A stretch of DNA of 64,000 nt, taken from positions 7,192,001 to 7,256,000 of the forward strand of contig NZ_CP108474.1 in the NCBI RefSeq assembly GCF_036226445.1, in the 5' to 3' direction. The notes beneath the pieces were generated by a model. It did not search any database, was not told where the DNA came from, and worked only from the letters and a program-made list of their open reading frames with translations. How positions within the stretch are numbered: position 1 is the first letter of the stretch; each line of letters begins with the position of its first letter. A program made the position numbers and the translations under genes. This document shows positions 1 to 64,000 of this stretch, piece by piece. The DNA comes from Streptomyces sp. NBC_01255. GTDB lineage: Bacteria; Actinomycetota; Actinomycetes; Streptomycetales; Streptomycetaceae.

Positions 1-1
1 G

Positions 2-1696
2 TACGCGGGCAGCCTCGCCGACGTGCTTCAGCTCGCCGTGCCACCGCGCAGCGCCCGCGCCGAAGGCCGGACCTCGCCGGAGCCCCTGCCGCCGCCGAAG
101 CCCCCGGAGCCGGGGAGCTGGACGCGGTACGAGCAGGGGCCCGCCTTCCTGGACTCCCTCGCGCGCGGCGGCGCGCCCCGAGCCGTGTGGAACGCGCTGC
201 CGGGACCGCACTGGGCCGAGGAGATCGCCCGGGCCGTCGCCGCGACCCTGGCATCCGGCCGGGGTGCGCTCGTCGTCGTACCGGACGGCCGGGCGGCCGG
301 GCGGGTCGACGCGGCGCTGACCGAGGTCCTGGGGCCCGGGCGGCACGCGCTGCTCACCGCCGACGCGGGCCCCGAGAAGCGGTACGGGCAGTGGCTCGCC
401 GTCCGGCGCGGCTCCGTGCGGGCCGTCGTCGGCACCCGGGCCGCGATGTTCGCCCCCGTACGGGACCTCGGCCTCGTCGTCATCTGGGACGACGGCGACG
501 GCAGCCACAGCGAGCCGCACGCCCCGCAGCCCCACGCGCGCGACGTACTGATCCTGCGTGCCACCCACGACCGGTGCGCCTTCCTCCTCGGTGGCACCAG
601 CTGCACCGTCGAGGCGGCCCAGCTCGTCGAGTCCGGCTGGGCCAAGGCGCTGACCGCCGGACGCGAGCAGGTCCGCAGGGCGGCCCCGCTGATCCGGACC
701 GTCGGCGACGGCGAGCTGGCCCGCGACGAGGCCGCCCGCGCCGCCCGGCTGCCCTCCCTGGCCTGGCAGGCCGTACGGGAGGGGCTGAAGACCGGGCCGG
801 TGCTCGTCCAGGTCCCCCGGCGCGGATACGTACCCCGGCTGGCCTGCGAGCGCTGCCGCACGCCTGCCCGCTGCCGCCACTGCGCCGGACCCCTGGAGGC
901 CCCCGAGCAGCAGGAGCTGCGCTGCGGCTGGTGCGGTAACGGAGCTCCCGACTGGCACTGCGTGGCGTGCGGCTCGAACCGGCTGCGGGCCCAGGTGGTC
1001 GGCGCGCGGCGCACGGCGGAGGAGCTCGGCCGGGCGTTCCCCGCGGTGCCCGTACGGACCTCGGGGCGCGACCACATCCTGGACACCGTGCCCGGACGGC
1101 CCGCGCTCGTCGTCTCCACCCCGGGCGCCGAACCCGTCGCCGAGGGCGGCTACGCGGCCGCGCTGCTGCTCGACGGCTGGGCCATGCTCGGCCGGCCCGA
1201 CCTGCGCGCGGGCGAGGAGGCGTTGCGCCGCTGGATCGACGCGGCCTCGCTGGTGCGGGGCCAGCCCGACGGCGGCACGGTGGTCGTGGTCGCCGAGCCG
1301 ACGCTGCGGCCGGTCCAGGCACTCGTCCGCTGGGACCCGGTGGGGCACGCCCAGCGGGAGCTGGCCGAGCGGGCCGAACTGGGCTTCCCGCCGGTCTCCC
1401 GGATGGCGGCGGTGTCCGGTCCGCCGGAGGCCGTCGAGGGGTTCCTCGCGGTGGCGGGGCTGCCGGGCGACGCGGAGGTCCTCGGTCCGGTGCCGCTGCC
1501 GGTGGTCCGCCCCGGCGGGCCGCGCCGGCCCGGTGACCCGCCCCCCGGCGAGCAGTGGGACCGCGCCCTGGTCAGGGTGCCGCCGGGCAGCGGGGCGGCC
1601 CTGGCGGCGGCCCTCAAGCAGGCCCGGGCGGCCGGGCTCGCGCGCGGCGGGGGCGAACCCGTGCGGATCCGCGTCGACCCGCCGGACATCGGCTGA
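2..1696 (+). CDS. priA: Probable replication restart protein PriA (primosomal protein N'), 5' truncated by window edge
   Basis: The reading frame is already open at base 2, so the true start lies upstream; about 565 residues are present. PriA reloads the replisome at stalled forks. Eight cysteines in four CxxC pairs (CERC, CRHC, CGWC, CVAC; bases 846-976) form the two-zinc element of PriA. The helicase core is degenerate: where a GxGKT Walker A loop is expected there is only GPHWAEE, and the DEEH box reads WDDGD. Loss of ATPase motifs is a known property of actinobacterial PriA, so this is probably a structural primosome protein rather than an active helicase. A hairpin follows the stop and the next gene converges on it. 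Confidence 0.93.
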   Translation, partial: YAGSLADVLQLAVPPRSARAEGRTSPEPLPPPKPPEPGSWTRYEQGPAFLDSLARGGAPRAVWNALPGPHWAEEIARAVAATLASGRGALVVVPDGRAAGRVDAALTEVLGPGRHALLTADAGPEKRYGQWLAVRRGSVRAVVGTRAAMFAPVRDLGLVVIWDDGDGSHSEPHAPQPHARDVLILRATHDRCAFLLGGTSCTVEAAQLVESGWAKALTAGREQVRRAAPLIRTVGDGELARDEAARAARLPSLAWQAVREGLKTGPVLVQVPRRGYVPRLACERCRTPARCRHCAGPLEAPEQQELRCGWCGNGAPDWHCVACGSNRLRAQVVGARRTAEELGRAFPAVPVRTSGRDHILDTVPGRPALVVSTPGAEPVAEGGYAAALLLDGWAMLGRPDLRAGEEALRRWIDAASLVRGQPDGGTVVVVAEPTLRPVQALVRWDPVGHAQRELAERAELGFPPVSRMAAVSGPPEAVEGFLAVAGLPGDAEVLGPVPLPVVRPGGPRRPGDPPPGEQWDRALVRVPPGSGAALAAALKQARAAGLARGGGEPVRIRVDPPDIG

Positions 1697-1721
1697 GGCC
1701 CGCCGGCGTCGGCCGGTACGC

Positions 1722-1760
1722 CCGACGGCCGCCGGCCCCGGTGGGGCGGGCGGCCGTCGG
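1722..1760. terminator. Bidirectional hairpin between priA and the converging HTH gene
   Basis: A perfect 12-bp stem (1722-1733 with 1749-1760) with a 15-base loop lies in the 76-bp gap between two converging genes. There is no U-tract, as is usual in Streptomyces. Confidence 0.6.
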
Positions 1761-1772
1761 AGGCTCGGCGGG

Positions 1773-2294
1773 TCAGCCGTTGCGCGGGCCGGGGAAGGCC
1801 GACGGGCGCGTGTCCTCGCGGAGGGTGGCGCTGCCCGAGGTGGGCTGCGGCGGCATCGATCGGGCGGCGGGCACCGAGGGAAGGGGACGGGCCACGCCCG
1901 GCTCCGTACCGTGGTCCTGCTGCTCGGCGACGGTGCCCGGCTGGGGCGCGCGCCGGGCACCGTAACGGCGGTGGACGGCCTGCTTGGTGACACCGAGCGC
2001 GGAACCCACCGCGTCCCACGAGAAACCGAGCGAGCGGTCGAAGTCGACCGCCGCGGTCACCAGGGTCTCGACGCTGTCCCGCAGCTCCTGGGCGAGGCGT
2101 ACGGTCGGGGCGGGCGCGCGCCCGTAGACGACGAAGCCCGTCGACGGGCCGGAGCGGCGGGGACGGTAGACGTTGCCCAACTGGGCCGTGAGCGTGCGCA
2201 GTGCGTCCACCTGCCGCCGGACCCGCTCGATGTCCCGCACCAACAGGTGCAGACTCGCCCGGGCTTGGGCGTCGTGGGTTGCGTGGTCGGCCAT
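1773..2294 (-). CDS. Small helix-turn-helix DNA-binding protein, function unknown
   Basis: This 173-residue protein starts at ATG 2294, eight bases after a GAGAGG ribosome site; an upstream in-frame ATG at 2423 has no such support. It has a helical N-terminal part (about residues 8-40, rich in R/Q/L). At about residues 90-112 there is a sigma-region-4-like helix-turn-helix: [21 protein letters not shown]. The C-terminal 60 residues are proline-rich and look disordered. It may be an accessory transcription factor or nucleoid protein. It sits between priA and fmt and is divergent from fmt. I do not recognise a characterised homologue. Confidence 0.8.
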
Positions 2295-2493
2295 GTGAAA
2301 GCCTCTCGAACCGGCGTGTAAAGGGGGCGGGTCGCAGGGGGGGAGCGGCGACCCGATTCGGTCAATCTCTCTTGACCAACGCGCCACCGGGAGTTGGGTC
2401 ACGCTGCGGGGGCGTACACGCATATGCGCGGGGCGCTCGTCCTCACGTACGCCCCTGGGGGTGGCGCGCGGCCGGTCCCCACGCCACCCCTGA

Positions 2494-2535
2494 CGCCTGC
2501 CGTCCGGCGCTTGCCGTCCGGCGCCTGCCGTCCAT
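2494..2535. repeat. 14-bp tandem repeat, three copies, upstream of fmt
   Basis: Three consecutive 14-base units starting at 2494, 2508 and 2522 share the core TGCCGTCC, with one or two differences per copy. They end where the 17-bp inverted repeat at 2535 begins. Confidence 0.75.
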
Positions 2536-2584
2536 AGGGGGTGCCTTGTCGATCAGGCCGGGCTCGCCGACAAGGCACCCCCTA
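2535..2584. promoter_or_regulatory. Perfect 17-bp inverted repeat just upstream of fmt
   Basis: Arms 2535-2551 and 2568-2584 are exact reverse complements (TAGGGGGTGCCTTGTCG and its complement), with a 16-base spacer. The right arm runs into TAGACT (2583-2588), a good -10 box, about 46 bases before the fmt ATG. The element could be a terminator for readthrough from upstream, an operator, or an attenuator for fmt. The overlap with the likely -10 makes a regulatory role attractive, but this is inference. Confidence 0.6.
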
Positions 2585-2634
2585 GACTGGTGTGTCGCTC
2601 GCAACGCCCCCGGACAGACAGGCAGCCGCCACCC

Positions 2635-3567
2635 ATGAAGCTCGTCTTCGCAGGCACCCCCGAGGTAGCCGTACCCGCCCTGGACGCCCTGCTCGCCTCC
2701 GGCCGGCACGAGGTGGCCGCTGTCGTCACCCGCCCGGACGCCCCGGCGGGGCGCGGCCGGCGGCTCGTCGCCAGTCCGGTGGCCCAGCGGGCCGAGGAGG
2801 CCGGGATCGAGGTCCTCAAGCCGGTCAAGCCCCGTGACGAGGACTTCCTCGCCCGGCTCCGGGAGATCGCCCCGGACTGCTGCCCGGTCGTCGCCTACGG
2901 CGCGCTGCTTCCCAAGGTCGCCCTCGACATCCCGGCGCGGGGCTGGGTCAACCTGCACTTCTCGCTGCTGCCCGCGTGGCGCGGCGCGGCGCCGGTGCAG
3001 CACTCCCTGATGGCGGGCGACCAGGTGACGGGCGCGTCCACGTTCCTGATCGAGGAGGGCCTCGACTCGGGCCCGGTCTACGGCGTCGTCACCGAGGACG
3101 TCCGCCCGACCGACACCAGCGGCGACCTGCTGACCCGGCTCGCCTTCGCGGGCGCCGGGCTGCTCGCCGCGACCATGGACGGCATCGAGGACGGCAACCT
3201 CCAGGCCGTACCGCAGCCCGTCGAGGGCATCACCCTCGCACCGAAGATCCAGGTCGAGGACGCGCACGTCGACTTCGCGGCCCCCGCCCTGCGGGTCGAC
3301 CGCGTGGTCCGCGGCTGCACCCCGGCGCCCGGCGCCTGGACCGTCTTCCGCGGCGAGCGCCTCAAGCTGATCCAGGTCACCCCCCTCCCGGACCGCGCCG
3401 ACCTGGCCCCCGGCGAGCTCGCGGTCGGCAAGAACAACGTGTACGCGGGCACCGGCTCGTACGCCGTCGAGCTCCTCTGGGTCCAGCCGCAGGGCAAGAA
3501 GCCGATGAAGGCCGCCGACTGGGCGCGCGGCGTCCGCATCGCCGCGGGCGAGCGACTGGGAGTCTAG
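2635..3567 (+). CDS. fmt: Methionyl-tRNA formyltransferase
   Basis: Transfers a formyl group from 10-formyltetrahydrofolate to Met-tRNA(fMet) for translation initiation. The 310-residue length is typical. It opens with [13 protein letters not shown], and the catalytic set falls at N106, H108 and D144 ([15 protein letters not shown], then GLDSG), the same numbers as in the E. coli enzyme. The C-terminal part from about residue 205 is the tRNA-binding domain. ATG 2635 is chosen because homology begins there; an in-frame GTG-type start at 2590 lacks family sequence. rsmB follows 90 bp downstream, a common bacterial pairing. Confidence 0.96.
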
Positions 3568-3657
3568 GGGCGGCTCGGCCGCCCCGGGCGCGGGTGGGGG
3601 CGCGGCGGACGTAGTCTTGGAGGGTTCGACCTCTTCATTTCGTCACGCGGAGCACCT

Positions 3658-5070
3658 TTGAGCGAGCAGGCAAGTCGCCGTCCCCACAAGCCCTACCGGA
3701 GGCCCCAGAAGGACCCCGTCCGGATGCTCGCCTTCGAGGCACTGAGGGCGGTGGACGAGCGCGACGCCTACGCCAACCTGGTACTGCCGCCGCTCCTCAA
3801 GAAGGCCCGGGAGAAGGGCGACTTCGACGGGCGCGACGCGGCCCTCGCGACCGAACTCGTCTACGGGACGCTGCGGCGCCAGGGCACGTACGACGCGATC
3901 ATCTCCGCCTGCATCGACCGGCCCCTGCGCGAGGTCGACCCGCCCGTGCTCGACGTGCTCGCGCTCGGCGCCCACCAGCTGCTCGGCACCCGGATCCCCA
4001 CGCACGCGGCCGTCTCCGCCAGCGTCGAGCTCGCCCGGGTGGTGCTCGGCGACGGGCGGGCCAAGTTCGTGAACGCCGTGCTGCGGAAGATCTCGCAGCA
4101 GGACCTCGACGCCTGGGTGGCGCAGGTCGCCCCGCCGTACGACAAGGACGCCGAGGACCACCTCGCCGTCGTCCACTCGCACCCGCGCTGGGTCGTCTCG
4201 GCGCTCTGGGACGCCCTCGGCGGCGGCCGCGCCGGCATCGAGGACCTCCTGGAGGCCGACAACGAGCGCCCCGAGGTCACCCTCGTCGCCCGCCCCGGCC
4301 GCTCCACCACCGAGGAGCTCGCCGCGGCCACCGAGACGCTGCCCGGCCGCTGGTCCCCGTACGCCCTCCGGATGGCCGAGGGCGGCGAGCCCGGCGCCAT
4401 CGAGGCGATCAAGGACGGCAGTGCCGGTGTCCAGGACGAGGGCAGCCAGCTCGTCGCGATCGCCCTCGCCAACGCGCCGCTCGAAGGGTCCGACGCCCGC
4501 TGGCTCGACGGCTGCGCGGGACCCGGCGGCAAGGCCGCCCTCCTCGCCGCCCTCGCCTCCGAGCGCGGCGCCGCGCTCCTCGCCTCCGAGAAGCAGCCGC
4601 ACCGCGCCCGGCTCGTCGAGCGCGCCCTCGCCGGCAACCCCGGGCCCTACCAGGTCATCGCCGCCGACGGCACCCGCCCGCCGTGGCGCCCCGGCTCCTT
4701 CGACCGCGTCCTGATGGACGTCCCCTGCTCGGGTCTCGGCGCGCTGCGCCGCCGCCCCGAGGCCCGCTGGCGCCGTCGCCCCGAGGACCTGGACGGCTTC
4801 GCCCCGCTCCAGCGCGGACTGCTCACGGAGGCCCTGCGGGCCGTGCGCGTCGGCGGGATCGTCGGGTACGCGACCTGCTCGCCGCACCTGGCCGAGACCC
4901 GCGTGGTCGTCGACGACGTCCTGAAGAAGGTCGGCGGCGCCGAGCTGATCGACGCCCGTCCGCTGCTGCCCGGCGTCCCGGCGCTCGGCGACGGCCCGGA
5001 CATCCAGCTCTGGCCGCATCTGCACGGCACGGACGCCATGTATCTGGCGCTGCTGCGCCGCACGGTCTGA
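3658..5070 (+). CDS. rsmB: 16S rRNA (cytosine-967 C5)-methyltransferase RsmB/Sun
   Basis: This 470-residue protein is read from TTG 3658, six bases after a CGGAG site. An N-terminal NusB-like RNA-binding domain (about 20-165) precedes a Rossmann methyltransferase domain. The SAM loop is [17 protein letters not shown]. The two family cysteines are C357 in [15 protein letters not shown] and C407 in [11 protein letters not shown], the latter being the nucleophile position. It modifies C967 of 16S rRNA. Its place directly after fmt matches the classical fmt-sun arrangement. Confidence 0.94.
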
Positions 5071-5161
5071 CCCCCGAGCCTCCCGGGGCACCCGCCCCTT
5101 CGATCACCTGACCGCATTCTCCCGGTCCGTCCCGGTCCAGGACTCGTCACTTCGTACCGAA

Positions 5162-5177
5162 ATTGGTCTGGACCGGA
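5162..5177. promoter_or_regulatory. Candidate DasR-like (dre) operator upstream of rpe
   Basis: The sequence ATTGGTCTGGACCGGA resembles the dre consensus (core TGGTCTAGACCA) and matches 10 of 12 core positions. It lies 54-69 bases before the rpe start. A second GGTCC-containing stretch occurs at about 5133-5144. Only similarity supports this. Confidence 0.3.
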
Positions 5178-5230
5178 TCCGAAACCGCTCAGCGGCAAAG
5201 AAGTACCCAAGAACGTGGGAGGCTTGGCAC

Positions 5231-5914
5231 ATGGCGCAGATCAACCCCAGCATCCTGTCCGCGGACTTCGCCCGGCTCGCCGAGGAGGCGAAGGCCGTCG
5301 AGGGCGCCGACTGGCTGCACGTCGACGTGATGGACAACCACTTCGTGCCCAACCTGACGCTGGGGGTGCCGATCGTCGAGTCGCTCGCCCGGGCGACGGG
5401 GACGCCGCTCGACTGCCACCTCATGATCGAGGACCCCGACCGCTGGGCGCCCCAGTACGTGGAGGCGGGCGCCGGGTCGGTGACCTTCCACGTGGAGGCC
5501 GCGGCCGCTCCCGTGCGGCTCGCGCGGGAGATCCGGGCCAAGGGCGCACGTGCCTCGATGGCGCTCAAGCCGGCCACGCCGATCGAGCCGTACGAGGACC
5601 TGCTCCCCGAGCTCGACATGCTGCTGATCATGACGGTCGAGCCGGGCTTCGGCGGCCAGGCCTTCCTCGACATCATGCTGCCCAAGATCCGCCGCACCCG
5701 TGAGCTGATCTCCAAGCACGGTCTGGAGCTGTGGCTCCAGGTCGACGGCGGGGTCGCCGAATCCACCATCGAGCGGTGCGCCGAGGCCGGCGCCGACGTG
5801 TTCGTCGCGGGCTCGGCGGTCTACGGCGCGGCGGACCCGGCGGCCGCCGTGGCCTCGCTGCGGGCCCGCGCCGAGGCCACGACGGCCTCCGCCGCGTGGG
5901 CATGTGGCCACTGA
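5231..5914 (+). CDS. rpe: Ribulose-phosphate 3-epimerase
   Basis: Interconverts ribulose 5-phosphate and xylulose 5-phosphate in the pentose phosphate pathway. This is a 227-residue TIM barrel. The family metal/acid-base motifs are all present: [17 protein letters not shown], the phosphate/active-site loop [10 protein letters not shown], and DGGV with GSAVYG near the C-terminus. ATG 5231 begins the conserved [13 protein letters not shown] and follows GGGAGG. It is separated from rsmB by 160 bp that carries its own promoter region. Confidence 0.96.
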
Positions 5915-6011
5915 GCCTCCGCCGGATGAACGCGGCCCGTCGGGCCGCCGACAGGACTGATCAAGGCCCGCCGGATCTGACAGGATGAACGGCGAGTCCA
6001 GAGTGTGAACG

Positions 6012-6053
6012 ACAGCCGTATGCGAACAGCCGTATGCGAACAGCGGTACGTGA
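6012..6053. repeat. Three 14-bp direct repeats in front of the SorC-family regulator
   Basis: Units at 6012-6025 and 6026-6039 are identical (ACAGCCGTATGCGA) and 6040-6053 differs at three bases. The 14-base period is not a multiple of three, so the block is unlikely to be coding, which argues for a start codon at or after its end. It could be an operator array for the regulator it precedes. Confidence 0.7.
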
Positions 6054-6073
6054 ACAGCAGTGAGGAGATCGCG

Positions 6074-7099
6074 GTGGCCGGTATGTCGGCGGGACGATCA
6101 GCCCTGCGGATGGGCCCCGCGGAGCTGGTGCAGGCGGCGGCCATGGCCCGCCGCTTCTACCTCGAGGGCAAGTCCAAGATCCAGATCGCCGAGGAGTTCG
6201 GCGTGAGCCGCTTCAAGGTGGCGCGGGTCCTGGAGACCGCCCTGGAGCGCGACCTCGTGCGCATCGAGATCCGCGTGCCGGCCGAGCTGGACGCCGAGCG
6301 CTCCGACGCGCTCCGTGCCCGCTACGGACTCCGCCACGCCGTCGTCGTCGAATCCCCGGCGGAGGCCGCGGACGAGTCGCCCGACCCGGAGAACCTCGGC
6401 GAGGTCGCGGCCGACCTGCTCGGCGAGCTGGTCACCGAGGGCGACGTCCTGGGCCTCGCCTGGGGCCGCTCCACCATCCACATGGCCGCGGCGCTCGACC
6501 GGCTGCCGCCCTGTACGGTCGTGCAGCTCACCGGCGTGTACGACGCCGGGACCGCCGAGCGCGGCTCGGTCGAGGCCGTACGGCGTGCCGCCCAGGTCTC
6601 CGGCGGCGAGGCGCACCCGATCTACGCGCCGATGCTGCTCCCGGACCCGGCGACCGCCGCGGCGCTGCGCAGCCAGACCGGCATCGCACGGGCCTTCGAG
6701 TACTTCGACAAGGTGACGGTCGCCTGCGTGTCCATCGGCTCCTGGGAGCCGGGCATCTCGACCGTCCACGACATGCTCTCCGACGCGGAGCGCGCCCACT
6801 ACGCCTCGCTGGGCGTCGCCGCCGAGATGTCCGCGCACCTCTTCGACGCCGAGGGCCGCCGCGTCGGCCGCGACCTGGGCGAGCGGTGCATCACCGTCGA
6901 GGCGGACCGGCTGCGGCGCATCCCCGAGGTCGTGGCGATCGCCGGCGGGCAGCGCAAGGCGGCGGCGATCGGGGCGGTCCTCCGCTCCGGACTCGTCACC
7001 AGCCTGGTCACGGACCGCGCCGCGGCGGACTACCTGCTGACCGAGTCCAGCCCGGGCACGCACCCGGCACTCGACCGGACGGACCCCGACGGCAGCTGA
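6074..7099 (+). CDS. SorC/DeoR-type sugar-binding transcriptional regulator
   Basis: This is a 341-residue protein. The N-terminal HTH (about residues 18-50) contains KSKIQIAEEFGVSRFKVARVL, and a SorC sugar-phosphate-binding domain follows (LGLAWGRSTIHMAA, then VACVSIGSWEPG, and a C-terminal GGQRKAAAIGAVLRSG). Such proteins sense phosphorylated sugars and control carbohydrate genes. The GTG at 6074 is preferred because GAGGAG lies seven bases before it. Earlier in-frame starts at 6005, 6020 and 6050 run through a 14-bp repeat block that does not keep frame. It stands alone after rpe, so a pentose-phosphate effector is possible but unproven. Confidence 0.88.
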   Translation: MAGMSAGRSALRMGPAELVQAAAMARRFYLEGKSKIQIAEEFGVSRFKVARVLETALERDLVRIEIRVPAELDAERSDALRARYGLRHAVVVESPAEAADESPDPENLGEVAADLLGELVTEGDVLGLAWGRSTIHMAAALDRLPPCTVVQLTGVYDAGTAERGSVEAVRRAAQVSGGEAHPIYAPMLLPDPATAAALRSQTGIARAFEYFDKVTVACVSIGSWEPGISTVHDMLSDAERAHYASLGVAAEMSAHLFDAEGRRVGRDLGERCITVEADRLRRIPEVVAIAGGQRKAAAIGAVLRSGLVTSLVTDRAAADYLLTESSPGTHPALDRTDPDGS

Positions 7100-7155
7100 G
7101 CCGCCACCACACGATTCCAGGGGCCGGAGCCATCCCGTAACGGTATGTTCGGGAC

Positions 7156-7563
7156 ATGTCGCTCCGGCCCCTTCGCGTACTCCTCGTGCTCGTCCTCTGC
7201 GTCTTCCTGGCCGGATGCTCCACCGCGAGCGACTCGGTTTCGACGGCGAGGGGCACGCCGGCACCCGCGGCCACCGGGACCTCGGGCCTGTCCACCGTAC
7301 GGGCCGCCGACCTGCCGCCCGAGGCGCGGCGCACGCTCGACCTCATCGCGCGCGGCGGCCCCTACCCGTACGCCAAGGACGGCGCCGTCTTCTCGAACTT
7401 CGAGCGGATCCTGCCGCGGAAGGAACGCGGTCACTACCGCGAGTACACCGTGAAGACCCCCGGCGAACGCGACCGCGGGGCGCGCCGGATCGTCACCGGG
7501 CGGGACGGCGAGATCTACTGGACCGACGACCACTACGAGACCTTCCGGGAGGTGCTCGGATGA
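7156..7563 (+). CDS. Secreted/lipoprotein guanyl-specific ribonuclease (RNase Sa/barnase family)
   Basis: This 135-residue protein has a signal peptide ending in a lipobox (LAGC, Cys21), a Ser/Thr/Ala/Pro linker to about residue 48, and an RNase Sa-like domain. The catalytic residues align with RNase Sa Glu54, Arg69 and His85 as E96 (REYTV), R111 (RGARRIV) and H126 (DHYETF). The GPYPYAKDGAVFSNFE stretch is also typical. It should cleave RNA after G. The lipobox suggests membrane anchoring, whereas classical RNase Sa is freely secreted. Its stop overlaps the start of a barstar-like gene (ATGA), so enzyme and inhibitor are translationally coupled. Confidence 0.9.
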   Translation: MSLRPLRVLLVLVLCVFLAGCSTASDSVSTARGTPAPAATGTSGLSTVRAADLPPEARRTLDLIARGGPYPYAKDGAVFSNFERILPRKERGHYREYTVKTPGERDRGARRIVTGRDGEIYWTDDHYETFREVLG

Positions 7564-7892
7564 GACTCGACGACGCCGTCGTCCTCGACCTGGCCGGCGT
7601 CACGGACAAGGCCGCCCTCATGGACCGGTGCGCCGTCGCCCTCGCGCTGCCCGCGTGGTTCGGCCGGAACTGGGACGCCCTGGCCGACTGCCTGACCGAT
7701 CTCCCCGAGCCCGTCGTCCTCGTCGTCACCGGCTGGCAGGGGTACGCCAGGACGCGTCCCCACGAGTGGCAGACCGCCCAGGAGGTCTTCGCCACGGCCG
7801 TCGACGAGCGTCCCGCCCACCTCTCCGTCCTCCTCTCCCTGGGAGAGGGATTCGTAGGATCCGACGAACCGCCTGCCGCAAGCCTCGGATGA
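7560..7892 (+). CDS. Barstar-family ribonuclease inhibitor
   Basis: This 110-residue protein starts at ATG 7560, which overlaps the stop of the ribonuclease gene by four bases. The barstar signature WFGRNWDALADCLTDL is present at about residues 34-49, and the length is typical of barstar (about 90-110). It should bind the cytosolic RNase precursor and protect the producer. The C-terminal 20 residues are extra and low in complexity. The coupling to its presumed target is the strongest support for the assignment. Confidence 0.9.
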   Translation: MRLDDAVVLDLAGVTDKAALMDRCAVALALPAWFGRNWDALADCLTDLPEPVVLVVTGWQGYARTRPHEWQTAQEVFATAVDERPAHLSVLLSLGEGFVGSDEPPAASLG

Positions 7893-9440
<1,548 letters not shown>

Positions 9441-9456
9441 TACCTCTCGTCTCTCA

Positions 9457-9498
9457 CGCCGTGGGCCCCCGGGAAAATCCTCCCGGGGGCCCACGGCG
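9457..9498 (+). terminator. Perfect 18-bp hairpin terminator after guaB1
   Basis: Arms 9457-9474 and 9481-9498 are exact complements with a six-base loop. The hairpin begins 16 bases after the guaB1 stop and ends 18 bases before the next start. Confidence 0.85.
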
Positions 9499-9516
9499 TT
9501 CCCGTACCGTCGGCGC

Positions 9517-10026
9517 ATGGAGATCAGGCCCTGCCGCGCCGCCGACGTGCCCCTGCTCGACCGTCATATCCCCAACCCCGGGGCTCCGAGCCGGCACGCC
9601 GACCGGTTCGCGCGCCAGGAGGACGGGGCCGGGACGTATCTCCTCGCCTGGCGCGACGGCGTGCCGGTCGGTCACGGGCAGGTGCGCTGGGACGGCTGCG
9701 CCGCGCCCGAGGTACGGGCCGTGGTCGGCGACTGCCCCGAACTCAACGGCCTGGACGTGTGGCCCGAGGGGCTCCGCGGACAGGGCATCGGTACGGCGCT
9801 GGTCCGCGCGGCCGAGGAGCTGGTGCGGGAGCGCGGCGGGACGGCGATGGGGCTCGGCGTGGGCCAGGACAACCCGCGGGCGGCGGCGCTGTACGCGCGC
9901 CTCGGCTACGAGCCCGTCGTCACCTACACCGACCGCTACGGCTGGACGGACGAGGCGGGCCGCACGCACGCGTGCGCGGACGCGTGCACCTTCCTGGTCA
10001 GGCCGCTGGAGACACCGGGCGGCTGA
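9517..10026 (+). CDS. GNAT family N-acetyltransferase
   Basis: This 169-residue protein has a typical GNAT fold. The acetyl-CoA pyrophosphate loop is LRGQGIGTALVRAAEELV (motif A, about residues 89-106) and motif B is DNPRAAALYARLGYEPV. The substrate is unknown. ATG 9517 starts MEIRPCRAADVPLL, the usual first strand. Its last 29 bases overlap the 3' end of the converging SGNH hydrolase gene, so the two transcripts are antisense at their ends. Confidence 0.9.
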   Translation: MEIRPCRAADVPLLDRHIPNPGAPSRHADRFARQEDGAGTYLLAWRDGVPVGHGQVRWDGCAAPEVRAVVGDCPELNGLDVWPEGLRGQGIGTALVRAAEELVRERGGTAMGLGVGQDNPRAAALYARLGYEPVVTYTDRYGWTDEAGRTHACADACTFLVRPLETPGG

Positions 10027-11011
10027 CCGGTACGTGGGGGCGCAAGGCCTCCGCCACCGCCGCCGCGATCCGGGCGTGACCCCCGTCGTTCGGGTGGAGT
10101 CCGTCCGCCAGGTGCTCGGGGCCGAGCAGGGAGCGCCCCGGGAGGACCAGGAGCCGTCCGTCGCCCTCGGCCGCCAGGTCGCGGCCCGCGCGTTCCATGG
10201 CCCTGCGCAGCTCCGTGAGGGTGGCTCCGAGGACGTTGCGGGTGTGCTCGGCCTCCGGGCGCAGGACGGGCGAGACGATCAGCAGCGGGGTGTCCGGATG
10301 GCCCCGCCGGACCAGGCCCACGAACGCCCGGACGGTCGCGTACAGCCAGTCCGCGGTCGCGGGCACCCGGGACCAGCAGTTGGTGCCGAAGGCGAGGGTG
10401 ACCACCTCGCCCGGGAGCCGCGCGAGGTGCTCGGCCAGGGGGAGCTCGCCGCGCGCCCCGCCCGCGTACCCCAGATTGACCGGGTCGAGCCCGAGCAGCC
10501 GTCCCGCCGTGGCGGGCCAGGAGTGCGCGGGACGGGTCGCCCACCAGCCCTCGGTGATCGAGTCGCCGTGGACGAGCCAGCGGGGCCGGACCGGGGCGGG
10601 GGAGAGGCGGCCGCCGACGGCCCGCAGGGCGAGCGGGACCGGTGACTGGCCCTCGGGGAGGTGGACGGTGAAGACGCCGCCGTACGGGGGCAGGGGGAGG
10701 CTCACCGTGCCCTCCGGCGCCGGGACGGCGCAGGTCTCGCCGACGAGCCGCCGGCCCTGCCAGAGCGCGAAGCAGTGGCGCAGCGCGGCGAGCGGGTCCT
10801 CCGGCTCCGGGACGGCCGCGCGGTAGCGCAGCTCCAGCGCCCGCGTCCCGGGCTCCGCCGTGAACTCGATGCGTACGCCGATGGGCAGCGCGGCCCGCTC
10901 GGCGATGTCCCACGGGAGCCGCTCCAGGTCGGCCGGATCCGCCCGCACGGGCCGGTCCCCGTCGAGCCAGGCCGTGCCGCGCAGGAAGGGCGCCGGGGCG
11001 AGCCAGCCCAC
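9998..11011 (-). CDS. SGNH/GDSL-family hydrolase with N-terminal beta domain
   Basis: This 337-residue protein starts at GTG 11011 with GGAGG seven bases before it. An N-terminal region of about 145 residues looks like a beta-sandwich carbohydrate-esterase module. It is followed by a GDSL domain with block I LVHGDSITEGW, block III FGTNCWS and block V DGLHPNDGGH holding the catalytic Asp-His. There is no signal peptide, so it is probably intracellular. It is likely an ester hydrolase on sugar or lipid substrates; the exact substrate cannot be read. The GTG is divergent from the 34-bp repeat block and the permease. Confidence 0.88.
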   Translation of the reverse strand: MGWLAPAPFLRGTAWLDGDRPVRADPADLERLPWDIAERAALPIGVRIEFTAEPGTRALELRYRAAVPEPEDPLAALRHCFALWQGRRLVGETCAVPAPEGTVSLPLPPYGGVFTVHLPEGQSPVPLALRAVGGRLSPAPVRPRWLVHGDSITEGWWATRPAHSWPATAGRLLGLDPVNLGYAGGARGELPLAEHLARLPGEVVTLAFGTNCWSRVPATADWLYATVRAFVGLVRRGHPDTPLLIVSPVLRPEAEHTRNVLGATLTELRRAMERAGRDLAAEGDGRLLVLPGRSLLGPEHLADGLHPNDGGHARIAAAVAEALRPHVPVSRPVSPAA

Positions 11012-11089
11012 CGAGGCCTCCGATCGTGGGTTTCCGGGGGCTCGCAGCGTGGGTCATGGGGCACGAGGAGTCAAGGCACGTGCACGCGC

Positions 11090-11225
11090 GCGTGGACCGC
11101 CTCGGCCGGCCTGCGCACGCGACGCGTGGACCGCCTCGGCCGGCCTGCGCACGCGACGCGTGGACCGCCTCGGCCGGCCCGCGCACGCGACGCGTCGACC
11201 GCCTCGGCCGAGCCCCGCGTACTCG
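11090..11225. repeat. Four tandem 34-bp repeats
   Basis: Units start at 11090, 11124, 11158 and 11192. The first three are nearly identical and the fourth diverges at its end. Each unit holds a central palindrome GGCCGGCC and inverted flanks (CGCGTG and CACGCG), so each could form a stem-loop. There are no unique spacers, so this is not a CRISPR array. It occupies the 489-bp gap between the divergent SGNH hydrolase and permease genes, directly upstream of the permease regulatory region. Confidence 0.85.
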
Positions 11226-11274
11226 TACGCGGAGTGAGCCTCAGGCCCCCAATGTGCCGATTCATGCAGGGGCG

Positions 11275-11370
11275 CGCAATGTTTCCCCGTCTGCGCCGCG
11301 AGCGCGCAATGATCATCCGGCAGTGCGCAACAACCCTGCATTACGACTGCGAACCTCAGCCCCTTAGGCT
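11275..11370 (+). promoter_or_regulatory. Permease promoter with CGCAA box array (candidate Lrp sites)
   Basis: CGCAA boxes occur at 11275, 11305 and 11326. A weak -35 TTACGA (11341-11346), an 18-base spacer and -10 TAGGCT (11365-11370) follow. The same box spacing and the same distance to -35/-10 recur before davA. The lrp gene lies just downstream of the permease, and Lrp proteins typically bind phased arrays like this. The -35 is poor, as expected for an activated promoter. Confidence 0.55.
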
Positions 11371-11500
11371 CGTGCCCCGTACCAGGAGTGGCGGCGACCG
11401 CCTGCTCGGCGGTTCCCCTTCCCCGTGGGCTTGCTTCGGCATGCCCACGAGCCGCCGTGGTCGTCCCACCGCCTACAGGCAGCGATAAGGAGCCTCCGCA

Positions 11501-12991
11501 GTGCTGGACCACGGCGCAGCCCCACCGGTCGTCGACACGACCACCCCCAAGACCTCCGCGCTCGGCGCACTCACCCGGCGCAAGCCGGTGGAACGCCTGG
11601 TCATGGAGGGTGGGCAGGGTGAGGGCGGCAGCCTCCGCCGCTCGCTCTCCATGTGGCAGCTGACCATGATCAGCATCGGTGCCACGCTCGGCACCGGCAT
11701 CTTCGTCGTCCTCGGCGACGCCGTTCCGCAGGCCGGCCCCGCGGTCACCCTGGCCTTCGTGATCGCCGGCCTCACGGCGCTCTTCTCGGCCCTCTCGTAC
11801 GCCGAGCTGGCCGGCACCATCCCGGTCGCCGGCTCCTCTTACTCGTACGCGTACGCAACGATGGGCGAACTCGTCGCCTGGGTCTGCGGCTGGTGCCTGG
11901 TCCTGGAGTACGGCGTCTCCGTCGCCGCCGTGGCCGTCGGCTGGGGCGAGTACGTCAACGAACTCCTCGACGGCACCATCGGCGTCACCATCCCCGACGC
12001 GCTCTCCTCCGCGCCCGGCGAGGGCGGCATCATCAACCTGCCGGCCCTGATCGTCGTCCTGCTGGCGATGGTCTTCCTGCTCGGCGGCGCCAAGGAGTCG
12101 GCCCGCGCCAACACGATCATGGTCGTCGTGAAGATCGCCGCGCTCGTGCTCTTCTGCACCATCGGCTTCATGGGCTTCAAGTCCGGCAACTACTCCGACT
12201 TCATGCCGCTCGGCATGGCCGGGGTCAGCGCCGCCGGCGCCAGCCTCTTCTTCTCGTACATCGGCTTCGACGCCGCCTCCACCGCCGGTGAGGAGGCGAA
12301 GAACCCGCAGCGCGACCTGCCGCGGGCGATCATGCTCTCGCTGATCATCGTCACCACCCTGTACGTCCTCGTGGCCGCCGTCGCCGTCGGCGCGTGGAAC
12401 TGGAAGGACTTCGAGGGCTCCGAGGCCTCCCTCGCCGCGATCATGAACGACGTGAGCGGCCAGACCTTCTGGGGCACGCTGCTCGCCGCCGGCGCCGTCA
12501 TCTCCATCGCGAGCGTCGTCCTGACCGTCCTCTACGGCCAGACCCGAGTCCTCTTCGCCATGTCCCGCGACGGCCTCGTCCCGAAGGTCTTCGGGAAGGT
12601 CAGCCCCAAGACCGGCACCCCGCGGGTCAACACCGTGATCGTGTCGATCTTCTGCGGTGTCCTCGCGGCCGCCATCCCGCTCGGCGAGCTCGTCGACGCC
12701 ACCAGCATCGGCACCCTCTTCGCCTTCGCGCTGGTCAACATCGCGGTGGTGATCCTGCGCAAGACCCGCCCGGACATGAAGCGCACGTTCCGCGTGCCGC
12801 TCGGCTGGCTCTTCCCGGTCCTCGGCTTCGGCTTCTGCGTCTACAACATGTTCAGCCTCGGCGCCTCCACCTGGACGGTCTTCGGTTGCTGGATGGCCGC
12901 CGGGCTCGTGTTCTACTTCCTGTACGGAATGCGCCGTTCCCGACTGGCCACCGCGGCGCCCGCAGAATCAGCGGCATCGACAGAGAAGTGA
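11501..12991 (+). CDS. APC-family cationic amino-acid permease
   Basis: This 496-residue protein starts at GTG 11501, eight bases after AAGGAG. About 12-14 membrane segments follow a 45-residue cytosolic N-terminus. The APC signature after TM1 start is ISIGATLGTGIFVVLG, and the CAT-type features EYGVSVAAVAVGWGEYVNEL and SYIGFDAASTAGEEAKNPQRD are present, the latter being the hallmark of eukaryote-like cationic amino-acid transporters. It probably imports lysine or arginine. It forms an operon with lrp 10 bp downstream and lies next to davA/davB, which degrade lysine, so lysine uptake is the best guess. Confidence 0.92.
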   Translation: MLDHGAAPPVVDTTTPKTSALGALTRRKPVERLVMEGGQGEGGSLRRSLSMWQLTMISIGATLGTGIFVVLGDAVPQAGPAVTLAFVIAGLTALFSALSYAELAGTIPVAGSSYSYAYATMGELVAWVCGWCLVLEYGVSVAAVAVGWGEYVNELLDGTIGVTIPDALSSAPGEGGIINLPALIVVLLAMVFLLGGAKESARANTIMVVVKIAALVLFCTIGFMGFKSGNYSDFMPLGMAGVSAAGASLFFSYIGFDAASTAGEEAKNPQRDLPRAIMLSLIIVTTLYVLVAAVAVGAWNWKDFEGSEASLAAIMNDVSGQTFWGTLLAAGAVISIASVVLTVLYGQTRVLFAMSRDGLVPKVFGKVSPKTGTPRVNTVIVSIFCGVLAAAIPLGELVDATSIGTLFAFALVNIAVVILRKTRPDMKRTFRVPLGWLFPVLGFGFCVYNMFSLGASTWTVFGCWMAAGLVFYFLYGMRRSRLATAAPAESAASTEK

Positions 12992-13001
12992 TCCACCCGT
13001 A

Positions 13002-13457
13002 GTGCGACTCAACGACCTCGACGAACGCATCGTCCACGCCCTCGCGGAAGACGCCCGCCGCAGCTACGCCGACATCGGCTCGCTGGTCGGTCTCTCCGCA
13101 CCCGCCGTGAAACGGCGCGTGGACCGGCTCAGGGCCGAGGGCGCCATCACCGGATTCACCGTACGGGTGGACCCGGCGGCGCTCGGCTGGGAGACCGAGG
13201 GTTTCGTCGAGATCTACTGCCGCCACAACACCTCGCCGAACGACATCCGGCGAGGTCTGGAGCGGTATCCCGAGGTGGTGTCCGCGTCGACCGTCACCGG
13301 TGACGCGGACGCCGTCGTCCAGGTCTTCGCCTCGGACATGCGCCACTTCGAGCGCGTCCTGGAGCGCATCGCGGGCGAGCCCTTCGTGGAGCGCACCAAG
13401 TCCGTCCTGGTGCTCTCGCCGCTGCTGCGGCGCTTCTCCTCGGGCTCGCCCGCGTAG
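13002..13457 (+). CDS. Lrp/AsnC family transcriptional regulator (probable local regulator of the lysine module)
   Basis: This 151-residue protein starts at GTG 13002, ten bases after the permease stop. It has an N-terminal winged HTH (about residues 3-55: LNDLDERIVHALAEDARRSY, then GLSAPAVKRRVDRL) and a C-terminal RAM ligand-binding domain. Position in the permease operon and the phased CGCAA boxes in front of both the permease and davA make it the obvious candidate regulator, with lysine as likely effector. That link is inferred from context only. Confidence 0.93.
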   Translation: MRLNDLDERIVHALAEDARRSYADIGSLVGLSAPAVKRRVDRLRAEGAITGFTVRVDPAALGWETEGFVEIYCRHNTSPNDIRRGLERYPEVVSASTVTGDADAVVQVFASDMRHFERVLERIAGEPFVERTKSVLVLSPLLRRFSSGSPA

Positions 13458-13489
13458 CACTGCTCGGTCCTGCGGGGCACCGGCGGTCG

Positions 13490-13521
13490 GGGCGGTGCGG
13501 GCCGTGGTTCCCGCACCGCCC
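13490..13521. terminator. Bidirectional hairpin between lrp and the secreted-protein gene
   Basis: A perfect 12-bp stem (13490-13501 with 13510-13521) with an eight-base loop sits between converging genes. Confidence 0.7.
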
Positions 13522-13548
13522 TTCGCCCGCCCACCCCCGTAGGGCGGT

Positions 13549-14109
13549 CTACTCGGTCGGGTAGACGAACTCCCAGGGCACGACCTTGAAGTCGCCCGTC
13601 CCCTCCTTGACCTTCTCGAACGGCGCGCCGCTGATGCACGGCGGCACCTTGTCCTTCTGCGGGTCGGCGGTCATCCAGGTGTAGCCCAGCCGGTCGCCGT
13701 TGGCGTCGTCGTGCACGGTGACCCCGACGCGGGCCTTCCGGAACTCCTTCACATCGGTCTTCGTGACGACACCGGAGACGACGGCCACCTTGCCGCCCGT
13801 GGTGAGGCAGTCGACCTTCACCTCCGCGTAGCCGCCCCAGTCGCCCTTGTAGTGGCTGAAGCGGAACGTGCCCGTGGCCTTCATCGGATCCTGCCGGTTC
13901 TTCTCGGCGAGGTGCGCGTCGAATGTGAAGGTGATGTCGTCCCCGGCCGGCCGGTACAGCTTCGCGGTGCCGGTCAGCGCGGCGGCCTCCTTGACGGTGG
14001 CCGAGGCCGCGGCCGGGGCGGGAGCATCGTCCGCCGCGGCCATGCCCCCGGCCCCCAGGGTGAGCAGAACGGCGGCGGCGACGGCGACGGTCTTCGTACG
14101 ACGGTTCAT
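13549..14109 (-). CDS. Secreted protein of unknown function
   Basis: This 186-residue protein starts at ATG 14109. The N-terminus NRRTKTVAVAAAVLLTLGAG followed by an Ala-Ala-Asp boundary near residue 26 is a clear Sec signal peptide. The mature part begins with an Ala/Pro stretch and then a beta-rich domain. That domain has two cysteines (in VDCLTTGG and PPCISG) that could form a disulfide, and a repeated hydrophobic-charged pattern (FTFDAHL, GTFRFSHY). I recognise no catalytic motif. It is divergent from davA across 296 bp. Confidence 0.8.
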   Translation of the reverse strand: MNRRTKTVAVAAAVLLTLGAGGMAAADDAPAPAAASATVKEAAALTGTAKLYRPAGDDITFTFDAHLAEKNRQDPMKATGTFRFSHYKGDWGGYAEVKVDCLTTGGKVAVVSGVVTKTDVKEFRKARVGVTVHDDANGDRLGYTWMTADPQKDKVPPCISGAPFEKVKEGTGDFKVVPWEFVYPTE

Positions 14110-14260
14110 GGTCTTTCCCGGTCCTTTCGGCAGGTCGTCCGGCAGGTCGTCCGGACGAGGACCACTCTTCCGCTCAGGCCGCGCCGGGGCGTCGCGCCGC
14201 AGGACGGTTCCCGTCTCCGCCGCGCGGCGGGGGAGCCGTACGACCCCTGGCGGAGCCGTA

Positions 14261-14358
14261 CGCAACGAATCGCCACGGTGGCCGTGGATCGCGCAATGGT
14301 TCGACGGTCGGTCCGCAACGCTCCCGCCTTGTCCGGACGGAGCGCGAAACCGTACCGT
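14261..14358 (+). promoter_or_regulatory. davA promoter with CGCAA box array matching the permease promoter
   Basis: CGCAA boxes start at 14261, 14292 and 14314. A -35 TTGTCC (14329-14334), an 18-base spacer and -10 TACCGT (14353-14358) follow. Box intervals are 31 and 22 here against 30 and 21 at the permease, and the distance from third box to -35 is the same at both. Another GCGAA lies inside the spacer. A direct repeat GGAGCCGTACG occurs just upstream at 14232 and 14252. Confidence 0.55.
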
Positions 14359-14405
14359 TTTTGACGTCTTCCCCTTGTACTCCGACCCCCCCCCGAGGAT
14401 CGCTC

Positions 14406-15212
14406 ATGCCCGCGCTGCGCACCGCCCTGCTCCAGAGCTCCGGCGAGCTCGGTGACGTGGCCGCCAATCTCAAGATCCTCGACGAGGCCGCCGCCCGCGC
14501 CGCGGCCGCCGGAGCGGGCCTGCTGCTCGCCCCCGAGCTGTTCCTCACCGGGTACGCCATCGGCGCCGACATCGCGCGCCTGGCCGAGCCGGCCGACGGC
14601 CCCTCCGCCCGCGCCGTCGCGGCGATCGCCGTGCGCCACGGCCTCGCCGTCGGCTACGGCTACCCGGAGCGCGACACCGAGCGGCACGGGGTCCTGTACA
14701 ACTCGGCGCAGCTCATCGGCGCCGACGGCGTCCCGCTCGCGCAGTACCGGAAGACCCATCTCTTCGGAGACTTCGAGCTGACGTGGTTCACCCCCGGTGA
14801 CCAGGCCGTCGTCCAGGCGGAGGTCGACGGCCTCACCGTCGGCGTGATGATCTGCTACGACGTCGAGTTCCCCGAGAACGTACGGGCGCACGCGCTGGCG
14901 GGTACGGACCTCCTCCTCGTACCGACCGCGCTGATGCACCCCGCCGAGATCGTGCCCCTGTCCGTGGTGCCGGTCCGCGCCTTCGAGAACCAGCTCTACA
15001 TCGCGTACGCCAACCGGACCGGCTCCGAGGGCGCCTTCGAGTTCGTCGGCCTCTCCGCCCTGGCCGGCCCCGACGGTACCGCTCGGGCCCGTGCCGGGCG
15101 CGGCGAGGACCTCGTCTTCGGCGACGTCGACACCGACTTCCTGGCGGCCTCCCGCGCGGAGAACCCCTACCTCCGCGACCGGCGCCCGGGTCTCTACGGC
15201 CCCCTCGTCTGA
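14406..15212 (+). CDS. davA: Carbon-nitrogen hydrolase, probable 5-aminovaleramidase (DavA-like)
   Basis: This 268-residue nitrilase-superfamily enzyme has its Glu-Lys-Cys triad visible as E44 (APELFLTGY), K116 (YRKTHLFG) and C150 (MICYDVEFPEN). The length and motif spacing resemble Pseudomonas DavA (about 264 residues), which hydrolyses 5-aminopentanamide to 5-aminovalerate. The downstream gene encodes a DavB-like lysine monooxygenase that would supply the amide, 59 bp away on the same strand. ATG 14406 follows CGAGGA. A generic short-chain amidase is the alternative, but the pairing strongly favours DavA. Confidence 0.85.
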   Translation: MPALRTALLQSSGELGDVAANLKILDEAAARAAAAGAGLLLAPELFLTGYAIGADIARLAEPADGPSARAVAAIAVRHGLAVGYGYPERDTERHGVLYNSAQLIGADGVPLAQYRKTHLFGDFELTWFTPGDQAVVQAEVDGLTVGVMICYDVEFPENVRAHALAGTDLLLVPTALMHPAEIVPLSVVPVRAFENQLYIAYANRTGSEGAFEFVGLSALAGPDGTARARAGRGEDLVFGDVDTDFLAASRAENPYLRDRRPGLYGPLV

Positions 15213-15271
15213 GCCGTCCCCACCCCCCGACCTGCCTCGTCTTTCTTTTCCGTGCAAGGAGTCCGTACCCC

Positions 15272-16969
15272 ATGACGTCCACGGTGCCCACGACCGCCGT
15301 CCCCCACAGCGACGGCCAGCCGCCGATCACCATGTTCGGTCCGGACTTCCCGTACGCGTACGACGACTTCCTGGCCCACCCGGCCGGTCTCGGCCAGATA
15401 CCGGCCACCGAGCACGGCACCGAGGTCGCCGTCATCGGCGGCGGGCTCTCCGGCATCATCGCCGCGTACGAGCTCATGAAGATGGGCCTCAAGCCCGTCG
15501 TCTACGAGGCCGACCAGATCGGCGGCCGGCTGCGGACCGTCGGCTTCGAGGGCACCGCCACCGAGGGCCTCACCGCGGAGATGGGCGCGATGCGCTTCCC
15601 GCCGTCCTCGACCGCGCTCCAGCACTACATCGACCTCGTCGGCCTGGAGACCACGCCCTTCCCGAACCCGCTTGCCGAGTCGACCCCCTCGACCGTCGTC
15701 GACCTCAAGGGCGAGTCGCACTACGCCACCACCGTCGACGACCTCCCGCAGGTCTACCGCGACGTGATGAACGCGTGGAACGCCTGCCTGGACGAGGGCG
15801 CCGACTTCTCCGACATGAACCAGGCCATGCGCGAGCGCGACGTCCCGCGCATCCGCGAGATCTGGTCGAAGCTCGTCGAGAAGCTCGACAACCAGACCTT
15901 CTACGGCTTCCTCTGCGAGTCGGAGTCCTTCAAGTCCTTCCGGCACCGCGAGATCTTCGGCCAGGTCGGCTTCGGCACCGGCGGCTGGGACACCGACTTC
16001 CCCAACTCCATCCTGGAGATCCTCCGCGTCGTCTACACCGAGGCGGACGACCACCACCGCGGCATCGTGGGCGGCTCGCAGCAGCTGCCGCTGCGCCTGT
16101 GGGAGCGCGAGCCGGAGAAGATCGTCCACTGGGCGCCGGGTACTTCGCTCAGCTCCCTGCACGAGGGCACCCCGAAGCCGGCCGTGACCCGGCTGAACCG
16201 GACCGCCGGCAACCGGATCACCGTCACCGACGCCTCCGGCGACATCCGCACCTTCCCGGCGGCGATCTTCACCGCCCAGTCCTGGATGCTGCTCTCCAAG
16301 ATCGCCTGCGACGACTCGCTCTTCCCGATCGACCACTGGACGGCGATCGAGCGCACCCACTACATGGAGTCCTCGAAGCTCTTCGTCCCCGTCGACAGGC
16401 CGTTCTGGCTGGACAAGGACGAGGAGACCGGCCGGGACGTCATGTCGATGACGCTCACCGACCGGATGACCCGCGGCACGTACCTCCTGGACGACGGCCC
16501 GGACAAGCCGGCCACGATCTGCCTCTCGTACACCTGGTGCGACGACAGCCTGAAGTGGCTGCCGCTCTCCGCCAACGAGCGGATGGAGGTCATGCTGAAG
16601 TCGCTCGGCGAGATCTACCCGAAGGTCGACATCCGGAAGCACATCATCGGCAACCCGGTGACGGTCTCCTGGGAGAACGAGCCCTACTTCATGGGCGCCT
16701 TCAAGGCGAACCTGCCGGGCCACTACCGCTACCAGCGCCGCCTGTTCACGCACTTCATGCAGGAGCGGCTGCCCGAGGACAAGCGGGGCATCTTCCTCGC
16801 GGGCGACGACATCTCCTGGACGGCCGGCTGGGCCGAGGGCGCGGTGCAGACGGCGCTCAACGCGGTGTGGGGCGTGATGCACCACTTCGGCGGCGGCACC
16901 GACGCCACCAACCCGGGTCCGGGCGACGTCTACGAGGACATCGCCCCGGTCGAGCTGCCGGAGGACTGA
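15272..16969 (+). CDS. davB: Flavin monooxygenase of the amine oxidase family, probable L-lysine 2-monooxygenase (DavB-like)
   Basis: This 565-residue protein has the FAD dinucleotide fold at residues 52-80 (AVIGGGLSGIIAAYELMKMG, with E79 binding ribose). A second FAD contact near the C-terminus is FLAGDDISWTAGWAEGAVQ. From memory it matches P. putida DavB along most of its length, including ITIFGPDFP-like and QVGFGTGGWDSDFPNS-like segments (here ITMFGPDFPYAYDDF and QVGFGTGGWDTDFPNS). DavB converts L-lysine and oxygen to 5-aminopentanamide. It is preceded by davA. An amino-acid oxidase or tryptophan 2-monooxygenase is the less likely alternative. Confidence 0.86.
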   Translation: MTSTVPTTAVPHSDGQPPITMFGPDFPYAYDDFLAHPAGLGQIPATEHGTEVAVIGGGLSGIIAAYELMKMGLKPVVYEADQIGGRLRTVGFEGTATEGLTAEMGAMRFPPSSTALQHYIDLVGLETTPFPNPLAESTPSTVVDLKGESHYATTVDDLPQVYRDVMNAWNACLDEGADFSDMNQAMRERDVPRIREIWSKLVEKLDNQTFYGFLCESESFKSFRHREIFGQVGFGTGGWDTDFPNSILEILRVVYTEADDHHRGIVGGSQQLPLRLWEREPEKIVHWAPGTSLSSLHEGTPKPAVTRLNRTAGNRITVTDASGDIRTFPAAIFTAQSWMLLSKIACDDSLFPIDHWTAIERTHYMESSKLFVPVDRPFWLDKDEETGRDVMSMTLTDRMTRGTYLLDDGPDKPATICLSYTWCDDSLKWLPLSANERMEVMLKSLGEIYPKVDIRKHIIGNPVTVSWENEPYFMGAFKANLPGHYRYQRRLFTHFMQERLPEDKRGIFLAGDDISWTAGWAEGAVQTALNAVWGVMHHFGGGTDATNPGPGDVYEDIAPVELPED

Positions 16970-17015
16970 GTCCCGGCCGTACGGCTCCCCGCCGTACGGA
17001 TCCCGCCCGTACGGG

Positions 17016-17735
17016 TCACGGCCTGGTGAGCGGCGTGAGCAGCATCCGCCCCACCAGGCCCACCGACCGGTCGAGCCGTTCGGTGAACTCCTCGGCCAGC
17101 TCCGGCAGCCCGCGCAGCTGCCAGAGCGAGCGCGCCGCCAGCCAGGCCCCGTCGCGGGCCCGGTCCAGGCTCCAGCAGCCGAGCAGATGCGTCAGCGGGT
17201 CCGCGATCTCCAGGAGGTCCGGGCCCGGCATCAGTTCCTCCCTGATGCGCTCCTCCAGGAGGACGAGGATGTCGCCGACCCGGTCGAACTCGTCCTCCAG
17301 GTCGGCGGGCGCGCACTCCAGGGCGCGGCACGTGTCGACCACCGCGAGCGCCAGGTCGTGGCCCACGTGGGCGTTGATCCCGGCGAGCGCGAACTGCAGC
17401 GGACGTACGCCGGGATGGCGCCGGTAGCGGAAGAGCGGCCGCCAGCAGGCGGGCGCCGGGCCGCCGGTGGCGACGGTGTCGACCGCCGTGAGGTAGCGCT
17501 CGGCGAAGCGCACGTCGAGGGTGGCGGCCGCCGTGCGGTCGGCGAAGGTGCCAGCCGCGATGGCGTGGCCGATCTCCTCGGTGACCGTCAGGTACACCCG
17601 GTTGAAGACGGCGACCCCGTCGGCCGGATGCCAGGTGGAACGGAGTGTCCGCATCCGGTCCACCACGGGGTCGACCGCCAGGAACGGCCCGAGGTGGTGA
17701 GCGAGGGGTTGCCCGATCTGCTGGGTCTGCGCCAT
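17016..17735 (-). CDS. DUF5995 family protein
   Basis: This is a 239-residue, mostly helical protein with no signal peptide or membrane segment. I associate the pattern HPADGVAVFNRVYLTVTEEI, then FAERYLTAVDT, RHPGVRPLQFALAGINAHVG and NxHxxxDL-like blocks with the DUF5995 family of actinobacteria. The conserved His and Asp in INAHVGHDLALAV might bind metal. The function is unknown. ATG 17735 is preferred; a GTG at 17807 immediately after the upstream stop is also in frame. It lies just downstream of the uracil/xanthine permease on the same strand. Confidence 0.8.
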   Translation of the reverse strand: MAQTQQIGQPLAHHLGPFLAVDPVVDRMRTLRSTWHPADGVAVFNRVYLTVTEEIGHAIAAGTFADRTAAATLDVRFAERYLTAVDTVATGGPAPACWRPLFRYRRHPGVRPLQFALAGINAHVGHDLALAVVDTCRALECAPADLEDEFDRVGDILVLLEERIREELMPGPDLLEIADPLTHLLGCWSLDRARDGAWLAARSLWQLRGLPELAEEFTERLDRSVGLVGRMLLTPLTRP

Positions 17736-17807
17736 GGGGGCAGGCTTCCAGTCGCCGGGCCGGGAGGGAACTCCCTGGGCCCGGCTTACCCAGAACGGGC
17801 GAATCAC

Positions 17808-19208
17808 TCAGTTCTTCGACAGCGGATCCTCGTCGGAGGTGCTCTCGTACGAGCTGGTGCCGGAGTCCAGGAGGGGCTCCTGCTCCTTGAGGTGGGCCGG
17901 GGCGAAGGCCCGCAGCACGTGGTAGCCGGTGATCACGACGATCGTGCCGAGCGCGATGCCGCCCAGCTCGAAGGTGTCGGTGAAGGTGAGCTTCACGCCG
18001 CCGACGCCGATGATGATGCCGGCGGCGGCCGGGACCAGGTTGAGCGGGTTGCGCAGGTCGACCTTGGCATTGATCCAGATCTGGGCGCCGAGCAGGCCGA
18101 TCATGCCGTAGAGGATCACGGTGATGCCGCCGAGTACCCCGCCGGGGATGGCGGCGACGATCGCGCCGAACTTGGGGCAGAGGCCGAAGAGGAGCGCGAA
18201 GCCGGCCGCGGCCCAGTAGGCGGCGGTCGAGTAGACCCGGGTGGCGGCCATGACGCCGATGTTCTCGGAGTACGTGGTGTTCGGCGGGCCGCCCACGGCC
18301 GTCGACAGCATCGAGGCGGCGCCGTCGGCGGCGATCGCCGTGCCGAGCTGGTCGTCCAGGTTGTCCCCGGTCATCTCGCCGACGGCCTTGACGTGTCCGG
18401 CGTTCTCGGCGATCAGCGCGATGACCACGGGCAGGGCGACCAGGATCGCGGACCACTCGAAGCTCGGCCCGTGGAAGGAGGGCAGGCCGATCCAGTCGGC
18501 CTGCGAGACGCCGGAGAGGTCGAGCCGCCAGTGGTCGGTGACCTGACCGCTCGGGGACATCGAGTGGATCTTGCCGAAGACGAGGTCGAAGATCCAGGAG
18601 ATGCCGTAGCCGAAGATCAGGCCGAGGAAGATCGCGATCCGGGACCAGAAGCCGCGCAGGCAGACCACGGCCAGACCGGTGAACAGCATCACGAGGAGAG
18701 CCGTCCACTGGTCCTGCGGCCAGTACGTCGACGCGGTGACCGGGGCCAGGTTGAAGCCGATCAGCATGACGACCGCACCGGTCACGATCGGGGGCATCGC
18801 CGCGTGGATGATCCGCGCACCGAACTTCCGTACCGCGAGACCCGCGAGGAAGAGCACCGCGCCGACGACGAGGACCGCGCCGGTCACGGTGGCGCTGGTG
18901 CCGCCCGAGGCCCGGATGGCGGCGGCGACACCCACGAAGGACAGCGAACAGCCCAGGTAGGACGGGACGGTGCCACGGGTCGCGAGGAGGAAGATCGCGG
19001 TCGCGACACCGGACATCATGATCGCGAGGTTCGGGTCCAGACCCATCAGGACCGGGGCGACGAAGGACGCCCCGAACATGGCGACGACGTGCTGGGCGCC
19101 GAGGCCGACGGTACGGGGCCAGGAGAGCCGCTCGTCCGGCCGGACGACGGCCCCGGGAGCGGGTGTTCTCCCGTCGCCGTGCAAGGTCCAGCGCACGCCG
19201 AGGTTCAT
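17808..19208 (-). CDS. NCS2-family uracil/xanthine permease (UraA-like)
   Basis: This 466-residue membrane protein has about 14 hydrophobic segments in the seven-plus-seven NCS2 arrangement. Family markers are AQHVVAMFGASFVAPVLMG in TM1, the substrate-site sequence AENAGHVKAVGEMTG, and GGPPNTTYSENIGVMAATR. It should import uracil or a purine base by proton symport. ATG 19208 follows GGGAG. The C-terminal 35 residues are charged and cytosolic. The DUF5995 gene follows directly; no regulatory RNA is apparent upstream. Confidence 0.94.
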   Translation of the reverse strand: MNLGVRWTLHGDGRTPAPGAVVRPDERLSWPRTVGLGAQHVVAMFGASFVAPVLMGLDPNLAIMMSGVATAIFLLATRGTVPSYLGCSLSFVGVAAAIRASGGTSATVTGAVLVVGAVLFLAGLAVRKFGARIIHAAMPPIVTGAVVMLIGFNLAPVTASTYWPQDQWTALLVMLFTGLAVVCLRGFWSRIAIFLGLIFGYGISWIFDLVFGKIHSMSPSGQVTDHWRLDLSGVSQADWIGLPSFHGPSFEWSAILVALPVVIALIAENAGHVKAVGEMTGDNLDDQLGTAIAADGAASMLSTAVGGPPNTTYSENIGVMAATRVYSTAAYWAAAGFALLFGLCPKFGAIVAAIPGGVLGGITVILYGMIGLLGAQIWINAKVDLRNPLNLVPAAAGIIIGVGGVKLTFTDTFELGGIALGTIVVITGYHVLRAFAPAHLKEQEPLLDSGTSSYESTSDEDPLSKN

Positions 19209-19317
19209 GAGGTCGCTCCCGTTCCGAGGTTCCGGCGGCCGTGTCGTGACCGCAAAAGATCAGCCACATGGTATGCGCCGCGGCCTGCCGGAACCGTTCT
19301 CCGTCGTGCGACCGCCG

Positions 19318-20541
19318 TTACGCGACCGGGCCGGAGCTCTTCGCCGGGGCGCCGTCCGCCGGGGCCGACGCCGCCGCCGCGCGCGCACCGGGCCTGAGCA
19401 CGCCCGCGCCGAGGACAAGACCCACGGCCAGCAGGGTGACCAGGCCGAAGGAGAAGACGAGCGAGGTCGCGTCGGCGATGCCGCCGATCGCCGAGGGGGC
19501 GATGAGACCCGAGGTGTACGTGATGGTGGCGACGCCCGCGATGGCCTGGCTCGGGTTCGGGCCGCTGCGGGCCGCGGCGGCGAAGGCGAGCGGGACGACG
19601 ACCGCGACGCCGAGGCCGATGAGACCGAAACCGGCCATCGCGACGGCGGCGTGCGGGGCGAGGACGACCATGAGCCCGCCGAGGGTGGCGACCGCGCCCC
19701 CGACCCGTACCGTACGGACCGCGCCGAAGCGGTCCACGACGCGGTCGCCGGCCAGCCGGGCCACGGCCATCGTCAGCGCGAAGGCGGTCGTCGAGGCGGC
19801 CGCGAGCCCGGCCGAGCTGCCCAGCTCGTCCCGGAGGTAGACGGCCGACCAGTCGAGGCTGGCGCCCTCCGCGAACACCCCGCAGAAGCCGATCGCACCG
19901 ATGACCAGCGCGGACTTCGGCGGCAGCGAGAACCGCGGCGGTGCCTCCTCGTCCGGGGTGCCGACCACGTCCAGGACGCCCTGGCAGAAGAACAGGCCGA
20001 GCGCGGTGAGGGTCAGGGCCGCGATCAGATGGTGGATCCGGGCGTCACCGCCGAGGTGGGCGGCGACCGTGCCGGCGGCCGAGCCGAGCAGCGCGCCCAC
20101 GCTCCACATGCCGTGCAGGCTCGACATGATGGACTTGCCGATCCGGTTCTCGGTCTCGACGCCCAGCGCGTTCATCGCCACGTCGGACATGCCCGCCGTC
20201 GCGCCGTACACGAAGAGCACGCCGCACAGCCCCCAGACGTTCGGCGCCAGCGAGGGCAGGGTCAGGGCCAGCGTCCACAGGGCGAGCAGGCCGCGCAGGG
20301 CGGTGCGGGCGCCGAAGCGGTGGCTGATGGCGCCGGCCAGCGGCATCGTGAGGGAGGCGCCGAGCGCGGGGAAGGCGAGCGCGAGCCCGAGCTGTCCGGC
20401 GCTGACGCCCGCGTGCTCCTGGATCCACGGAATGCGCGTCGCGAAGCTGCCGGTCACCGCGCCGTGGACGCAGAAGACCGCGGCGACGGCGAAGCGTGCC
20501 CGCCGCAGTCGCTCGGTGCTGAAGACGGTCTCCGCCGCCAT
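19318..20541 (-). CDS. MFS transporter (FucP/YbjJ-like)
   Basis: This 407-residue protein has 12 predicted membrane segments. The MFS loop 2-3 motif reads GAISHRFGARTALRG and the loop 8-9 repeat reads RLAGDRVVDRFGAVRTVR. The TM1 region FAVAAVFCVHGAVTGSFATRIPWIQ is typical of the YbjJ-like group, whose substrates are mostly sugars or unknown. ATG 20541 follows GGAGGG. It is divergent from a ROK-type regulator, with a perfect operator palindrome between them, so that regulator probably controls it. Confidence 0.9.
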   Translation of the reverse strand: MAAETVFSTERLRRARFAVAAVFCVHGAVTGSFATRIPWIQEHAGVSAGQLGLALAFPALGASLTMPLAGAISHRFGARTALRGLLALWTLALTLPSLAPNVWGLCGVLFVYGATAGMSDVAMNALGVETENRIGKSIMSSLHGMWSVGALLGSAAGTVAAHLGGDARIHHLIAALTLTALGLFFCQGVLDVVGTPDEEAPPRFSLPPKSALVIGAIGFCGVFAEGASLDWSAVYLRDELGSSAGLAAASTTAFALTMAVARLAGDRVVDRFGAVRTVRVGGAVATLGGLMVVLAPHAAVAMAGFGLIGLGVAVVVPLAFAAAARSGPNPSQAIAGVATITYTSGLIAPSAIGGIADATSLVFSFGLVTLLAVGLVLGAGVLRPGARAAAASAPADGAPAKSSGPVA

Positions 20542-20574
20542 GTGCCCTCCCTGTGTCGTGGTGTGGCGGTAAAC

Positions 20575-20595
20575 TATCAGGGACCCTGCCTGATA
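20575..20595. promoter_or_regulatory. Perfect 7-7-7 palindromic operator between MFS and ROK genes
   Basis: TATCAGG (20575-20581) and CCTGATA (20589-20595) flank a seven-base spacer. The element lies 34-54 bases before the MFS start and about 52-72 before the ROK start, where it could control both divergent promoters. Binding by the ROK protein is inferred from position. Confidence 0.7.
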
Positions 20596-20646
20596 AATAG
20601 CCCGCAAGGGGAGTCCGCACGGATTCGAGTCTGAGAGGATCGCCGC

Positions 20647-21771
20647 ATGGCCGCATCCCCGAGCACCGCGCGGGCCATCAACGACCGGCTCGCCCTGCGA
20701 CTGCTCCAGGACGAGGGCCCGTTGACGGCCACTCAGCTCAAGACGCTCACCGGACTCTCCCGCCCGACCGTCGCCGACCTCGTCGAGCGGCTCCGGGAGT
20801 CCGGGCTCGTCCATGTCGTCGGGGAGTCAGGGGCGGAGCGTCGCGGCCCCAACGCCAAGCTGTACGGCATCGTGGCCGACCGCGCGCACCTCGCCGCGCT
20901 CGACGTGCGCACCCGCTCCGTCTCGGTGACCGTCTCCGACCTCCTCGGCGTCACCCTGGCCGAGGCCTCCGCGCCCGTCGGCGACGACGGCGGCACGGGC
21001 CCGGCCGTGGAGAAGGCGGTCACGCTCCTGGAGCGCACCGCGAAGGAGGCCGGCGTCGACCGGCTGCACACCGTGGCCGTCGGCGCCCCCGGGCTCATCG
21101 ACCCGGCCACCGGCGAGCTGCGCGACTCCGCGAAACTGCCCGCCTGGCACCGCCGCCTGGTCGCCGTCCTCCAGGAACGGCTGCCCGCCCGCGTCCTCGT
21201 CGAGAACGAGACCAACCTCGCCGCCTTCGCCGAGCTCCGCGAGGGCGCCGCCCGCGACCGCGACGACTTCGTGCTGCTCTGGCTCGGCCAGGGTGTCGGC
21301 GCCGCCGTCGTCCTGGACGGACGGCTGCGCCGCGGGGCCTCGGGCGGCGCCGGCGAGATCGGCTTCCTGCCCGTGCCGGGCACCTCCGGGCTCCCTTCGG
21401 CCACCGGCTGCGACGGCGGCTTCCACGAGCTGGCCTGCACCGCAGCGGTCGAGGCCCTGGCAGTCGAGCACGGCCTCGACCCGGAGACCGCGCTCGGCTC
21501 GGGACACGGTCCCTTCCTCGACGCCCTCGCCCGCCGCCTGGCCGTCGGCACGGCCGCGGTCGCCTCCGTCCTGGACCCCGGCTGTGTGGTCCTCGGCGGC
21601 GAGACCGGCCACCAGGGCGGCACGGGGCTCGCGGCCCGGGTGGAGGCCGAGGCCGCGCGGCTCTCCCCGCTCCGTACGGAGGTCCGCCCCACGGCCCTCG
21701 GGGACACGGCCGTCCTCCGCGGCGCCCTCCTCCTCGCCAGGGACGCGGCCCAGGACGAGCTGTTCCCGTAG
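20647..21771 (+). CDS. ROK family transcriptional regulator
   Basis: This 374-residue protein has an N-terminal MarR-like winged HTH (about residues 12-70: TATQLKTLTGLSRPTVADLV) and a ROK/sugar-kinase-like domain (VAVGAPGLIDPATGEL, VENETNLAAFAE, LGQGVGAAVVLDGRLRRG, GAGEIGF). The zinc-site motif CxCGxxGCxE of active ROK kinases is missing; only GCDGG remains, so it is a sensor and not a kinase. It probably represses the divergent MFS gene through the palindrome at 20575 in response to a sugar. Confidence 0.9.
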   Translation: MAASPSTARAINDRLALRLLQDEGPLTATQLKTLTGLSRPTVADLVERLRESGLVHVVGESGAERRGPNAKLYGIVADRAHLAALDVRTRSVSVTVSDLLGVTLAEASAPVGDDGGTGPAVEKAVTLLERTAKEAGVDRLHTVAVGAPGLIDPATGELRDSAKLPAWHRRLVAVLQERLPARVLVENETNLAAFAELREGAARDRDDFVLLWLGQGVGAAVVLDGRLRRGASGGAGEIGFLPVPGTSGLPSATGCDGGFHELACTAAVEALAVEHGLDPETALGSGHGPFLDALARRLAVGTAAVASVLDPGCVVLGGETGHQGGTGLAARVEAEAARLSPLRTEVRPTALGDTAVLRGALLLARDAAQDELFP

Positions 21772-21811
21772 AAGGCAGAAGGCAGAAGGCAGAAGGCAGA
21801 GAAGGCAGAAC
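21771..21811 (+). repeat. Short GAAGGCA tandem repeat after the ROK gene
   Basis: Four consecutive GAAGGCA units begin at the last base of the ROK stop codon, and a fifth follows after an extra GA. The block is A/G-rich and untypical of the surrounding sequence. Replication slippage is the simplest origin. Confidence 0.7.
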
Positions 21812-21842
21812 GCAGGACGCACCCCCGGCCTGGAACGCGGGA

Positions 21843-21920
21843 GCGCCGCGCCCCGGACAGGGGGGCGCGGCGCGGTGGGAGCCCGGCGGCGGCCAAGGGC
21901 CGTGAGAATCCGCCGCCGGG
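21843..21920. terminator. Two consecutive hairpins between converging ROK and chitinase genes
   Basis: The first stem is 12 bp (21843-21854 with 21862-21873, seven-base loop). The second is 11 bp (21882-21892 with 21910-21920). They end 32 bases from the chitinase stop and probably terminate both transcripts. Confidence 0.75.
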
Positions 21921-21952
21921 GGTCTTTCGGAGGGGGTGCGTCAGCCGGCGCT

Positions 21953-24334
21953 TCAGCAGGCGCCGAGGTCCTTCCAGACGCCCCAGTCGCCGGTCGTGTC
22001 CGGCGTCTCGTTCTGGGTCCACCACTGGGCCTTGTACTTGCGGCCGTTGTGGGAGACCTCGTTGCCCGCGTTGTAGACGGTGCCGGCCACGTACGCCGGG
22101 ACCGAGCCGCAGCCCGTGGGCGGCGTCGTCGGAGGCGTGGTCGGGGGAGTGGTCGGCGGGGTCGTCGGCGGGGTGGTGGGAGGCGTGGTCGGCGGGGTGG
22201 TCGGCGGCGTGGTGGAGCCGGGCTCCACGACCGTCGCGCCGCGCGCCAGGTCACCGGCGAGGGCGTACGTCGTGCCGTTGATGTTCACCGTCCAGTTGGA
22301 GGGGGTGGACACCGGCAGGTAGTAGTTGAACGACAGGTCGACCGAGGCGCCCGGGGCCAGCGACTGCCAGGCCGGGAGCTTCAGGGAGACGCGGTGGAAG
22401 TCGCCCTTCAGGCCGCCCACGTTGCCGCCCGTGTGGTCGCTGCTGATGACCTTCGTGCCGAAGCCCGACTGGTCCGAGGCGTTGCTCGGCGCCGAGGTGC
22501 CGTAGTCGAACTGGAACTCGGTGCCGCCCGGCAGCGCCGTCGCCGTGTTGTTGGTGATCTTGATCTTCGGGGTGATCGGGTAGTTCGAGTCGCCCAGCTT
22601 GAACTCGGTGAACTGGGTGTCGATGTTCACGGCCTGGGTCGGCAGCGCCTTGTTGGACTTCTTCGCGCCGTACGGGGTGGCCGCCTTGAACTTGTCGTAC
22701 ATCAGCGAGGTGAGCGTGGAGCCCATCTCGTACTGGCCCTTGGCGGCGTTCCAGGCGTAGTCGCCGGCCATCTCCCAGACCATGGTGCCGCCGATGCCGC
22801 GGTCGACCACGTAGTCGGCCTTGGCGGCCACGGACTGCTCGTCCTCGGTGGAAAGGAAGACCTTCTTCTCGGCGTTCCACAGCCACGGCGCGACCAGGGT
22901 CGAGTCGTACTTGCGGGCGTAGGTGCCGGTCAGGGTGGTGTTCGCCGGGAAGCCGTACTGGGTGACGTAGTCGCCGACGATCCCCTTCTCGAGGTTCTTG
23001 GCGTGCCACATCGGGTTGGAGCCGGCCGGCGACTCGACACCGTTGGTGTCCTTGTCGTGCCACAGGTTGTCGATGCCGACGGCGCCGTCACCGCACTTGG
23101 TCAGACCGGCGCCGGCCGGGCAGGTGGTCGCGGAGGCCTTGCCCCACAGACCGTCGGTGCCGCCCTGGACGTTCTTGTGGCCGCGGGTGTAGTAGGGCAG
23201 GCCGATGTTGATGCGGCCGGCCGGCATGGAGCCGCGGAAGTAGTGGTAGGCCCAGTCGGTGTTGAGGTAGCCGATGTTGCCGTACTGAGCCGAGCCGTAG
23301 ACGTTGGCGGCGGCGAGCTCGCCGTCCTTGCCGTCGTCGAAGAGCGAGGCGTTGGGCCCGACGTACTCGTTCCAGGCGCCGTGCAGGTCGTAGGACATGA
23401 TGTTGACGTAGTCCAGATACTTCTGCATCTGGAAGGTCTCCATGCCGCGCAGCAGGTAGCCGGAGGAGGGGGCGGCGACGGTCAGCATGTAGTGCTTGCC
23501 GTCGGCGGCGCCGGCCACGTCCAGCTTCTCGCGCAGGGACTTCATGAGGGCCGCGTAGCCCTGCACGAGTCCGGCGCGGCGCGCGTTCGCGAGCTGCCAG
23601 TCGAGCGGGTTGCCGGCGTCCTTCATCGTGGTCGGGTACTCGTAGTCGATGTCGACGCCGTTGAACCCGTACTTGCGGATGAAGTCGACGGACGAGGCCG
23701 CGAAGGTGTCGATCCCCGCCTGGTTGACCGAACCGTCGGCGTTGGTGGCCATCGAGTAGAAGCCGCCGGAGTTCACCCGGTCGCCGTTGTCCGCGAAGTA
23801 GCCGCCGGTCTCCGCCCAGCCGCCGACCGAGATCAGCGTCTTGACGTTCGGGTGCTGCTTCTTGAACTTGTTGAGCAGGTTGAAGTGCCCCTTGTACGCG
23901 TACGCCGGGTCCATCTCGGCACCCGCGACACCGGGCCAGGTCATCCCGGTGGCCGCGTTGTTCGGGCCGTCCGTACCCACGGAGAGCTTGTTGTCGCTCC
24001 CGATGTGCCCGAAGGCGTAGTTGATGTGGGTGATCTTCTCCCACGGGATGTCCTTGGCCAGGTACGCGGGCTGGCCGTTCTTGCCGTCGCGCCAGCCGGT
24101 GAAGTAGCCGATGACCCGGCGCTGGTGGTCCGCGCCCATCTTCTCGCGGCCCTCGGCGTCGTAGACCGAGCAGTACGGGACGTCGACGCCCGGGGTTTTG
24201 TACAGCCCGTCGGGCCGACAGGACTCGTTGTCGGCCGCGTACGAGACGCCGCCGGAGAGCGAGCTCAGCAGCAGACCGGCGACGGCCGCGCCGGAAGCGA
24301 GCAGTGACGCTCTTTTCGTGGTGGGGGACAACAC
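21953..24334 (-). CDS. Secreted GH18 chitinase with C-terminal chitin-binding domain
   Basis: This 793-residue protein is read from GTG 24334, ten bases after AGGAGG. A signal peptide ends near residue 36. A GH18 catalytic domain follows (about 65-490) with SVGGW and the DxxDxDxE-type motif [10 protein letters not shown], catalytic E232. Next come a beta-sandwich module (about 530-690, cellulose-binding-like), a linker of repeated PTTP units, and a small CBM5/12 chitin-binding domain ending in [11 protein letters not shown]. It degrades chitin outside the cell. The promoter carries the streptomycete chitinase direct repeats, so control by DasR and chitin oligomers is likely. Confidence 0.95.
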
Positions 24335-24442
24335 GATCGGTTCCTCCTGGGGAGGTGGAAAAACACAACGAACAAGGGGGTGGGTCGTGTTGGGCCCGGG
24401 GAGTGCGCACACCGTCGGACCGGTACCTCGAAGTTGACACGG

Positions 24443-24484
24443 AGATTAAGAGGACTAGACCAGTGCGTCAATAGGTCTGGACCA
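24443..24484 (-). promoter_or_regulatory. Chitinase promoter with two direct repeats (DasR/dre type)
   Basis: On the minus strand, repeat 1 TGGTCCAGACCT (24484-24473) and repeat 2 TGGTCTAGTCCT (24462-24451) flank the -35 TTGACG (24471-24466). The -10 TAATCT (24448-24443) lies after a 17-base spacer. The repeats match the 12-bp consensus TGGTCYAGACCA known from streptomycete chitinase promoters and the dre site of DasR. Placement over and beside the -35 fits repression. Confidence 0.85.
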
Positions 24485-24580
24485 AGGAAGGTGGGAATGG
24501 TCCCATGTGAGCCAGGCCACATGGCCTCGCCGGTATGGCCGGTCACGGGCCGTGGCACACTGGCCCTGTATCAGCAGCAG

Positions 24581-24704
24581 CGCACTCCGGGGTCGGTGTA
24601 ATTCCGAACCGGCGGTATAGTCCGCGACCCGTCCGCAGCCAGCGGCCGGTTGACCAGGTGAAACTCCTGGACCGACGGTGAAAGTCCGGATGGGAGGCAG
24701 TGCG
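24581..24704 (+). ncRNA. FMN riboswitch (RFN element)
   Basis: The conserved blocks are present in order: GGGGTCGGTGTAATTCCGAACCGGCGGTA at the start, the variable arm, then ACCGACGGTGAAAGTCCGGATGGGAGGCAGTG. The closing pair CGCACT/AGTGCG spans 24581-24704. It lies 179 bases before ribD and should shut down the rib operon when FMN is abundant. Confidence 0.96.
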
Positions 24705-24882
24705 CGGCGGGTGACTCCTTTCCAGGGGTGTGTCAGCCGTACGTCCGCTGGTCGCCGTGTCGGAAACGATCGGCGTACCCGTGGGACAGCGGCCTCGGCG
24801 CACCCTGCGCGAGGCGTCCTTCCCGCTCTCTGTCGTCATCGACAGGCCCCGGAGTCCGTGCCCGAAGAGGCAGGAGGACCCG

Positions 24883-25956
24883 GTGGCCCAGCAGGCCGAC
24901 ATCACCGCCATGCACCGAGCCGTCGAGCTCGCCGCACGCGGACTCGGCGCCACCAGCCCCAATCCCGTCGTCGGCTGCGTCGTCACCGACGCCTCCGGAC
25001 ACCCGGTCGGCGAGGGCTGGCACCAGCGCGCCGGCGGCCCGCACGCCGAGGTCCACGCCCTGCGCGAGGCCGGCGTCCTGGCCCGCGGCGGCACCGCGTA
25101 CGTCACCCTCGAACCCTGCAACCACACCGGACGCACCGGCCCCTGCGCCCAGGCCCTGATCGAGGCCGGGGTCAGCCGGGTCGTGTACGCGGTCGGCGAC
25201 CCGAACCCGCAGGCCACCGGCGGCGCCGACACCCTGCGCGCCGCGGGCGTCGAGGTCGCGGGCGGTCTCCTGGAGGACGAGGCCGAGACGGTCAACATCG
25301 CCTGGCTCACCTCCGTACGCCGTAACCGGCCCTTCGTCCGGTGGAAGTACGCCGCCACCCTCGACGGCCGGATCGCCGCCGCCGACGGCACCTCCCGCTG
25401 GATCACCTCCGCCGAGTCCCGCGCCGACGTCCACCGGCTGCGCGCCGAGTCCGACGCCGTCGTCGTCGGCTCCGGCACCGCCCGCGCCGACGACCCCCAT
25501 CTGGCCGTACGCGGCATCGAGGATGCCGTACAGCCGCTGCGGGTCGTCGTCGACACCGAGGCGACCGCCGTGAAGCCCGGCGCCCGGGTCCTCGACGACG
25601 AGGCCCCCACGCTGATCGCGATCGCCGAGGACGCCGAGACCGGCCTGCCCGACGTCGTACGCCTTCCCAGGGCCGGGCGCGGCCTGTCCGTACCCGCCCT
25701 CCTGGACGCCCTGCACGAGCGCGGCGTCCGCTCCGTCCTCCTCGAAGGCGGACCCACCCTCGCGGGCGCCTTCGTCGCCGCGGGCGCTGTCGACCAGGTC
25801 GTCGGCTACCTCGCCCCGGTCCTCCTCGGCGCGGGCCCGCACGCCCTCGCCGACGCGGGAATCGGCACCATCACCGAAGCGTTGCGGCTCGACGTCACCG
25901 AGACCGTACGCATCGGCCCCGACCTCCGTATCACCGCCACCCCCAAGGAGCGCTGA
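24883..25956 (+). CDS. ribD: Bifunctional diaminohydroxyphosphoribosylaminopyrimidine deaminase / 5-amino-6-(5-phosphoribosylamino)uracil reductase
   Basis: This 357-residue protein catalyses the second and third steps of riboflavin synthesis. The N-terminal zinc deaminase domain shows PNPVVGCVV, HAEVHAL and PCNHTGRTGPC (zinc Cys/His). The C-terminal reductase domain shows KYAATLDGRIAAADGTSRWI and LLEGGPTLAGAF. GTG 24883 is chosen for its AGGAGG site and because homology begins at residue 3; a longer frame from 24730 would run through the post-riboswitch leader. It is the first gene of the FMN-regulated operon and its stop is two bases from the next start. Confidence 0.95.
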   Translation: MAQQADITAMHRAVELAARGLGATSPNPVVGCVVTDASGHPVGEGWHQRAGGPHAEVHALREAGVLARGGTAYVTLEPCNHTGRTGPCAQALIEAGVSRVVYAVGDPNPQATGGADTLRAAGVEVAGGLLEDEAETVNIAWLTSVRRNRPFVRWKYAATLDGRIAAADGTSRWITSAESRADVHRLRAESDAVVVGSGTARADDPHLAVRGIEDAVQPLRVVVDTEATAVKPGARVLDDEAPTLIAIAEDAETGLPDVVRLPRAGRGLSVPALLDALHERGVRSVLLEGGPTLAGAFVAAGAVDQVVGYLAPVLLGAGPHALADAGIGTITEALRLDVTETVRIGPDLRITATPKER

Positions 25957-25958
25957 CC

Positions 25959-26567
25959 GTGTTCACCGGAATCGTCGAAGAACTGGGCGAGGTCGTCGCC
26001 GTCGAGCAGCTGGAGGACGCCTCCCGCTTCCGGCTGCGCGGCCCCCTGGTCACGGAAGGCGCCCAGCACGGCGACTCCATCGCCGTCAACGGTGTCTGTC
26101 TCACGGTCGTCGAGTTCGGCGACGGCGAGTTCACCGCCGACGTCATGGCCGAGACCCTCAAGCGGTCCAGCCTCGGCGCCCTCGAAGCCGGCTCCCGGGT
26201 CAACCTGGAGCGGCCCATGGCCGTCGGCGACCGCCTCGGCGGCCACATCGTCCAGGGACACGTCGACGGCACCGGCGCGATCCTCGACCGGACCCCGTCC
26301 GAGCACTGGGAACTCGTCAAGGTCGGCCTGCCCGCCCACCTCTCGCGCTACGTCGTCGAGAAGGGCTCGATCACGGTCGACGGCGTCAGCCTCACCGTCG
26401 TCGAGGTCGCCGACGACTGGTTCACCATCAGCCTCATCCCCACCACCCTCGCCCTGACCACGCTCGGCATCAAGAAGAGCGGCGACCCGGTCAACCTGGA
26501 AGTGGACGTCATCGCCAAGTACGTCGAGCGACTGCTCGGCCCGAACGCCCTGGAGAACGGCAAGTGA
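25959..26567 (+). CDS. ribE: Riboflavin synthase alpha chain
   Basis: This 202-residue protein has two tandem lumazine-binding domains. The first begins [11 protein letters not shown] and contains [12 protein letters not shown]. The second begins about residue 95 ([12 protein letters not shown]) and contains [12 protein letters not shown]. It dismutates two 6,7-dimethyl-8-ribityllumazine molecules to riboflavin. GTG 25959 lies two bases after the ribD stop, with AAGGAG inside ribD. It overlaps ribM by four bases. In some nomenclatures this gene is called ribC. Confidence 0.95.
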
Positions 26568-27205
26568 ACTGGCTCAACTCCGAGGCGTTCACCGTCCTCG
26601 ACCAGCACATCATGTGGTCCGACATGATCGGCAACACGATCGGACTCATAGCCCTCGCGCTCGGCTGGCGCCGCTCCATCCTCACCTGGCCCGCCCAGCT
26701 GCTCTCCGGCCTGATCCTCGTCGGCGCCTACGCCTCCGCCCACCTCTCCGGCGGCGTCGGCAAGCAGCTCCTGGTCATCGGCGTCGCCGCCTGGGGCTGG
26801 TGGCAGTGGAACCGCGGCAGGCAGCAGGCCCAGGACGGCTCCATCGCCGTCCGCTTCGCCACCTGGAAGGAGCGCGGTCTGCTCCTCGCGGGCGCGGTCG
26901 CCGGCACCCTTGCCGTCGGCGGGCTCTTCACCCTCTACCCGTCGCTCTCCTGGAGCCCGTGGGCCGACGCGTACATCTTCGTCGGCACGCTCGTCGCGAT
27001 GATCGCCCAGGCCCGCGGCCTCGTCGAGTTCTGGTTCGCCTGGCTCCTCGTCGACCTCGTCGGCGTCCCTCTCGCCTTCAACAGCGGCCTCGCCTTCTCC
27101 GGCCTGGTCTACGTCATCTACTTCGCCCTCGTCATCTGGGGCATGCGCGACTGGTGGCTCCGGACGCGCACGACCTCCGCCGCTCTGGAAGGAGCACACG
27201 CATGA
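26564..27205 (+). CDS. ribM: PnuC-family riboflavin transporter RibM
   Basis: This 213-residue membrane protein has about seven hydrophobic segments. The PnuC motif W(x)WxxW occurs as [11 protein letters not shown] at about residue 78, and [20 protein letters not shown] is the conserved C-terminal half. PnuC proteins in rib operons of actinobacteria (RibM) take up riboflavin and analogues such as roseoflavin by facilitated diffusion. The start GTG 26564 overlaps the riboflavin synthase stop and the end overlaps ribBA by four bases, so translation is coupled throughout. Confidence 0.92.
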
Positions 27206-28482
27206 GCGCCGCCCTTCCCCTCTGGGACGCCACCGACCTCGCCCTCGACCCCGTCGAGCAGGCCATCCGCGACATCGCCGCCGGGCGCCCCGTCGTCGTC
27301 GTCGACGACGAGGACCGCGAGAACGAGGGCGACCTCGTCATCGCCGCCGAGAAGGCGACCCCCGAGATCGTCGCCTTCATGATGAGCGAGTGCCGCGGTC
27401 TGATCTGCGCGCCCATGGAGGACGAGGAGCTGGAGCGCCTCCAGCTCCCGCAGATGGTCGAGCACAACACCGAGTCGATGCGGACGGCCTTCACCGTCTC
27501 CGTCGACGCGTCCCCCGCGCACGGCGTCACCACCGGCATCTCCGCCGCCGACCGCGCCACCACCCTGCGGATGCTGGCGAGCGGCAGCCACGAGCCGTCC
27601 GACTTCGTCCGCCCCGGACACGTCTTCCCGCTTCGCGCCAAGGCCGGCGGCGTCCTCGCCCGCAACGGCCACACCGAGGCCGCCGTCGACCTCGCCCGCC
27701 TCGCGGGCCTCCGCCCGGCCGGCGCGATCGTGGAGATCGCCGGCGAGGACGGCGTCATGCTGCGCCTGCCCGAGCTGGTCCCCTTCGCCCGCAAGCACGG
27801 CCTCACGATCATCTCCATCGAGGACCTGATCGCCTACCGGCGCTCCGCCGAGCCGACCGTCCGCCGCGAGGCCGAGGTCCGGCTGCCCACCGCGCACGGC
27901 GACTTCACCGCGTACGGCTACCGCTCCACCGTGGACGGCGTCGAGCACGTCGCCCTGGTCCACGGGGAGATCGGCGACGGCGAGGACCTGCTCGTGCGGG
28001 TCCACTCCGAGTGCCTGACCGGCGACATCTTCCACTCGCTGCGCTGCGACTGCGGCCCCCAGCTCCAGGCCTCCATGGACCGCATCCAGGAGGCCGGCCG
28101 CGGCGTCGTCGTCTACCTGCGGGGCCACGAGGGCCGCGGGATCGGCCTGCTCTCCAAGCTCCGCGCGTACGAGCTCCAGGAGCAGGGCCGCGACACCCTC
28201 GACGCCAACCTGGAGCTCGGGCTGCCCGCCGACGCCCGCGACTACGCCGCCGGCGCCCAGATCCTCGTCGACCTCGGCGTCCGCGGCCTGCGCCTGATGA
28301 CCAACAACCCCGACAAGATCGAGGCCCTCACCCGGTACGGCCTCAGGGTCGAGGGCCGCGAGCCGATGCCGGTCCAGGCCGGCGAGCACAACCTCCGCTA
28401 CCTGCGCACCAAGCGGGACCGGATGGGCCACGACCTGCCCTGGCTGGACGGCTCCCCGGCCTCCACCTGCGGCAACCAGTAA
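27202..28482 (+). CDS. ribBA: Bifunctional 3,4-dihydroxy-2-butanone-4-phosphate synthase / GTP cyclohydrolase II
   Basis: This 426-residue fusion supplies both riboflavin precursors. The RibB half (about 10-210) shows [16 protein letters not shown] (acidic metal site) and [13 protein letters not shown]. The RibA half shows the zinc cysteines in [18 protein letters not shown], then [17 protein letters not shown] and MTNNPDK. ATG 27202 overlaps the ribM stop (ATGA), preceded by AAGGAG. The last residues CGNQ follow a Ser/Ala stretch. All catalytic residues I can check are present. Confidence 0.96.
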
Positions 28483-28527
28483 TCCCCCACCTTTCGTACG
28501 TTCACGGTTCAAGGTTCAAGGAGAGAC

Positions 28528-29013
28528 ATGAGCGGCAAGGGCGCACCCGTCCTCAGTGTGAAGAACTGCGGCGACCTGCGGGTCGCGGTCATCGCGGCGC
28601 AGTGGCACGAGAAGATCATGGACGGCCTCGTCGACGGCGCCCTGCGCGCCCTCAGCGAGCTCGGCATCGACGAGCCGACGCTGCTGCGCGTCCCCGGCAG
28701 CTTCGAGCTCCCGGTCGTGGCGAAGGTCCTCGCCGGGCGCGGCTACGATGCCATCGTCGCGCTCGGAGTCGTCATCCGCGGCGGAACCCCGCACTTCGAG
28801 TACGTGTGCCAGGGCGTGACCCACGGCCTCACCCAGGTCTCGATCGACACCGGCGTACCCGTCGGATTCGGCGTCCTCACCGTCGACAACGAAGAGCAGG
28901 CCCTCGACCGGGCCGGCCTCGAAGGCTCCTCCGAGGACAAGGGCCACGAAGCGGTCACCGCCGCCGTCGCCACCGCCACCACGCTGCGCACGGTCAGCGA
29001 ACCCTGGCGCTAG
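28528..29013 (+). CDS. ribH: 6,7-dimethyl-8-ribityllumazine synthase
   Basis: This 161-residue enzyme condenses the products of RibBA and RibD. Typical motifs are present: [44 protein letters not shown] with the catalytic His, and [16 protein letters not shown]. It should assemble into a 60-mer or pentamer. It lies 45 bp after ribBA behind AAGGAGAG and completes the rib operon; hisE follows after 34 bp. Confidence 0.96.
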
Positions 29014-29047
29014 GTAGCACATCCCCACCCCGTACCCTAGGACCATC

Positions 29048-29320
29048 ATGGCGAACAAAACCTTCGAAGAGCTCTTCGCCGAGCTCAAGCTCAAGGCCGA
29101 GACCGGCGACCCGGCCACCTCCCGCACCGCGGAACTGGTGGACAAGGGCGTCCATGCCATCGGCAAGAAGGTCGTCGAGGAGGCCGCCGAGGTCTGGATG
29201 GCCGCCGAGTACGAGGGCAAGGAAGCGGCCGCCGAGGAGATCTCGCAGCTGCTGTACCACGTCCAGGTGATGATGGTCGCCCGCGGGATCTCGCTCGACG
29301 ACGTCTACGCCCACCTCTGA
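29048..29320 (+). CDS. hisE: Phosphoribosyl-ATP pyrophosphohydrolase
   Basis: This 90-residue all-alpha protein performs step two of histidine synthesis. The MazG-like acidic motif [20 protein letters not shown] and [14 protein letters not shown] are present. Actinobacteria keep HisE and HisI as separate proteins, which the length confirms. The gap to hisG is 63 bp, so co-transcription with it and readthrough from the rib operon are likely. Confidence 0.96.
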
Positions 29321-29383
29321 GCACGAACTCCGAGCACGACTTTTCGGTCTCCCCACCACTCCCAGGCAAAGGAAGCTCACCCC

Positions 29384-30232
29384 ATGCTGCGCATCGCCGT
29401 TCCCAACAAGGGTTCCCTCTCCGGACCTGCGTCGGCAATGCTCCATGAGGCCGGCTACCGGCAGCGCAAGGAGTCCAAGGAGCTCGTCGTCATCGACCCC
29501 GACAACGAGGTCGAGTTCTTCTACCTGCGGCCGAAGGACATCGCGATCTACGTCGCCTCCGGGAAGCTGGACATCGGCATCACCGGCCGTGACCTGCTCC
29601 TGGACTCCGGAGCCAGCGCCGAGGAGATCCTCGCGCTGAACTTCGGCCGCTCCACCTTCCGCTACGCCACCCGGCCCGGCACCGCGAACGGCCCGGAGGA
29701 CTTCGGTGGCATGACCATCGCGACCTCCTACGAGGGCATCGTCGCCAAGCACCTCGCCGACCAGGGAATCGACGCCTCCGTCGTCCACCTGGACGGCGCG
29801 GTCGAGACCGCGATCCAGCTGGGCGTCGCCCAGGTGATCGCGGACGTCGTGGAGACCGGCACCAGCCTGCGCAACGCCGGTCTCGAGGTCATCGGCGAGC
29901 CGATCCTCACCTCCGAGGCCGTCGTCGTCCGCCGCCACGGCGCCACGGACGACCACCCCCAGGTGCAGCAGTTCCTGCGCCGCCTCCAGGGCGTCCTGGT
30001 CGCCCGCTCGTACGTGATGATGGACTACGACTGCCGCGCCGAGCACCTGGAGCAGGCCGTCGCCCTCACCCCGGGCCTCGAGTCGCCGACCGTCTCCCCG
30101 CTGCACAACGAGGGGTGGGTCGCCGTCCGCGCGATGGTCCCCGCCAAGGAGGCGCAGCGGATCATGGACGACCTGTACGAGATCGGCGCGCGCGCCATCC
30201 TCACCACCGCCATCCACGCCTGCCGCCTCTGA
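29384..30232 (+). CDS. hisG: ATP phosphoribosyltransferase, long form
   Basis: This 282-residue enzyme catalyses the committed step of histidine synthesis. LRIAVPNKGSLSGPA opens the protein, and the PRPP/ATP site contains DVVETGTSLRNAGLEV. The C-terminal 75 residues (from about VLVARSYVMMDYDC) form the ACT-like histidine-feedback domain, so this is the hexameric long form without HisZ. ATG 29384 follows AAAGGAAG. Confidence 0.96.
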   Translation: MLRIAVPNKGSLSGPASAMLHEAGYRQRKESKELVVIDPDNEVEFFYLRPKDIAIYVASGKLDIGITGRDLLLDSGASAEEILALNFGRSTFRYATRPGTANGPEDFGGMTIATSYEGIVAKHLADQGIDASVVHLDGAVETAIQLGVAQVIADVVETGTSLRNAGLEVIGEPILTSEAVVVRRHGATDDHPQVQQFLRRLQGVLVARSYVMMDYDCRAEHLEQAVALTPGLESPTVSPLHNEGWVAVRAMVPAKEAQRIMDDLYEIGARAILTTAIHACRL

Positions 30233-30276
30233 CGGCGGCCGGCCCGTACGTCCCCCGAGGCACGGAGGAGACCCCG

Positions 30277-30729
30277 ATGTCCGAGTCACCGCTGCCCGCC
30301 CTCCCGGTCACCTTCCGGCCGGGGCGCACCCGGGCCGTCCTGCTGACCGTGGGAACCGTGATGTTCGTGGTCATCACGGCCGTCGCCCTGATGCTGGAGC
30401 GGCTGGGACCGGGGGAGCGCGTCAGCTTCGTCTTCACGGCCGCGCTGCTCTTCGGGGTCCTCGTCATGCTGAGCCGCCCGAAGGTCGTCGCCGACGACGA
30501 GGGCGTCACGGTCGTCAACATCACCCGGGCCCGGCGGCTCGCCTGGGCGGAGATCCTCAAGGTCAACCTCCGCCCCGGCGACCCGTGGGTCTTCCTGGAC
30601 CTGAGCGACGGCACCAGCCTGCCCGTGCTCGGCATCCAGCCGGGCATCGCCAAGGAAGCGGCGATCCGGGACGCCCGCGCCCTGCGGGCCCTGGCCGAGA
30701 GCCGCGGAACGGTCGCGGAGCGGGTCTGA
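30277..30729 (+). CDS. Membrane protein with bacterial PH domain
   Basis: This 150-residue protein starts at ATG 30277, preceded by GGAGGAG. Two hydrophobic segments (about 20-38 and 50-65) form a hairpin and are followed by a C-terminal PH-like fold (DDEGVTVVNITRARRLAWAEI, then WVFLDLSDGTSLPVLGI). The WAEI motif is typical of bacterial PH (DUF304-like) proteins of actinobacteria. The function is unknown. It follows hisG by 44 bp and is probably the last gene of the operon, as a hairpin comes next. Confidence 0.85.
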   Translation: MSESPLPALPVTFRPGRTRAVLLTVGTVMFVVITAVALMLERLGPGERVSFVFTAALLFGVLVMLSRPKVVADDEGVTVVNITRARRLAWAEILKVNLRPGDPWVFLDLSDGTSLPVLGIQPGIAKEAAIRDARALRALAESRGTVAERV

Positions 30730-30781
30730 TACCCGGCCCCCGGCGAACGGACGGTCGATCGTACGGCCGAACGGTCGGCGA

Positions 30782-30812
30782 ACGGATCCCGGGCGGGAGA
30801 ACCCGGATCCGT
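30782..30812 (+). terminator. Hairpin after the hisG-PH transcription unit
   Basis: An 11-bp stem with one bulged C (30782-30793 with 30802-30812) and an eight-base loop begins 52 bases after the PH-domain stop. Confidence 0.55.
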
Positions 30813-30862
30813 CCCCCATCCGGGGCCGACCCCCTGCCCCGCGGGGCGTTCGCGTGACTACT

Positions 30863-31018
30863 CTGGAGGCGGTGGTGCCGAGCGGCACCACCGCCTCGCG
30901 TGTGCAGGGCCGCGGTCGCGGCCCGCGGGGCCACCCTTCGACCCGAGGAGTGACTCCCTCCAGCAATGGACGGATCGTCCGGTAGTACCTGCGCCGCCCC
31001 CTCTCCGGAGGCGGCGGC
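30863..31018 (+). promoter_or_regulatory. Structured leader RNA in front of the CNNM gene pair
   Basis: Several helices can be drawn. Outer stem: CTGGAGG 30863-30869 with CCTCCAG 30957-30963. Inside it is a 14-bp hairpin 30866-30879/30884-30897 (sharing bases with the outer stem), an 8-bp GGGCCGCG hairpin 30907-30914/30917-30924 and a small GGAG/CTCC hairpin. A final hairpin (30993-31003 with 31008-31018, one mismatch) buries the GGAGG ribosome site of the next gene. The arrangement looks like a riboswitch or translational control leader, possibly metal-responsive. I could not match it to a named class. Confidence 0.45.
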
Positions 31019-32467
31019 ATGATCGTCTCCCTCCTGCTGCTCGCCGCGGCTTTTCTCCTGATCCTCGCCAACGGCTTCTTCGTGGCCGCCGAGTTCGGTC
31101 TCGTGACCGTCGAGCGCGCCGAGGCCGAGCGGGCCGCGGCCGCCGGCGACCGGCGCGCCCGCACCGTCGTCACCGCGCTGCGCGAGCTGTCCTTCCAGCT
31201 CTCCGGCACCCAGCTCGGCATCACGATCACCTCGCTCGTCGTCGGCATGCTCGCGCAGCCCGCGCTCGCCGGGCTGCTGAACGGGCCGCTGACCGCGACG
31301 GGACTGCCCGAAGGGGCCGTCTCCGGAGTCGCGGTGGTGATCGGGATGCTGCTCGCCTCCGCCGTCCAGATGGTGGTCGGCGAGCTCGTACCGAAGAACT
31401 GGGCGGTCTCCCGGCCGCTCCAGGTGGCCCGCTTCGTCGCGACCCCGCAGCGCCGCTTCTCCGCGCTCTTCCGGCCGGTGATCGCCCTGCTCAACCGGGT
31501 CGCCAACCGGCTGGTCCGGCTCCTGGGCGTCGAGCCCACCGACGAGCTGGACTCCGTCCGCACCCCCGGCGAGCTCGTCTCGCTCGCCCGGCACTCCGCC
31601 CTGGCCGGCGCGCTCGAACAGGACACCGCCGACCTCTTCGTCCGGACCCTCTCCCTCGGCGGCCTCACCGCCGGGCAGGTCATGACCCCGCGGGTGAAGG
31701 TGAGCGCCCTCCAGTGGGACGCCACCGCGGCCGACGTCCTCAACCTCACCCGGGCCACCGGCCTCTCGCGCTTCCCCGTCTACCGCGACCGCATCGACGA
31801 GATCGTCGGCATGGTCCACCTCAAGGACGCGCTCGCCGTCGCCCCGCACGCCCGGCTGCGCACCCGCGTCGGCCGGATCGCGGTCCCGCCGCTCCTCGTC
31901 CCCGAGACGCTGCCCGCCCAAACCCTCCTGGAGCGGCTGCGCAGGGAGCAGCCGATCGCGGTCGTCGTCGACGAGTACGGCGGAACGGCCGGCGTCGTCA
32001 CCCTGGAGGACATCGTCGAGGAGCTCGTCGGCGAGGTGCGCGACGAGCACGACACCCTCGCCGACGGACGCCCCGAGCTGGCCGCCGCCCCCGCCGAGGA
32101 CGGCCGGCCCGCCTGGGAGGCCGACGGCTCCTGCCGGGTCCACACCCTGCGCCGGATAGGCCTCGACGTGCCCGACGGGCCGTACGAGACCGTGGCCGGG
32201 CTCGTCGCCGACCTCCTCGGGCGCATCCCCGCGCCCGGCGACCGCGCCGAGCTCCCCGGCTGGCGGCTCTCGGTGCGCCAGGTCGACCGCTACCGGGCCG
32301 GGCGCGTCCGGCTCGTGCGGACCGGCCCGGACCCGGACCCGGGCTGGGGCCTCGCAGGGGGCTCGGACCTGGAATCGGACGTCGCAGCGGGCCCGGGCCC
32401 GGAGCCGTACACCGATCCGGTCGCGGTGGACTCCGCCGCCCCGCTCGTCGCGGAGGGCGTCCGATGA
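31019..32467 (+). CDS. CNNM/CorC-type transporter (DUF21 + CBS pair + CorC_HlyC)
   Basis: This is a 482-residue protein. The DUF21/CNNM membrane domain (about 1-190) starts ILANGFFVAAEFGLVTVERA and contains VQMVVGELVPKNWAVSRP. A CBS pair follows (about 210-335: GQVMTPRVKVSAL, LSRFPVYRDRIDEIVGMVHLKDAL, EYGGTAGVVTLEDIVEELVGE). The C-terminal part to about 425 is a CorC_HlyC domain. CNNM proteins export Mg2+ or regulate its transport. The last 60 residues are Asp/Pro/Gly-rich. ATG 31019 is preceded by a GGAGG buried in a predicted hairpin. Confidence 0.92.
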   Translation: MIVSLLLLAAAFLLILANGFFVAAEFGLVTVERAEAERAAAAGDRRARTVVTALRELSFQLSGTQLGITITSLVVGMLAQPALAGLLNGPLTATGLPEGAVSGVAVVIGMLLASAVQMVVGELVPKNWAVSRPLQVARFVATPQRRFSALFRPVIALLNRVANRLVRLLGVEPTDELDSVRTPGELVSLARHSALAGALEQDTADLFVRTLSLGGLTAGQVMTPRVKVSALQWDATAADVLNLTRATGLSRFPVYRDRIDEIVGMVHLKDALAVAPHARLRTRVGRIAVPPLLVPETLPAQTLLERLRREQPIAVVVDEYGGTAGVVTLEDIVEELVGEVRDEHDTLADGRPELAAAPAEDGRPAWEADGSCRVHTLRRIGLDVPDGPYETVAGLVADLLGRIPAPGDRAELPGWRLSVRQVDRYRAGRVRLVRTGPDPDPGWGLAGGSDLESDVAAGPGPEPYTDPVAVDSAAPLVAEGVR

Positions 32468-33522
32468 GCACGCTCCAGCTGCTGTTCGCCGTCCTCCTGG
32501 TGCTGGCCAACGGCTTCTTCGTCGGGGCCGAGTTCGCGCTCGTCTCCGTCCGTCGCAGCCAGATCGAACCGCTCGGCGGCGTCCGCGCCCAGAAGGTCCT
32601 GCACGGTCTGGAGAACCTGCCGCAGATGATGGCGGCCGCGCAGTTCGGCATCACCGTCTGCTCGCTGACCCTCGGAGCCGTCGCCGAGCCGACCGTGGCC
32701 CGTCTCCTCGAACCCGTCTTCCACACGGTCGGGGTCCCGGAGGGCCTGATCCACCCGCTCGGCTACGTCATCGCCCTCGCCGCGGTCGTCTTCCTCCACC
32801 TCGTCATCGGCGAGATGCTCCCGAAGAACCTGGCGATGGCCGCGCCCGAGCGGACCGCGCTCCGGCTCGCCCCGGCGCTGGTCGGCTTCGCCCGGCTCTG
32901 CCGGCCGGTGACGGTCGCGCTGGGCGCCTGCGCCCGGCTCGTCCTGCGGGCGTTCAAGGTCGAGCCGAAGGACGAGGTGGAGGCGGTCTTCACCCGGACG
33001 CAGCTCGGCCGGCTCGTCGAGGACGCGGGACAGGCCGGGCTGCTCGACCCGGCCGAGCAGGAACGCCTGGAGGACGCCCTCGAACTGGGCAGCCGCCCGG
33101 TGACGGACGTCCTCATCGCCCCGGCCTCCCTGGTGACGGTCCCGCCGTCCGTCACCCCTCGCGAGATCGAGGAGCTGACCGTGCGGACCGGCTACTCGCG
33201 CTTCCCGGTCCGAGCCGAGGCGCGCGGCACCTTCATGGGCTTCGTGCACGTGAAGGACGTCCTCGACCTGGAGGAGCGGGAGCGGGCCGTGCCGCACCAG
33301 CTGTGGCGGCCGATGGCGACGCTCCGCGCCGAGCTGCCGCTCGACGACGCCCTCACCGTGATGCGCCGCGCCGCCACCCATCTGGCGCAGGTCGCGGACG
33401 GCTCGGGCCGGGTCCTCGGCCTGGTCGCGCTGGAGGACGTCCTGGAGATGCTTGTGGGCGAGGTCCGGGACCCCGCCCACCGCGTGAAACCGGCACCCGC
33501 GCCGGCACCCGCCCCCGCCTAG
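32464..33522 (+). CDS. Second CNNM-type transporter lacking the CorC_HlyC domain
   Basis: This 352-residue paralogue overlaps the first by ATGA. The DUF21 domain (VLANGFFVGAEFALVSVRRS, HLVIGEMLPKNLAMAAPE) is followed by a CBS pair (DVLIAPASLVTVPPS, YSRFPVRAEARGTFMGFVHVKDVL, GLVALEDVLEMLVGEVRD). It then ends in a Pro-Ala tail where the first protein has CorC_HlyC. Two adjacent coupled CNNM genes suggest a heterodimer, since CNNM proteins are dimers; that is inference. Its stop TAG lies in CTAG shared with the converging ATPase gene. Confidence 0.9.
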   Translation: MSTLQLLFAVLLVLANGFFVGAEFALVSVRRSQIEPLGGVRAQKVLHGLENLPQMMAAAQFGITVCSLTLGAVAEPTVARLLEPVFHTVGVPEGLIHPLGYVIALAAVVFLHLVIGEMLPKNLAMAAPERTALRLAPALVGFARLCRPVTVALGACARLVLRAFKVEPKDEVEAVFTRTQLGRLVEDAGQAGLLDPAEQERLEDALELGSRPVTDVLIAPASLVTVPPSVTPREIEELTVRTGYSRFPVRAEARGTFMGFVHVKDVLDLEERERAVPHQLWRPMATLRAELPLDDALTVMRRAATHLAQVADGSGRVLGLVALEDVLEMLVGEVRDPAHRVKPAPAPAPAPA

Positions 33523-35438
33523 TACGTCGGGGGATCCTGCTGGGGGCCGCGGTCGACCGGACCGCGGCCCGACAGGACCTCGCCGTACGCCTGCATCAGG
33601 TCGGCGAGCCGGAGGGTGGCGAGGTCGTCCCGGGTCAGCGTGCCGGAGTAGCCGGAGAGCCGCAGGTCGCGGTAGGCGCAGGACTTCTCGTACAGGGTGC
33701 GCAGGAAACGGCCGTTGCCCAGCTCGTCGATCCAGCCCTGCTCGACCACGTGCCCGCTGATCGAGCGGAGCTCCTCCCGGGCCTCGTCGTCCCAGCCGTC
33801 GCCGTTGGCCGCCGCCAGGACCTCGCCGATCGCGGTGAGTTCGAGCGGCCGGTACGAGGGGAAGTCGACCCGCGTGGTGAAGCGCGAGGACAGGCCGGGG
33901 TTGGTGCTGAGCAGCCGGTCCATGCCCTCGGGGTAGCCCGCCAGGATGACCACCAGGTGATCGCGGTTGTCCTCGGCCCGCTTCAGGAGGACCTGGAGGG
34001 CCTCGTCCCCGTACGCGTCGCCCTTGCTGTAGCCCGTGTTGGAGAGCGCGTACGCCTCGTCGACGAAGAGCACCCCGCCGAGCGCCGAGTCGATGAGCTC
34101 GTTGGCCTTGACCGCCGTCTGGCCCAGGAACTCGCCGACGAGGTCGGCCCGCTGGGCCTCCACGAGGTGGTCGCCTCCGAGCAGCCCGAGGGCGTAGAAG
34201 ACCCGGCCCAGGATCCGGGCGACCGTCGTCTTCCCGGTGCCGGAGGGGCCGGAGAAGACGAAGTGGCGCTTGGGCGGCTGGACCGGGAGCCCCTGGCCCG
34301 CGCGCAGCCGCGCCATCTCCAGCTGCGCGGAGAGCGCCTTGACCTGGCGCTTCACCGGGTCGAGCCCGACCATGCCCTCCAGCTCGGCGAGCGCCTCCGC
34401 GAGCAGGACGGGATCGGTGGGCCCGGCCGGGAAGCGCGGCGGGCCCGGCTGCGAGGGCAGCGGCGTCTTCTGCCGTACGGTCTCGGGCGGGGTGACGGGA
34501 GCGATCGGCGGTACGGGTTCGGGCGCGAGCCGCAGCCCGTCGCCCAGCGTCCCGGCGTCGGGGTCGGCGGCCGGGGCGGTGTCCACCGTCTCCTGGCCGA
34601 GGCCGCCGCCGACGGTGCCGAGCGCGACCGTCGCGAGCCCGGACGGGTCGTCCACGCCGTCGTACCCCTCGAAGCCGTCGTACTCGGCGATGGCCGCGAG
34701 CCGGGCGGCCGTGTCCATGAACGCCGGGTCGATCCGGTGCACGGCCCGGTAGAGGGGCAGGGCCGCGGCGCTGCGCCCGGTGCCCTCGTGGGCGCGGGCC
34801 AGCCAGTAGCGGAGCTCCTTGCGCTGGGGCTGTTCGCTGCGGCAGCGCATCAGTGAGGCCGAGAGCAGCGGCTCGGCCTGGCCGTACATCTCCAGCCGGA
34901 CCCGGGCCATGCCGCCGAAGAGCCCCGCCTCGATGCCGAGCAGCGGGTCGTCGACGAGGGTCTCCGTATGGCGGACGAGCTGGTCCCAGTCCTTGACGAG
35001 ATAGGCGCGGCAGGCGTGCAGGAAGCGGACCTGCGGGTCGGTGTCGACCGGGGGGAGCCCGGCGAGGGCCCGGTCCAGCTCCGGTACGTGGCGTCCGTCG
35101 AGCCAGTGGGAGGCGTGGGCGAGCAGCAGGTCGCGCGGGCTCTCCAGGACGGGCTGGACCCACCAGCCCAGCCAGTACCAGGAGTTCAGCGTGCGGCGGT
35201 GCCGGGTGCGCTGCTCGCCGAAGCGTTCTCGATTGCGGTACATGCGCAGTAACGCGGTCGTCGTGTCGACCCGGAGCGCGTGCAGCCCGAGCCAGGCGTC
35301 CGCCATCCCGGGGTCGATCCGTACCGCCGTCCGGAACTCGTCCTCCGCCTGCGGATAGGCGCCCATCGTGTAGGCGTCGACTCCGCGCAGCCAGGCGAGC
35401 TCGGCGGGGGCCAGTGAGCCCTGCGTGCCGATGTCCAT
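33519..35438 (-). CDS. TPR-AAA+ ATPase of the CbbX/EccA type
   Basis: This 639-residue protein is read from ATG 35438. The N-terminal half (about 1-260) is helical TPR-like, as in EccA of type VII secretion. A Pro-rich linker (about 285-345) leads to a CbxX/CfqX AAA+ domain with Walker A SGPSGTGKTTVARILG, Walker B LIDSALGGVLFVDEAYAL, sensor 1 LVVILAGYPEGM and Arg finger NPGLSSRF. No esx, eccB-E or mycP genes are nearby, so it is an orphan. It may be a remodelling ATPase with a non-secretion role. It overlaps the second CNNM gene by four bases, tail to tail. Confidence 0.88.
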   Translation of the reverse strand: MDIGTQGSLAPAELAWLRGVDAYTMGAYPQAEDEFRTAVRIDPGMADAWLGLHALRVDTTTALLRMYRNRERFGEQRTRHRRTLNSWYWLGWWVQPVLESPRDLLLAHASHWLDGRHVPELDRALAGLPPVDTDPQVRFLHACRAYLVKDWDQLVRHTETLVDDPLLGIEAGLFGGMARVRLEMYGQAEPLLSASLMRCRSEQPQRKELRYWLARAHEGTGRSAAALPLYRAVHRIDPAFMDTAARLAAIAEYDGFEGYDGVDDPSGLATVALGTVGGGLGQETVDTAPAADPDAGTLGDGLRLAPEPVPPIAPVTPPETVRQKTPLPSQPGPPRFPAGPTDPVLLAEALAELEGMVGLDPVKRQVKALSAQLEMARLRAGQGLPVQPPKRHFVFSGPSGTGKTTVARILGRVFYALGLLGGDHLVEAQRADLVGEFLGQTAVKANELIDSALGGVLFVDEAYALSNTGYSKGDAYGDEALQVLLKRAEDNRDHLVVILAGYPEGMDRLLSTNPGLSSRFTTRVDFPSYRPLELTAIGEVLAAANGDGWDDEAREELRSISGHVVEQGWIDELGNGRFLRTLYEKSCAYRDLRLSGYSGTLTRDDLATLRLADLMQAYGEVLSGRGPVDRGPQQDPPTY

Positions 35439-35605
35439 CGGGTCCCCCACAACCGTCTTCGCATGGACGGGATTTGACCGCACCTGCGGGCATCGTACCT
35501 GCGCAGGGGGTGCGCCATTAAGGAGAAGCGCATGATCCGGAAGCAGTGACCCTGGGTGAGCATCAGAGGTCGCGCAGGGGCCCCGAGGGGGTGATGGGGG
35601 GCAGA

Positions 35606-35670
35606 ACGAAGCCCCCGATCACGGGGGAACAACCGGGGGCTTCGTGTCTGCGGCGGCTCCGAAAAGCCGC
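35606..35670. terminator. Two hairpins between the AAA ATPase promoter and the uridine kinase end
   Basis: A 12-bp stem (35606-35617 with 35634-35645, 16-base loop) is followed by a six-bp stem (35653-35658 with 35665-35670). The 309-bp gap 35439-35747 otherwise shows no gene. Both flanking genes are on the minus strand; the order suggests the hairpins may also belong to a small untranslated RNA, but nothing proves that. Confidence 0.45.
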
Positions 35671-35747
35671 ACATTGAGAACGTAAGACCTGTACGCCCCT
35701 TGGGTCAAGCGGTGTTCAGGCACTTGCGAAAGCGGACTTTCGGACCC

Positions 35748-36377
35748 TCAATTCACGGACAGGGAGCCGTCACGGTACGTGATGATCTGGTCCGGGCCCG
35801 CTGTCACAGAGGGCCCGGGAAGCCAGTCGTACCTCTCTCGGCCCTCCCGTACCAGCGTGTCGGCGAAGGGCCGGGAGGGGTTCTCGGCGAAATGGCGAGT
35901 CTCCGCCAGCGTCCACCCGTCCCAGAACGCGGCCTGCTCCGGGCCGTCCCGGTGCCGCCCCCGGACCCAGGACTCCTCGGGCTCTCGCTCCATCCACAGC
36001 AGCCACGCCAGGAACGGCCGCACCTCCGCCCGGCCCGCGCCGACACCCTCGACGAGGACGACCGGGGCCGGCGGCAGCGCGCGGGCCTCGCCGAAGCTCC
36101 GGCGGTGCCAGTCGTACGGCCGGTACAGCGCGGTCTCGCCCCGGGAGAGCGGCTCCAGGACCTGCCGCCGCAGCCGCTCCGTCCACGCGAAGAGCTCCTC
36201 GTGGGTGGCGAGGTCGTCGAGGTGGAGGACGGGGGCGCCGCCGAGGGCGGTGGAGAGACGGGCGGTGAGGGTGGACTTCCCGGAGCCCGCGTGGCCGTCG
36301 ACCGCGACCAGCCTGACCGGTCCGCAGGAGGGCGGGAGCCGGAGCAGGGCGTGCGCCGCGCGGTCGAGGTCGTTCAT
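35748..36377 (-). CDS. Uridine kinase-like P-loop kinase
   Basis: This 209-residue protein has Walker A VAVDGHAGSGKSTLTARLS at about residues 24-42. HLDDLATHEELFAWTERL follows, with the Asp pair typical of nucleoside/phosphoribulokinase-type kinases. Then come RPYDWHRRSFGEA and VVLVEGVGAGR, the strand-3 lid acid region. It likely phosphorylates uridine, cytidine or a related small molecule. The next upstream gene is divergent (secreted C39-type protein). Confidence 0.85.
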   Translation of the reverse strand: MNDLDRAAHALLRLPPSCGPVRLVAVDGHAGSGKSTLTARLSTALGGAPVLHLDDLATHEELFAWTERLRRQVLEPLSRGETALYRPYDWHRRSFGEARALPPAPVVLVEGVGAGRAEVRPFLAWLLWMEREPEESWVRGRHRDGPEQAAFWDGWTLAETRHFAENPSRPFADTLVREGRERYDWLPGPSVTAGPDQIITYRDGSLSVN

Positions 36378-36559
36378 GGGCCCAGGGTAGGGGAGTGGGG
36401 ACCGCCGCAGGTCAGGGAGGTGTCATCGCCAGTGGTCGAGACCAATATTGGTGCGGCGACGCGGGGCGAAGTGCTGGCGGACGCCCCGCGCGAGCCGGGA
36501 TAGTGGGCCCGCGCAGCCCTGTCCGTACGCCCGCCGTTCTCGACTGGGGGTCACCGCCC

Positions 36560-37951
36560 ATGACCAGCTCCACCCCGCGCAGAACTGTCCTCGCCGCGGC
36601 TCTGGCGGCCGCCGCGGGAACAGCCGCGGCCTCCGCCGCCCCCGCCATCGCGGCCTCCCCCGACTGCGTCCCGGACGCATCGGCCGACTGCGCCGCCGCC
36701 CGGGGACACGCACCGGCGCGCGGGCTCGTCGACAACCGCTTCTGGTCCTCGTACACCGACTGGAGGTGCGGCAGCGCGGCCGGGACGAAGGCGGTCGCCG
36801 GCCACCGCCCGGGCCTGGTCCTCGCCACCCCCGCGGGCCGTACCGAGTACGCCGACCCGCACACGGGCCGGACCTCGGCCTGGGAGTACGCGAGCTGGAC
36901 CTCGCCCGTGCACACCCCGACCGTGCCCGCCACCGAGGTCATCGCCTCCTGGAACGCCGACACGCCGCCCGGCACCTGGCTCCAGGTCGAGCTCTCCGGC
37001 ACGTACTCCGACGCCACCGCCACCCCCTGGTACGTGCTGGGGCGCTGGGCCTCCGGCGATGCCGACATCCGGCGCACCTCGGTCGACGACCAGACCGACG
37101 GCAAGAGCACCGTCTGGACCGACACCTTCGCGATCGACGACGCGGCGAGCGGACTCCGGCTGCGCTCGTACCGCCTCCGCCTGACCCTCTACCGCACCCC
37201 GGGAAGCGGCCTCACCCCGACGGTTTGGCGGCTCGGCGCGATGGCCTCGGACGTCCCCGACCGCTTCACCGTCCCGGCCTCGGAGCCCGGCCCCGCCCAT
37301 GAGCTGACCGTGCCGCGCTACTCCCAGAACACCCACGTCGGGCAGTACCCCGAGTACGACAACGGCGGCGAGGCCTGGTGCAGCCCGACCTCCTCCCAGA
37401 TGATCGTCGAGTACTGGGGGCGCCGCCCCTCGGCCGAGGAGCTGGCCTGGGTGAACCCGGACTTCGCCGACCCCCAGGTCTGCCACGCGGCCCGCTTCAC
37501 CTACGACCACCAGTACGAGGGCTGCGGCAACTGGCCCTTCAACGCCGCCTACGCGGCCGCGTACCCCGACATGAACGCGGTGGTGACCCGGCTCCGCTCG
37601 CTCACGGAGCTCGAATCTCTGGTCAGGGCGGGCATCCCGGCCATAACGTCCCAGTCGTTCCGCAAGGAGGAGCTGACCGGGGCCGGGTACGGCACCTCGG
37701 GACACCTCATGACCGTCATCGGCTTCACCACGGACGGCGACATCATCGCCAACGACCCCGCCTCGCCCAGCAACGAGGCCGTCCGTCGGATCTACCAGCG
37801 GCGCGAGTGGGAGAACATCTGGCTCCGCACCAAGCGCTACGACGCGAACGGCAAGGTCAGAGGCGGTACGGGCGGTGTCTGCTACGTCTATTGGCCGGCC
37901 AAGCCGACACCAAGTCAGCACCGTGTGCTGAGGTCGCTCGGCCTGCTGTGA
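36560..37951 (+). CDS. Tat-exported protein with C39-like papain-fold peptidase domain
   Basis: This is a 463-residue protein. The N-terminus STPRRTVLAAALAAAAG fits a twin-arginine signal with cleavage near residue 32. An N-terminal beta-rich region (about 55-245) precedes a C39_2 papain-like domain. Its catalytic Cys lies in GEAWCSPTSSQM, His in GTSGHLMTVIGF and Asn/Asp in IIANDPASPSN. It is probably a secreted cysteine peptidase or transglutaminase-like enzyme. ATG 36560 is used because the signal peptide starts there. The last 37 bases overlap the integrase remnant on the other strand. Confidence 0.87.
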   Translation: MTSSTPRRTVLAAALAAAAGTAAASAAPAIAASPDCVPDASADCAAARGHAPARGLVDNRFWSSYTDWRCGSAAGTKAVAGHRPGLVLATPAGRTEYADPHTGRTSAWEYASWTSPVHTPTVPATEVIASWNADTPPGTWLQVELSGTYSDATATPWYVLGRWASGDADIRRTSVDDQTDGKSTVWTDTFAIDDAASGLRLRSYRLRLTLYRTPGSGLTPTVWRLGAMASDVPDRFTVPASEPGPAHELTVPRYSQNTHVGQYPEYDNGGEAWCSPTSSQMIVEYWGRRPSAEELAWVNPDFADPQVCHAARFTYDHQYEGCGNWPFNAAYAAAYPDMNAVVTRLRSLTELESLVRAGIPAITSQSFRKEELTGAGYGTSGHLMTVIGFTTDGDIIANDPASPSNEAVRRIYQRREWENIWLRTKRYDANGKVRGGTGGVCYVYWPAKPTPSQHRVLRSLGLL

Positions 37952-38081
37952 GCACGTACGGGCCCCACGGCCGTCTCGACGACCTGACGGCAGCGCTCCT
38001 GGCCGTCCTGAGCGAGATGGCCGTACCGGTCCACCGTGACCTTGATCGAACGATGTCCGAGCGGCTGCAGAACAGGCGGCG
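37915..38081 (-). pseudogene. C-terminal remnant of a tyrosine recombinase (phage/ICE integrase)
   Basis: On the minus strand, about 54 residues read ...PLGHRSIKVTVDRYGHL followed by a charged tail to a stop at 37915. LGHxSIxxTxDxYGHL with its nucleophile Tyr is the active-site signature of actinobacterial tyrosine integrases. No catalytic core (Arg-Lys-His-x-x-Arg) lies upstream in any frame, so the gene is decayed to its 3' end. It marks the left edge of an accessory block. Confidence 0.75.
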
Positions 38082-38154
38082 GGCAACGTGAACAGCGGGG
38101 GCAATGTGTCATCTGCGTAAGGGAGTTACTCGGGCGCTGCGCTACGTTGAAGGA

Positions 38155-38937
38155 GTGACCGACATCAACTCGCGAATCGACACGTCCCGGCCCCACACCG
38201 CCCGGATATGGAATTACTGGACCGGCGGGAAGGACAACTACCCCGTCGACCGGGAGGCCGGCGACCAGATCCGGCAGCTCCATCCCGGAATCGGGGAGTA
38301 CGCGAAGGCGGACCGGCTCTTCCTGGGGCGGGCGGTGCGGCACCTGGCCGAGAAGGAGGGCATCCGGCAGTTCCTGGACATCGGGACGGGGCTGCCGAGC
38401 GCCGACAACACCCACGAGGTCGCCCAGCGTGCCGCCCCCGACGCGCGGGTCGTGTACGTGGACAACGACCCGCTCGTGCTGGCGCACGCCCGTGCCCTGC
38501 TGGTCGGGACGCCCGAGGGCCGCACCGACTACCTGGACGCCGATCTGCGGGACGTCGACACGATCCTGGCCGCTGCGGCGAAGACGCTCGACCTCTCGCA
38601 GCCGGTTGCACTGATGCTGCTCGGGGTCGTCATCTTCGTCGAGGACGACGAGGAGTCGTACGCGACCGTCCGCCGGCTGATGGACGCGCTCGCCCCCGGC
38701 AGCTACCTCGTCCTGTCCCACACGGTCACGCACTCCGACATGCCGGACGTCGACGCGGCGGTGGCGTTCTGGAACGAGCACGGCACCCCGAAGCTCACCC
38801 AGCGGACCCCTGCCGCCGTCACGCGCTACTTCGACGGCCTGGAGCTGCTCGAACCCGGCGTGGTGTCCTGCTCCGCGTGGCGCCCGGAGACGCCGACGCC
38901 GGACGTCGCGATGTACGCGGGCGTCGGCCGCAAGTGA
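38155..38937 (+). CDS. SAM-dependent methyltransferase, DUF574/Methyltransf_19 family
   Basis: This 260-residue protein is read from GTG 38155. It has the family opening SRPHTARIWNYWTGGKDNYPVDR, a SAM-binding strand QFLDIGTGLPSADNTHEVAQ, and the acidic VVYVDNDPLVLAHARALL. These proteins are expanded in streptomycetes and their substrates are unknown. A -10-like TACGTT at 38143-38148 lies seven bases before the GTG, so the transcript may be leaderless; ATG 38104 with GGGGG before it is an alternative start. It sits beside an integrase remnant. Confidence 0.9.
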   Translation: MTDINSRIDTSRPHTARIWNYWTGGKDNYPVDREAGDQIRQLHPGIGEYAKADRLFLGRAVRHLAEKEGIRQFLDIGTGLPSADNTHEVAQRAAPDARVVYVDNDPLVLAHARALLVGTPEGRTDYLDADLRDVDTILAAAAKTLDLSQPVALMLLGVVIFVEDDEESYATVRRLMDALAPGSYLVLSHTVTHSDMPDVDAAVAFWNEHGTPKLTQRTPAAVTRYFDGLELLEPGVVSCSAWRPETPTPDVAMYAGVGRK

Positions 38938-39270
38938 GGGCGGGACCACCGCTCACGACCAGTCGAGCCTGGCAGCGGCGTTCACCTCGGCCGGCAGCAC
39001 CTCGTGCAGCTGTTGCCCGGACACCACCGAACTCGCCGACCGGACACGGCCACCAGGACCGATCCAGCTCATTCTGTCAGGGCTCTCAGCCGGCACCGAG
39101 CCGGCGCCGCGCGCTGCAGGCGCTCGGCCTGGAGTGAGTGTGGGGCCCGCACCGGCCGGGCCGCGGACTGGCTGTTCAGGCATGCAGTGCTGCCCTTCCG
39201 TACCTGGACGGATGGTTGATGCGCCGAGTATTCAGGAAGGAACCCGAGTTCAACCTCCGGAAAGGCCCCC
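38938..39270. other. Intergenic stretch without a convincing gene
   Basis: Between the DUF574 gene and the DUF4157 gene there are 333 bases with irregular codon bias in every frame. A stem-like GCCGGCACCGAGCCGGC occurs near 39090. This is likely degraded DNA of the accessory insertion. I see no RNA gene or clear promoter except the GGAAAGG ribosome site at its end. Confidence 0.5.
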
Positions 39271-40485
39271 ATGCGCGCCCGCGAAACCCTGCAGCATGCC
39301 GACAGGAAAGAGCCCAGCCGCACAGCAGCCCGTATTCCGGCGCCACCAGGTGCGGCTGCCGCACACATGTCTCCCCAGGCAATTCTGGCGTTGCAGCGCG
39401 CCGCCGGGAACGCGGCCGTCGTCCACATGCTCCGTCAGGGAGGCGGCCCCGGGGTGCGAGAACAGCACCAGCACGGCGCCGGCTGCGGCCATCAGCAGAC
39501 CGAACAGCCCCAGGTGCAGCGCTCCGCTGTCCACGACGTCCTCCGCGGTGGCGGACGGCCCCTCGACGACGCCACCCGCACCGACATGGAAGCCCGCCTC
39601 GGCGCGGACTTCTCCGACGTCCGCCTCCACACCGGCAGCGCCGCGAAAGCCTCGGCAGCGGAGGTGGGCGCCCGGGCGTACACCTCGGGCAGTCATGTCG
39701 TCATCGGAGACGGCGGCGCCGACAAACACACCCTCGCCCATGAGTTGACCCACGTCATCCAACAGCGCCAGGGACCCGTCGCGGGCACGGACAACGGCAG
39801 CGGTCTGAAAATCTCCGACCCGTCGGACCGCTTCGAACGCGAAGCGGAAGCGAACGCGATTCGGGCCATGAGCGGATCGGCGGCGAGCGTGCGTGAATCC
39901 GGAGTGGCGCCGCACTCCGGGAGTGCCACCGGGAAGCCTGCCGCCGAGCGGGCCCAAGTGCAGCGAGTGACGTCACTCTACAGTCGGAGTGATTCTCAGC
40001 AGGACCGGACCCATGACCCCGGTTTTCATGCGGAGGAGATCATCAGTATTTCTCACACGCGTGAGGGGATCAGTCCGAGAATCAAGACGATCATGGATGG
40101 CTACGGTGATGGGAATGGGCAAGGCGTGTACAACCACCACGTCCCTCACTCCGCAATCGTTCGCAAGATCAGGGACGGGCTGAGCTTTAAATCGCGAGAC
40201 CAGATCGTCACTGCGCTGAATCAGGCCTCCGCGACTCTCGGTACGATTGAGGCCGTGCCGGGCAACGAATTCGTCCACAACCCCTGGGCGAGTCGCAGCA
40301 GCTTTGACTCCTGGGTGGACGAAAAGATCTGCAATATAGCCGACTGGCCCGCCAACCTGTTCCGCTGGAACAATACGGGGGACCGCGGTGGGACGCAGAT
40401 CGATAATCCGATCAATCCAAATCCCCACCTCGCCACCCGCTTGAACGAAGCGCAGAGAGGGCTGAGGACGGCAGGCCTCCTCTGA
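39271..40485 (+). CDS. DUF4157-domain protein, candidate eCIS effector with unknown C-terminal toxin-like domain
   Basis: This 404-residue protein has an N-terminal part (1-80) with MSPQAILALQRAAGNAAVVH, a segment common in eCIS cargo, and then a DUF4157 domain (about 95-195). The latter has the zincin motif HTLAHELTHVIQQ (HExxH at 157-161). From about residue 230 the sequence changes: GC falls to about 55%, Lys/Asn/Ile rise, and motifs NHHVPHSAIV, GNEFVHNPW and PANLFRWNNTGD appear. The C-terminal domain is probably an acquired toxin module. DUF4157 proteins are known as cargo of extracellular contractile injection systems. No sheath or baseplate genes are present here. Confidence 0.87.
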   Translation: MRARETLQHADRKEPSRTAARIPAPPGAAAAHMSPQAILALQRAAGNAAVVHMLRQGGGPGVREQHQHGAGCGHQQTEQPQVQRSAVHDVLRGGGRPLDDATRTDMEARLGADFSDVRLHTGSAAKASAAEVGARAYTSGSHVVIGDGGADKHTLAHELTHVIQQRQGPVAGTDNGSGLKISDPSDRFEREAEANAIRAMSGSAASVRESGVAPHSGSATGKPAAERAQVQRVTSLYSRSDSQQDRTHDPGFHAEEIISISHTREGISPRIKTIMDGYGDGNGQGVYNHHVPHSAIVRKIRDGLSFKSRDQIVTALNQASATLGTIEAVPGNEFVHNPWASRSSFDSWVDEKICNIADWPANLFRWNNTGDRGGTQIDNPINPNPHLATRLNEAQRGLRTAGLL

Positions 40486-40588
40486 GGTCCGGGGCCGGGA
40501 GTGTGAGAGCCGACCGGGCCGGGTGGCCCCGGGGGACGTGACCGACGTCTCTACCCCGGGGCCGCCCCCGTGCCGCACTGTGGTGGCC

Positions 40589-40738
40589 ATGACCGCAACC
40601 ACCTGCACCCGTCTCCTCTCCCGCGCCCGCACGGGCGGTCCCCGGGACGGCGACGGCCCCAAGATCCTGGAGCACGTGCTCGGCTGGACCCTGGTCGTCG
40701 TGCTCGCCGTGTTCGTCACCCGGGCGGGCCTGATGTGA
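40589..40738 (+). CDS. Small single-span membrane protein
   Basis: This is a 49-residue protein. A hydrophilic start (TATTCTRLLSRARTGGPRDG) leads to one hydrophobic helix ILEHVLGWTLVVVLAVFVTR at about residues 26-45 and a two-residue tail. There is no strong ribosome site (GTGGTGG is nearby). It precedes an acyl-CoA dehydrogenase by 95 bp. The codon use is typical of the chromosome. Function unknown. Confidence 0.5.
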   Translation: MTATTCTRLLSRARTGGPRDGDGPKILEHVLGWTLVVVLAVFVTRAGLM

Positions 40739-40833
40739 CGACGCCCGTGTGATCCCCCCGGACGGAACGGGCATACTCCCCGCGACCCCGTGCGCGCCCA
40801 GTCGCGCCGCCCCGCAGGGAGGAGCACCCGGCC

Positions 40834-42006
40834 ATGTCCGAAAGCCCCGCGGACGGCGTGGAACGCCGGCTGCCCACCGACGAGGCCCGGGAACTGCTCG
40901 CCCTGGTCGGCGACATCGCCCGGCGGGAGATCGCCCCGCGCGCCGCGGAGGAGGAGGCAGCCGGGGTGTTCCCCCGTGCGCTGTTCGCGCTGCTCTCCCG
41001 GTCGGGGCTGCTCGGGCTCCCCTACGACCCGGCGTACGGCGGGGGAGGGCAGCCGTACGAGGTCTACCTCCAGGTCCTGGAGGAGCTCGCCGCGGCCCGG
41101 CTCACCGTGGGCCTCGGCGTCAGCGTCCACACGCTCTCCTGTCACGCTCTCGCCGGCTTCGGCACCGAGGAGCAGCGGGCCGAGCACCTGCCCGCGATGC
41201 TGGGCGGCGGCCTCCTCGGCGCGTACTGCCTCTCCGAACCCTCCGCCGGATCGGACGCGGCGGCGCTGCGGACCCGGGCGGTCCGGGACGGCGACCACTG
41301 GGTCATCGACGGCACCAAGGCCTGGATCACCCACGGCGGGATCGCGGACTTCTGTACGGTCATGGCCCGCACCGGCGGTCCGGGGGCGCGCGGCATCACC
41401 GCCTTCCTGGTGCCGGGGGACGCCCAGGGGCTGAGCGCGGCCCCGCCCGAGCGGAAGATGGGCATGAAGGGCTCGCCCACCGCCCAGCTGCACTTCGACG
41501 GCGTACGGGTCCCCGACGCACGGCGCCTCGGCGCCGAGGGGCAGGGGTTCGCGATCGCCCTGGCCGCCCTGGACGCGGGCCGGCTCGGCATCGCGGCCTG
41601 CGCGGTCGGGCTCGGCCGGGCGGCGCTGGACGAGGCCGTCGCGTACGCGCGCGAGCGCCGGCAGTTCGGGCGGCCGATCGCCGACTTCCAGGGGCTCCGC
41701 TTCCTGCTCGCCGACATGGCGACGCTGGTGGAGGCGGGCCGGGCGCTCTACCTGGAGGCGGCACGGCTCCGGGACGAGGGGCGGGAGTTCGGGCGGTCGG
41801 CGGCGATGGCGAAGCTCTTCTGCACGGACGCCGCCATGCGGGTCACGACGGACGCGGTGCAGGTGCTCGGTGGGTACGGCTACACCGCGGACTTCCCGGT
41901 GGAGCGGTATCTCCGCGAGGCGAAGATGCTGCAGATCGTCGAGGGGACCAATCAGATCCAGCGGGTGGTCATCGCGCGTCACCTCGTCGGACCAGAGTCC
42001 CGCTGA
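40834..42006 (+). CDS. Acyl-CoA dehydrogenase
   Basis: This is a 390-residue FAD enzyme. Family signatures are AYCLSEPSAGSDAAAL (FAD/substrate), ERRQFGRPIADFQGLRF, and QVLGGYGYTADFPVERYLREA. The catalytic base is probably E370 in IVEGTNQIQR. It should oxidise an acyl-CoA at alpha-beta. Start ATG 40834 follows GGGAGGAG. The DUF7064-like protein and the ACAD10-like phosphotransferase that follow on the same strand suggest a shared fatty-acid or hydroxy-acid pathway. Its last 38 bases overlap a converging small gene. Confidence 0.94.
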   Translation: MSESPADGVERRLPTDEARELLALVGDIARREIAPRAAEEEAAGVFPRALFALLSRSGLLGLPYDPAYGGGGQPYEVYLQVLEELAAARLTVGLGVSVHTLSCHALAGFGTEEQRAEHLPAMLGGGLLGAYCLSEPSAGSDAAALRTRAVRDGDHWVIDGTKAWITHGGIADFCTVMARTGGPGARGITAFLVPGDAQGLSAAPPERKMGMKGSPTAQLHFDGVRVPDARRLGAEGQGFAIALAALDAGRLGIAACAVGLGRAALDEAVAYARERRQFGRPIADFQGLRFLLADMATLVEAGRALYLEAARLRDEGREFGRSAAMAKLFCTDAAMRVTTDAVQVLGGYGYTADFPVERYLREAKMLQIVEGTNQIQRVVIARHLVGPESR

Positions 42007-42292
42007 CGCGTACGGTGCGGTCCGCCCAGACGGGGCCGGCGGCGAGCCGGTTCCACTCCTGGTCGCGGCGGCCCGGGAGGGTGCGGCCCTGGCTGGCCCA
42101 GAGGCTGAGGACGTCCTGGTAGATGGGCGGGTCCGGGGCGACCTGGACCGGAACGGGAACGGGAGTGGGGAGGGGTGCCGGAGCGGGCGCCTGCGGCGGC
42201 ACCGGCGCCTTATGAGGAACCGATTCTTCACCATGCGGTTCGGCTTGCCGGTGCCGACCGTAACTGCTGGGAGTCGTGTACAGCGTGGTCAT
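41969..42292 (-). CDS. Small proline-rich protein of unknown function
   Basis: This 107-residue protein starts at ATG 42292. A central Pro/Ala/Val tract (KAPVPPQAPAPAPLPTPVPV) separates a polar N-terminus (TTLYTTPSSYGRHRQ) from a C-terminal segment with YQDVLSLWASQGRTLPG and QEWNRLA. The two ends look folded and the codon use is normal, so it is probably real. No signal peptide is seen. It overlaps the end of the acyl-CoA dehydrogenase gene tail to tail. Confidence 0.6.
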   Translation of the reverse strand: MTTLYTTPSSYGRHRQAEPHGEESVPHKAPVPPQAPAPAPLPTPVPVPVQVAPDPPIYQDVLSLWASQGRTLPGRRDQEWNRLAAGPVWADRTVRVSGTLVRRGDAR

Positions 42293-42465
42293 GCCCGGAC
42301 CAACGCGTCCCGGCGGCCGGGGTCACCCCCGAACGGATTCGAGCGGCAGTTCGCCCGGTACCCGGTGCGCGACTCTGGCCCCCCGGCATTTACCTGACGT
42401 ACCGTCAGCTTCCATCGCGGAAGCACCCGCCGACGCGGAACCACCCGCCGATCAGGAGGTCAGCC

Positions 42466-43602
42466 ATGTCGGTGAAACGCCACGTCGACGACCGGCCCGT
42501 CGCGCTCGACGAATACCCCGTGCACCAGGCCCCGCTCTCGATGAAGCACCACGTCAGCAGCGACCGCAACGCCTATGACCGCTGCATCTTCCACGTCTTC
42601 GACCACCAGGGCCGGGCCCTGCTCATCGCCGGCCTCGGCGTCTACCCGAACACCGGTGTCATCGACGCCTACGCGACCCTCCGCACGGGCGACCGACTGC
42701 ACGCCGTGCGCGCCTCCGACGCCCTCGGCGACGACCGTACGAACCTCTCCGTCGGCCCCCTCGCCATCACGGTCGACGAACCCCTCAAGCGGCTCTCCCT
42801 GCGCTGCGAGGCCGATCCGGACGACCCCGAAGGGCTCTCCTTCGACCTCACCTGGACCGGTGACTTCCCCACCGTCTGGGAGCCCCACCACACCCAGCGC
42901 CACGGCGGCCGCCTCACCCTCGAAGGCCGCCGCTTCGTCCAGGCCGGGCACTGCGCGGGCACGATCAGGGCGGGCGGCGAGGAGTTCACGGTCACCGCGG
43001 GGGAGTGGACCGGCACCCGCGACCGCAGCTGGGGCGTCCGCCCGATACCCGGCGAAGAACCCGGCCGCGCCGCCGAGTTCCGCCCCGAGGGCTTCCACTG
43101 GCTCTGGATCCCGATGCGCTTCGAGGACCGCTTCCTCATGGTCATCGCCCAGGAGGACGCCGACGGCTACCGCACCCTCAACGAAGCCCTCCTCGTACGG
43201 AACGGGCACCGCGACACCCAACTCGGCTGGCCCCGCACCGACATCACGTACCGCCCGGGCACCCGCCACCCCGAGCGGGCCGTCGTCCACCTCGCCGACC
43301 CGGCCGGGAAACCCCTGGAGATCGGCGTCGAGATCCTCGCCTCCTCGCCCCTGGCCGTCGGCGCCGGATACCCGCCCGCCACCGACTGGCAGCACGGCAC
43401 CTGGCAGGGCCGCGGCTGGACCGACCGGCGCGTCTACGACCTCTCCGACCCGTCCGCGCACCCCATGGCCGCCTACGGCGTCACCGACCACGCCGCCCGC
43501 TTCACCCTCGACGGCCACACCGGCTACGGCATCTTCGAACACGGCTCCTTCGGCCGCCACGACCCCAGCGGCTTCGCCGATCACACGTCGACGGCCAAGT
43601 GA
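42466..43602 (+). CDS. DUF7064/AttH-like lipocalin-fold protein
   Basis: This 378-residue protein is read from ATG 42466 behind AGGAGG. It is beta-rich with a duplicated pattern (LSMKHHVSSDRNAYDRCIFH..., then FEDRFLMVIAQEDADGYRTL...) and conserved segments RDRSWGVRPI and GFHWLWIPMRF. I associate this with DUF7064/DUF7065 proteins, which have an AttH or diels-alderase-like double lipocalin fold and occur beside ACAD-type genes. No catalytic residues are assignable. It lies 10 bp before the phosphotransferase gene, so the two are co-expressed. Confidence 0.75.
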   Translation: MSVKRHVDDRPVALDEYPVHQAPLSMKHHVSSDRNAYDRCIFHVFDHQGRALLIAGLGVYPNTGVIDAYATLRTGDRLHAVRASDALGDDRTNLSVGPLAITVDEPLKRLSLRCEADPDDPEGLSFDLTWTGDFPTVWEPHHTQRHGGRLTLEGRRFVQAGHCAGTIRAGGEEFTVTAGEWTGTRDRSWGVRPIPGEEPGRAAEFRPEGFHWLWIPMRFEDRFLMVIAQEDADGYRTLNEALLVRNGHRDTQLGWPRTDITYRPGTRHPERAVVHLADPAGKPLEIGVEILASSPLAVGAGYPPATDWQHGTWQGRGWTDRRVYDLSDPSAHPMAAYGVTDHAARFTLDGHTGYGIFEHGSFGRHDPSGFADHTSTAK

Positions 43603-43612
43603 GGAGGTCCCT

Positions 43613-44704
43613 GTGGCCACTGCACCCCGCCCCCGTACCAGCACCCGCGACCCCGAGGAGCTCGGCCGGCGGCTCACAGCCTGGCTGGACCGGCACCTGC
43701 CCGGAGCCCGTGTCACCGGCCTCGCCGTGCCCGGATCCAACGGCATGTCCAGCGAGACCCTGCTCTTCGACCTGGACCACCCCGACGCCCCCGTGCGCGG
43801 CTGCGCCCTGCGGCTGGCCGCCGACCCCGCCGCGTACACCGTGTTCCCCGTCTACGACATGGCGCGCCAGCACCGCGTGATGCGCCTGGTCGGCGAGCAC
43901 ACCGACGTACCCGTACCGCGCGTGCTCTGGCTGGAGGAGGACCCGGGGCCGCTCGGCGCCCCCTTCTTCGTGATGGCCCGCGCCGAGGGCCGGGTGCCAC
44001 CGGACGTCATGCCCTATACGTACGAGGGGAACTGGCTGCACGCCGCCACCGACGCCGAACGCGCCCTCCTGGAGGACGAGTCCGTCTCCGTCCTGGCCCG
44101 GCTGCACGACCAGTTCCCCGCGAAGGAGGCAGAGTTCCTGCTGCCGGACGGCGCGGGCACGCCCCTGCGCCGCCACGTCGACGCCCAACGCGCCTACTAC
44201 ACATGGGTGGTGGAGGGACTGGCCCCCTCACCGCTCATCGAGTCCGCCTTCGACTGGCTGGAGGCGCACTGGCCGGCCGACGAGGGGCCGGCCGTGCTCG
44301 GCTGGGGTGACGCCCGGATCGGGAACATCGTCTACGACGGGTTCACGCCCGCCGCCGTCCTCGACTGGGAGATGGCGGCCTGCGTCCCGCGCGAGGTCGA
44401 CCTCGGCTGGACGGTCTACCTCCACCGCTTCTTCCAGGACCTGACGGTCTCCTTCGGCCAGCCCGGCCTGCCCGACTTCCTGCGCCGCGACGCGATCGAG
44501 CGGCGGTACGCGGAACTGACCGGGCACACCCCGCGCGACATGGAGTTCCACACCCTCTACGCGGCGCTGCGGCACGCGATCGTGATGCTCAGGATCGCGT
44601 ACCGGCAGGCGTACTTCGGAGAGGTCGAGGTGCCCGGCGACCCGGACGCCCTCATCCTGCACCACGCCACGCTCGCGGCGATGGTACGGGGAAGCTACTG
44701 GTGA
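43613..44704 (+). CDS. Phosphotransferase of the APH/ACAD10 type
   Basis: This 363-residue protein starts at GTG 43613, behind GAGGAGG. It has an N-lobe (about 15-120) and a catalytic loop GWGDARIGNIVYDG followed by AAVLDWEMAACVPREVDLGW. These are the Asp-Asn and DWE metal motifs of the aminoglycoside phosphotransferase fold. The GWGDxRxGN form (instead of HGD) is typical of ACAD10/11-like kinases that phosphorylate hydroxyacyl-CoA in fatty-acid breakdown. The neighbouring acyl-CoA dehydrogenase fits such a role; antibiotic resistance is unlikely. Confidence 0.88.
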   Translation: MATAPRPRTSTRDPEELGRRLTAWLDRHLPGARVTGLAVPGSNGMSSETLLFDLDHPDAPVRGCALRLAADPAAYTVFPVYDMARQHRVMRLVGEHTDVPVPRVLWLEEDPGPLGAPFFVMARAEGRVPPDVMPYTYEGNWLHAATDAERALLEDESVSVLARLHDQFPAKEAEFLLPDGAGTPLRRHVDAQRAYYTWVVEGLAPSPLIESAFDWLEAHWPADEGPAVLGWGDARIGNIVYDGFTPAAVLDWEMAACVPREVDLGWTVYLHRFFQDLTVSFGQPGLPDFLRRDAIERRYAELTGHTPRDMEFHTLYAALRHAIVMLRIAYRQAYFGEVEVPGDPDALILHHATLAAMVRGSYW

Positions 44705-44739
44705 GACCGGTGCCCTGAGCGGGCACCGCCGGACAGGCC

Positions 44740-45108
44740 CTAGGCGGCGCGCCGCATCTGGGGCACCCGCAGCGGACGCGAGCCCGGACCGCCGACGTGC
44801 GAGAAGGGCTGCGTCCGCCAGTCGAGGCTCTGGGGGAGCGTCAGGAGCAGCGCGGTGTCCTGCTCCTGGACCTCCAGGGTGTCGTCCGCCGGGCGGGCCG
44901 CGGAGGCCGCGAGCCCCGTCCCCGGGCAGACCGTCAGGACGAAGGGGTTCCACGGCGTGGGGCAGAGGGCGTGCTCGGGCAGCACGTCCTCGTCGGCGAG
45001 CAGCGCGATCGGCTGCACGCACTCCGGGCAGACGACCCGGAACATCTCAAAGGTGTCGTACGCGTCGAGCTCGTCGAACGTGTCGACGGATTCAACAGGA
45101 TCCTGCAT
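44740..45108 (-). CDS. DUF-type hypothetical protein with two Cys pairs
   Basis: This is a 122-residue protein starting at ATG 45108 behind GGGGGAG. The acidic N-terminus (DPVESVDTFDELDAYDTF) is followed by FRVVCPECVQPIALLADED with a CxxC, then ALCPTPWNPF and LTVCPGTGL, so a zinc site from CPEC and two later cysteines is possible. The C-terminus has LPQSLDWRTQPFSHVGG. It is divergent from an Lrp regulator across 226 bp. The function is unknown. Confidence 0.8.
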   Translation of the reverse strand: MQDPVESVDTFDELDAYDTFEMFRVVCPECVQPIALLADEDVLPEHALCPTPWNPFVLTVCPGTGLAASAARPADDTLEVQEQDTALLLTLPQSLDWRTQPFSHVGGPGSRPLRVPQMRRAA

Positions 45109-45167
45109 GGAGAATCTCCCCCTCGGGTGCGTCGGCCGGGTCTGTGACGGCCTCGACCACAGCAAGC

Positions 45168-45184
45168 ACTTCCCATACGGAAGT
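45168..45184. promoter_or_regulatory. Candidate operator palindrome between divergent genes
   Basis: ACTTCC and GGAAGT flank the five bases CATAC. It lies 60-76 bases upstream of the minus-strand gene and about 150 before the Lrp gene. Symmetry is perfect but short. Confidence 0.4.
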
Positions 45185-45334
45185 CCGCATAACCGTGAGG
45201 CGGGATCCCGGGCCGGGTGCAAACCTGTGGCGTTCGTCACATGCCTGGCGCAGGTGCCCCGTGACCGCCCATAGCGCCCTATACGGGTCGCCCCCCGTTG
45301 TCCTGGGGCGCTCGCGGCGCACTAGGGTCACCGC

Positions 45335-45775
45335 ATGGAGGAGCTGGATCGTCAGATCGTCGAGTTGCTCGTCAAGGACGGGCGCATGAGCTACACCGAC
45401 CTGGGCAAGGCCACCGGCCTGTCCACATCGGCAGTGCATCAGCGCGTCCGCCGTCTCGAGCAGCGCGGAGTCATCCGCGGCTATGCCGCAGTCGTCGACC
45501 CGGAGGCCGTGGGTCTGCCGCTCACCGCCTTCATCTCGGTCAAACCCTTCGACCCGAGCGCCCCCGACGACACCCCCGACCGGCTCGCCGACATCCCGGA
45601 GATCGAGGCCTGCCACAGCGTCGCGGGCGACGAGAACTACATCCTCAAGGTCCGGGTCGCCACGCCGCTGGAGCTGGAACACCTGCTCAGCCGCATCCGC
45701 TCGCAGGCCGGTGTCTCCAGCCGGACGACCGTCGTCCTGTCCACCCCGTACGAGGCCCGGCCGCCGCGCATCTGA
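45335..45775 (+). CDS. Lrp/AsnC family transcriptional regulator
   Basis: This 146-residue protein has an N-terminal HTH (LDRQIVELLVKDGRMSYTDL, then GLSTSAVHQRVRRLEQRG) and a C-terminal RAM domain with EIEACHSVAGDENYILKVRV, the effector pocket region. It is followed 68 bp later by an amidohydrolase on the same strand, which may be its target. It differs clearly from the Lrp at 13002 (about 146 versus 151 residues and different helix 3). Confidence 0.94.
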   Translation: MEELDRQIVELLVKDGRMSYTDLGKATGLSTSAVHQRVRRLEQRGVIRGYAAVVDPEAVGLPLTAFISVKPFDPSAPDDTPDRLADIPEIEACHSVAGDENYILKVRVATPLELEHLLSRIRSQAGVSSRTTVVLSTPYEARPPRI

Positions 45776-45843
45776 CGACGGGCGGCCGCGCAAGCGGGGA
45801 CCTGCCGGACAAACCGGCCCCTGGTAGGTCCTAGCCTGGTCGC

Positions 45844-47496
45844 ATGAGTGAGTCCATGTCTGCGGCGCCTGCCGCCTCCGCCGCCGAGCACCGCACCGTG
45901 CTGCTGCGCGGCGGGGAAGTCCACAGCCCCGCCGATCCCTTCGCCACCGCCATGGTGGTGGAGCGCGGGCACGTCGCCTGGGTGGGCTCGGAGGGCGCGG
46001 CCGACGCCTTCGCCTCCGGCGTGGACGAGGTGGTCGACCTGGAGGGCGCGCTCGTCACTCCGGCGTTCGTCGACGCGCACGTGCACACCACGGCCACCGG
46101 CTTCGCCCTCACCGGCCTCGATCTGTCCTCCGCGGCCTCGCTCGCCGAGGCGGCGGAGCTGATCCGGGCCCACGCCGCGGCCCGCCCCGCGGACCGCATC
46201 CTCATCGGTCACGGCTGGGACGCCGCCCGCTGGCCCGAGCGCCGCCCGCTCACCCGCGCCGAGCTCGACGGGCTCACCGGCGGCCGCCCGCTCTACCTGA
46301 CCCGGATCGACGTCCACTCGGCCGTCGTCACGACCGCCCTCCTCGACCTCGTCCCCGGCGTCCGCGACCTGGACGGCTTCCACGACGGGCAGCGGCCGCT
46401 CACGGGTGACGCACATCACGCCGTGCGCGCCGCGGCCTTCGCCGCCGTCTCCCCGGCGCAGCGCACGGAGGCGCAGCGCGCCGCCCGGAGCCACGCCGCC
46501 TCGCTCGGCATCGGCACCCTGCACGAGTGCGGCGGCCCCCAGATCTCCTCCGAGGAGGACTTCACCGGCCTCCTGGACCTGGCCCGCACCGAGGCCGGGC
46601 CCCGGGTCGTCGGCTACTGGGCGGACCTCGACATCGAGCGGGCGCGGGCGCTGGGCGCCCTCGGGGCGGCCGGCGACCTGTTCGCCGACGGCTCCCTCGG
46701 TTCGCACACCGCCTGCCTCCACGAGCCGTACGCGGACCACACGGACAGTGCCCACACGGGGGCCGCCCATCTGGACGCGCCCGCCGTCGCCGCCCATGTC
46801 GTGGCCTGCACCGAGGCCGGGCTCCAGGCCGGCTTCCACGCCATCGGGGACGCCGCCGTCACCGCCGTGGTCGAGGGCGTCCGCGCCGCCGCCGAGAAGC
46901 TCGGCCTCGCCCGGATCCGGGCCGCCCGGCACCGCGTCGAGCACGCCGAGATGCTCACCCCCGAGACCGTCGCCGCCTTCGCCGAGCTGGGCCTCACCGC
47001 CTCGGTCCAGCCCGCCTTCGACGCGCTCTGGGGCGGCGAGGACGGCATGTACGCCGACCGGCTCGGCGCCGAGCGGGCCAGGACCCTCAACCCGTACGCG
47101 GCGCTGCTCCGCGCCGGTGTGCCGCTGGCCTTCGGCTCCGACAGCCCGGTCACCCCGCTCGACCCGTGGGGCACCGTCCGGGCCGCCGCCTTCCACCGCA
47201 CCCCCGAGCACCGGATCTCCGTTCGGGCCGCCTTCACCGCCCACACCCGGGGCGGCTGGCGGGCCGTGGGTCGGGACGACGCGGGGACGCTCGTCCCCGG
47301 CGCCCCCGCCGACTACGCGGTCTGGCGCACCGGCGAGCTTCTCGTCCAGGCGCCCGACGACCGGGTGGCCCGCTGGTCCACCGACCCCCGCTCCGGCACT
47401 CCGGGTCTGCCGGATCTGTCGCCCGGCGCGGAGCTCCCCGTCTGCCTGCGCACAGTGGTGTACGGACAGACGGTGTTCGTACGGCCGAACGAGTGA
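45844..47496 (+). CDS. YtcJ-like amidohydrolase
   Basis: This 550-residue protein belongs to the amidohydrolase superfamily, DUF-type amidohydro_3. The metal motif is AFVDAHVHTTATGF (HxH), with later metal/active-site groups GFHAIGDAAV and RHRVEHAEML, and the final Asp in GSDSPVTPLDPWG. The N- and C-terminal beta regions (RGGEVHSPADPFA and GAPADYAVWRTG) form the composite sandwich. The substrate is unknown. ATG 45844 is preferred because it is spaced from the preceding gene; a second ATG at 45856 is also possible. Confidence 0.92.
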   Translation: MSESMSAAPAASAAEHRTVLLRGGEVHSPADPFATAMVVERGHVAWVGSEGAADAFASGVDEVVDLEGALVTPAFVDAHVHTTATGFALTGLDLSSAASLAEAAELIRAHAAARPADRILIGHGWDAARWPERRPLTRAELDGLTGGRPLYLTRIDVHSAVVTTALLDLVPGVRDLDGFHDGQRPLTGDAHHAVRAAAFAAVSPAQRTEAQRAARSHAASLGIGTLHECGGPQISSEEDFTGLLDLARTEAGPRVVGYWADLDIERARALGALGAAGDLFADGSLGSHTACLHEPYADHTDSAHTGAAHLDAPAVAAHVVACTEAGLQAGFHAIGDAAVTAVVEGVRAAAEKLGLARIRAARHRVEHAEMLTPETVAAFAELGLTASVQPAFDALWGGEDGMYADRLGAERARTLNPYAALLRAGVPLAFGSDSPVTPLDPWGTVRAAAFHRTPEHRISVRAAFTAHTRGGWRAVGRDDAGTLVPGAPADYAVWRTGELLVQAPDDRVARWSTDPRSGTPGLPDLSPGAELPVCLRTVVYGQTVFVRPNE

Positions 47497-47945
47497 TGTA
47501 GGGATATTTCCGACCCCGGAGCACCGCTCCGCACGCTTGTCCCCGACCTGCGGATCTTCCTCTCCGGCCTGGCCTTTCAGGGAGTCTCCGCAGGTCAAGT
47601 GGGTGTTGACAGTCGACGGTCGGGGGCGGGTAGGTTCTCCGCGTCCACCACAGGACGTCCGACCGTTTGAAACCGCCCCGCAGGCGCCGACCGCCGCCCG
47701 CGCCTCGGCCGCGAGGGAAGGTTTCTCCGGCGGAAGGTGCGACCCGGGTGGGGCCCGGACGTTCAGTAGACAACGGCTCTCGGTCGACCCGCAGCCAGCG
47801 GATCCCAGGTCGGACCGAAGGACGACGGGCCCCGCACCGCACGGCAACCGCCCCCTTATGTCCCGTAACCGCACAACCACCACGCCGGAGCACTCCGAGG
47901 ACCTCGCTATGGTGGGGTCCTGTGTTTGTATCCGAAGGGGCAGCA
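47497..47945. other. 449-bp gap with candidate promoters of ppm1
   Basis: No gene is evident. A TTGACA (47606-47611) and TAGGTT (47631-47636) separated by 19 bases form a possible HrdB promoter. TATGGT at 47908-47913, nearer to the ppm1 GTG, is another -10 candidate. A small CGGAGC/GCTCCG hairpin lies shortly after the amidohydrolase stop. The frame of ppm1 stays open back to 47667, but that part has no family similarity. Confidence 0.45.
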
Positions 47946-48722
47946 GTGAACGACGGTGGCCAGAGGCGTTACGGCCCGCTCGGCAAGGCCTTGGTGATCA
48001 TTCCGACCTACAACGAGGCGGAGAACATCAAGCCGATCGTCGCGCGGGTGCGGGAGGCCGTACCCGAGGCGCACGTTCTCGTCGCCGACGACAACAGCCC
48101 CGACGGCACGGGCAAGTTCGCGGACGAGATCGCCTCCGAGGACGATCACGTCCACGTCCTGCACCGGAAGGGCAAGGAGGGGCTCGGCGCCGCCTACCTC
48201 GCCGGCTTCCGCTGGGGCATCGAGCAGGGGTACGGCGTCCTCGTCGAGATGGACGCGGACGGCTCGCACCAGCCCGAGGAGCTGCCGCGGCTGCTCACCG
48301 CGCTCAAGGGCGCGGACCTGGTCCTCGGCTCCCGCTGGGTGCCCGGCGGCCGGATCGTGAACTGGCCGAAGTCCCGCGAGTTCATCTCCCGGGGCGGCAG
48401 CCTCTACTCCCGTGTGATGCTCGACGTGCCGATCCGGGACGTCACCGGCGGCTACCGGGCCTTCCGCAAGGAGACCCTGGAGGGCCTGGGCCTGGAGGAC
48501 GTGGCCTCCGCGGGGTACTGCTTCCAGGTCGACCTGGCCCGTCGCGCGGTCGCCGCCGGCTTCCATGTCGTCGAGGTCCCGATCACCTTCGTGGAGCGCG
48601 AGATCGGCGACTCCAAGATGAGCCGGAACATCGTCGTCGAGGCGCTGTGGCGGGTCACCGGCTGGGGTGTGACGGCACGGGCGGAGAAGGTCGGCCGGAT
48701 GCTCGGCCGCAAGTCCTCCTGA
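47946..48722 (+). CDS. ppm1: Polyprenol monophosphomannose synthase
   Basis: This 258-residue GT2 enzyme transfers mannose from GDP-mannose to polyprenyl phosphate on the inner membrane face. It shows IIPTYNEAENIKPIVARV at the start, DDNSPDGTG, the metal/donor motif EMDADGSHQPEELP, and the acceptor region GYCFQVDLARRAV. It lacks the C-terminal membrane domain seen in some homologues. In S. coelicolor Ppm1 supplies the donor for protein O-mannosylation and phage phiC31 receptor formation. GTG 47946 is used because similarity begins near it. Confidence 0.93.
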   Translation: MNDGGQRRYGPLGKALVIIPTYNEAENIKPIVARVREAVPEAHVLVADDNSPDGTGKFADEIASEDDHVHVLHRKGKEGLGAAYLAGFRWGIEQGYGVLVEMDADGSHQPEELPRLLTALKGADLVLGSRWVPGGRIVNWPKSREFISRGGSLYSRVMLDVPIRDVTGGYRAFRKETLEGLGLEDVASAGYCFQVDLARRAVAAGFHVVEVPITFVEREIGDSKMSRNIVVEALWRVTGWGVTARAEKVGRMLGRKSS

Positions 48723-48807
48723 CGCCTCCGAGGCAGGCCTTCCCCCGTCGCGCGTACTGATCCTTCCTTTACGACGTTCCGGCGGGGTGCCAGGCACACT
48801 GGGGACC

Positions 48808-49401
48808 ATGACGACCGGCGCAACGCCTCCTCTCGCCCCCAAGCGCTCCCGCGCGCGCACGTTCCTTCCGCTCGGCATCGCCGTCTGGCTGGTCCTGGAG
48901 ATCTGGCTGCTCACGGTGGTGGCGAACGCGACGGGCGCGCTGACCGTGCTCGCCCTGCTCGTCGGCGGCGCCGTACTCGGCGCCACCGTCATGAAGCGGG
49001 CGGGCCGGCGCGCCTTCCAGAACCTCACCACGACCTTCCAGCAGGCGCAGGCGGCCGCCCAGACGGGCGAGGTGCCCTCGGCGGCCGGGAAGACCGGCGC
49101 GGAGGACCGCAACGGCTTCCTGATGCTCGGCGGCCTGCTCCTGATGATCCCCGGCCTCGTCTCGGACGCGGCCGGACTCCTGCTGCTGATCCCGCAGGTC
49201 CGCTCCTTCCTCGGGCGGTACGCGGAGAAGGCCGTCGAGCGCCGTATGACCGCCGCGCCTCCCGGCAGCCTCCAGGACGCCTTCCAGCAGGCGCGCATGC
49301 GTCGCCCGGACGGAAAGGTCGTCCAGGGCGAGGTCGTCCGGGAGGACGCGAACCAGGGCCCCCGTCGGCCCGATGAGCCCCGCCCGCCCCTGATGCCCTG
49401 A
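48808..49401 (+). CDS. fxsA: FxsA family membrane protein
   Basis: This is a 197-residue protein with an N-terminal membrane helix (FLPLGIAVWLVLEIWLLTVV), a second (LTVLALLVGGAVLGATVM) and the conserved DGFLMLGGLLLMIPGLVSDAAGLLLL-like core, here starting at NGFLMLGG. The C-terminal 50 residues are polar. FxsA is a cytoplasmic-membrane protein first linked to F-plasmid phage exclusion in E. coli. ATG 48808 follows a weak GGGGA site. A strong hairpin lies 85 bases after the stop. Confidence 0.93.
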   Translation: MTTGATPPLAPKRSRARTFLPLGIAVWLVLEIWLLTVVANATGALTVLALLVGGAVLGATVMKRAGRRAFQNLTTTFQQAQAAAQTGEVPSAAGKTGAEDRNGFLMLGGLLLMIPGLVSDAAGLLLLIPQVRSFLGRYAEKAVERRMTAAPPGSLQDAFQQARMRRPDGKVVQGEVVREDANQGPRRPDEPRPPLMP

Positions 49402-49485
49402 CCGACGCCGTACTCGCTCCGCGTATCCCTCCAGGGTGCGCGGAGTTCCGCTGCGCCGGACGTGTCCGGTTCGCGGGCACGCGGA

Positions 49486-49534
49486 AACGCCGAGGGGCCC
49501 GGTACACACTTCGTGTACCGGGCCCCTCGGCGTT
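49486..49534. terminator. Perfect 22-bp hairpin between converging fxsA and rbpA
   Basis: Arms 49486-49507 and 49513-49534 are exact complements with a five-base loop ACTTC. It should stop transcription from both sides. Confidence 0.9.
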
Positions 49535-49551
49535 GTTCGTCCGGTGATCCG

Positions 49552-49926
49552 CTACGCGGACTTGCGGCTGTCGCGCGGATGCACGGCGATGTTCATGGCG
49601 CCGGAGCGCAGGACGGCCAGCCTTTCGGCAAGGACCTCCTCCAGCTCCTCGCGGGTGCGGCGCTCCATGAGCATGTCCCAGTGCGTACGCGCAGGCTTGC
49701 CCTTCTTCTCCTCAGGTCCGTCCCCGTCCACCAGGAGTGCCTGGATTCCGCAGACCTTGCACTCCCACTCCGGCGGAATTTCCGCTTCCACCGAGAAGGG
49801 CATCTCGAAACGATGGCCCTTCTCGCATGCGTACTCCACGGCCTGGCGCGGGGCCAGATCGATGCCGCGGTCGGTCTCGTAGCTCGTCACCACGAGGCGC
49901 GTGCCGCGAAGAGCTCGCTCACTCAT
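49552..49926 (-). CDS. rbpA: RNA polymerase-binding protein RbpA
   Basis: This 124-residue protein is an actinobacterial transcription activator. It binds RNA polymerase and the principal sigma factor and promotes open-complex formation. The zinc ligands C34, H38, C56 and C59 are visible in YACEKGHRFEMPF and WECKVCG, and the C-terminal sigma-interaction helix is REELEEVLAERLAVLRSGAM. ATG 49926 follows GGGAGG. A SigR-type promoter lies upstream, matching the known disulfide-stress induction of rbpA. Confidence 0.96.
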   Translation of the reverse strand: MSERALRGTRLVVTSYETDRGIDLAPRQAVEYACEKGHRFEMPFSVEAEIPPEWECKVCGIQALLVDGDGPEEKKGKPARTHWDMLMERRTREELEEVLAERLAVLRSGAMNIAVHPRDSRKSA

Positions 49927-49987
49927 GAATCGTGCCTCCCGGGCTTGTCGCCCACAGGACAGGTGTCGCTGTCGTCGTTATCCGGTC

Positions 49988-50014
49988 AACGTCCGGTCGG
50001 CGGTAAAGATTCCC
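49988..50014 (-). promoter_or_regulatory. SigR-type promoter of rbpA
   Basis: On the minus strand GGGAAT (50014-50009), an 18-base spacer and GTT (49990-49988) exactly match the SigR consensus GGGAAT-N18-GTT. The -10 element is 61 bases from the rbpA start. SigR control of rbpA is known in S. coelicolor. Confidence 0.9.
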
Positions 50015-50194
50015 GTGCCGGGTCATGCGTCGCCCGTCGTGCCGCCCCTTGTTGTACCCACCAGTGCCCGTTTTGTCACATCTGACATCAGATGTGACTC
50101 ACTGTCTTCACCAAAGCAGCACGCAGTAACGGTCCGCCTGGCAGGCCAAAGGCGTACACTACCGGCCTTTCACTTCCGCGTCTAAATTCGCTGT

Positions 50195-51559
50195 CTAAAT
50201 TCGCTCCGGCAGCGGGTTGCCCGCCTCCTCCACCGCGCGCCGCACCGGGACCCTGGCGAGCAGGGCGAATCCGACGGCGAAGAAGATCACGAGAGAGATG
50301 ATGGCATCCCGATAGCTTCCGGTCAGCTGATACGCGAGACCGAACACAAGTGGACCCAGCCAGCTCAGTCCCCGGTCGCTCATCTCGTACGCCGAGAAGT
50401 ACTCCGCCTCCTTGCCGCGCGGCACCAGATGCGAGAACAGCGAGCGCGACAGGGCCTGGCTGCCGCCCAGGACCAGGCCGATCGCGGCCGCCAGGAAGTA
50501 GAAGAACACGGGCGCGTCGGCCGGCAGGAAGTAGCCCGCCGCCAGGATCAGCGTCCAGACCGCGAGCGAGCCGAGAATCGTCCGCTTGGCACCGTACGAC
50601 CGGGCGAGTCGCCCCATCCCCAGGGCGCCCGCCACCGCGAGCACCTGGACCAGCAGCACCGCCGTGATCAGGGTCGTCTGATCGAGGCCCAGCTCCTCCG
50701 AGCCGTACACGGATGCCTGCGAGATCACCGTCTGCACGCCGTCGTTGTAGACCAGATAGGCCAGCAGGAAGGAGAGCGTCAGCGGATACCGGCGCATGTC
50801 CTTGAGCGTGGCCCGCAGCTGCTGCCAGCCGCTGCCGACCGCCCCCGCCCGCGCGTCCCCGTCCGCGCGGACGCGCCGGTCGCGCAGCCGCCGCAGCGGT
50901 ACGAGGGTGAAGGCGCCCCACCACACACCGGCCGAGGCGAGACAGATCCGGATCGCCTCGCCCTCGGTGAGGCCGAACGAGTCGTGACCCGAGTACAGGA
51001 CCAGGTTCACCACGAGGACCAGCGCGCCGGACGTGTAGCCGAAGGCCCAGCCGCGCGAGGAGACCTTGTCCCGCTCGTCCGGCTCCGCGATCTGCGGCAG
51101 ATAGGCGTTGTAGAGCACCATCGACACCGCGAGCGAGGCGTTCGCCACGATCAGCAGGAACGCGCCCAGGAGGTAGCGCTCGCCCGCGAGGAAGAACATC
51201 CCCGCCGTGGCCGCGGCCCCCAGGTACGCCGCCGCCGCGAGCAGCGGCTTCTTCCGGCCCGTACGGTCCGCCACCGCGCCCACCAGCGGCATCACCAGGA
51301 CCGCGACCACGATCGAGGCGGACACGGCGTACGCGAAGAGCGAGCCGGCCCGCACGGGTATGCCGAGCGGGTGCACGAAGCCCTCGGCGTCGGACGCCGC
51401 CCGCGCCACCGAGGTCAGATAGGGCCCGAGGAACACGGTCAGCACGCTCGTCGAGTACACGGAGCACGCGAAGTCGTAGAAGTACCAGCCGTGCTGCTCG
51501 CGCCGCCGTTCGGCGGGACCGGTGGCGTACTCCTCCGGTTCGGTGGTGTCTGCGGTCAA
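50195..51559 (-). CDS. MFS transporter, UMF1/Atg22-like
   Basis: This 454-residue protein has about 12 membrane segments. The start motif HGWYFYDFACSVYSTSVLTVFLG is typical of Atg22-like/UMF1 family transporters, as are the ADRTGRKKPLL loop and the IGLVLGGSQALSRSLFSHLVPRGKEAEYF segment (with its R and E) in the C-half. The substrate is unknown; relatives efflux amino acids. The most plausible start is TTG 51559, because GAGGGGG precedes it. It is followed by the GDPD gene, divided by 56 bp. Confidence 0.85.
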   Translation of the reverse strand: MTADTTEPEEYATGPAERRREQHGWYFYDFACSVYSTSVLTVFLGPYLTSVARAASDAEGFVHPLGIPVRAGSLFAYAVSASIVVAVLVMPLVGAVADRTGRKKPLLAAAAYLGAAATAGMFFLAGERYLLGAFLLIVANASLAVSMVLYNAYLPQIAEPDERDKVSSRGWAFGYTSGALVLVVNLVLYSGHDSFGLTEGEAIRICLASAGVWWGAFTLVPLRRLRDRRVRADGDARAGAVGSGWQQLRATLKDMRRYPLTLSFLLAYLVYNDGVQTVISQASVYGSEELGLDQTTLITAVLLVQVLAVAGALGMGRLARSYGAKRTILGSLAVWTLILAAGYFLPADAPVFFYFLAAAIGLVLGGSQALSRSLFSHLVPRGKEAEYFSAYEMSDRGLSWLGPLVFGLAYQLTGSYRDAIISLVIFFAVGFALLARVPVRRAVEEAGNPLPERI

Positions 51560-51615
51560 CGCCGCGCCCCCTCGCTCGTCCCCGTGATCCGTGCCCGCGC
51601 CGGCTCGACGCGTGC

Positions 51616-52380
51616 TCAGACCCACACCCCCCGCTCGGTCAGCACCGAGCGCAGCGTCTCCAGATGATCGGTCATGATGCCATCCACGCCCAGGTCGAGG
51701 AGAGAGTTCATCCGGTCCGGATCGTTCACCGTCCAGACGTGGACCTGGAGCCCGCGCGCGTGCGCCTCCCGCACGAAACGGCGGTCGACCACGGGGATGC
51801 CGGCCTGGCGCTCCGGCACCTGCGCGGCGATCGCCCCGACCCGTACCGCCGCCGGGATGCCCAGCGAACGCAGCCGCAGCCCGACGACCCCGCGCACTCC
51901 GTACGAGGTGGCCAGCCGGGGCCCGGCCATCCGCTGGGCCCGCGCGACCCGCGCCTCGGTGAAGGAGCCCACGCAGACCCGGTCCCAGGCGCGCTTCCTG
52001 CGGATGAGGTTCACCAGCGGGTACAGCGCCGACTCGGTCTTGAGGTCCACGTTCCAGCGGGCCTCCGGGAACTCCTCCAGGAGGTCGGCGAAGAGCGGCA
52101 GCGGTTCCTTGCCCGCCACGCGGGCCTCGCGGACCGCCGCCCACGGCAGGTCGCGGATCCGGCCCGAGGCGTCCGTGACCCGGTCGAGGGTCGCGTCGTG
52201 GAAGGCGACGAGCGCGCCGTCCGCCGTCGTGTGCACATCGGTCTCGAAGTAGCGGTAGCCCGCCGCGGAGGCCAGGCGGAAGGCGGCCGCGGTGTTCTCC
52301 AGGCCGTTCGCCGTGCCGCCGCGGTGGGCGAACGCGAGGGGGGAGGGGTGGTCGAGATAGGGGTGGCGTACGCGAGTCAC
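51616..52380 (-). CDS. Glycerophosphodiester phosphodiesterase
   Basis: This 254-residue TIM-barrel protein has the motif FAHRGGTANGLENTAAAF (catalytic His-Arg, Glu), then YFETDVHTTADGALVAFHDATLDR. The latter carries metal Glu/Asp and the second catalytic His. The pattern WTVNDPDRMNSLLDLGVDGIMTDH closes the barrel. It should cleave glycerophosphodiesters to glycerol 3-phosphate. GTG 52380 overlaps the yczE stop by GTGA, so the two are translationally coupled. No signal peptide is seen, so it is cytosolic. Confidence 0.93.
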   Translation of the reverse strand: MTRVRHPYLDHPSPLAFAHRGGTANGLENTAAAFRLASAAGYRYFETDVHTTADGALVAFHDATLDRVTDASGRIRDLPWAAVREARVAGKEPLPLFADLLEEFPEARWNVDLKTESALYPLVNLIRRKRAWDRVCVGSFTEARVARAQRMAGPRLATSYGVRGVVGLRLRSLGIPAAVRVGAIAAQVPERQAGIPVVDRRFVREAHARGLQVHVWTVNDPDRMNSLLDLGVDGIMTDHLETLRSVLTERGVWV

Positions 52381-53129
52381 GGGCGCAGTATGGCCTGTCC
52401 CGGTGTCCCGGGGGCGACCGCCGGGCGGACGGACGCCTCTTCCGACGAGGCTTCCGGGCCGACGGACCCCGGCTCGGGCGCGGCCTCGGGTACGGCGAAC
52501 CAGCGCAGGAAGTACTGGGCGAGCGGGCCGATCGCCAGCGCGTACAGGACCGTCCCGACGCCGACCGAACCGCCGAGCGCGAAGCCGGTCGCGACGACGG
52601 CCACCTCGATCGCCGTCCGCACCAGCCGGATCGACCGGCCGGTGAGCCGGTGCAGACCGGTCATCAGACCGTCGCGCGGGCCGGGACCGAACCGCGCCGC
52701 GATGTACAGGCCGGTGGCGACCCCGTTCAGGACGATGCCGAGCGCGAGGAGCGGCACCTGCCCGGCCAGGCCGTGGACGTCGGGGACGAGCGCCAGCGTG
52801 CCGTCCATCGCGATGCCGATCGCGAAGACGTTGGAGACGGTGCCCAGGCCCGGCTTCTGCCGGATCGGGATCCACAGGAGCAGCACGGCCGCCCCGACGA
52901 TGATCGACACCACGCCGATGGTCAGCCCGGTCTTCTCGGCGAGACCCTGGTGGAGGACGCCCCAGGGCTCCAGGCCGAGCCCGCTGCGCACCAGGAGCGC
53001 CGAGCTCACCCCGTACAGCGTCAGACCGACGTACAGCTGGACGAGCCGACGGGTGAGGTGCCGGCCGTGGAGGCCGGAGGCGATGGACAAGGGACTTCCC
53101 CCCAGGGTGGTGGTAGTGGACTGGCTCAT
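52377..53129 (-). CDS. YczE/YyaS/YitT family membrane protein
   Basis: This 250-residue protein has five or six hydrophobic segments. The family features RRLVQLYVGLTLYGVSSALL, GLGLEPWGVLHQGLA and GPGPRDGLMTGLH are present. ATG 53129 is used; TTG 53159 is also in frame. The divergent MocR-family regulator 64 bp away is the usual genomic partner of YczE proteins in actinobacteria and probably controls it. The substrate is unknown. The C-terminal 35 residues are acidic and Pro-rich. Confidence 0.88.
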   Translation of the reverse strand: MSQSTTTTLGGSPLSIASGLHGRHLTRRLVQLYVGLTLYGVSSALLVRSGLGLEPWGVLHQGLAEKTGLTIGVVSIIVGAAVLLLWIPIRQKPGLGTVSNVFAIGIAMDGTLALVPDVHGLAGQVPLLALGIVLNGVATGLYIAARFGPGPRDGLMTGLHRLTGRSIRLVRTAIEVAVVATGFALGGSVGVGTVLYALAIGPLAQYFLRWFAVPEAAPEPGSVGPEASSEEASVRPAVAPGTPGQAILRP

Positions 53130-53193
53130 GACACTCTGTGGCGGGGTATCGGGTGCCAACCATGGCCAATTCGATGAAGGTGGACTGATTTCG
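53130..53193. promoter_or_regulatory. Divergent yczE/mocR promoter region with GCCAA direct repeat
   Basis: GCCAA occurs at 53155-53159 and 53165-53169, ten bases apart, one helical turn. MocR regulators bind direct repeats, so this is a candidate site, but it is short. Confidence 0.4.
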
Positions 53194-54693
53194 ATGGCTC
53201 AGTGGACTTCGGCAGTGGGGCCCGCGCAGCTCGCCCGGCAGCTCCAGGCGCAGCAGGCCCGGCCCGCGGGACCCGGCGCCCGCAAGCCGCCCGCCTACCG
53301 GGCGCTCGCCGACGGCATCCGCCTCCTCGTCCTGGAGGGCCGTGTCCCCGTCGCCGCCCGCCTGCCCGCGGAGCGGGAACTCGCCGTCGCCCTGACCGTC
53401 AGCCGGACGACGGTGGCCGCCGCCTACGAGGCGCTGCGCTCAGAGGGCTTCCTGGAGTCCCGCCGCGGGGCCGGCAGCTGGACGGCTGTGCCGGCCGGGA
53501 ACCCGCTGCCCGCGCGCGGCCTCGAACCGCTGCCCCCGGAGGCCCTCGGCTCCTTGATCGACCTCGGCTGCGCGGCCCTGCCCGCACCCGAGCCCTGGCT
53601 CACCCGGGGTGTCCAGGGCGCCCTGGAGGAGCTGCCGCCCTACGCCCACACGCACGGCGACTACCCGGCCGGGCTGCCGGCCCTGCGCCAGACGCTCGCC
53701 GACCGCTACACGGCGCGCGGCATCCCCACCATGCCCGAGCAGATCATGGTGACGACCGGGGCCATGGGCGCCATCGACGCCATCTGCCACCTCTTCGCGG
53801 GGCGCGGCGAGCGCATCGCCGTCGAGTCGCCCTCGTACGCCAACATCCTCCAGCTCATGCGGGAGGCCGGTGCCCGGCTCGTCCCCGTCGCCATGTCCGA
53901 GGGGCTCGGCAGCTGGGACATGGGCCGCTGGCGCCAGGTGCTGCGGGACGCGGCGCCCCGCCTCGCGTACGTCGTCGCCGACTTCCACAACCCGACCGGC
54001 GCGCTGGCCGACGAGGACCAGCGCCGGCAGCTCGTGGACGCGGCCCGCTCGGCCGGCACGGTCCTCGTCGTCGACGAGACGATGACCGAGCTCCACCTCG
54101 ACGACGACCTGGAGATGCCCCGGCCGGTCTGCGCCTTCGACCCGGCGGGCTCGACGGTCCTGACGGTCGGCTCGGCCAGCAAGGCCTTCTGGGCGGGCAT
54201 GCGGATCGGCTGGGTCCGGGCCGCCCCCGACGTCATCCGCTCCCTCGTGGCCGCGCGCGCGTACGCGGACCTCGGCACCCCCGTACTGGAACAGCTCGGC
54301 GTGAACTGGCTGATGGGGACCGGCGGCTGGGAGGAGGCCGTGAGCCTCCGGCGTGCACAGGCGCGCGAGAACCGGGACGCGATCGTCGCCGCGGTCCGCA
54401 GGGAGCTGCCGGAGTGGGAGTTCTCGGTGCCGCGCGGCGGGCTGACCCTCTGGGTCCGCACCGGCGGGCTCTCCGGCTCCCGGCTCGCCGAGGCGGGCGA
54501 ACGCGTCGGCGTCCGGGTCCCCTCGGGCCCGCGGTTCGGCGTGGACGGCGCCTTCGAGGGCTTCATCCGGCTGCCCTTCACGGTCGGCGGTCCGGTCGCC
54601 GACGAGGCGGCCGCCCGGCTGGCCGCCGCGGCGCGCCTGGTGGAGTCGGGCGCGGGCGGGGGAGTGGAGCCGCCCCGCTCGTTCGTGGCGTAG
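53194..54693 (+). CDS. MocR/PdxR-type regulator (GntR HTH fused to aminotransferase fold)
   Basis: This 499-residue protein has a GntR-type winged HTH (about 38-105: LPAERELAVALTVSRTTVAAAY) and a class-I aminotransferase-like domain. The PLP lysine is K330 in GSASKAFWAGMRIGW, and the Asn/Tyr-type contact lies in DFHNPTGALADED. MocR proteins sense amines or PLP and regulate neighbouring genes. The divergent yczE is the most likely target. ATG 53194 follows GAAGGTGG. A strong terminator follows. Confidence 0.93.
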   Translation: MAQWTSAVGPAQLARQLQAQQARPAGPGARKPPAYRALADGIRLLVLEGRVPVAARLPAERELAVALTVSRTTVAAAYEALRSEGFLESRRGAGSWTAVPAGNPLPARGLEPLPPEALGSLIDLGCAALPAPEPWLTRGVQGALEELPPYAHTHGDYPAGLPALRQTLADRYTARGIPTMPEQIMVTTGAMGAIDAICHLFAGRGERIAVESPSYANILQLMREAGARLVPVAMSEGLGSWDMGRWRQVLRDAAPRLAYVVADFHNPTGALADEDQRRQLVDAARSAGTVLVVDETMTELHLDDDLEMPRPVCAFDPAGSTVLTVGSASKAFWAGMRIGWVRAAPDVIRSLVAARAYADLGTPVLEQLGVNWLMGTGGWEEAVSLRRAQARENRDAIVAAVRRELPEWEFSVPRGGLTLWVRTGGLSGSRLAEAGERVGVRVPSGPRFGVDGAFEGFIRLPFTVGGPVADEAAARLAAAARLVESGAGGGVEPPRSFVA

Positions 54694-54709
54694 GGGCGTG
54701 ACGGCGTAT

Positions 54710-54753
54710 GCCGAGAGGCCGGTACGGACGGGGGTCCGTACCGGCCTCTCGGC
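54710..54753. terminator. Perfect 20-bp hairpin between converging mocR and sffA
   Basis: Arms 54710-54729 and 54734-54753 are exact complements with a GGGG loop. It lies 16 bases after the mocR stop and 15 before the sffA stop. Confidence 0.9.
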
Positions 54754-54768
54754 TTGTCCGGGGCCTGC

Positions 54769-56532
54769 TCAGCCCTCGGCCGCGACCGGAGCGTGGCGGG
54801 GCTGCGGGCCCGGGTCCGGTGCGAAGCGCGGGGCGGGTTCGCCCTCGTAACGGACCACGGAGGCGACCGGGGCGGCGTCGGGCTGGTGGAGCGGCCGGGC
54901 GGGGACCGGGGCGGGGGCCGAGGCCGGGATCGTCTCCACCGCCGCCACCGGCACCGTCTCGAGTGCCACCGTCCCGATGGCCACGGTGTCGCCCCCCACC
55001 GTCTCGACGGCCACCGCGTCCGCCGCCGTGCGGCGCTCCGGGAGCAGCGCGAGGACCGCCTGGCGGTGCGCCTCGCTCGTGGCGTCGTCGTACGGGTCGG
55101 GCGTCGCCGGCACCTGGAGGCGCAGGACCGGGCCCGTACCGAGCCGGGCGTAGCCACGGCCCGGCGGCACCTGGGGCGTCGGCGTGGTGTGGGGTGCGAC
55201 GCCGAGGACGGACTCGATCTGCTCCGAGGAGGCGGGGCCGAGCACGATCCGCGCCCGGGTGTGGCTCCGTACCGTCTCGCTCAGCGTGTCCGTGCTGTCG
55301 AACTGCTCGGCCACCACCACCGTGACCTGTGCCGCGCGCCCGTGCCGCAGCGGCACCTGGAGCAGCTCCTGCGGGTCGGGGCGGCCGTCGGCGGCGGCCA
55401 GGTGGCCGAGGACGCCCGGCCGGTCGAGGAGGATCCACAGCGGCCGCCGGGTGTCCTCCGGCGCGGGATGCCCCGCCTGGCGGGCGCGGTTGGCGGCGAT
55501 CAGCCGCCGCTCCGTCTCGTGCGCCGCCCACTCCAGGCTGGCCAGGGCTCCGGAGAGTCCGCATTCGACGGCGAGGACGCCGTCGCGGCCGGTCAGGCAG
55601 GCGTACTCGCCGGTGCCGCCGCCCTCGACGATCAGCACGTCCCCGTGGGGGAGGGCCTGGAGCGCGATCGAGCGCAGCAGGGAGGTGGTGCCGCTGCCCG
55701 GCTGGCCCACGGCGAGCAGGTGCGGCTCGGTGGAGCGGGGGCCGGTGCGCCAGACCACGGCCGGGGCGTCCTCCGTGTCGTCCGCCGTGACCACGGGCAC
55801 GGTCCGCTGCACGGCGTCCCCGTCGGTGAAGCCGAGCACGGTCTCGCCCGGCACCGTGACGAAACGCTGGGCGGCGATGGTGGTGGGCAGGGCGGGCAGC
55901 ACGCTCATGACGAGCCGGTTGCCCTCCTGGTCCCAGTCGAAGTGGTACTCGCGGCCGCGGCCCGACTTGGCGTGCAGCAGCTGCTCGACGCGGGCGCGCG
56001 CGGCCGGCTCGCCGTCGGTGAAGTACGGGGGGTACGCGATCCTCAGCCGCGTCGGCCGTCCGTCCTCGTCGAAGGCGTACTCCGCGAAGGCGCCGCTCCA
56101 GTCGCCGCCGTGGGCGAAGAGCGGGGAGGGATCGTCGGGGACGGAGAAGTACGGCACGAGGGCCTCGTACAGGCCCTTGAGCCGGGCGATCTCCGCGTCG
56201 TCGGGCCCGGTCTTGACGACCGGGCGTTCGCGCCCCTTCCACGCGGCGGCGCCCATGAGCGTGACGAGCGCGAGCAGCGGCCCGTACGGCACGAGGGCGA
56301 CGACGAGGACGCAGGCCGCGACCAGGAGCAGCGTGGGACCGCGCCGCTCCTTGGGGGTCGCGGCCCACTTGGCGCGCGCGGTCGCGGCCAGCTTCCGCAG
56401 ACCACGGGAGACCGTGATCAGCGGCTGGAGCACGTCGGTGGCGCTGTCGGCGGCCGTGCGCGCGATCTCTCGGCTACGAGCGATCTGCGCGCTGCCGCTG
56501 CTCAGAATGCGGGGGAGTGGTCGCCGGGCCAC
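54769..56532 (-). CDS. sffA: SffA-like FtsK/SpoIIIE-family sporulation protein
   Basis: This 587-residue protein is read from GTG 56532 behind AGGAG. A membrane helix pair near residues 65-95 (TLLLVAACVLVVALVPYGPLLAL) precedes a cytosolic ATPase-like domain. The P-loop position reads VGQPGSGTTSLLRSIA: the essential Lys is replaced by Thr. The strand with LWILLDRPG may be Walker B. A long Ala/Val/Pro tail follows. Next to smeA it corresponds to SffA, a septum-targeted FtsK-like protein involved in spore chromosome segregation in S. coelicolor. The Walker A change may mean altered nucleotide binding. Confidence 0.85.
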   Translation of the reverse strand: MARRPLPRILSSGSAQIARSREIARTAADSATDVLQPLITVSRGLRKLAATARAKWAATPKERRGPTLLLVAACVLVVALVPYGPLLALVTLMGAAAWKGRERPVVKTGPDDAEIARLKGLYEALVPYFSVPDDPSPLFAHGGDWSGAFAEYAFDEDGRPTRLRIAYPPYFTDGEPAARARVEQLLHAKSGRGREYHFDWDQEGNRLVMSVLPALPTTIAAQRFVTVPGETVLGFTDGDAVQRTVPVVTADDTEDAPAVVWRTGPRSTEPHLLAVGQPGSGTTSLLRSIALQALPHGDVLIVEGGGTGEYACLTGRDGVLAVECGLSGALASLEWAAHETERRLIAANRARQAGHPAPEDTRRPLWILLDRPGVLGHLAAADGRPDPQELLQVPLRHGRAAQVTVVVAEQFDSTDTLSETVRSHTRARIVLGPASSEQIESVLGVAPHTTPTPQVPPGRGYARLGTGPVLRLQVPATPDPYDDATSEAHRQAVLALLPERRTAADAVAVETVGGDTVAIGTVALETVPVAAVETIPASAPAPVPARPLHQPDAAPVASVVRYEGEPAPRFAPDPGPQPRHAPVAAEG

Positions 56533-56592
56533 GTCGTACTCCTGGTTTCGTGGAAGGGGCTGGGTGAAGGGGCGGGAAGCCCCCTCGGGGCG

Positions 56593-56787
56593 TCAGAACT
56601 TGATTCCGCCCAGGAGACCGGCGAGGCTCTGCCCGCCCGCCGTGATGCTGGGGGCGATGGCGGTGCCCGCGAGGTAGAAGCCGAACAGCGCGCTGACGAG
56701 GGCGTGGGAGGCCTTCATCCCGTCCTTCTTGAAGAACAGGAAGCAGATGATGCCGAGCAGGACCACGCCTGAGATGGACAGGATCAT
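56593..56787 (-). CDS. smeA: Small membrane protein SmeA (sporulation)
   Basis: This 64-residue protein has two hydrophobic segments, LSISGVVLLGIICFLFF (2-18) and ALFGFYLAGTAIAPSITAG (about 33-51), linked by a charged KKDGMKASH. SmeA of S. coelicolor has the same length and sits immediately upstream of sffA, which it targets to sporulation septa. ATG 56787 follows AGGAGA. sffA begins 60 bp later on the same strand. Confidence 0.88.
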   Translation of the reverse strand: MILSISGVVLLGIICFLFFKKDGMKASHALVSALFGFYLAGTAIAPSITAGGQSLAGLLGGIKF

Positions 56788-56871
56788 TTGGTGTTCTCCT
56801 GGTTGAGGGGACAGTCACCATGAGTCCTTCCAGGTTCACAGCAAGTATCTATGTGACTAAAGGTGCATTAG

Positions 56872-56940
56872 AGTGAAATTCGCCGGATTTCACTTGACCG
56901 GCTCACAGCTGATGCCTCGCCGGGTGGCGAAAACCCGGCG
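56872..56940. promoter_or_regulatory. Palindrome and hairpin upstream of smeA
   Basis: AGTGAAAT (56872-56879) and ATTTCACT (56887-56894) flank a seven-base spacer, 85-107 bases before the smeA start. An eight-bp hairpin CGCCGGGT/ACCCGGCG follows at 56918-56940. The first is a candidate operator for sporulation control of smeA-sffA; the second may be a terminator. The rest of the 307-bp gap 56788-57094 holds no gene. Confidence 0.45.
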
Positions 56941-57094
56941 GTGAGCTAGAGGCGCGCCGAGGGCGGATCGCGGTGATCTTTGCCTCGGTGGGGCACGGTC
57001 ATGTAGCCCGCCGGGCAGTACCCTGTCGATTCACTCGTACGGCCGCGCTTGCCGTGCGCAGGTCAACACTGCAGGAGAGAGGCGGTTCCACCCG

Positions 57095-57487
57095 ATGAGC
57101 GAGACTCCGGACCCCGAAGTCATCGAGCTGGCGTCCAAGGTCTTCGACCTCGCGCGCACGGGAGACGCCGCCGCCCTGGCCGCCTACGTCGACGCGGGCG
57201 TCCCGGCGAACCTCACCAACGACAAGGGCGACTCCCTCGTCATGCTCGCCGCCTACCACGGCCACGCCGCCGCGGTCTCGGCCCTCCTGGAGCGCGGCGC
57301 CGACGCGGACCGCGCCAACGACCGCGGCCAGACCCCGCTCGCGGGCGCCGTCTTCAAGGGCGAGGACGCCGTCATCCGCGCCCTGCTCGCCGGCGGCGCA
57401 AATCCGGAGTCCGGGACTCCGTCCGCCGTCGACACCGCCCGCATGTTCGGCAAGGCCGACCTCCTGGAGCTCTTCGGAGCCCGGTGA
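57095..57487 (+). CDS. Ankyrin-repeat protein
   Basis: This 130-residue protein has three to four ankyrin repeats. The first full one contains NDKGDSLVMLAAYHGHAAAV and the next contains NDRGQTPLAGAVFKGEDAVI. The consensus TPLxxA(A/V) and GADxxxxN are clear. It is a protein-binding scaffold of unknown partner. ATG 57095 follows GAGAGAGG. It has no signal peptide. Confidence 0.92.
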   Translation: MSETPDPEVIELASKVFDLARTGDAAALAAYVDAGVPANLTNDKGDSLVMLAAYHGHAAAVSALLERGADADRANDRGQTPLAGAVFKGEDAVIRALLAGGANPESGTPSAVDTARMFGKADLLELFGAR

Positions 57488-57556
57488 ACGGGTACTGAAC
57501 CCCAGGTGAGAGCAGCGTCGTAAATGTGGTCGCGGTGGCGAAATGGGTGGGTCATC

Positions 57557-57661
57557 ATGACGTCGAGCCCGGCAGACCGGGCCACCGACGAGAGGCAGAG
57601 GAAGATGGTCACTGGCAAGCGAAGGACGACGAGCGGCCCGACATGTTGCCGCACGGCCTAG
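57557..57661 (+). CDS. Possible small peptide, low support
   Basis: A 34-codon frame encodes a basic peptide with KRRTTSGPTCCRTA at its end. An inner ATG at 57605 has AGAGGA just before it and would give 18 residues. It lies in the 254-bp gap before the HEAT protein gene and might be a leader peptide. Codon bias is not informative at this size. Confidence 0.25.
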   Translation: MTSSPADRATDERQRKMVTGKRRTTSGPTCCRTA

Positions 57662-57741
57662 GTGTACAGCGATGTACCGCCTGACCCGGGTCATCCCGGT
57701 CTCCCCCGGTCGTGTCGACAGCTTGATGTGAGGCGTCTTCC

Positions 57742-59157
57742 ATGTTCGATCCAGTCATAGCGCCGAGCGGCACCCTGCTCGGCCTGCTGCAGAGGGGCCG
57801 CGGCGACGGCACCCTGCACGCGCTCGCCGCGCCACGGGCCGAGGCCCTCGCGGCCCTCAGCCACTGCGTTCTCGCCGACCCCCGCCACGACTGGCAGGTC
57901 GAGAACCGCTCCCTCTACTACGCCCGTCTCTACCTGGACCTCCACGGCGGTCTCGACGAGATCGAGGCGCACCTCTTCGGTGCCGAGGACCACCTCGACC
58001 CCGAGGAGTCCAGGACCGGGCTCGCGCTCGCCGTCCTGGGGCACCTCGCCTCCTACGGACGCCAGGACGCCCTGCTCCTGCTCCGTCGCTACGCGGCGAC
58101 CGGCTCGAACTGGGCCTGGGCCCTGGACGAGCTGGCCCTGCGCGACGACGACGCCGGGCTCCGCGGGCTCGCCCTGCCCGTGCTCGCCCGCTTCCCGGCC
58201 GACCCGGCGGGCGACGCCGAGCTGGCGACCGTCGTGCGCGACGCCTTCGAGCCCCGGCCCTGGCGGCTGTGGGCCGAGGACCAGCGGGACGCCGTCGGTG
58301 CCCGGGTCAGGGCCGCGCAGGAACAGGGGTCCTTCGACCGCTGGCAGCGCCAGATGCGTCCCGCGGGCCCCCGCCCCGGCTGGAGCGTGCGCGCCGTCCT
58401 CGACTGGGCGCAGGAGGGGTACGAGCGCGGTGCCGAGCTCTACGGCCCCGCCGCCCGCTGCCTCGCCGCCGTCGCCGGCCCCGAGGACCGCCCCGAACTC
58501 CTCGCTGCCGCCCGCGACGGTTCGACGGGGGCGCGCGGAGCCGCGCTCCACCACCTCGCCGCATCGCGGGACCCCGCCGTCCTCGACCTCGTGGAGGCCG
58601 CCGTCGACGGCGGATCCCGCCCGGTCGCCGAGGCCGCCGTCGCCGCCTACAAGCGCATGTGCGGCGAGGACGCGGTCGCCCGTGCCCGCGCGTGGGTCCG
58701 GCGCACCGACGAGCTCGGCACCGCCGCCGCCGAGGTCCTCGCCTGCCGCGGCACGGCGCAGGACGCCGGACTCGTCCTCGGGGCGCTGCGCGGGACCATC
58801 CGCTCCGCAGGACCCGACGCACCCGAACTCGCCGTCCTCGTCGACGGGGCGGGCCGCCTCGACATCGCCTGCGCCGCACCCGTGCTCCGCCACGTCTACC
58901 GCGAGACGTCCTCCTCCCAGCTGCGCGGACGAGTGGCCCGCTCCCTCGCCGCCACGGACCCCACCTTCGCGACCGGCTTCGCCGTCGAGTGCCTCTGGGA
59001 CTGCGAGGAGACCACCCGCGAGGTGGCCGCCCAGCACGCGGAGACCGGCGACGTGCGGGTCGCCGACCGGCTCCGCCGCCTCGCCGCAGACCCGGCCGAG
59101 GAAGCCGAGGTCCAGACCGCGGTGCGCAACCGGATAGGACCGGATCTCCAGGTCTGA
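57742..59157 (+). CDS. HEAT-repeat protein
   Basis: This is a 471-residue, almost fully alpha-helical protein. About ten repeat-like helical pairs rich in Ala/Leu can be read, e.g. LALAVLGHLASYGRQDALLL, GARGAALHHLAASRDPAVLD, PVAEAAVAAYKRMCGEDAVA. It has no signal peptide or catalytic motif. It is likely a scaffold or adaptor. ATG 57742 follows GAGG at eight bases. The N-terminal segment (about 1-120) with VENRSLYYARLYLDLHGG is not clearly HEAT. The role is unknown; it follows the ankyrin gene on the same strand. Confidence 0.85.
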   Translation: MFDPVIAPSGTLLGLLQRGRGDGTLHALAAPRAEALAALSHCVLADPRHDWQVENRSLYYARLYLDLHGGLDEIEAHLFGAEDHLDPEESRTGLALAVLGHLASYGRQDALLLLRRYAATGSNWAWALDELALRDDDAGLRGLALPVLARFPADPAGDAELATVVRDAFEPRPWRLWAEDQRDAVGARVRAAQEQGSFDRWQRQMRPAGPRPGWSVRAVLDWAQEGYERGAELYGPAARCLAAVAGPEDRPELLAAARDGSTGARGAALHHLAASRDPAVLDLVEAAVDGGSRPVAEAAVAAYKRMCGEDAVARARAWVRRTDELGTAAAEVLACRGTAQDAGLVLGALRGTIRSAGPDAPELAVLVDGAGRLDIACAAPVLRHVYRETSSSQLRGRVARSLAATDPTFATGFAVECLWDCEETTREVAAQHAETGDVRVADRLRRLAADPAEEAEVQTAVRNRIGPDLQV

Positions 59158-59392
59158 CCCGGCCCCGGATCTGACCCTCCCCAGGTCCGAAGGCCCGTTC
59201 CGACCGCTTCCCGGACCCCGGGGCGGCGCGGCCTGCGGCGGAGATCCCGCCGATCGTGGCCCCGCCCCGGGTGTCCGGTGACCGGACGCCCGGCGAGCGT
59301 GTCGGACCCCGCGGCGAAACGCTCATGGGACGTTCCCCCGCCGTCCAGATCGACGTCGGCGGGTACACGCCAAGCGGGACGACAACACCCGT

Positions 59393-60514
59393 ATGCGTGT
59401 CGTCATCGTCACAGAGTCCTTCCCTCCCGATGTCAACGGTGTGGCGCACTGCGCCCTTCAGACCGCGCGCCACCTCGTCCGGCGGGGCCACGTCCCGCTC
59501 GTCATCGCCCCCGCCGTCGCCGACCCGGCGGCGGACGCCGACGCACCCTGCGCCGTCGTCCGGGTGCCCTCGCTGCCCCTGCCCGGCTATCCCCAGGTCC
59601 GGGTCGCCCTGCCCAGCCGCCGGGTCGCCGCCGCCATCGCCGCCCACCGCGCCGACCTCGTCCACCTCGCGGGGCCCTTCGTCCTCGGGGTGCGCGGAAT
59701 GACGGCCGCCGCCCGGCTCGGCATCCCCGCCGTCGCCGTCTACCAGACCGACCTCGCCGGATACGCCCGTACGTACGTGGGCACCGGCGAAGGCGCCGCC
59801 TGGCGCCGGCTGCGCGCCGTCCACGGCGCCGCCGACCGCACGCTCGCCCCGTCGTCCGCCGCCGTACGCGACCTGGAGGCCCACGGCATCCGCCGCATCC
59901 GGCTCTGGGGGCGCGGCGTGGACACCGACCGCTTCCGCCCCGGCCTGCGCGACGCCGGTCTGCGCCGCGAACTGGCCCCCGGCGGGGAACTCCTCGTCGG
60001 CTACATAGGCCGCCTCGCGCCGGAGAAGCGCGTGGACCTGTTCGCCGGGATCAGCGGCATACCGGGCGTGCGGACCGTGGTCGTCGGCGACGGGCCCAGC
60101 GGGCCCGGGCTGCGCGCCGCCCTGCCGGACGCCCGGTTCCTGGGCCGCCGCACCGGCGACGACCTCGCCCGGATCTTCGCCTCGCTCGACGTCTTCGCCC
60201 ACACCGGTCCGTACGAGACGTTCTGCCAGACAATCCAGGAGGCCATGGCGAGCGGCGTCCCGGTGATCGCCCCGGCCGCCGGCGGGCCCCTGGACCTGGT
60301 CGACCACGGGCGCACCGGGCTCCTCGTACCGCCCGGCGACCCGGACGCGCTGCGGGAGGCCGTCACCTCGCTCGCCGCCGCCCCGGACGTGCGCGCCGCC
60401 TACGGCCTCGCCGGCCGGGCCGCCGTCGGGGGCCGCACCTGGGAGGCGCTCGGCGACGAGCTGATCGGCCACTACCAGGAGATCCTGCGCGAGCGGACGG
60501 CGGTGGCGGCGTGA
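59393..60514 (+). CDS. GT4 family glycosyltransferase (mannosyltransferase-like)
   Basis: This 373-residue GT-B protein has the acceptor-side opening VVIVTESFPPDVNGVAHCALQ and the donor domain with GYIGRLAPEKRVDLFAG. The E-x7-E motif region is ETFCQTIQEAMASGVPVIAPAAGGP. These match GDP-mannose-dependent alpha-mannosyltransferases such as MgtA. It is the first gene of a four-gene overlapping operon and ends in GTGA shared with the next glycosyltransferase. The acceptor is unknown. Confidence 0.92.
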   Translation: MRVVIVTESFPPDVNGVAHCALQTARHLVRRGHVPLVIAPAVADPAADADAPCAVVRVPSLPLPGYPQVRVALPSRRVAAAIAAHRADLVHLAGPFVLGVRGMTAAARLGIPAVAVYQTDLAGYARTYVGTGEGAAWRRLRAVHGAADRTLAPSSAAVRDLEAHGIRRIRLWGRGVDTDRFRPGLRDAGLRRELAPGGELLVGYIGRLAPEKRVDLFAGISGIPGVRTVVVGDGPSGPGLRAALPDARFLGRRTGDDLARIFASLDVFAHTGPYETFCQTIQEAMASGVPVIAPAAGGPLDLVDHGRTGLLVPPGDPDALREAVTSLAAAPDVRAAYGLAGRAAVGGRTWEALGDELIGHYQEILRERTAVAA

Positions 60515-61827
60515 ACGGCGCTCGCACCGCTCAGGGAAGTACTGCTCCGGGAAGCGTTCTGGGAAGCGTTCTGGGAAGCGGTACGAACGGCGCGCTCCGG
60601 ATCGTGCGGCTCGCCAACTTCGTGACCTCCACCTCCGGCGGCCTGCGCACCGCGCTCGACCAGCTCGGCCGCGGCTACCTCGCCGCCGGGCACGAACCCG
60701 TCCTCCTCGTCCCCGGCGATGTCGCGAGCGACCACCACACCGAGCAGGGCCGGGTCATCACCCTCCCGGGGCCCGTCCTGCCCGGCACCGGCGGCTACCG
60801 GGTCCTCGCCGACCGGCGCCGGGTCGGCCGCCTCCTCGACGCACTCTCCCCCGACCGGATCGAGGTCTCGGACCGGACGACCCTGCGGTGGACGGGGGAG
60901 TGGGCGCGCCGCGCCCGGGTGCCGGCGGTGATGGTCTCCCACGAGACGGCGGACGGTGTGCTGCGGACCTGGGGCGTTCCCCCCGCGCTCGCCGCCCGCG
61001 CGGCGGACCGGCTCAACCGCCGCACGGCCTGGGCCTTCGCCCGGATCGTCTGCACCACGGAGTGGGCGGAGCGCGAGTTCCTGCGGATAGGGGCGCGCAA
61101 CGTCGTACGGGCTCCGCTCGGCGTGGACCTGGAACGGTGCCGGCCCGGCCGCCGCAGCACCGTGCTGCGCGCCCGGTACGCGGACGGGGAACGGGTCCTC
61201 CTGGCGCTGTGCTCGCGGCTCTCCGTCGAGAAGCGGCCCGGCACGGCCCTGGACGCCCTCGCGGAGCTCCGGGGCGCCGGGGTCCGGGCGGCGCTGGTCG
61301 TCGCGGGCGACGGGCCCCTGCGGGGCGCCCTGGAGCGGCGGGCGCGCGAGCGACGCCTCCCGGTGCGGTTCCTCGGGCACGTCGCCGACCGGGAGGCCCT
61401 CGCGGATCTCCAGGCCGCGGCGGACGTGTGTCTGGCCCCGGGGCCAGCGGAGACGTTCGGCCTCTCCGCGCTGGAGGCCCTCGCCTGCGGGACGCCGGTC
61501 GTCGTCAGCGCCTCCTCCGCCCTCCCGGAGGTCGTCGGGGCCGCGGGAGCCGTGGCCGCCGACACCCCGCAGGCCTTCGCGGAGGCGGTACGGGGGGTGC
61601 TGGCCGTTCCCGAGGCCGCCCGCCGCGCGGCGGCACGCGCGCGTGCGGAGCGATTCACCTGGGACCGGTCGGTCGCCGCGTTCCTCCACGCCCACGACGC
61701 GCTGCCGGCGCCCGTACAGGCGCCCGTCCCGTCTCTCGTCCCGGCGCCCGTACCGTCCGACCTCCACCGGCCCTCCCTGCCACCGCAGGCCGTCGTCCCG
61801 TCCCGCACCGAGGAGGCACGCCGATGA
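60511..61827 (+). CDS. GT4 family glycosyltransferase, second in operon
   Basis: This is a 438-residue GT-B protein. It begins with a poor-complexity leader containing three tandem copies of a 12-base unit (60549-60584, Gly-Ser-Val-Leu repeats), then [21 protein letters not shown]. The donor domain has [17 protein letters not shown] and [21 protein letters not shown] (E-x7-E). A Pro/Val-rich tail closes it. It overlaps the first GT by four bases and the SGNH gene by four bases. A lipid- or polysaccharide-glycan is the likely product. Confidence 0.9.
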
Positions 61828-62723
61828 CCGTCGAGTCGTCCCTCGGGGCCCGGACGGCGGTGCCTCCCGGGTCCGCAACCCCGGACGGTCCCGTCCGCTT
61901 CGCCGTGCTCGGCGACTCGTTCAGCGAGGGCCTCGGCGACCGGGTGGACGGGGCATGGCGCGGGTGGGCACCCCTGCTCGCCGACGGGCTCGCGGCCGAG
62001 GGACGGAAGACGGTGCTCCTGAACCTCGCCGTCGGGGGCGCCCTCAGCCGGGACGTCGACGAGGACCAGCGGCCCCGGGCCCTCGCCTTCCGGCCGCACC
62101 TCGCCTCCGTGGTCGTCGGGGTCAACGACACCCTGCGCCGCACCTTCGACATCGGACTCCTCGCCCACCGCCTCGACCGCGTCCTCGCGGACCTCGACGC
62201 GGCCGGGGCCGTCGTGCTGACCGCGTGCCTGCCCGACCCCGGGCGGATGCTCGGCCTGCCGCCGCCGCTGGCCCGCCCGCTGGCCCGCCGCCAGCGCACC
62301 GTCAACGCCGTCGTGCACGCCCTGTCCGACCGGTACGACACCGTCCACCTGCACCTCGACGACGCCACCTGGACCGAGGACCGTGCCCTCTGGAGCGCCG
62401 ACCGGCTCCACCCGGGCGAACGCGGCCACCGGGCCGTCGCCGCGGCCTTCCACCGGCTCCTCGTCGCCCGGGGGCTCGCCCACGGCACACCGCCCGCGCG
62501 GGAGCCCGCGGAACCGCCGCCGACGCGGGCGGAGGCCCTGCTCTGGCTCGCCACCGCCGGAACCGGCTGGGTGCTACGGCGCAGCCGCGACCTGCTCCCG
62601 CAGCTGCTCCTGCTGGCCGGCGCCGAACTCCGCCACTGGGCCGACGGCACCGGCACCGACCCCCTGGACGCGCGCGCGGACGCCGCCCTCGCCGCCGCGC
62701 TCACGGCCACAATGGGGAGATGA
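61824..62723 (+). CDS. SGNH/GDSL hydrolase, third in operon
   Basis: This 299-residue protein has the GDSL block [14 protein letters not shown] with the catalytic Ser, block [16 protein letters not shown] and [11 protein letters not shown] (GxND), and block [17 protein letters not shown] with catalytic Asp-His. After about residue 215 there is a distinct region ([22 protein letters not shown]) that could be membrane-associated. Start ATG 61824 overlaps the preceding stop. Co-transcribed with glycosyltransferases, it may deacylate a glycan or glycolipid. Confidence 0.9.
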
Positions 62724-64000
62724 ACGGGCGCTGGGAGTTCTGGATCGACCGGGGCGGCACCTTCACCGACGTCGTCGGGCGGCGGCCCGACGGGCGGCTC
62801 GTCACCCGCAAACTGCTCTCGCACGACCCCGCGCGCCACCAGGACGCCGCCGTCGCCGGGATCCGCGCGCTCCTCGGCCTCGGCCCCGGCGAACCCGTCC
62901 CCGCCGACCGGATCGCCGTCGTCAAGATGGGCACCACCGTCGCCACCAACGCCCTCCTGGAGCGGCGCGGCGAACCGACCCTCCTCCTCGTCACGGAGGG
63001 CTTCCGCGACGCCCTCCGCATCGCCTACCAGAACAGGCCCAGGCTCTTCGACCGGCACATCGTGCTGCCCGAGGCGGTGTACGCGCGCGTGGCGGAGGTC
63101 CCGGAGCGCGTCGACGCCCACGGCCACGTCGTCCGCCCCCTGGACGAGGCCGCCGTCGCCGAGGCGCTCGCCGCCGCCCACCGGGACGGGTTCCGCTCCG
63201 TCGCCGTCGTCCTGCTGCACGGCTACCGCCACCCCGCCCACGAGACCCGGATCGCCGAGGCCGCCAGGGCCGCCGGCTTCACCCAGATCAGCTGCTCCCA
63301 CGAGGTCAGCCCGCTCATCAAGCTGATCCCCCGCGGCGACACCACCGTCGTCGACGCCTACCTCTCGCCGATCCTGCGCCGGTACGTCGACGAGGTCGCC
63401 CGCGAACTCGCCGGAATCCGCCTCATGTTCATGCAGTCCAACGGCGGACTGCGCGAGGCCGCCCACTTCCGCGGCAAGGACGCCGTCCTGTCCGGACCGG
63501 CCGGCGGCGTCGTCGGCATGGCCCGCACCTCGGCACAGGCGGGACACGACCGGGTCATCGGCTTCGACATGGGCGGCACGTCCACGGACGTGTCCCACTA
63601 CGCCGGCGAATTCGAGCGTGAACTCGGTACACAGGTCGCCGGGGTGCGGATGAGAGCCCCGATGATGAGCATCCACACCGTCGCGGCGGGCGGCGGCTCC
63701 GTCCTCCACTACGACGGCCGCCGCTACCGCGTGGGCCCCGACTCGGCGGGCGCCGTCCCCGGCCCCGCCTGCTACCGACGCGGCGGCCCGCTCACCGTCA
63801 CCGACGCCAACGTCATGCTCGGCCGCGTCCAGCCCGCCCACTTCCCCGCCGTGTTCGGCGAGACCGGCGACCGGCCCCTGGACGCCGACGTCGTACGCGA
63901 GCGGTTCACGGCCCTCGCCGCGGAGACCGGCGGCGGCCGGACCCCGGAGGAGGTCGCCGCGGGCTTCCTGGAGATCGCCGTCCTCAACATGGCCAACGCC
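62720..64000 (+). CDS. 5-oxoprolinase/hydantoinase family protein, 3' truncated by window edge
   Basis: The frame starts at ATG 62720, overlapping the SGNH stop, and stays open to the window end (427 codons). It begins [20 protein letters not shown], the ATP-binding start of HyuA/5-oxoprolinase. It then shows [37 protein letters not shown] and [16 protein letters not shown], the ASKHA phosphate loop. The form [12 protein letters not shown] suggests a full-length (about 1200-residue) 5-oxoprolinase that opens pyroglutamate to glutamate. The rest is outside the window. Confidence 0.9.

Follow-up and report, generated by a model that had tools for sequence, protein, structure and literature searches.

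Among solved enzymes, the closest relative of the one studied here comes from Pseudomonas sp. AIU 813: an L-amino acid oxidase/monooxygenase (3we0, 5yb6-5yb8; lysine 2-monooxygenase, EC 1.13.12.2) that, in the account available from PMC5832979, acts on Lys, Orn and Arg, with a monooxygenase kcat/Km that is higher for Orn and Lys than for Arg. The first description of an arginine-to-GABA route came from Streptomyces griseus, and its first enzyme was uncharacterised as of 2007 according to the passages of PMC2242806 that deal with it. Producers of marginolactones have an arginine monooxygenase (Hong et al. 2013, as described in passages of PMC5082578 and PMC10322714), and an aminovalerate route via polyamine-type enzymes in S. 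coelicolor is outlined in part of PMC9397018. Here we analysed a 64 kb stretch of a Streptomyces chromosome (the window) that carries a permease, an Lrp-type regulator, a DavA-like amidase and a DavB-like oxygenase, and that an earlier note had read as a lysine-to-5-aminovalerate module.

Locus organisation and conservation

All four genes lie on the plus strand (Table 1), and their ORFs and Pfam families bear out the gene calls of the earlier note, whose actinobacterial host is also correct. The permease, which also matches a cationic amino-acid carrier model below that model's cut-off, stops 10 bp before the regulator starts, and 59 bp separate the hydrolase stop from the oxygenase start. 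For the hydrolase, the ATG at 14406 is most likely the true start, in preference to the longest-ORF start at 14361, and the nitrilase-type Glu-Lys-Cys triad can be recognised by motif as E44, K116 and C150. The four genes do not form a single operon here because a secreted-looking ORF on the minus strand, which is not counted as a module member, sits between the regulator and the hydrolase. A scan of positions 11000-17200 for promoters and terminators, covering sigma-70-type sites only, found none. Seven tblastn queries for GabT, semialdehyde dehydrogenase, ureohydrolase and TPP enzyme likewise gave zero matches across the window (E<=1e-8), in agreement with the earlier remark that it holds no DavT or DavD genes.

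Table 1. Open reading frames of the locus, in window coordinates
Feature	Position	Strand	Length	Remarks
APC-family amino-acid permease	11501-12991	+	496 aa	GTG start with AAGGAG upstream; Pfam AA_permease_2 (8.6e-56); NCBIfam TIGR00909 above cut-off
Lrp/AsnC-type regulator	13002-13457	+	151 aa	Pfam HTH_AsnC-type and AsnC_trans_reg
Secreted-looking ORF	13549-14109	-	186 aa	No Pfam match; signal-peptide look judged by eye
C-N hydrolase (nitrilase superfamily) amidase, DavA-like	14406-15212	+	268 aa	Pfam CN_hydrolase (4e-46)
FAD amino-acid 2-monooxygenase, DavB-like	15272-16969	+	565 aa	Pfam Amino_oxidase (1.7e-49)

The oxygenase is present in 238 of the 246 Streptomyces genomes sampled. Among the best 80 of at least 588 loci (79 Streptomyces and 1 labelled Microtetraspora), the hydrolase-oxygenase pair was intact in 80/80, always on the same strand with the hydrolase upstream and 42-297 bp between match ends; this pairing is far above chance. 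Within the same best 80, the permease was detected in 63 and Lrp in 64, the two lying <=80 bp apart in 62/63 loci that have both, and Lrp lay <=1.2 kb from the hydrolase in 43/64; the secreted-looking ORF occurred in 33. The permease and Lrp accompany the module in another actinobacterial family as well, consistent with their proposed place as partners in it, and Lrp is present in 12/14 loci of family f89. At E<=1e-25, no Dav-type or ureohydrolase genes were found flanking these best 80 loci.

Substrate pocket and clade of the oxygenase

By the sequence features tested, the predicted oxygenase belongs to the AIU813/DavB type of the flavin L-amino-acid 2-monooxygenase family. Among solved structures it comes nearest to 3we0, the Pseudomonas enzyme that acts as oxidase and monooxygenase on Lys, Orn and Arg (~59% identity; residues 13-562 matched at E 1e-238), and not to an unrelated amine oxidase, an outcome that the earlier note had named as fatal to its reading; a generic monoamine oxidase was rejected because 2-monooxygenases are the best matches. 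Asp238 of the Pseudomonas enzyme, which faces the basic side chain, is kept as D242, and Arg102 and Tyr416, the alpha-amino/carboxylate contacts, together with Phe473 and Trp516 of the aromatic cage, correspond to R108, Y420, F477 and W520. W239 and W422 are also the same as in the Lys enzyme, whereas A258, H262 and G519 depart from it (C254A, Q258H and A515G).

A 16-row lysine clade that contains the Pseudomonas enzyme (support 100/100) excludes the window protein, whose own clade is joined at a fork with support of only 94/90. Row L172, a fragment of 344 aa, was omitted from the trees, and the row set for the second tree had been thinned by 25, most of them core Streptomyces and four of them second copies. 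In the amidase tree, where the deep root is weak, the window amidase groups with the window-clade and clade-A amidases (87/98). The pocket residue Ala515 is Ala in 15/16 lysine-clade rows and, as in the window protein, Gly in 39/39 basic-type rows outside that clade, and the lone lysine-clade row with Gly (L120, genome G398) is also the lone one with a nearby ureohydrolase (46% identical, 1.4 kb). As described in part of PMC5832979, Ala-to-Gly at this position enlarges the pocket of Trp and Phe enzymes.

Ureohydrolase neighbours and co-occurrence

The window oxygenase falls, at the 94/90 fork, in a clade linked to guanidinobutyrase, and the ureohydrolase-linked members sit near the base of this clade. 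In Tsukamurella (L151), the ureohydrolase, permease, amidase and oxygenase genes are consecutive, with a permease 62% identical to that of the window; G902 has the same order at 83-99% identity, and the ureohydrolase is 0.75 kb off in L223 and 9 kb off in G654. No amidase was found in the flanks of L223 and L224, and in the latter, the one window-clade locus with a DavT-like neighbour, GabT adjoins the oxygenase. The two lysine-clade loci with such neighbours, L234 and L235, are actinobacterial and have GabT beside the amidase and oxygenase, along with a dehydrogenase of the acyl-CoA or aldehyde type, in genomes that have no guanidinobutyrase-like ureohydrolase at >=65% identity.

The window's own genome encodes a ureohydrolase at 5.58 Mb (contig C1), in a group with genes for an SSF symporter and a TPP enzyme. 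Its best solved match is the guanidinobutyrase 3nio (1e-84), with weaker matches to proclavaminate amidinohydrolase (3e-76), guanidinopropionase (4e-73) and agmatinase (2e-67); its NCBIfam name is agmatinase, and it may have a role other than the arginine route. GabT is above cut-off in this genome, and the flanks of its gene gave no match to the module and ureohydrolase queries.

Across 121 Streptomycetaceae genomes, the ureohydrolase occurs in 63/63 with the core oxygenase versus 18/58 without, counting six genomes whose sole ureohydrolase match is below ~67% identity as lacking it and three with only a second-type oxygenase as without the core oxygenase; when both scoring choices are dropped, 66 genomes have an oxygenase and 66/66 have some ureohydrolase match. 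Further Streptomyces with the oxygenase had the ureohydrolase in 23/23 cases. In other families, at >=65% identity, a cut-off chosen once the matches were known, it was present in 18/18 window-clade genomes, in 3/25 genomes without the oxygenase, which were drawn from listed rows and not at random, and in 0/4 with lysine-clade enzymes; at E<=1e-40, some ureohydrolase was found in 10/25 and 2/4 of the last two groups. Counted as independent changes, oxygenase and ureohydrolase changed in the same direction three times and in opposite directions never, with one case unchanged (p 0.25). Three of nine oxygenase-free Streptomyces keep the ureohydrolase (two of these genomes are 82% and 78% complete, and the third is split into 1140 contigs), the clade-A-only genomes G691 and G837 have none at >=65% identity, and GabT is retained in six well-assembled Streptomyces lacking both oxygenase and ureohydrolase.

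Candidate substrates

We favour, with moderate confidence, a module that uses O2 to break down a basic amino acid, arginine being the likeliest, to GABA and urea. From the gene identities, conserved pocket, clade position, neighbouring genes and ureohydrolase co-occurrence shown above, we infer the following substrate, regulation and flux. The permease would import the amino acid, the flavoenzyme would convert L-arginine to 4-guanidinobutanamide by oxidative decarboxylation, and the nitrilase-type amidase would release ammonia from it to give 4-guanidinobutanoate, which a guanidinobutyrase-like ureohydrolase encoded elsewhere would split into urea and GABA; GabT and a semialdehyde dehydrogenase would channel GABA to succinate, and the Lrp protein is probably the substrate sensor. 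Counting against arginine, no adjacent ureohydrolase is present in the window at E<=1e-8, the Pseudomonas relative has its higher monooxygenase kcat/Km on Orn and Lys, and the independent changes behind the co-occurrence are few. In addition, S. lividans is described in passages of PMC5082578 as being without arginine monooxygenase and, when given the azl cluster, as yielding azalomycin only on feeding of 4-guanidinobutyramide; S. lividans probably carries the window gene too, because nearly all sampled Streptomyces do, and this result argues against arginine turnover by the window enzyme.

The azalomycin result speaks for lysine, which would pass through 5-aminopentanamide to 5-aminovalerate (Dav route) and on via GabT-like and semialdehyde dehydrogenase enzymes encoded elsewhere, as do the lysine oxidase/monooxygenase activity of the closest solved enzyme, the retained Asp238 and aromatic cage, the GabT of this genome and the GabT adjoining the L224 oxygenase. 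We nevertheless consider lysine unlikely: the window enzyme lies outside the lysine clade and has Gly for Ala, the GabT-linked lysine-clade loci come from genomes without the guanidinobutyrase-like ureohydrolase, unlike the window clade, DavT/DavD-like genes are absent from the window and from the 80 loci at the thresholds given above, and the guanidinobutyrase co-occurrence would be left unexplained. The enzyme families and pairing of the original lysine proposal stand, but lysine as the substrate is not supported in the form proposed. An oxygenase that takes lysine, ornithine and arginine alike, followed by an equally broad amidase, would suit the substrate range given for the Pseudomonas relative in part of PMC5832979, a pocket Asp that senses terminal positive charge, and the sub-threshold carrier match of the permease, but we judge it rather improbable; partner genes vary by clade, suggesting one dominant substrate per clade. 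As for the auxin-pathway tryptophan 2-monooxygenase, after which homologues are named in several public records and which the earlier note had itself raised as a counter-reading, the pocket makes it extremely improbable: the Trp type is recognised by Phe at 235 and a hydrophobic residue at 238, and two Trp-type rows (~34% identity) have Phe and Val at the positions of W239 and D242, in agreement with the Trp enzyme as presented in part of PMC5832979. We rejected it on these residues together with the neighbours, the one beside the Trp-type rows being annotated 'amidase family protein'.

Returning to arginine, we regard as evenly balanced a wider proposal in which the near-universal Streptomyces locus would provide the first two steps of the S. 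griseus arginine-to-GABA route with the guanidinobutyrase megabases away, the lysine and tryptophan monooxygenase names would be wrong clade-wide, and the PKS-linked arginine monooxygenases would form a separate specialised branch with a Trp-to-Phe change in the cage.

Implications and comparison with known systems

Streptomyces nitrogen metabolism supplies antibiotic production. Should arginine be the substrate, nearly the whole genus would have an O2-dependent route to GABA, the public names lysine and tryptophan 2-monooxygenase would misstate what this protein acts on, and the locus would be a native source of 4-guanidinobutanoate, a polyketide starter. If it is lysine, Streptomyces would have the Dav route alongside its polyamine-type aminovalerate route.

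The enzyme family is already known, and what is new is the proposed reassignment of substrate. The AIU 813 enzyme is homologous to the window oxygenase over its full length and alike in every listed residue of the first substrate shell apart from 258 and 515; it differs in overall identity, in residue 254 as well as these two, in its separate supported clade and in its partner genes. The arginine monooxygenase of marginolactone producers shares the family and is matched, solely through gene neighbours, to most of the second copies in Streptomyces, which are ~61-64% identical to the window protein and whose loci (n=16) have flanks with PKS-like motifs in 5 cases, a ureohydrolase in 3 and neither in 8; at cage position 516, 14/14 clade-A rows in this comparison have Phe versus Trp in the window. 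DavA 5-aminovaleramidase and 4-guanidinobutyramide hydrolase, likened here by description and not by sequence, resemble the window in that the amidase adjoins the oxygenase, and the products of the S. griseus route, as far as the account in PMC2242806 gives them, fit an oxygenase, an amidase and a guanidinobutyrase in series.

Locus organization and conservation

The window corresponds to G000:C1:7192001-7256000 of the strain's own 8.57-Mb genome, and its closest named relatives, among them S. narbonensis (99%), are Streptomyces. The four genes that the earlier note had observed (permease, Lrp regulator, amidase and oxygenase) were confirmed as plus-strand ORFs, and the module that it had proposed from them is borne out by synteny. 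A protein-guided scan of named genomes detected at least 588 related stretches, of which we kept the best 80 (79 Streptomyces records and one labelled Microtetraspora). In these best 80 of at least 588, the oxygenase is always immediately preceded by the amidase in the same orientation, with 42–297 bp between match ends and median identities of 93% (oxygenase) and 74% (amidase); the permease is present in 63, Lrp in 64 and both in 63, at most 80 bp apart in 62 of those 63. The protein encoded at 13549-14109 is found in 33/80 loci at a median identity of about 60%. Another family, f89, shows a similar arrangement, with amidase in 13, permease in 12 and Lrp in 12 of the 14 loci read, three of which are cut by contig ends. 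Given this conservation across Streptomyces and f89 loci, we conclude that the four genes are an old module. The oxygenase occurs in 238/246 Streptomyces genomes (233/239 among those of good quality), in 64/394 genomes of a class-wide sample and in 16/396 of a phylum-wide sample, 12 of the 16 within Streptomyces.

Coordinates of features in the window and in compared genomes
Feature	Position	Strand	Remarks
Tandem array	window 11082-11210		34-bp G+C-rich unit, 3.8 copies, 96% match, ~290 bp upstream of permease
Permease	window 11501-12991	+	ORF
Lrp/AsnC regulator	window 13002-13457	+	ORF; starts 10 bp past permease
Secreted-looking 186-aa ORF	window 13549-14109	-	No Pfam match; divides permease-Lrp pair from amidase-oxygenase pair
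C-N hydrolase (amidase)	window 14406-15212	+	ORF
FAD amine-oxidase-family protein (oxygenase)	window 15272-16969	+	ORF; 59 bp after amidase
FMN riboswitch aptamer	window 24578-24707	+	RF00050, 97.7 bits
Second Lrp/AsnC-like protein	window 45332-45748		33% identity to module Lrp
Strongest own ureohydrolase	own genome, C1 5581270-5582244		64% identical to Tsukamurella partner
SSF symporter, guanidinobutyrase-like ureohydrolase, TPP enzyme in a row	L177 8212-12531		Own genome, 5.58 Mb
Oxygenase, Amidase-family protein, ureohydrolase	L176 (G398) 6487-10465		Gly at 515
Split core oxygenase gene	G162:C7:2032-3719 (L137)		One Streptomyces genome; two overlapping frames, frameshift or sequencing error

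Substrate pocket and phylogeny of the oxygenase

The best solved relative of the oxygenase is the L-amino acid oxidase/monooxygenase of Pseudomonas sp. AIU 813 (1e-238), followed by tryptophan 2-monooxygenase (6e-59). We mapped onto it the pocket residues named in the structure paper (PMC5832979; Pseudomonas numbering throughout). Arg102, Trp235, Asp238, Tyr416, Trp418, Phe473 and Trp516 are all retained, whereas Cys254, Gln258 and Ala515 are replaced by Ala, His and Gly. According to that paper, Asp238, a Val in the tryptophan enzyme, holds the positively charged end group of Lys, Orn or Arg, and the Pseudomonas enzyme accepts all three, with monooxygenase kcat/Km values (per s per mM) of 74 for Lys, measured at a different pH, 200 for Orn and 24 for Arg. 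Because Asp238 is kept and this relative takes all three, the substrate is likely a basic amino acid, although which one is beyond the reach of sequence alone.

In a tree of 57 rows, the window oxygenase falls outside a lysine clade (16 rows, support 100/100) whose members are the characterised lysine enzyme, proteins of Pseudomonas type, five from Rhodobacterales plasmids and four from the actinobacterial phylum. It belongs instead to a window clade (20 rows, 94/90) comprising the Streptomyces core gene, families f89 and f99 and, at the base, Tsukamurella and genome G902. Clade A (14 rows, 90/87) unites 12 Streptomyces second copies with two rows from other families, and the lysine clade has as its sister a small group (L117, L118, L180, L233, L237). 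Of 246 Streptomyces genomes, 16 carry a second copy; two more genomes with extra matches carried only split core genes. Position 515 is Ala in 15/16 lysine-clade rows and Gly in 39/39 other basic-type rows, a count that leaves out two Trp-type rows, which also carry Gly; the one lysine-clade row with Gly (L120) is also the one with an adjoining ureohydrolase. PMC5832979 places Ala515 alongside the chain of bound lysine and notes that Gly at this position makes the pocket of Trp and Phe enzymes wider; such a gain in room would suit arginine. Cage position 516 is Phe in 14/14 clade-A rows and Trp in the window and all remaining rows. One Streptomyces second copy that falls outside clade A, L237 (G959), carries Asn at 238, a change that rendered the Pseudomonas enzyme inactive (PMC5832979). 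Separately, P0286, 85% identical to the Pseudomonas enzyme, is named as fungal (Zasmidium cellare), reflecting gene transfer or contamination.

A ureohydrolase accompanies the window clade

A route from arginine through 4-guanidinobutanamide and 4-guanidinobutanoate to GABA and urea would include a guanidinobutyrase-like ureohydrolase. The own genome has three matches to this family; the strongest has as best solved match guanidinobutyrase 3nio (1e-84), which we take to come from P. aeruginosa, followed by proclavaminate amidinohydrolase, guanidinopropionase and agmatinase, and NCBIfam labels it agmatinase. The TPP enzyme beside it resembles 5-guanidino-2-oxopentanoate decarboxylase, below the curated cut-off. 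Because of its SSF symporter and TPP neighbours, the ureohydrolase may also serve a possible second arginine route.

Across 121 Streptomycetaceae genomes, the ureohydrolase is present in 63/63 with the core oxygenase vs 18/58 without (Fisher 3e-18, a statistic that ignores relatedness). Outside this family, at a cut of at least 65% identity chosen after the matches were seen, it occurs in 18/18 window-clade genomes (14 f89, three f99 and G902), in 3/3 genomes from the lysine clade's sister group (G253, G869, G544), in 0/4 lysine-clade genomes (two have 44–46% matches, two none), in 0/2 with clade-A enzymes only and in 3/25 without the oxygenase, 10/25 having some match at E≤1e-40. All 23 compared Streptomyces with the oxygenase carry it. 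Nine Streptomyces lack the oxygenase: six (98–100% complete), a single clade in the GabT tree, also lack the ureohydrolase, and three retain it (82% complete, 78% complete and 1140 contigs, respectively). Independent changes on the 28-row GabT tree (three in the same direction, none opposite, one without change; p 0.25) are suggestive, not significant. All six keep GabT and so have not lost the use of GABA itself, but no GabT was found in three further genomes that lack the oxygenase.

A Tsukamurella plasmid carries ureohydrolase, permease, amidase and oxygenase as consecutive genes (4-bp overlaps at joints one and two, 23 bp at joint three); the G902 array is the same and, being 83–99% identical to it, probably reflects one event. 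At L223 the ureohydrolase is on the opposite strand at a distance of 0.75 kb, and in G654 it is ~9 kb from the oxygenase; no amidase was found in either's flanks. In G544, which is not part of the window clade, amidase and oxygenase have a ureohydrolase, a TPP enzyme, a GABA transaminase and two semialdehyde-dehydrogenase-like genes no more than 10 kb away. Among 16 second-copy loci, the flanks hold PKS-like motifs in five (L159, L161, L166, L170, L171), ureohydrolase in three and neither in eight. By contrast, at two actinobacterial lysine-clade loci, a GABA-transaminase-like gene adjoins amidase and oxygenase, with an acyl-CoA dehydrogenase at one and an aldehyde dehydrogenase at the other (family models matched below cut-offs), and a search of both genomes gave no ureohydrolase match, which is the expected look of a complete lysine route. 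Two exceptions were seen: L224, in the window clade, has an adjacent GabT that either an arginine or a lysine route could use, and L120/L176 (G398), which forms a long branch in the lysine clade, lies 1.4 kb from a 46%-identical ureohydrolase, an Amidase-family protein being encoded in the interval; this is perhaps a separate substrate switch.

Weighing the candidate substrates

We regard arginine as the probable substrate of the oxygenase. The earlier note had assigned the enzyme family and module correctly, as the 1e-238 match and conserved synteny attest, but its lysine substrate is made doubtful by the tree, the neighbours and the ureohydrolase: lysine is favoured by the Pseudomonas lysine enzyme being the best solved relative, with Asp238 and most pocket residues kept, yet the window oxygenase sits outside the fully supported lysine clade and in a ureohydrolase-linked one, and we consider it unlikely. 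A truly broad basic-amino-acid enzyme, in keeping with the range of the Pseudomonas relative, seems less likely still.

Comparison with known systems

We take S. griseus to be the source of EC 1.13.12.1, and S. coelicolor presumably carries an orthologue. Titles and abstract beginnings of the literature searched, with most subscription journals outside its scope, yielded no substrate assignment for the locus. The azalomycin starter is made by an arginine monooxygenase, a 4-guanidinobutyramide hydrolase and a CoA ligase, and S. lividans, described in that paper as without arginine monooxygenase, gave product only when fed 4-guanidinobutyramide (PMC5082578). If S. lividans has the core gene, as its prevalence suggests, no other finding weighs as heavily against arginine for that gene; low expression without arginine could be another explanation. 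The same starter route appears in PMC10322714, an arginine oxidase gene served as the probe that located marginolactone clusters (PMC4737276), and a separate aminovalerate route is reported in S. coelicolor (PMC9397018). According to PMC2242806, an arginine-to-GABA route was originally reported from Streptomyces griseus, and its first enzyme had yet to be characterised as of 2007.
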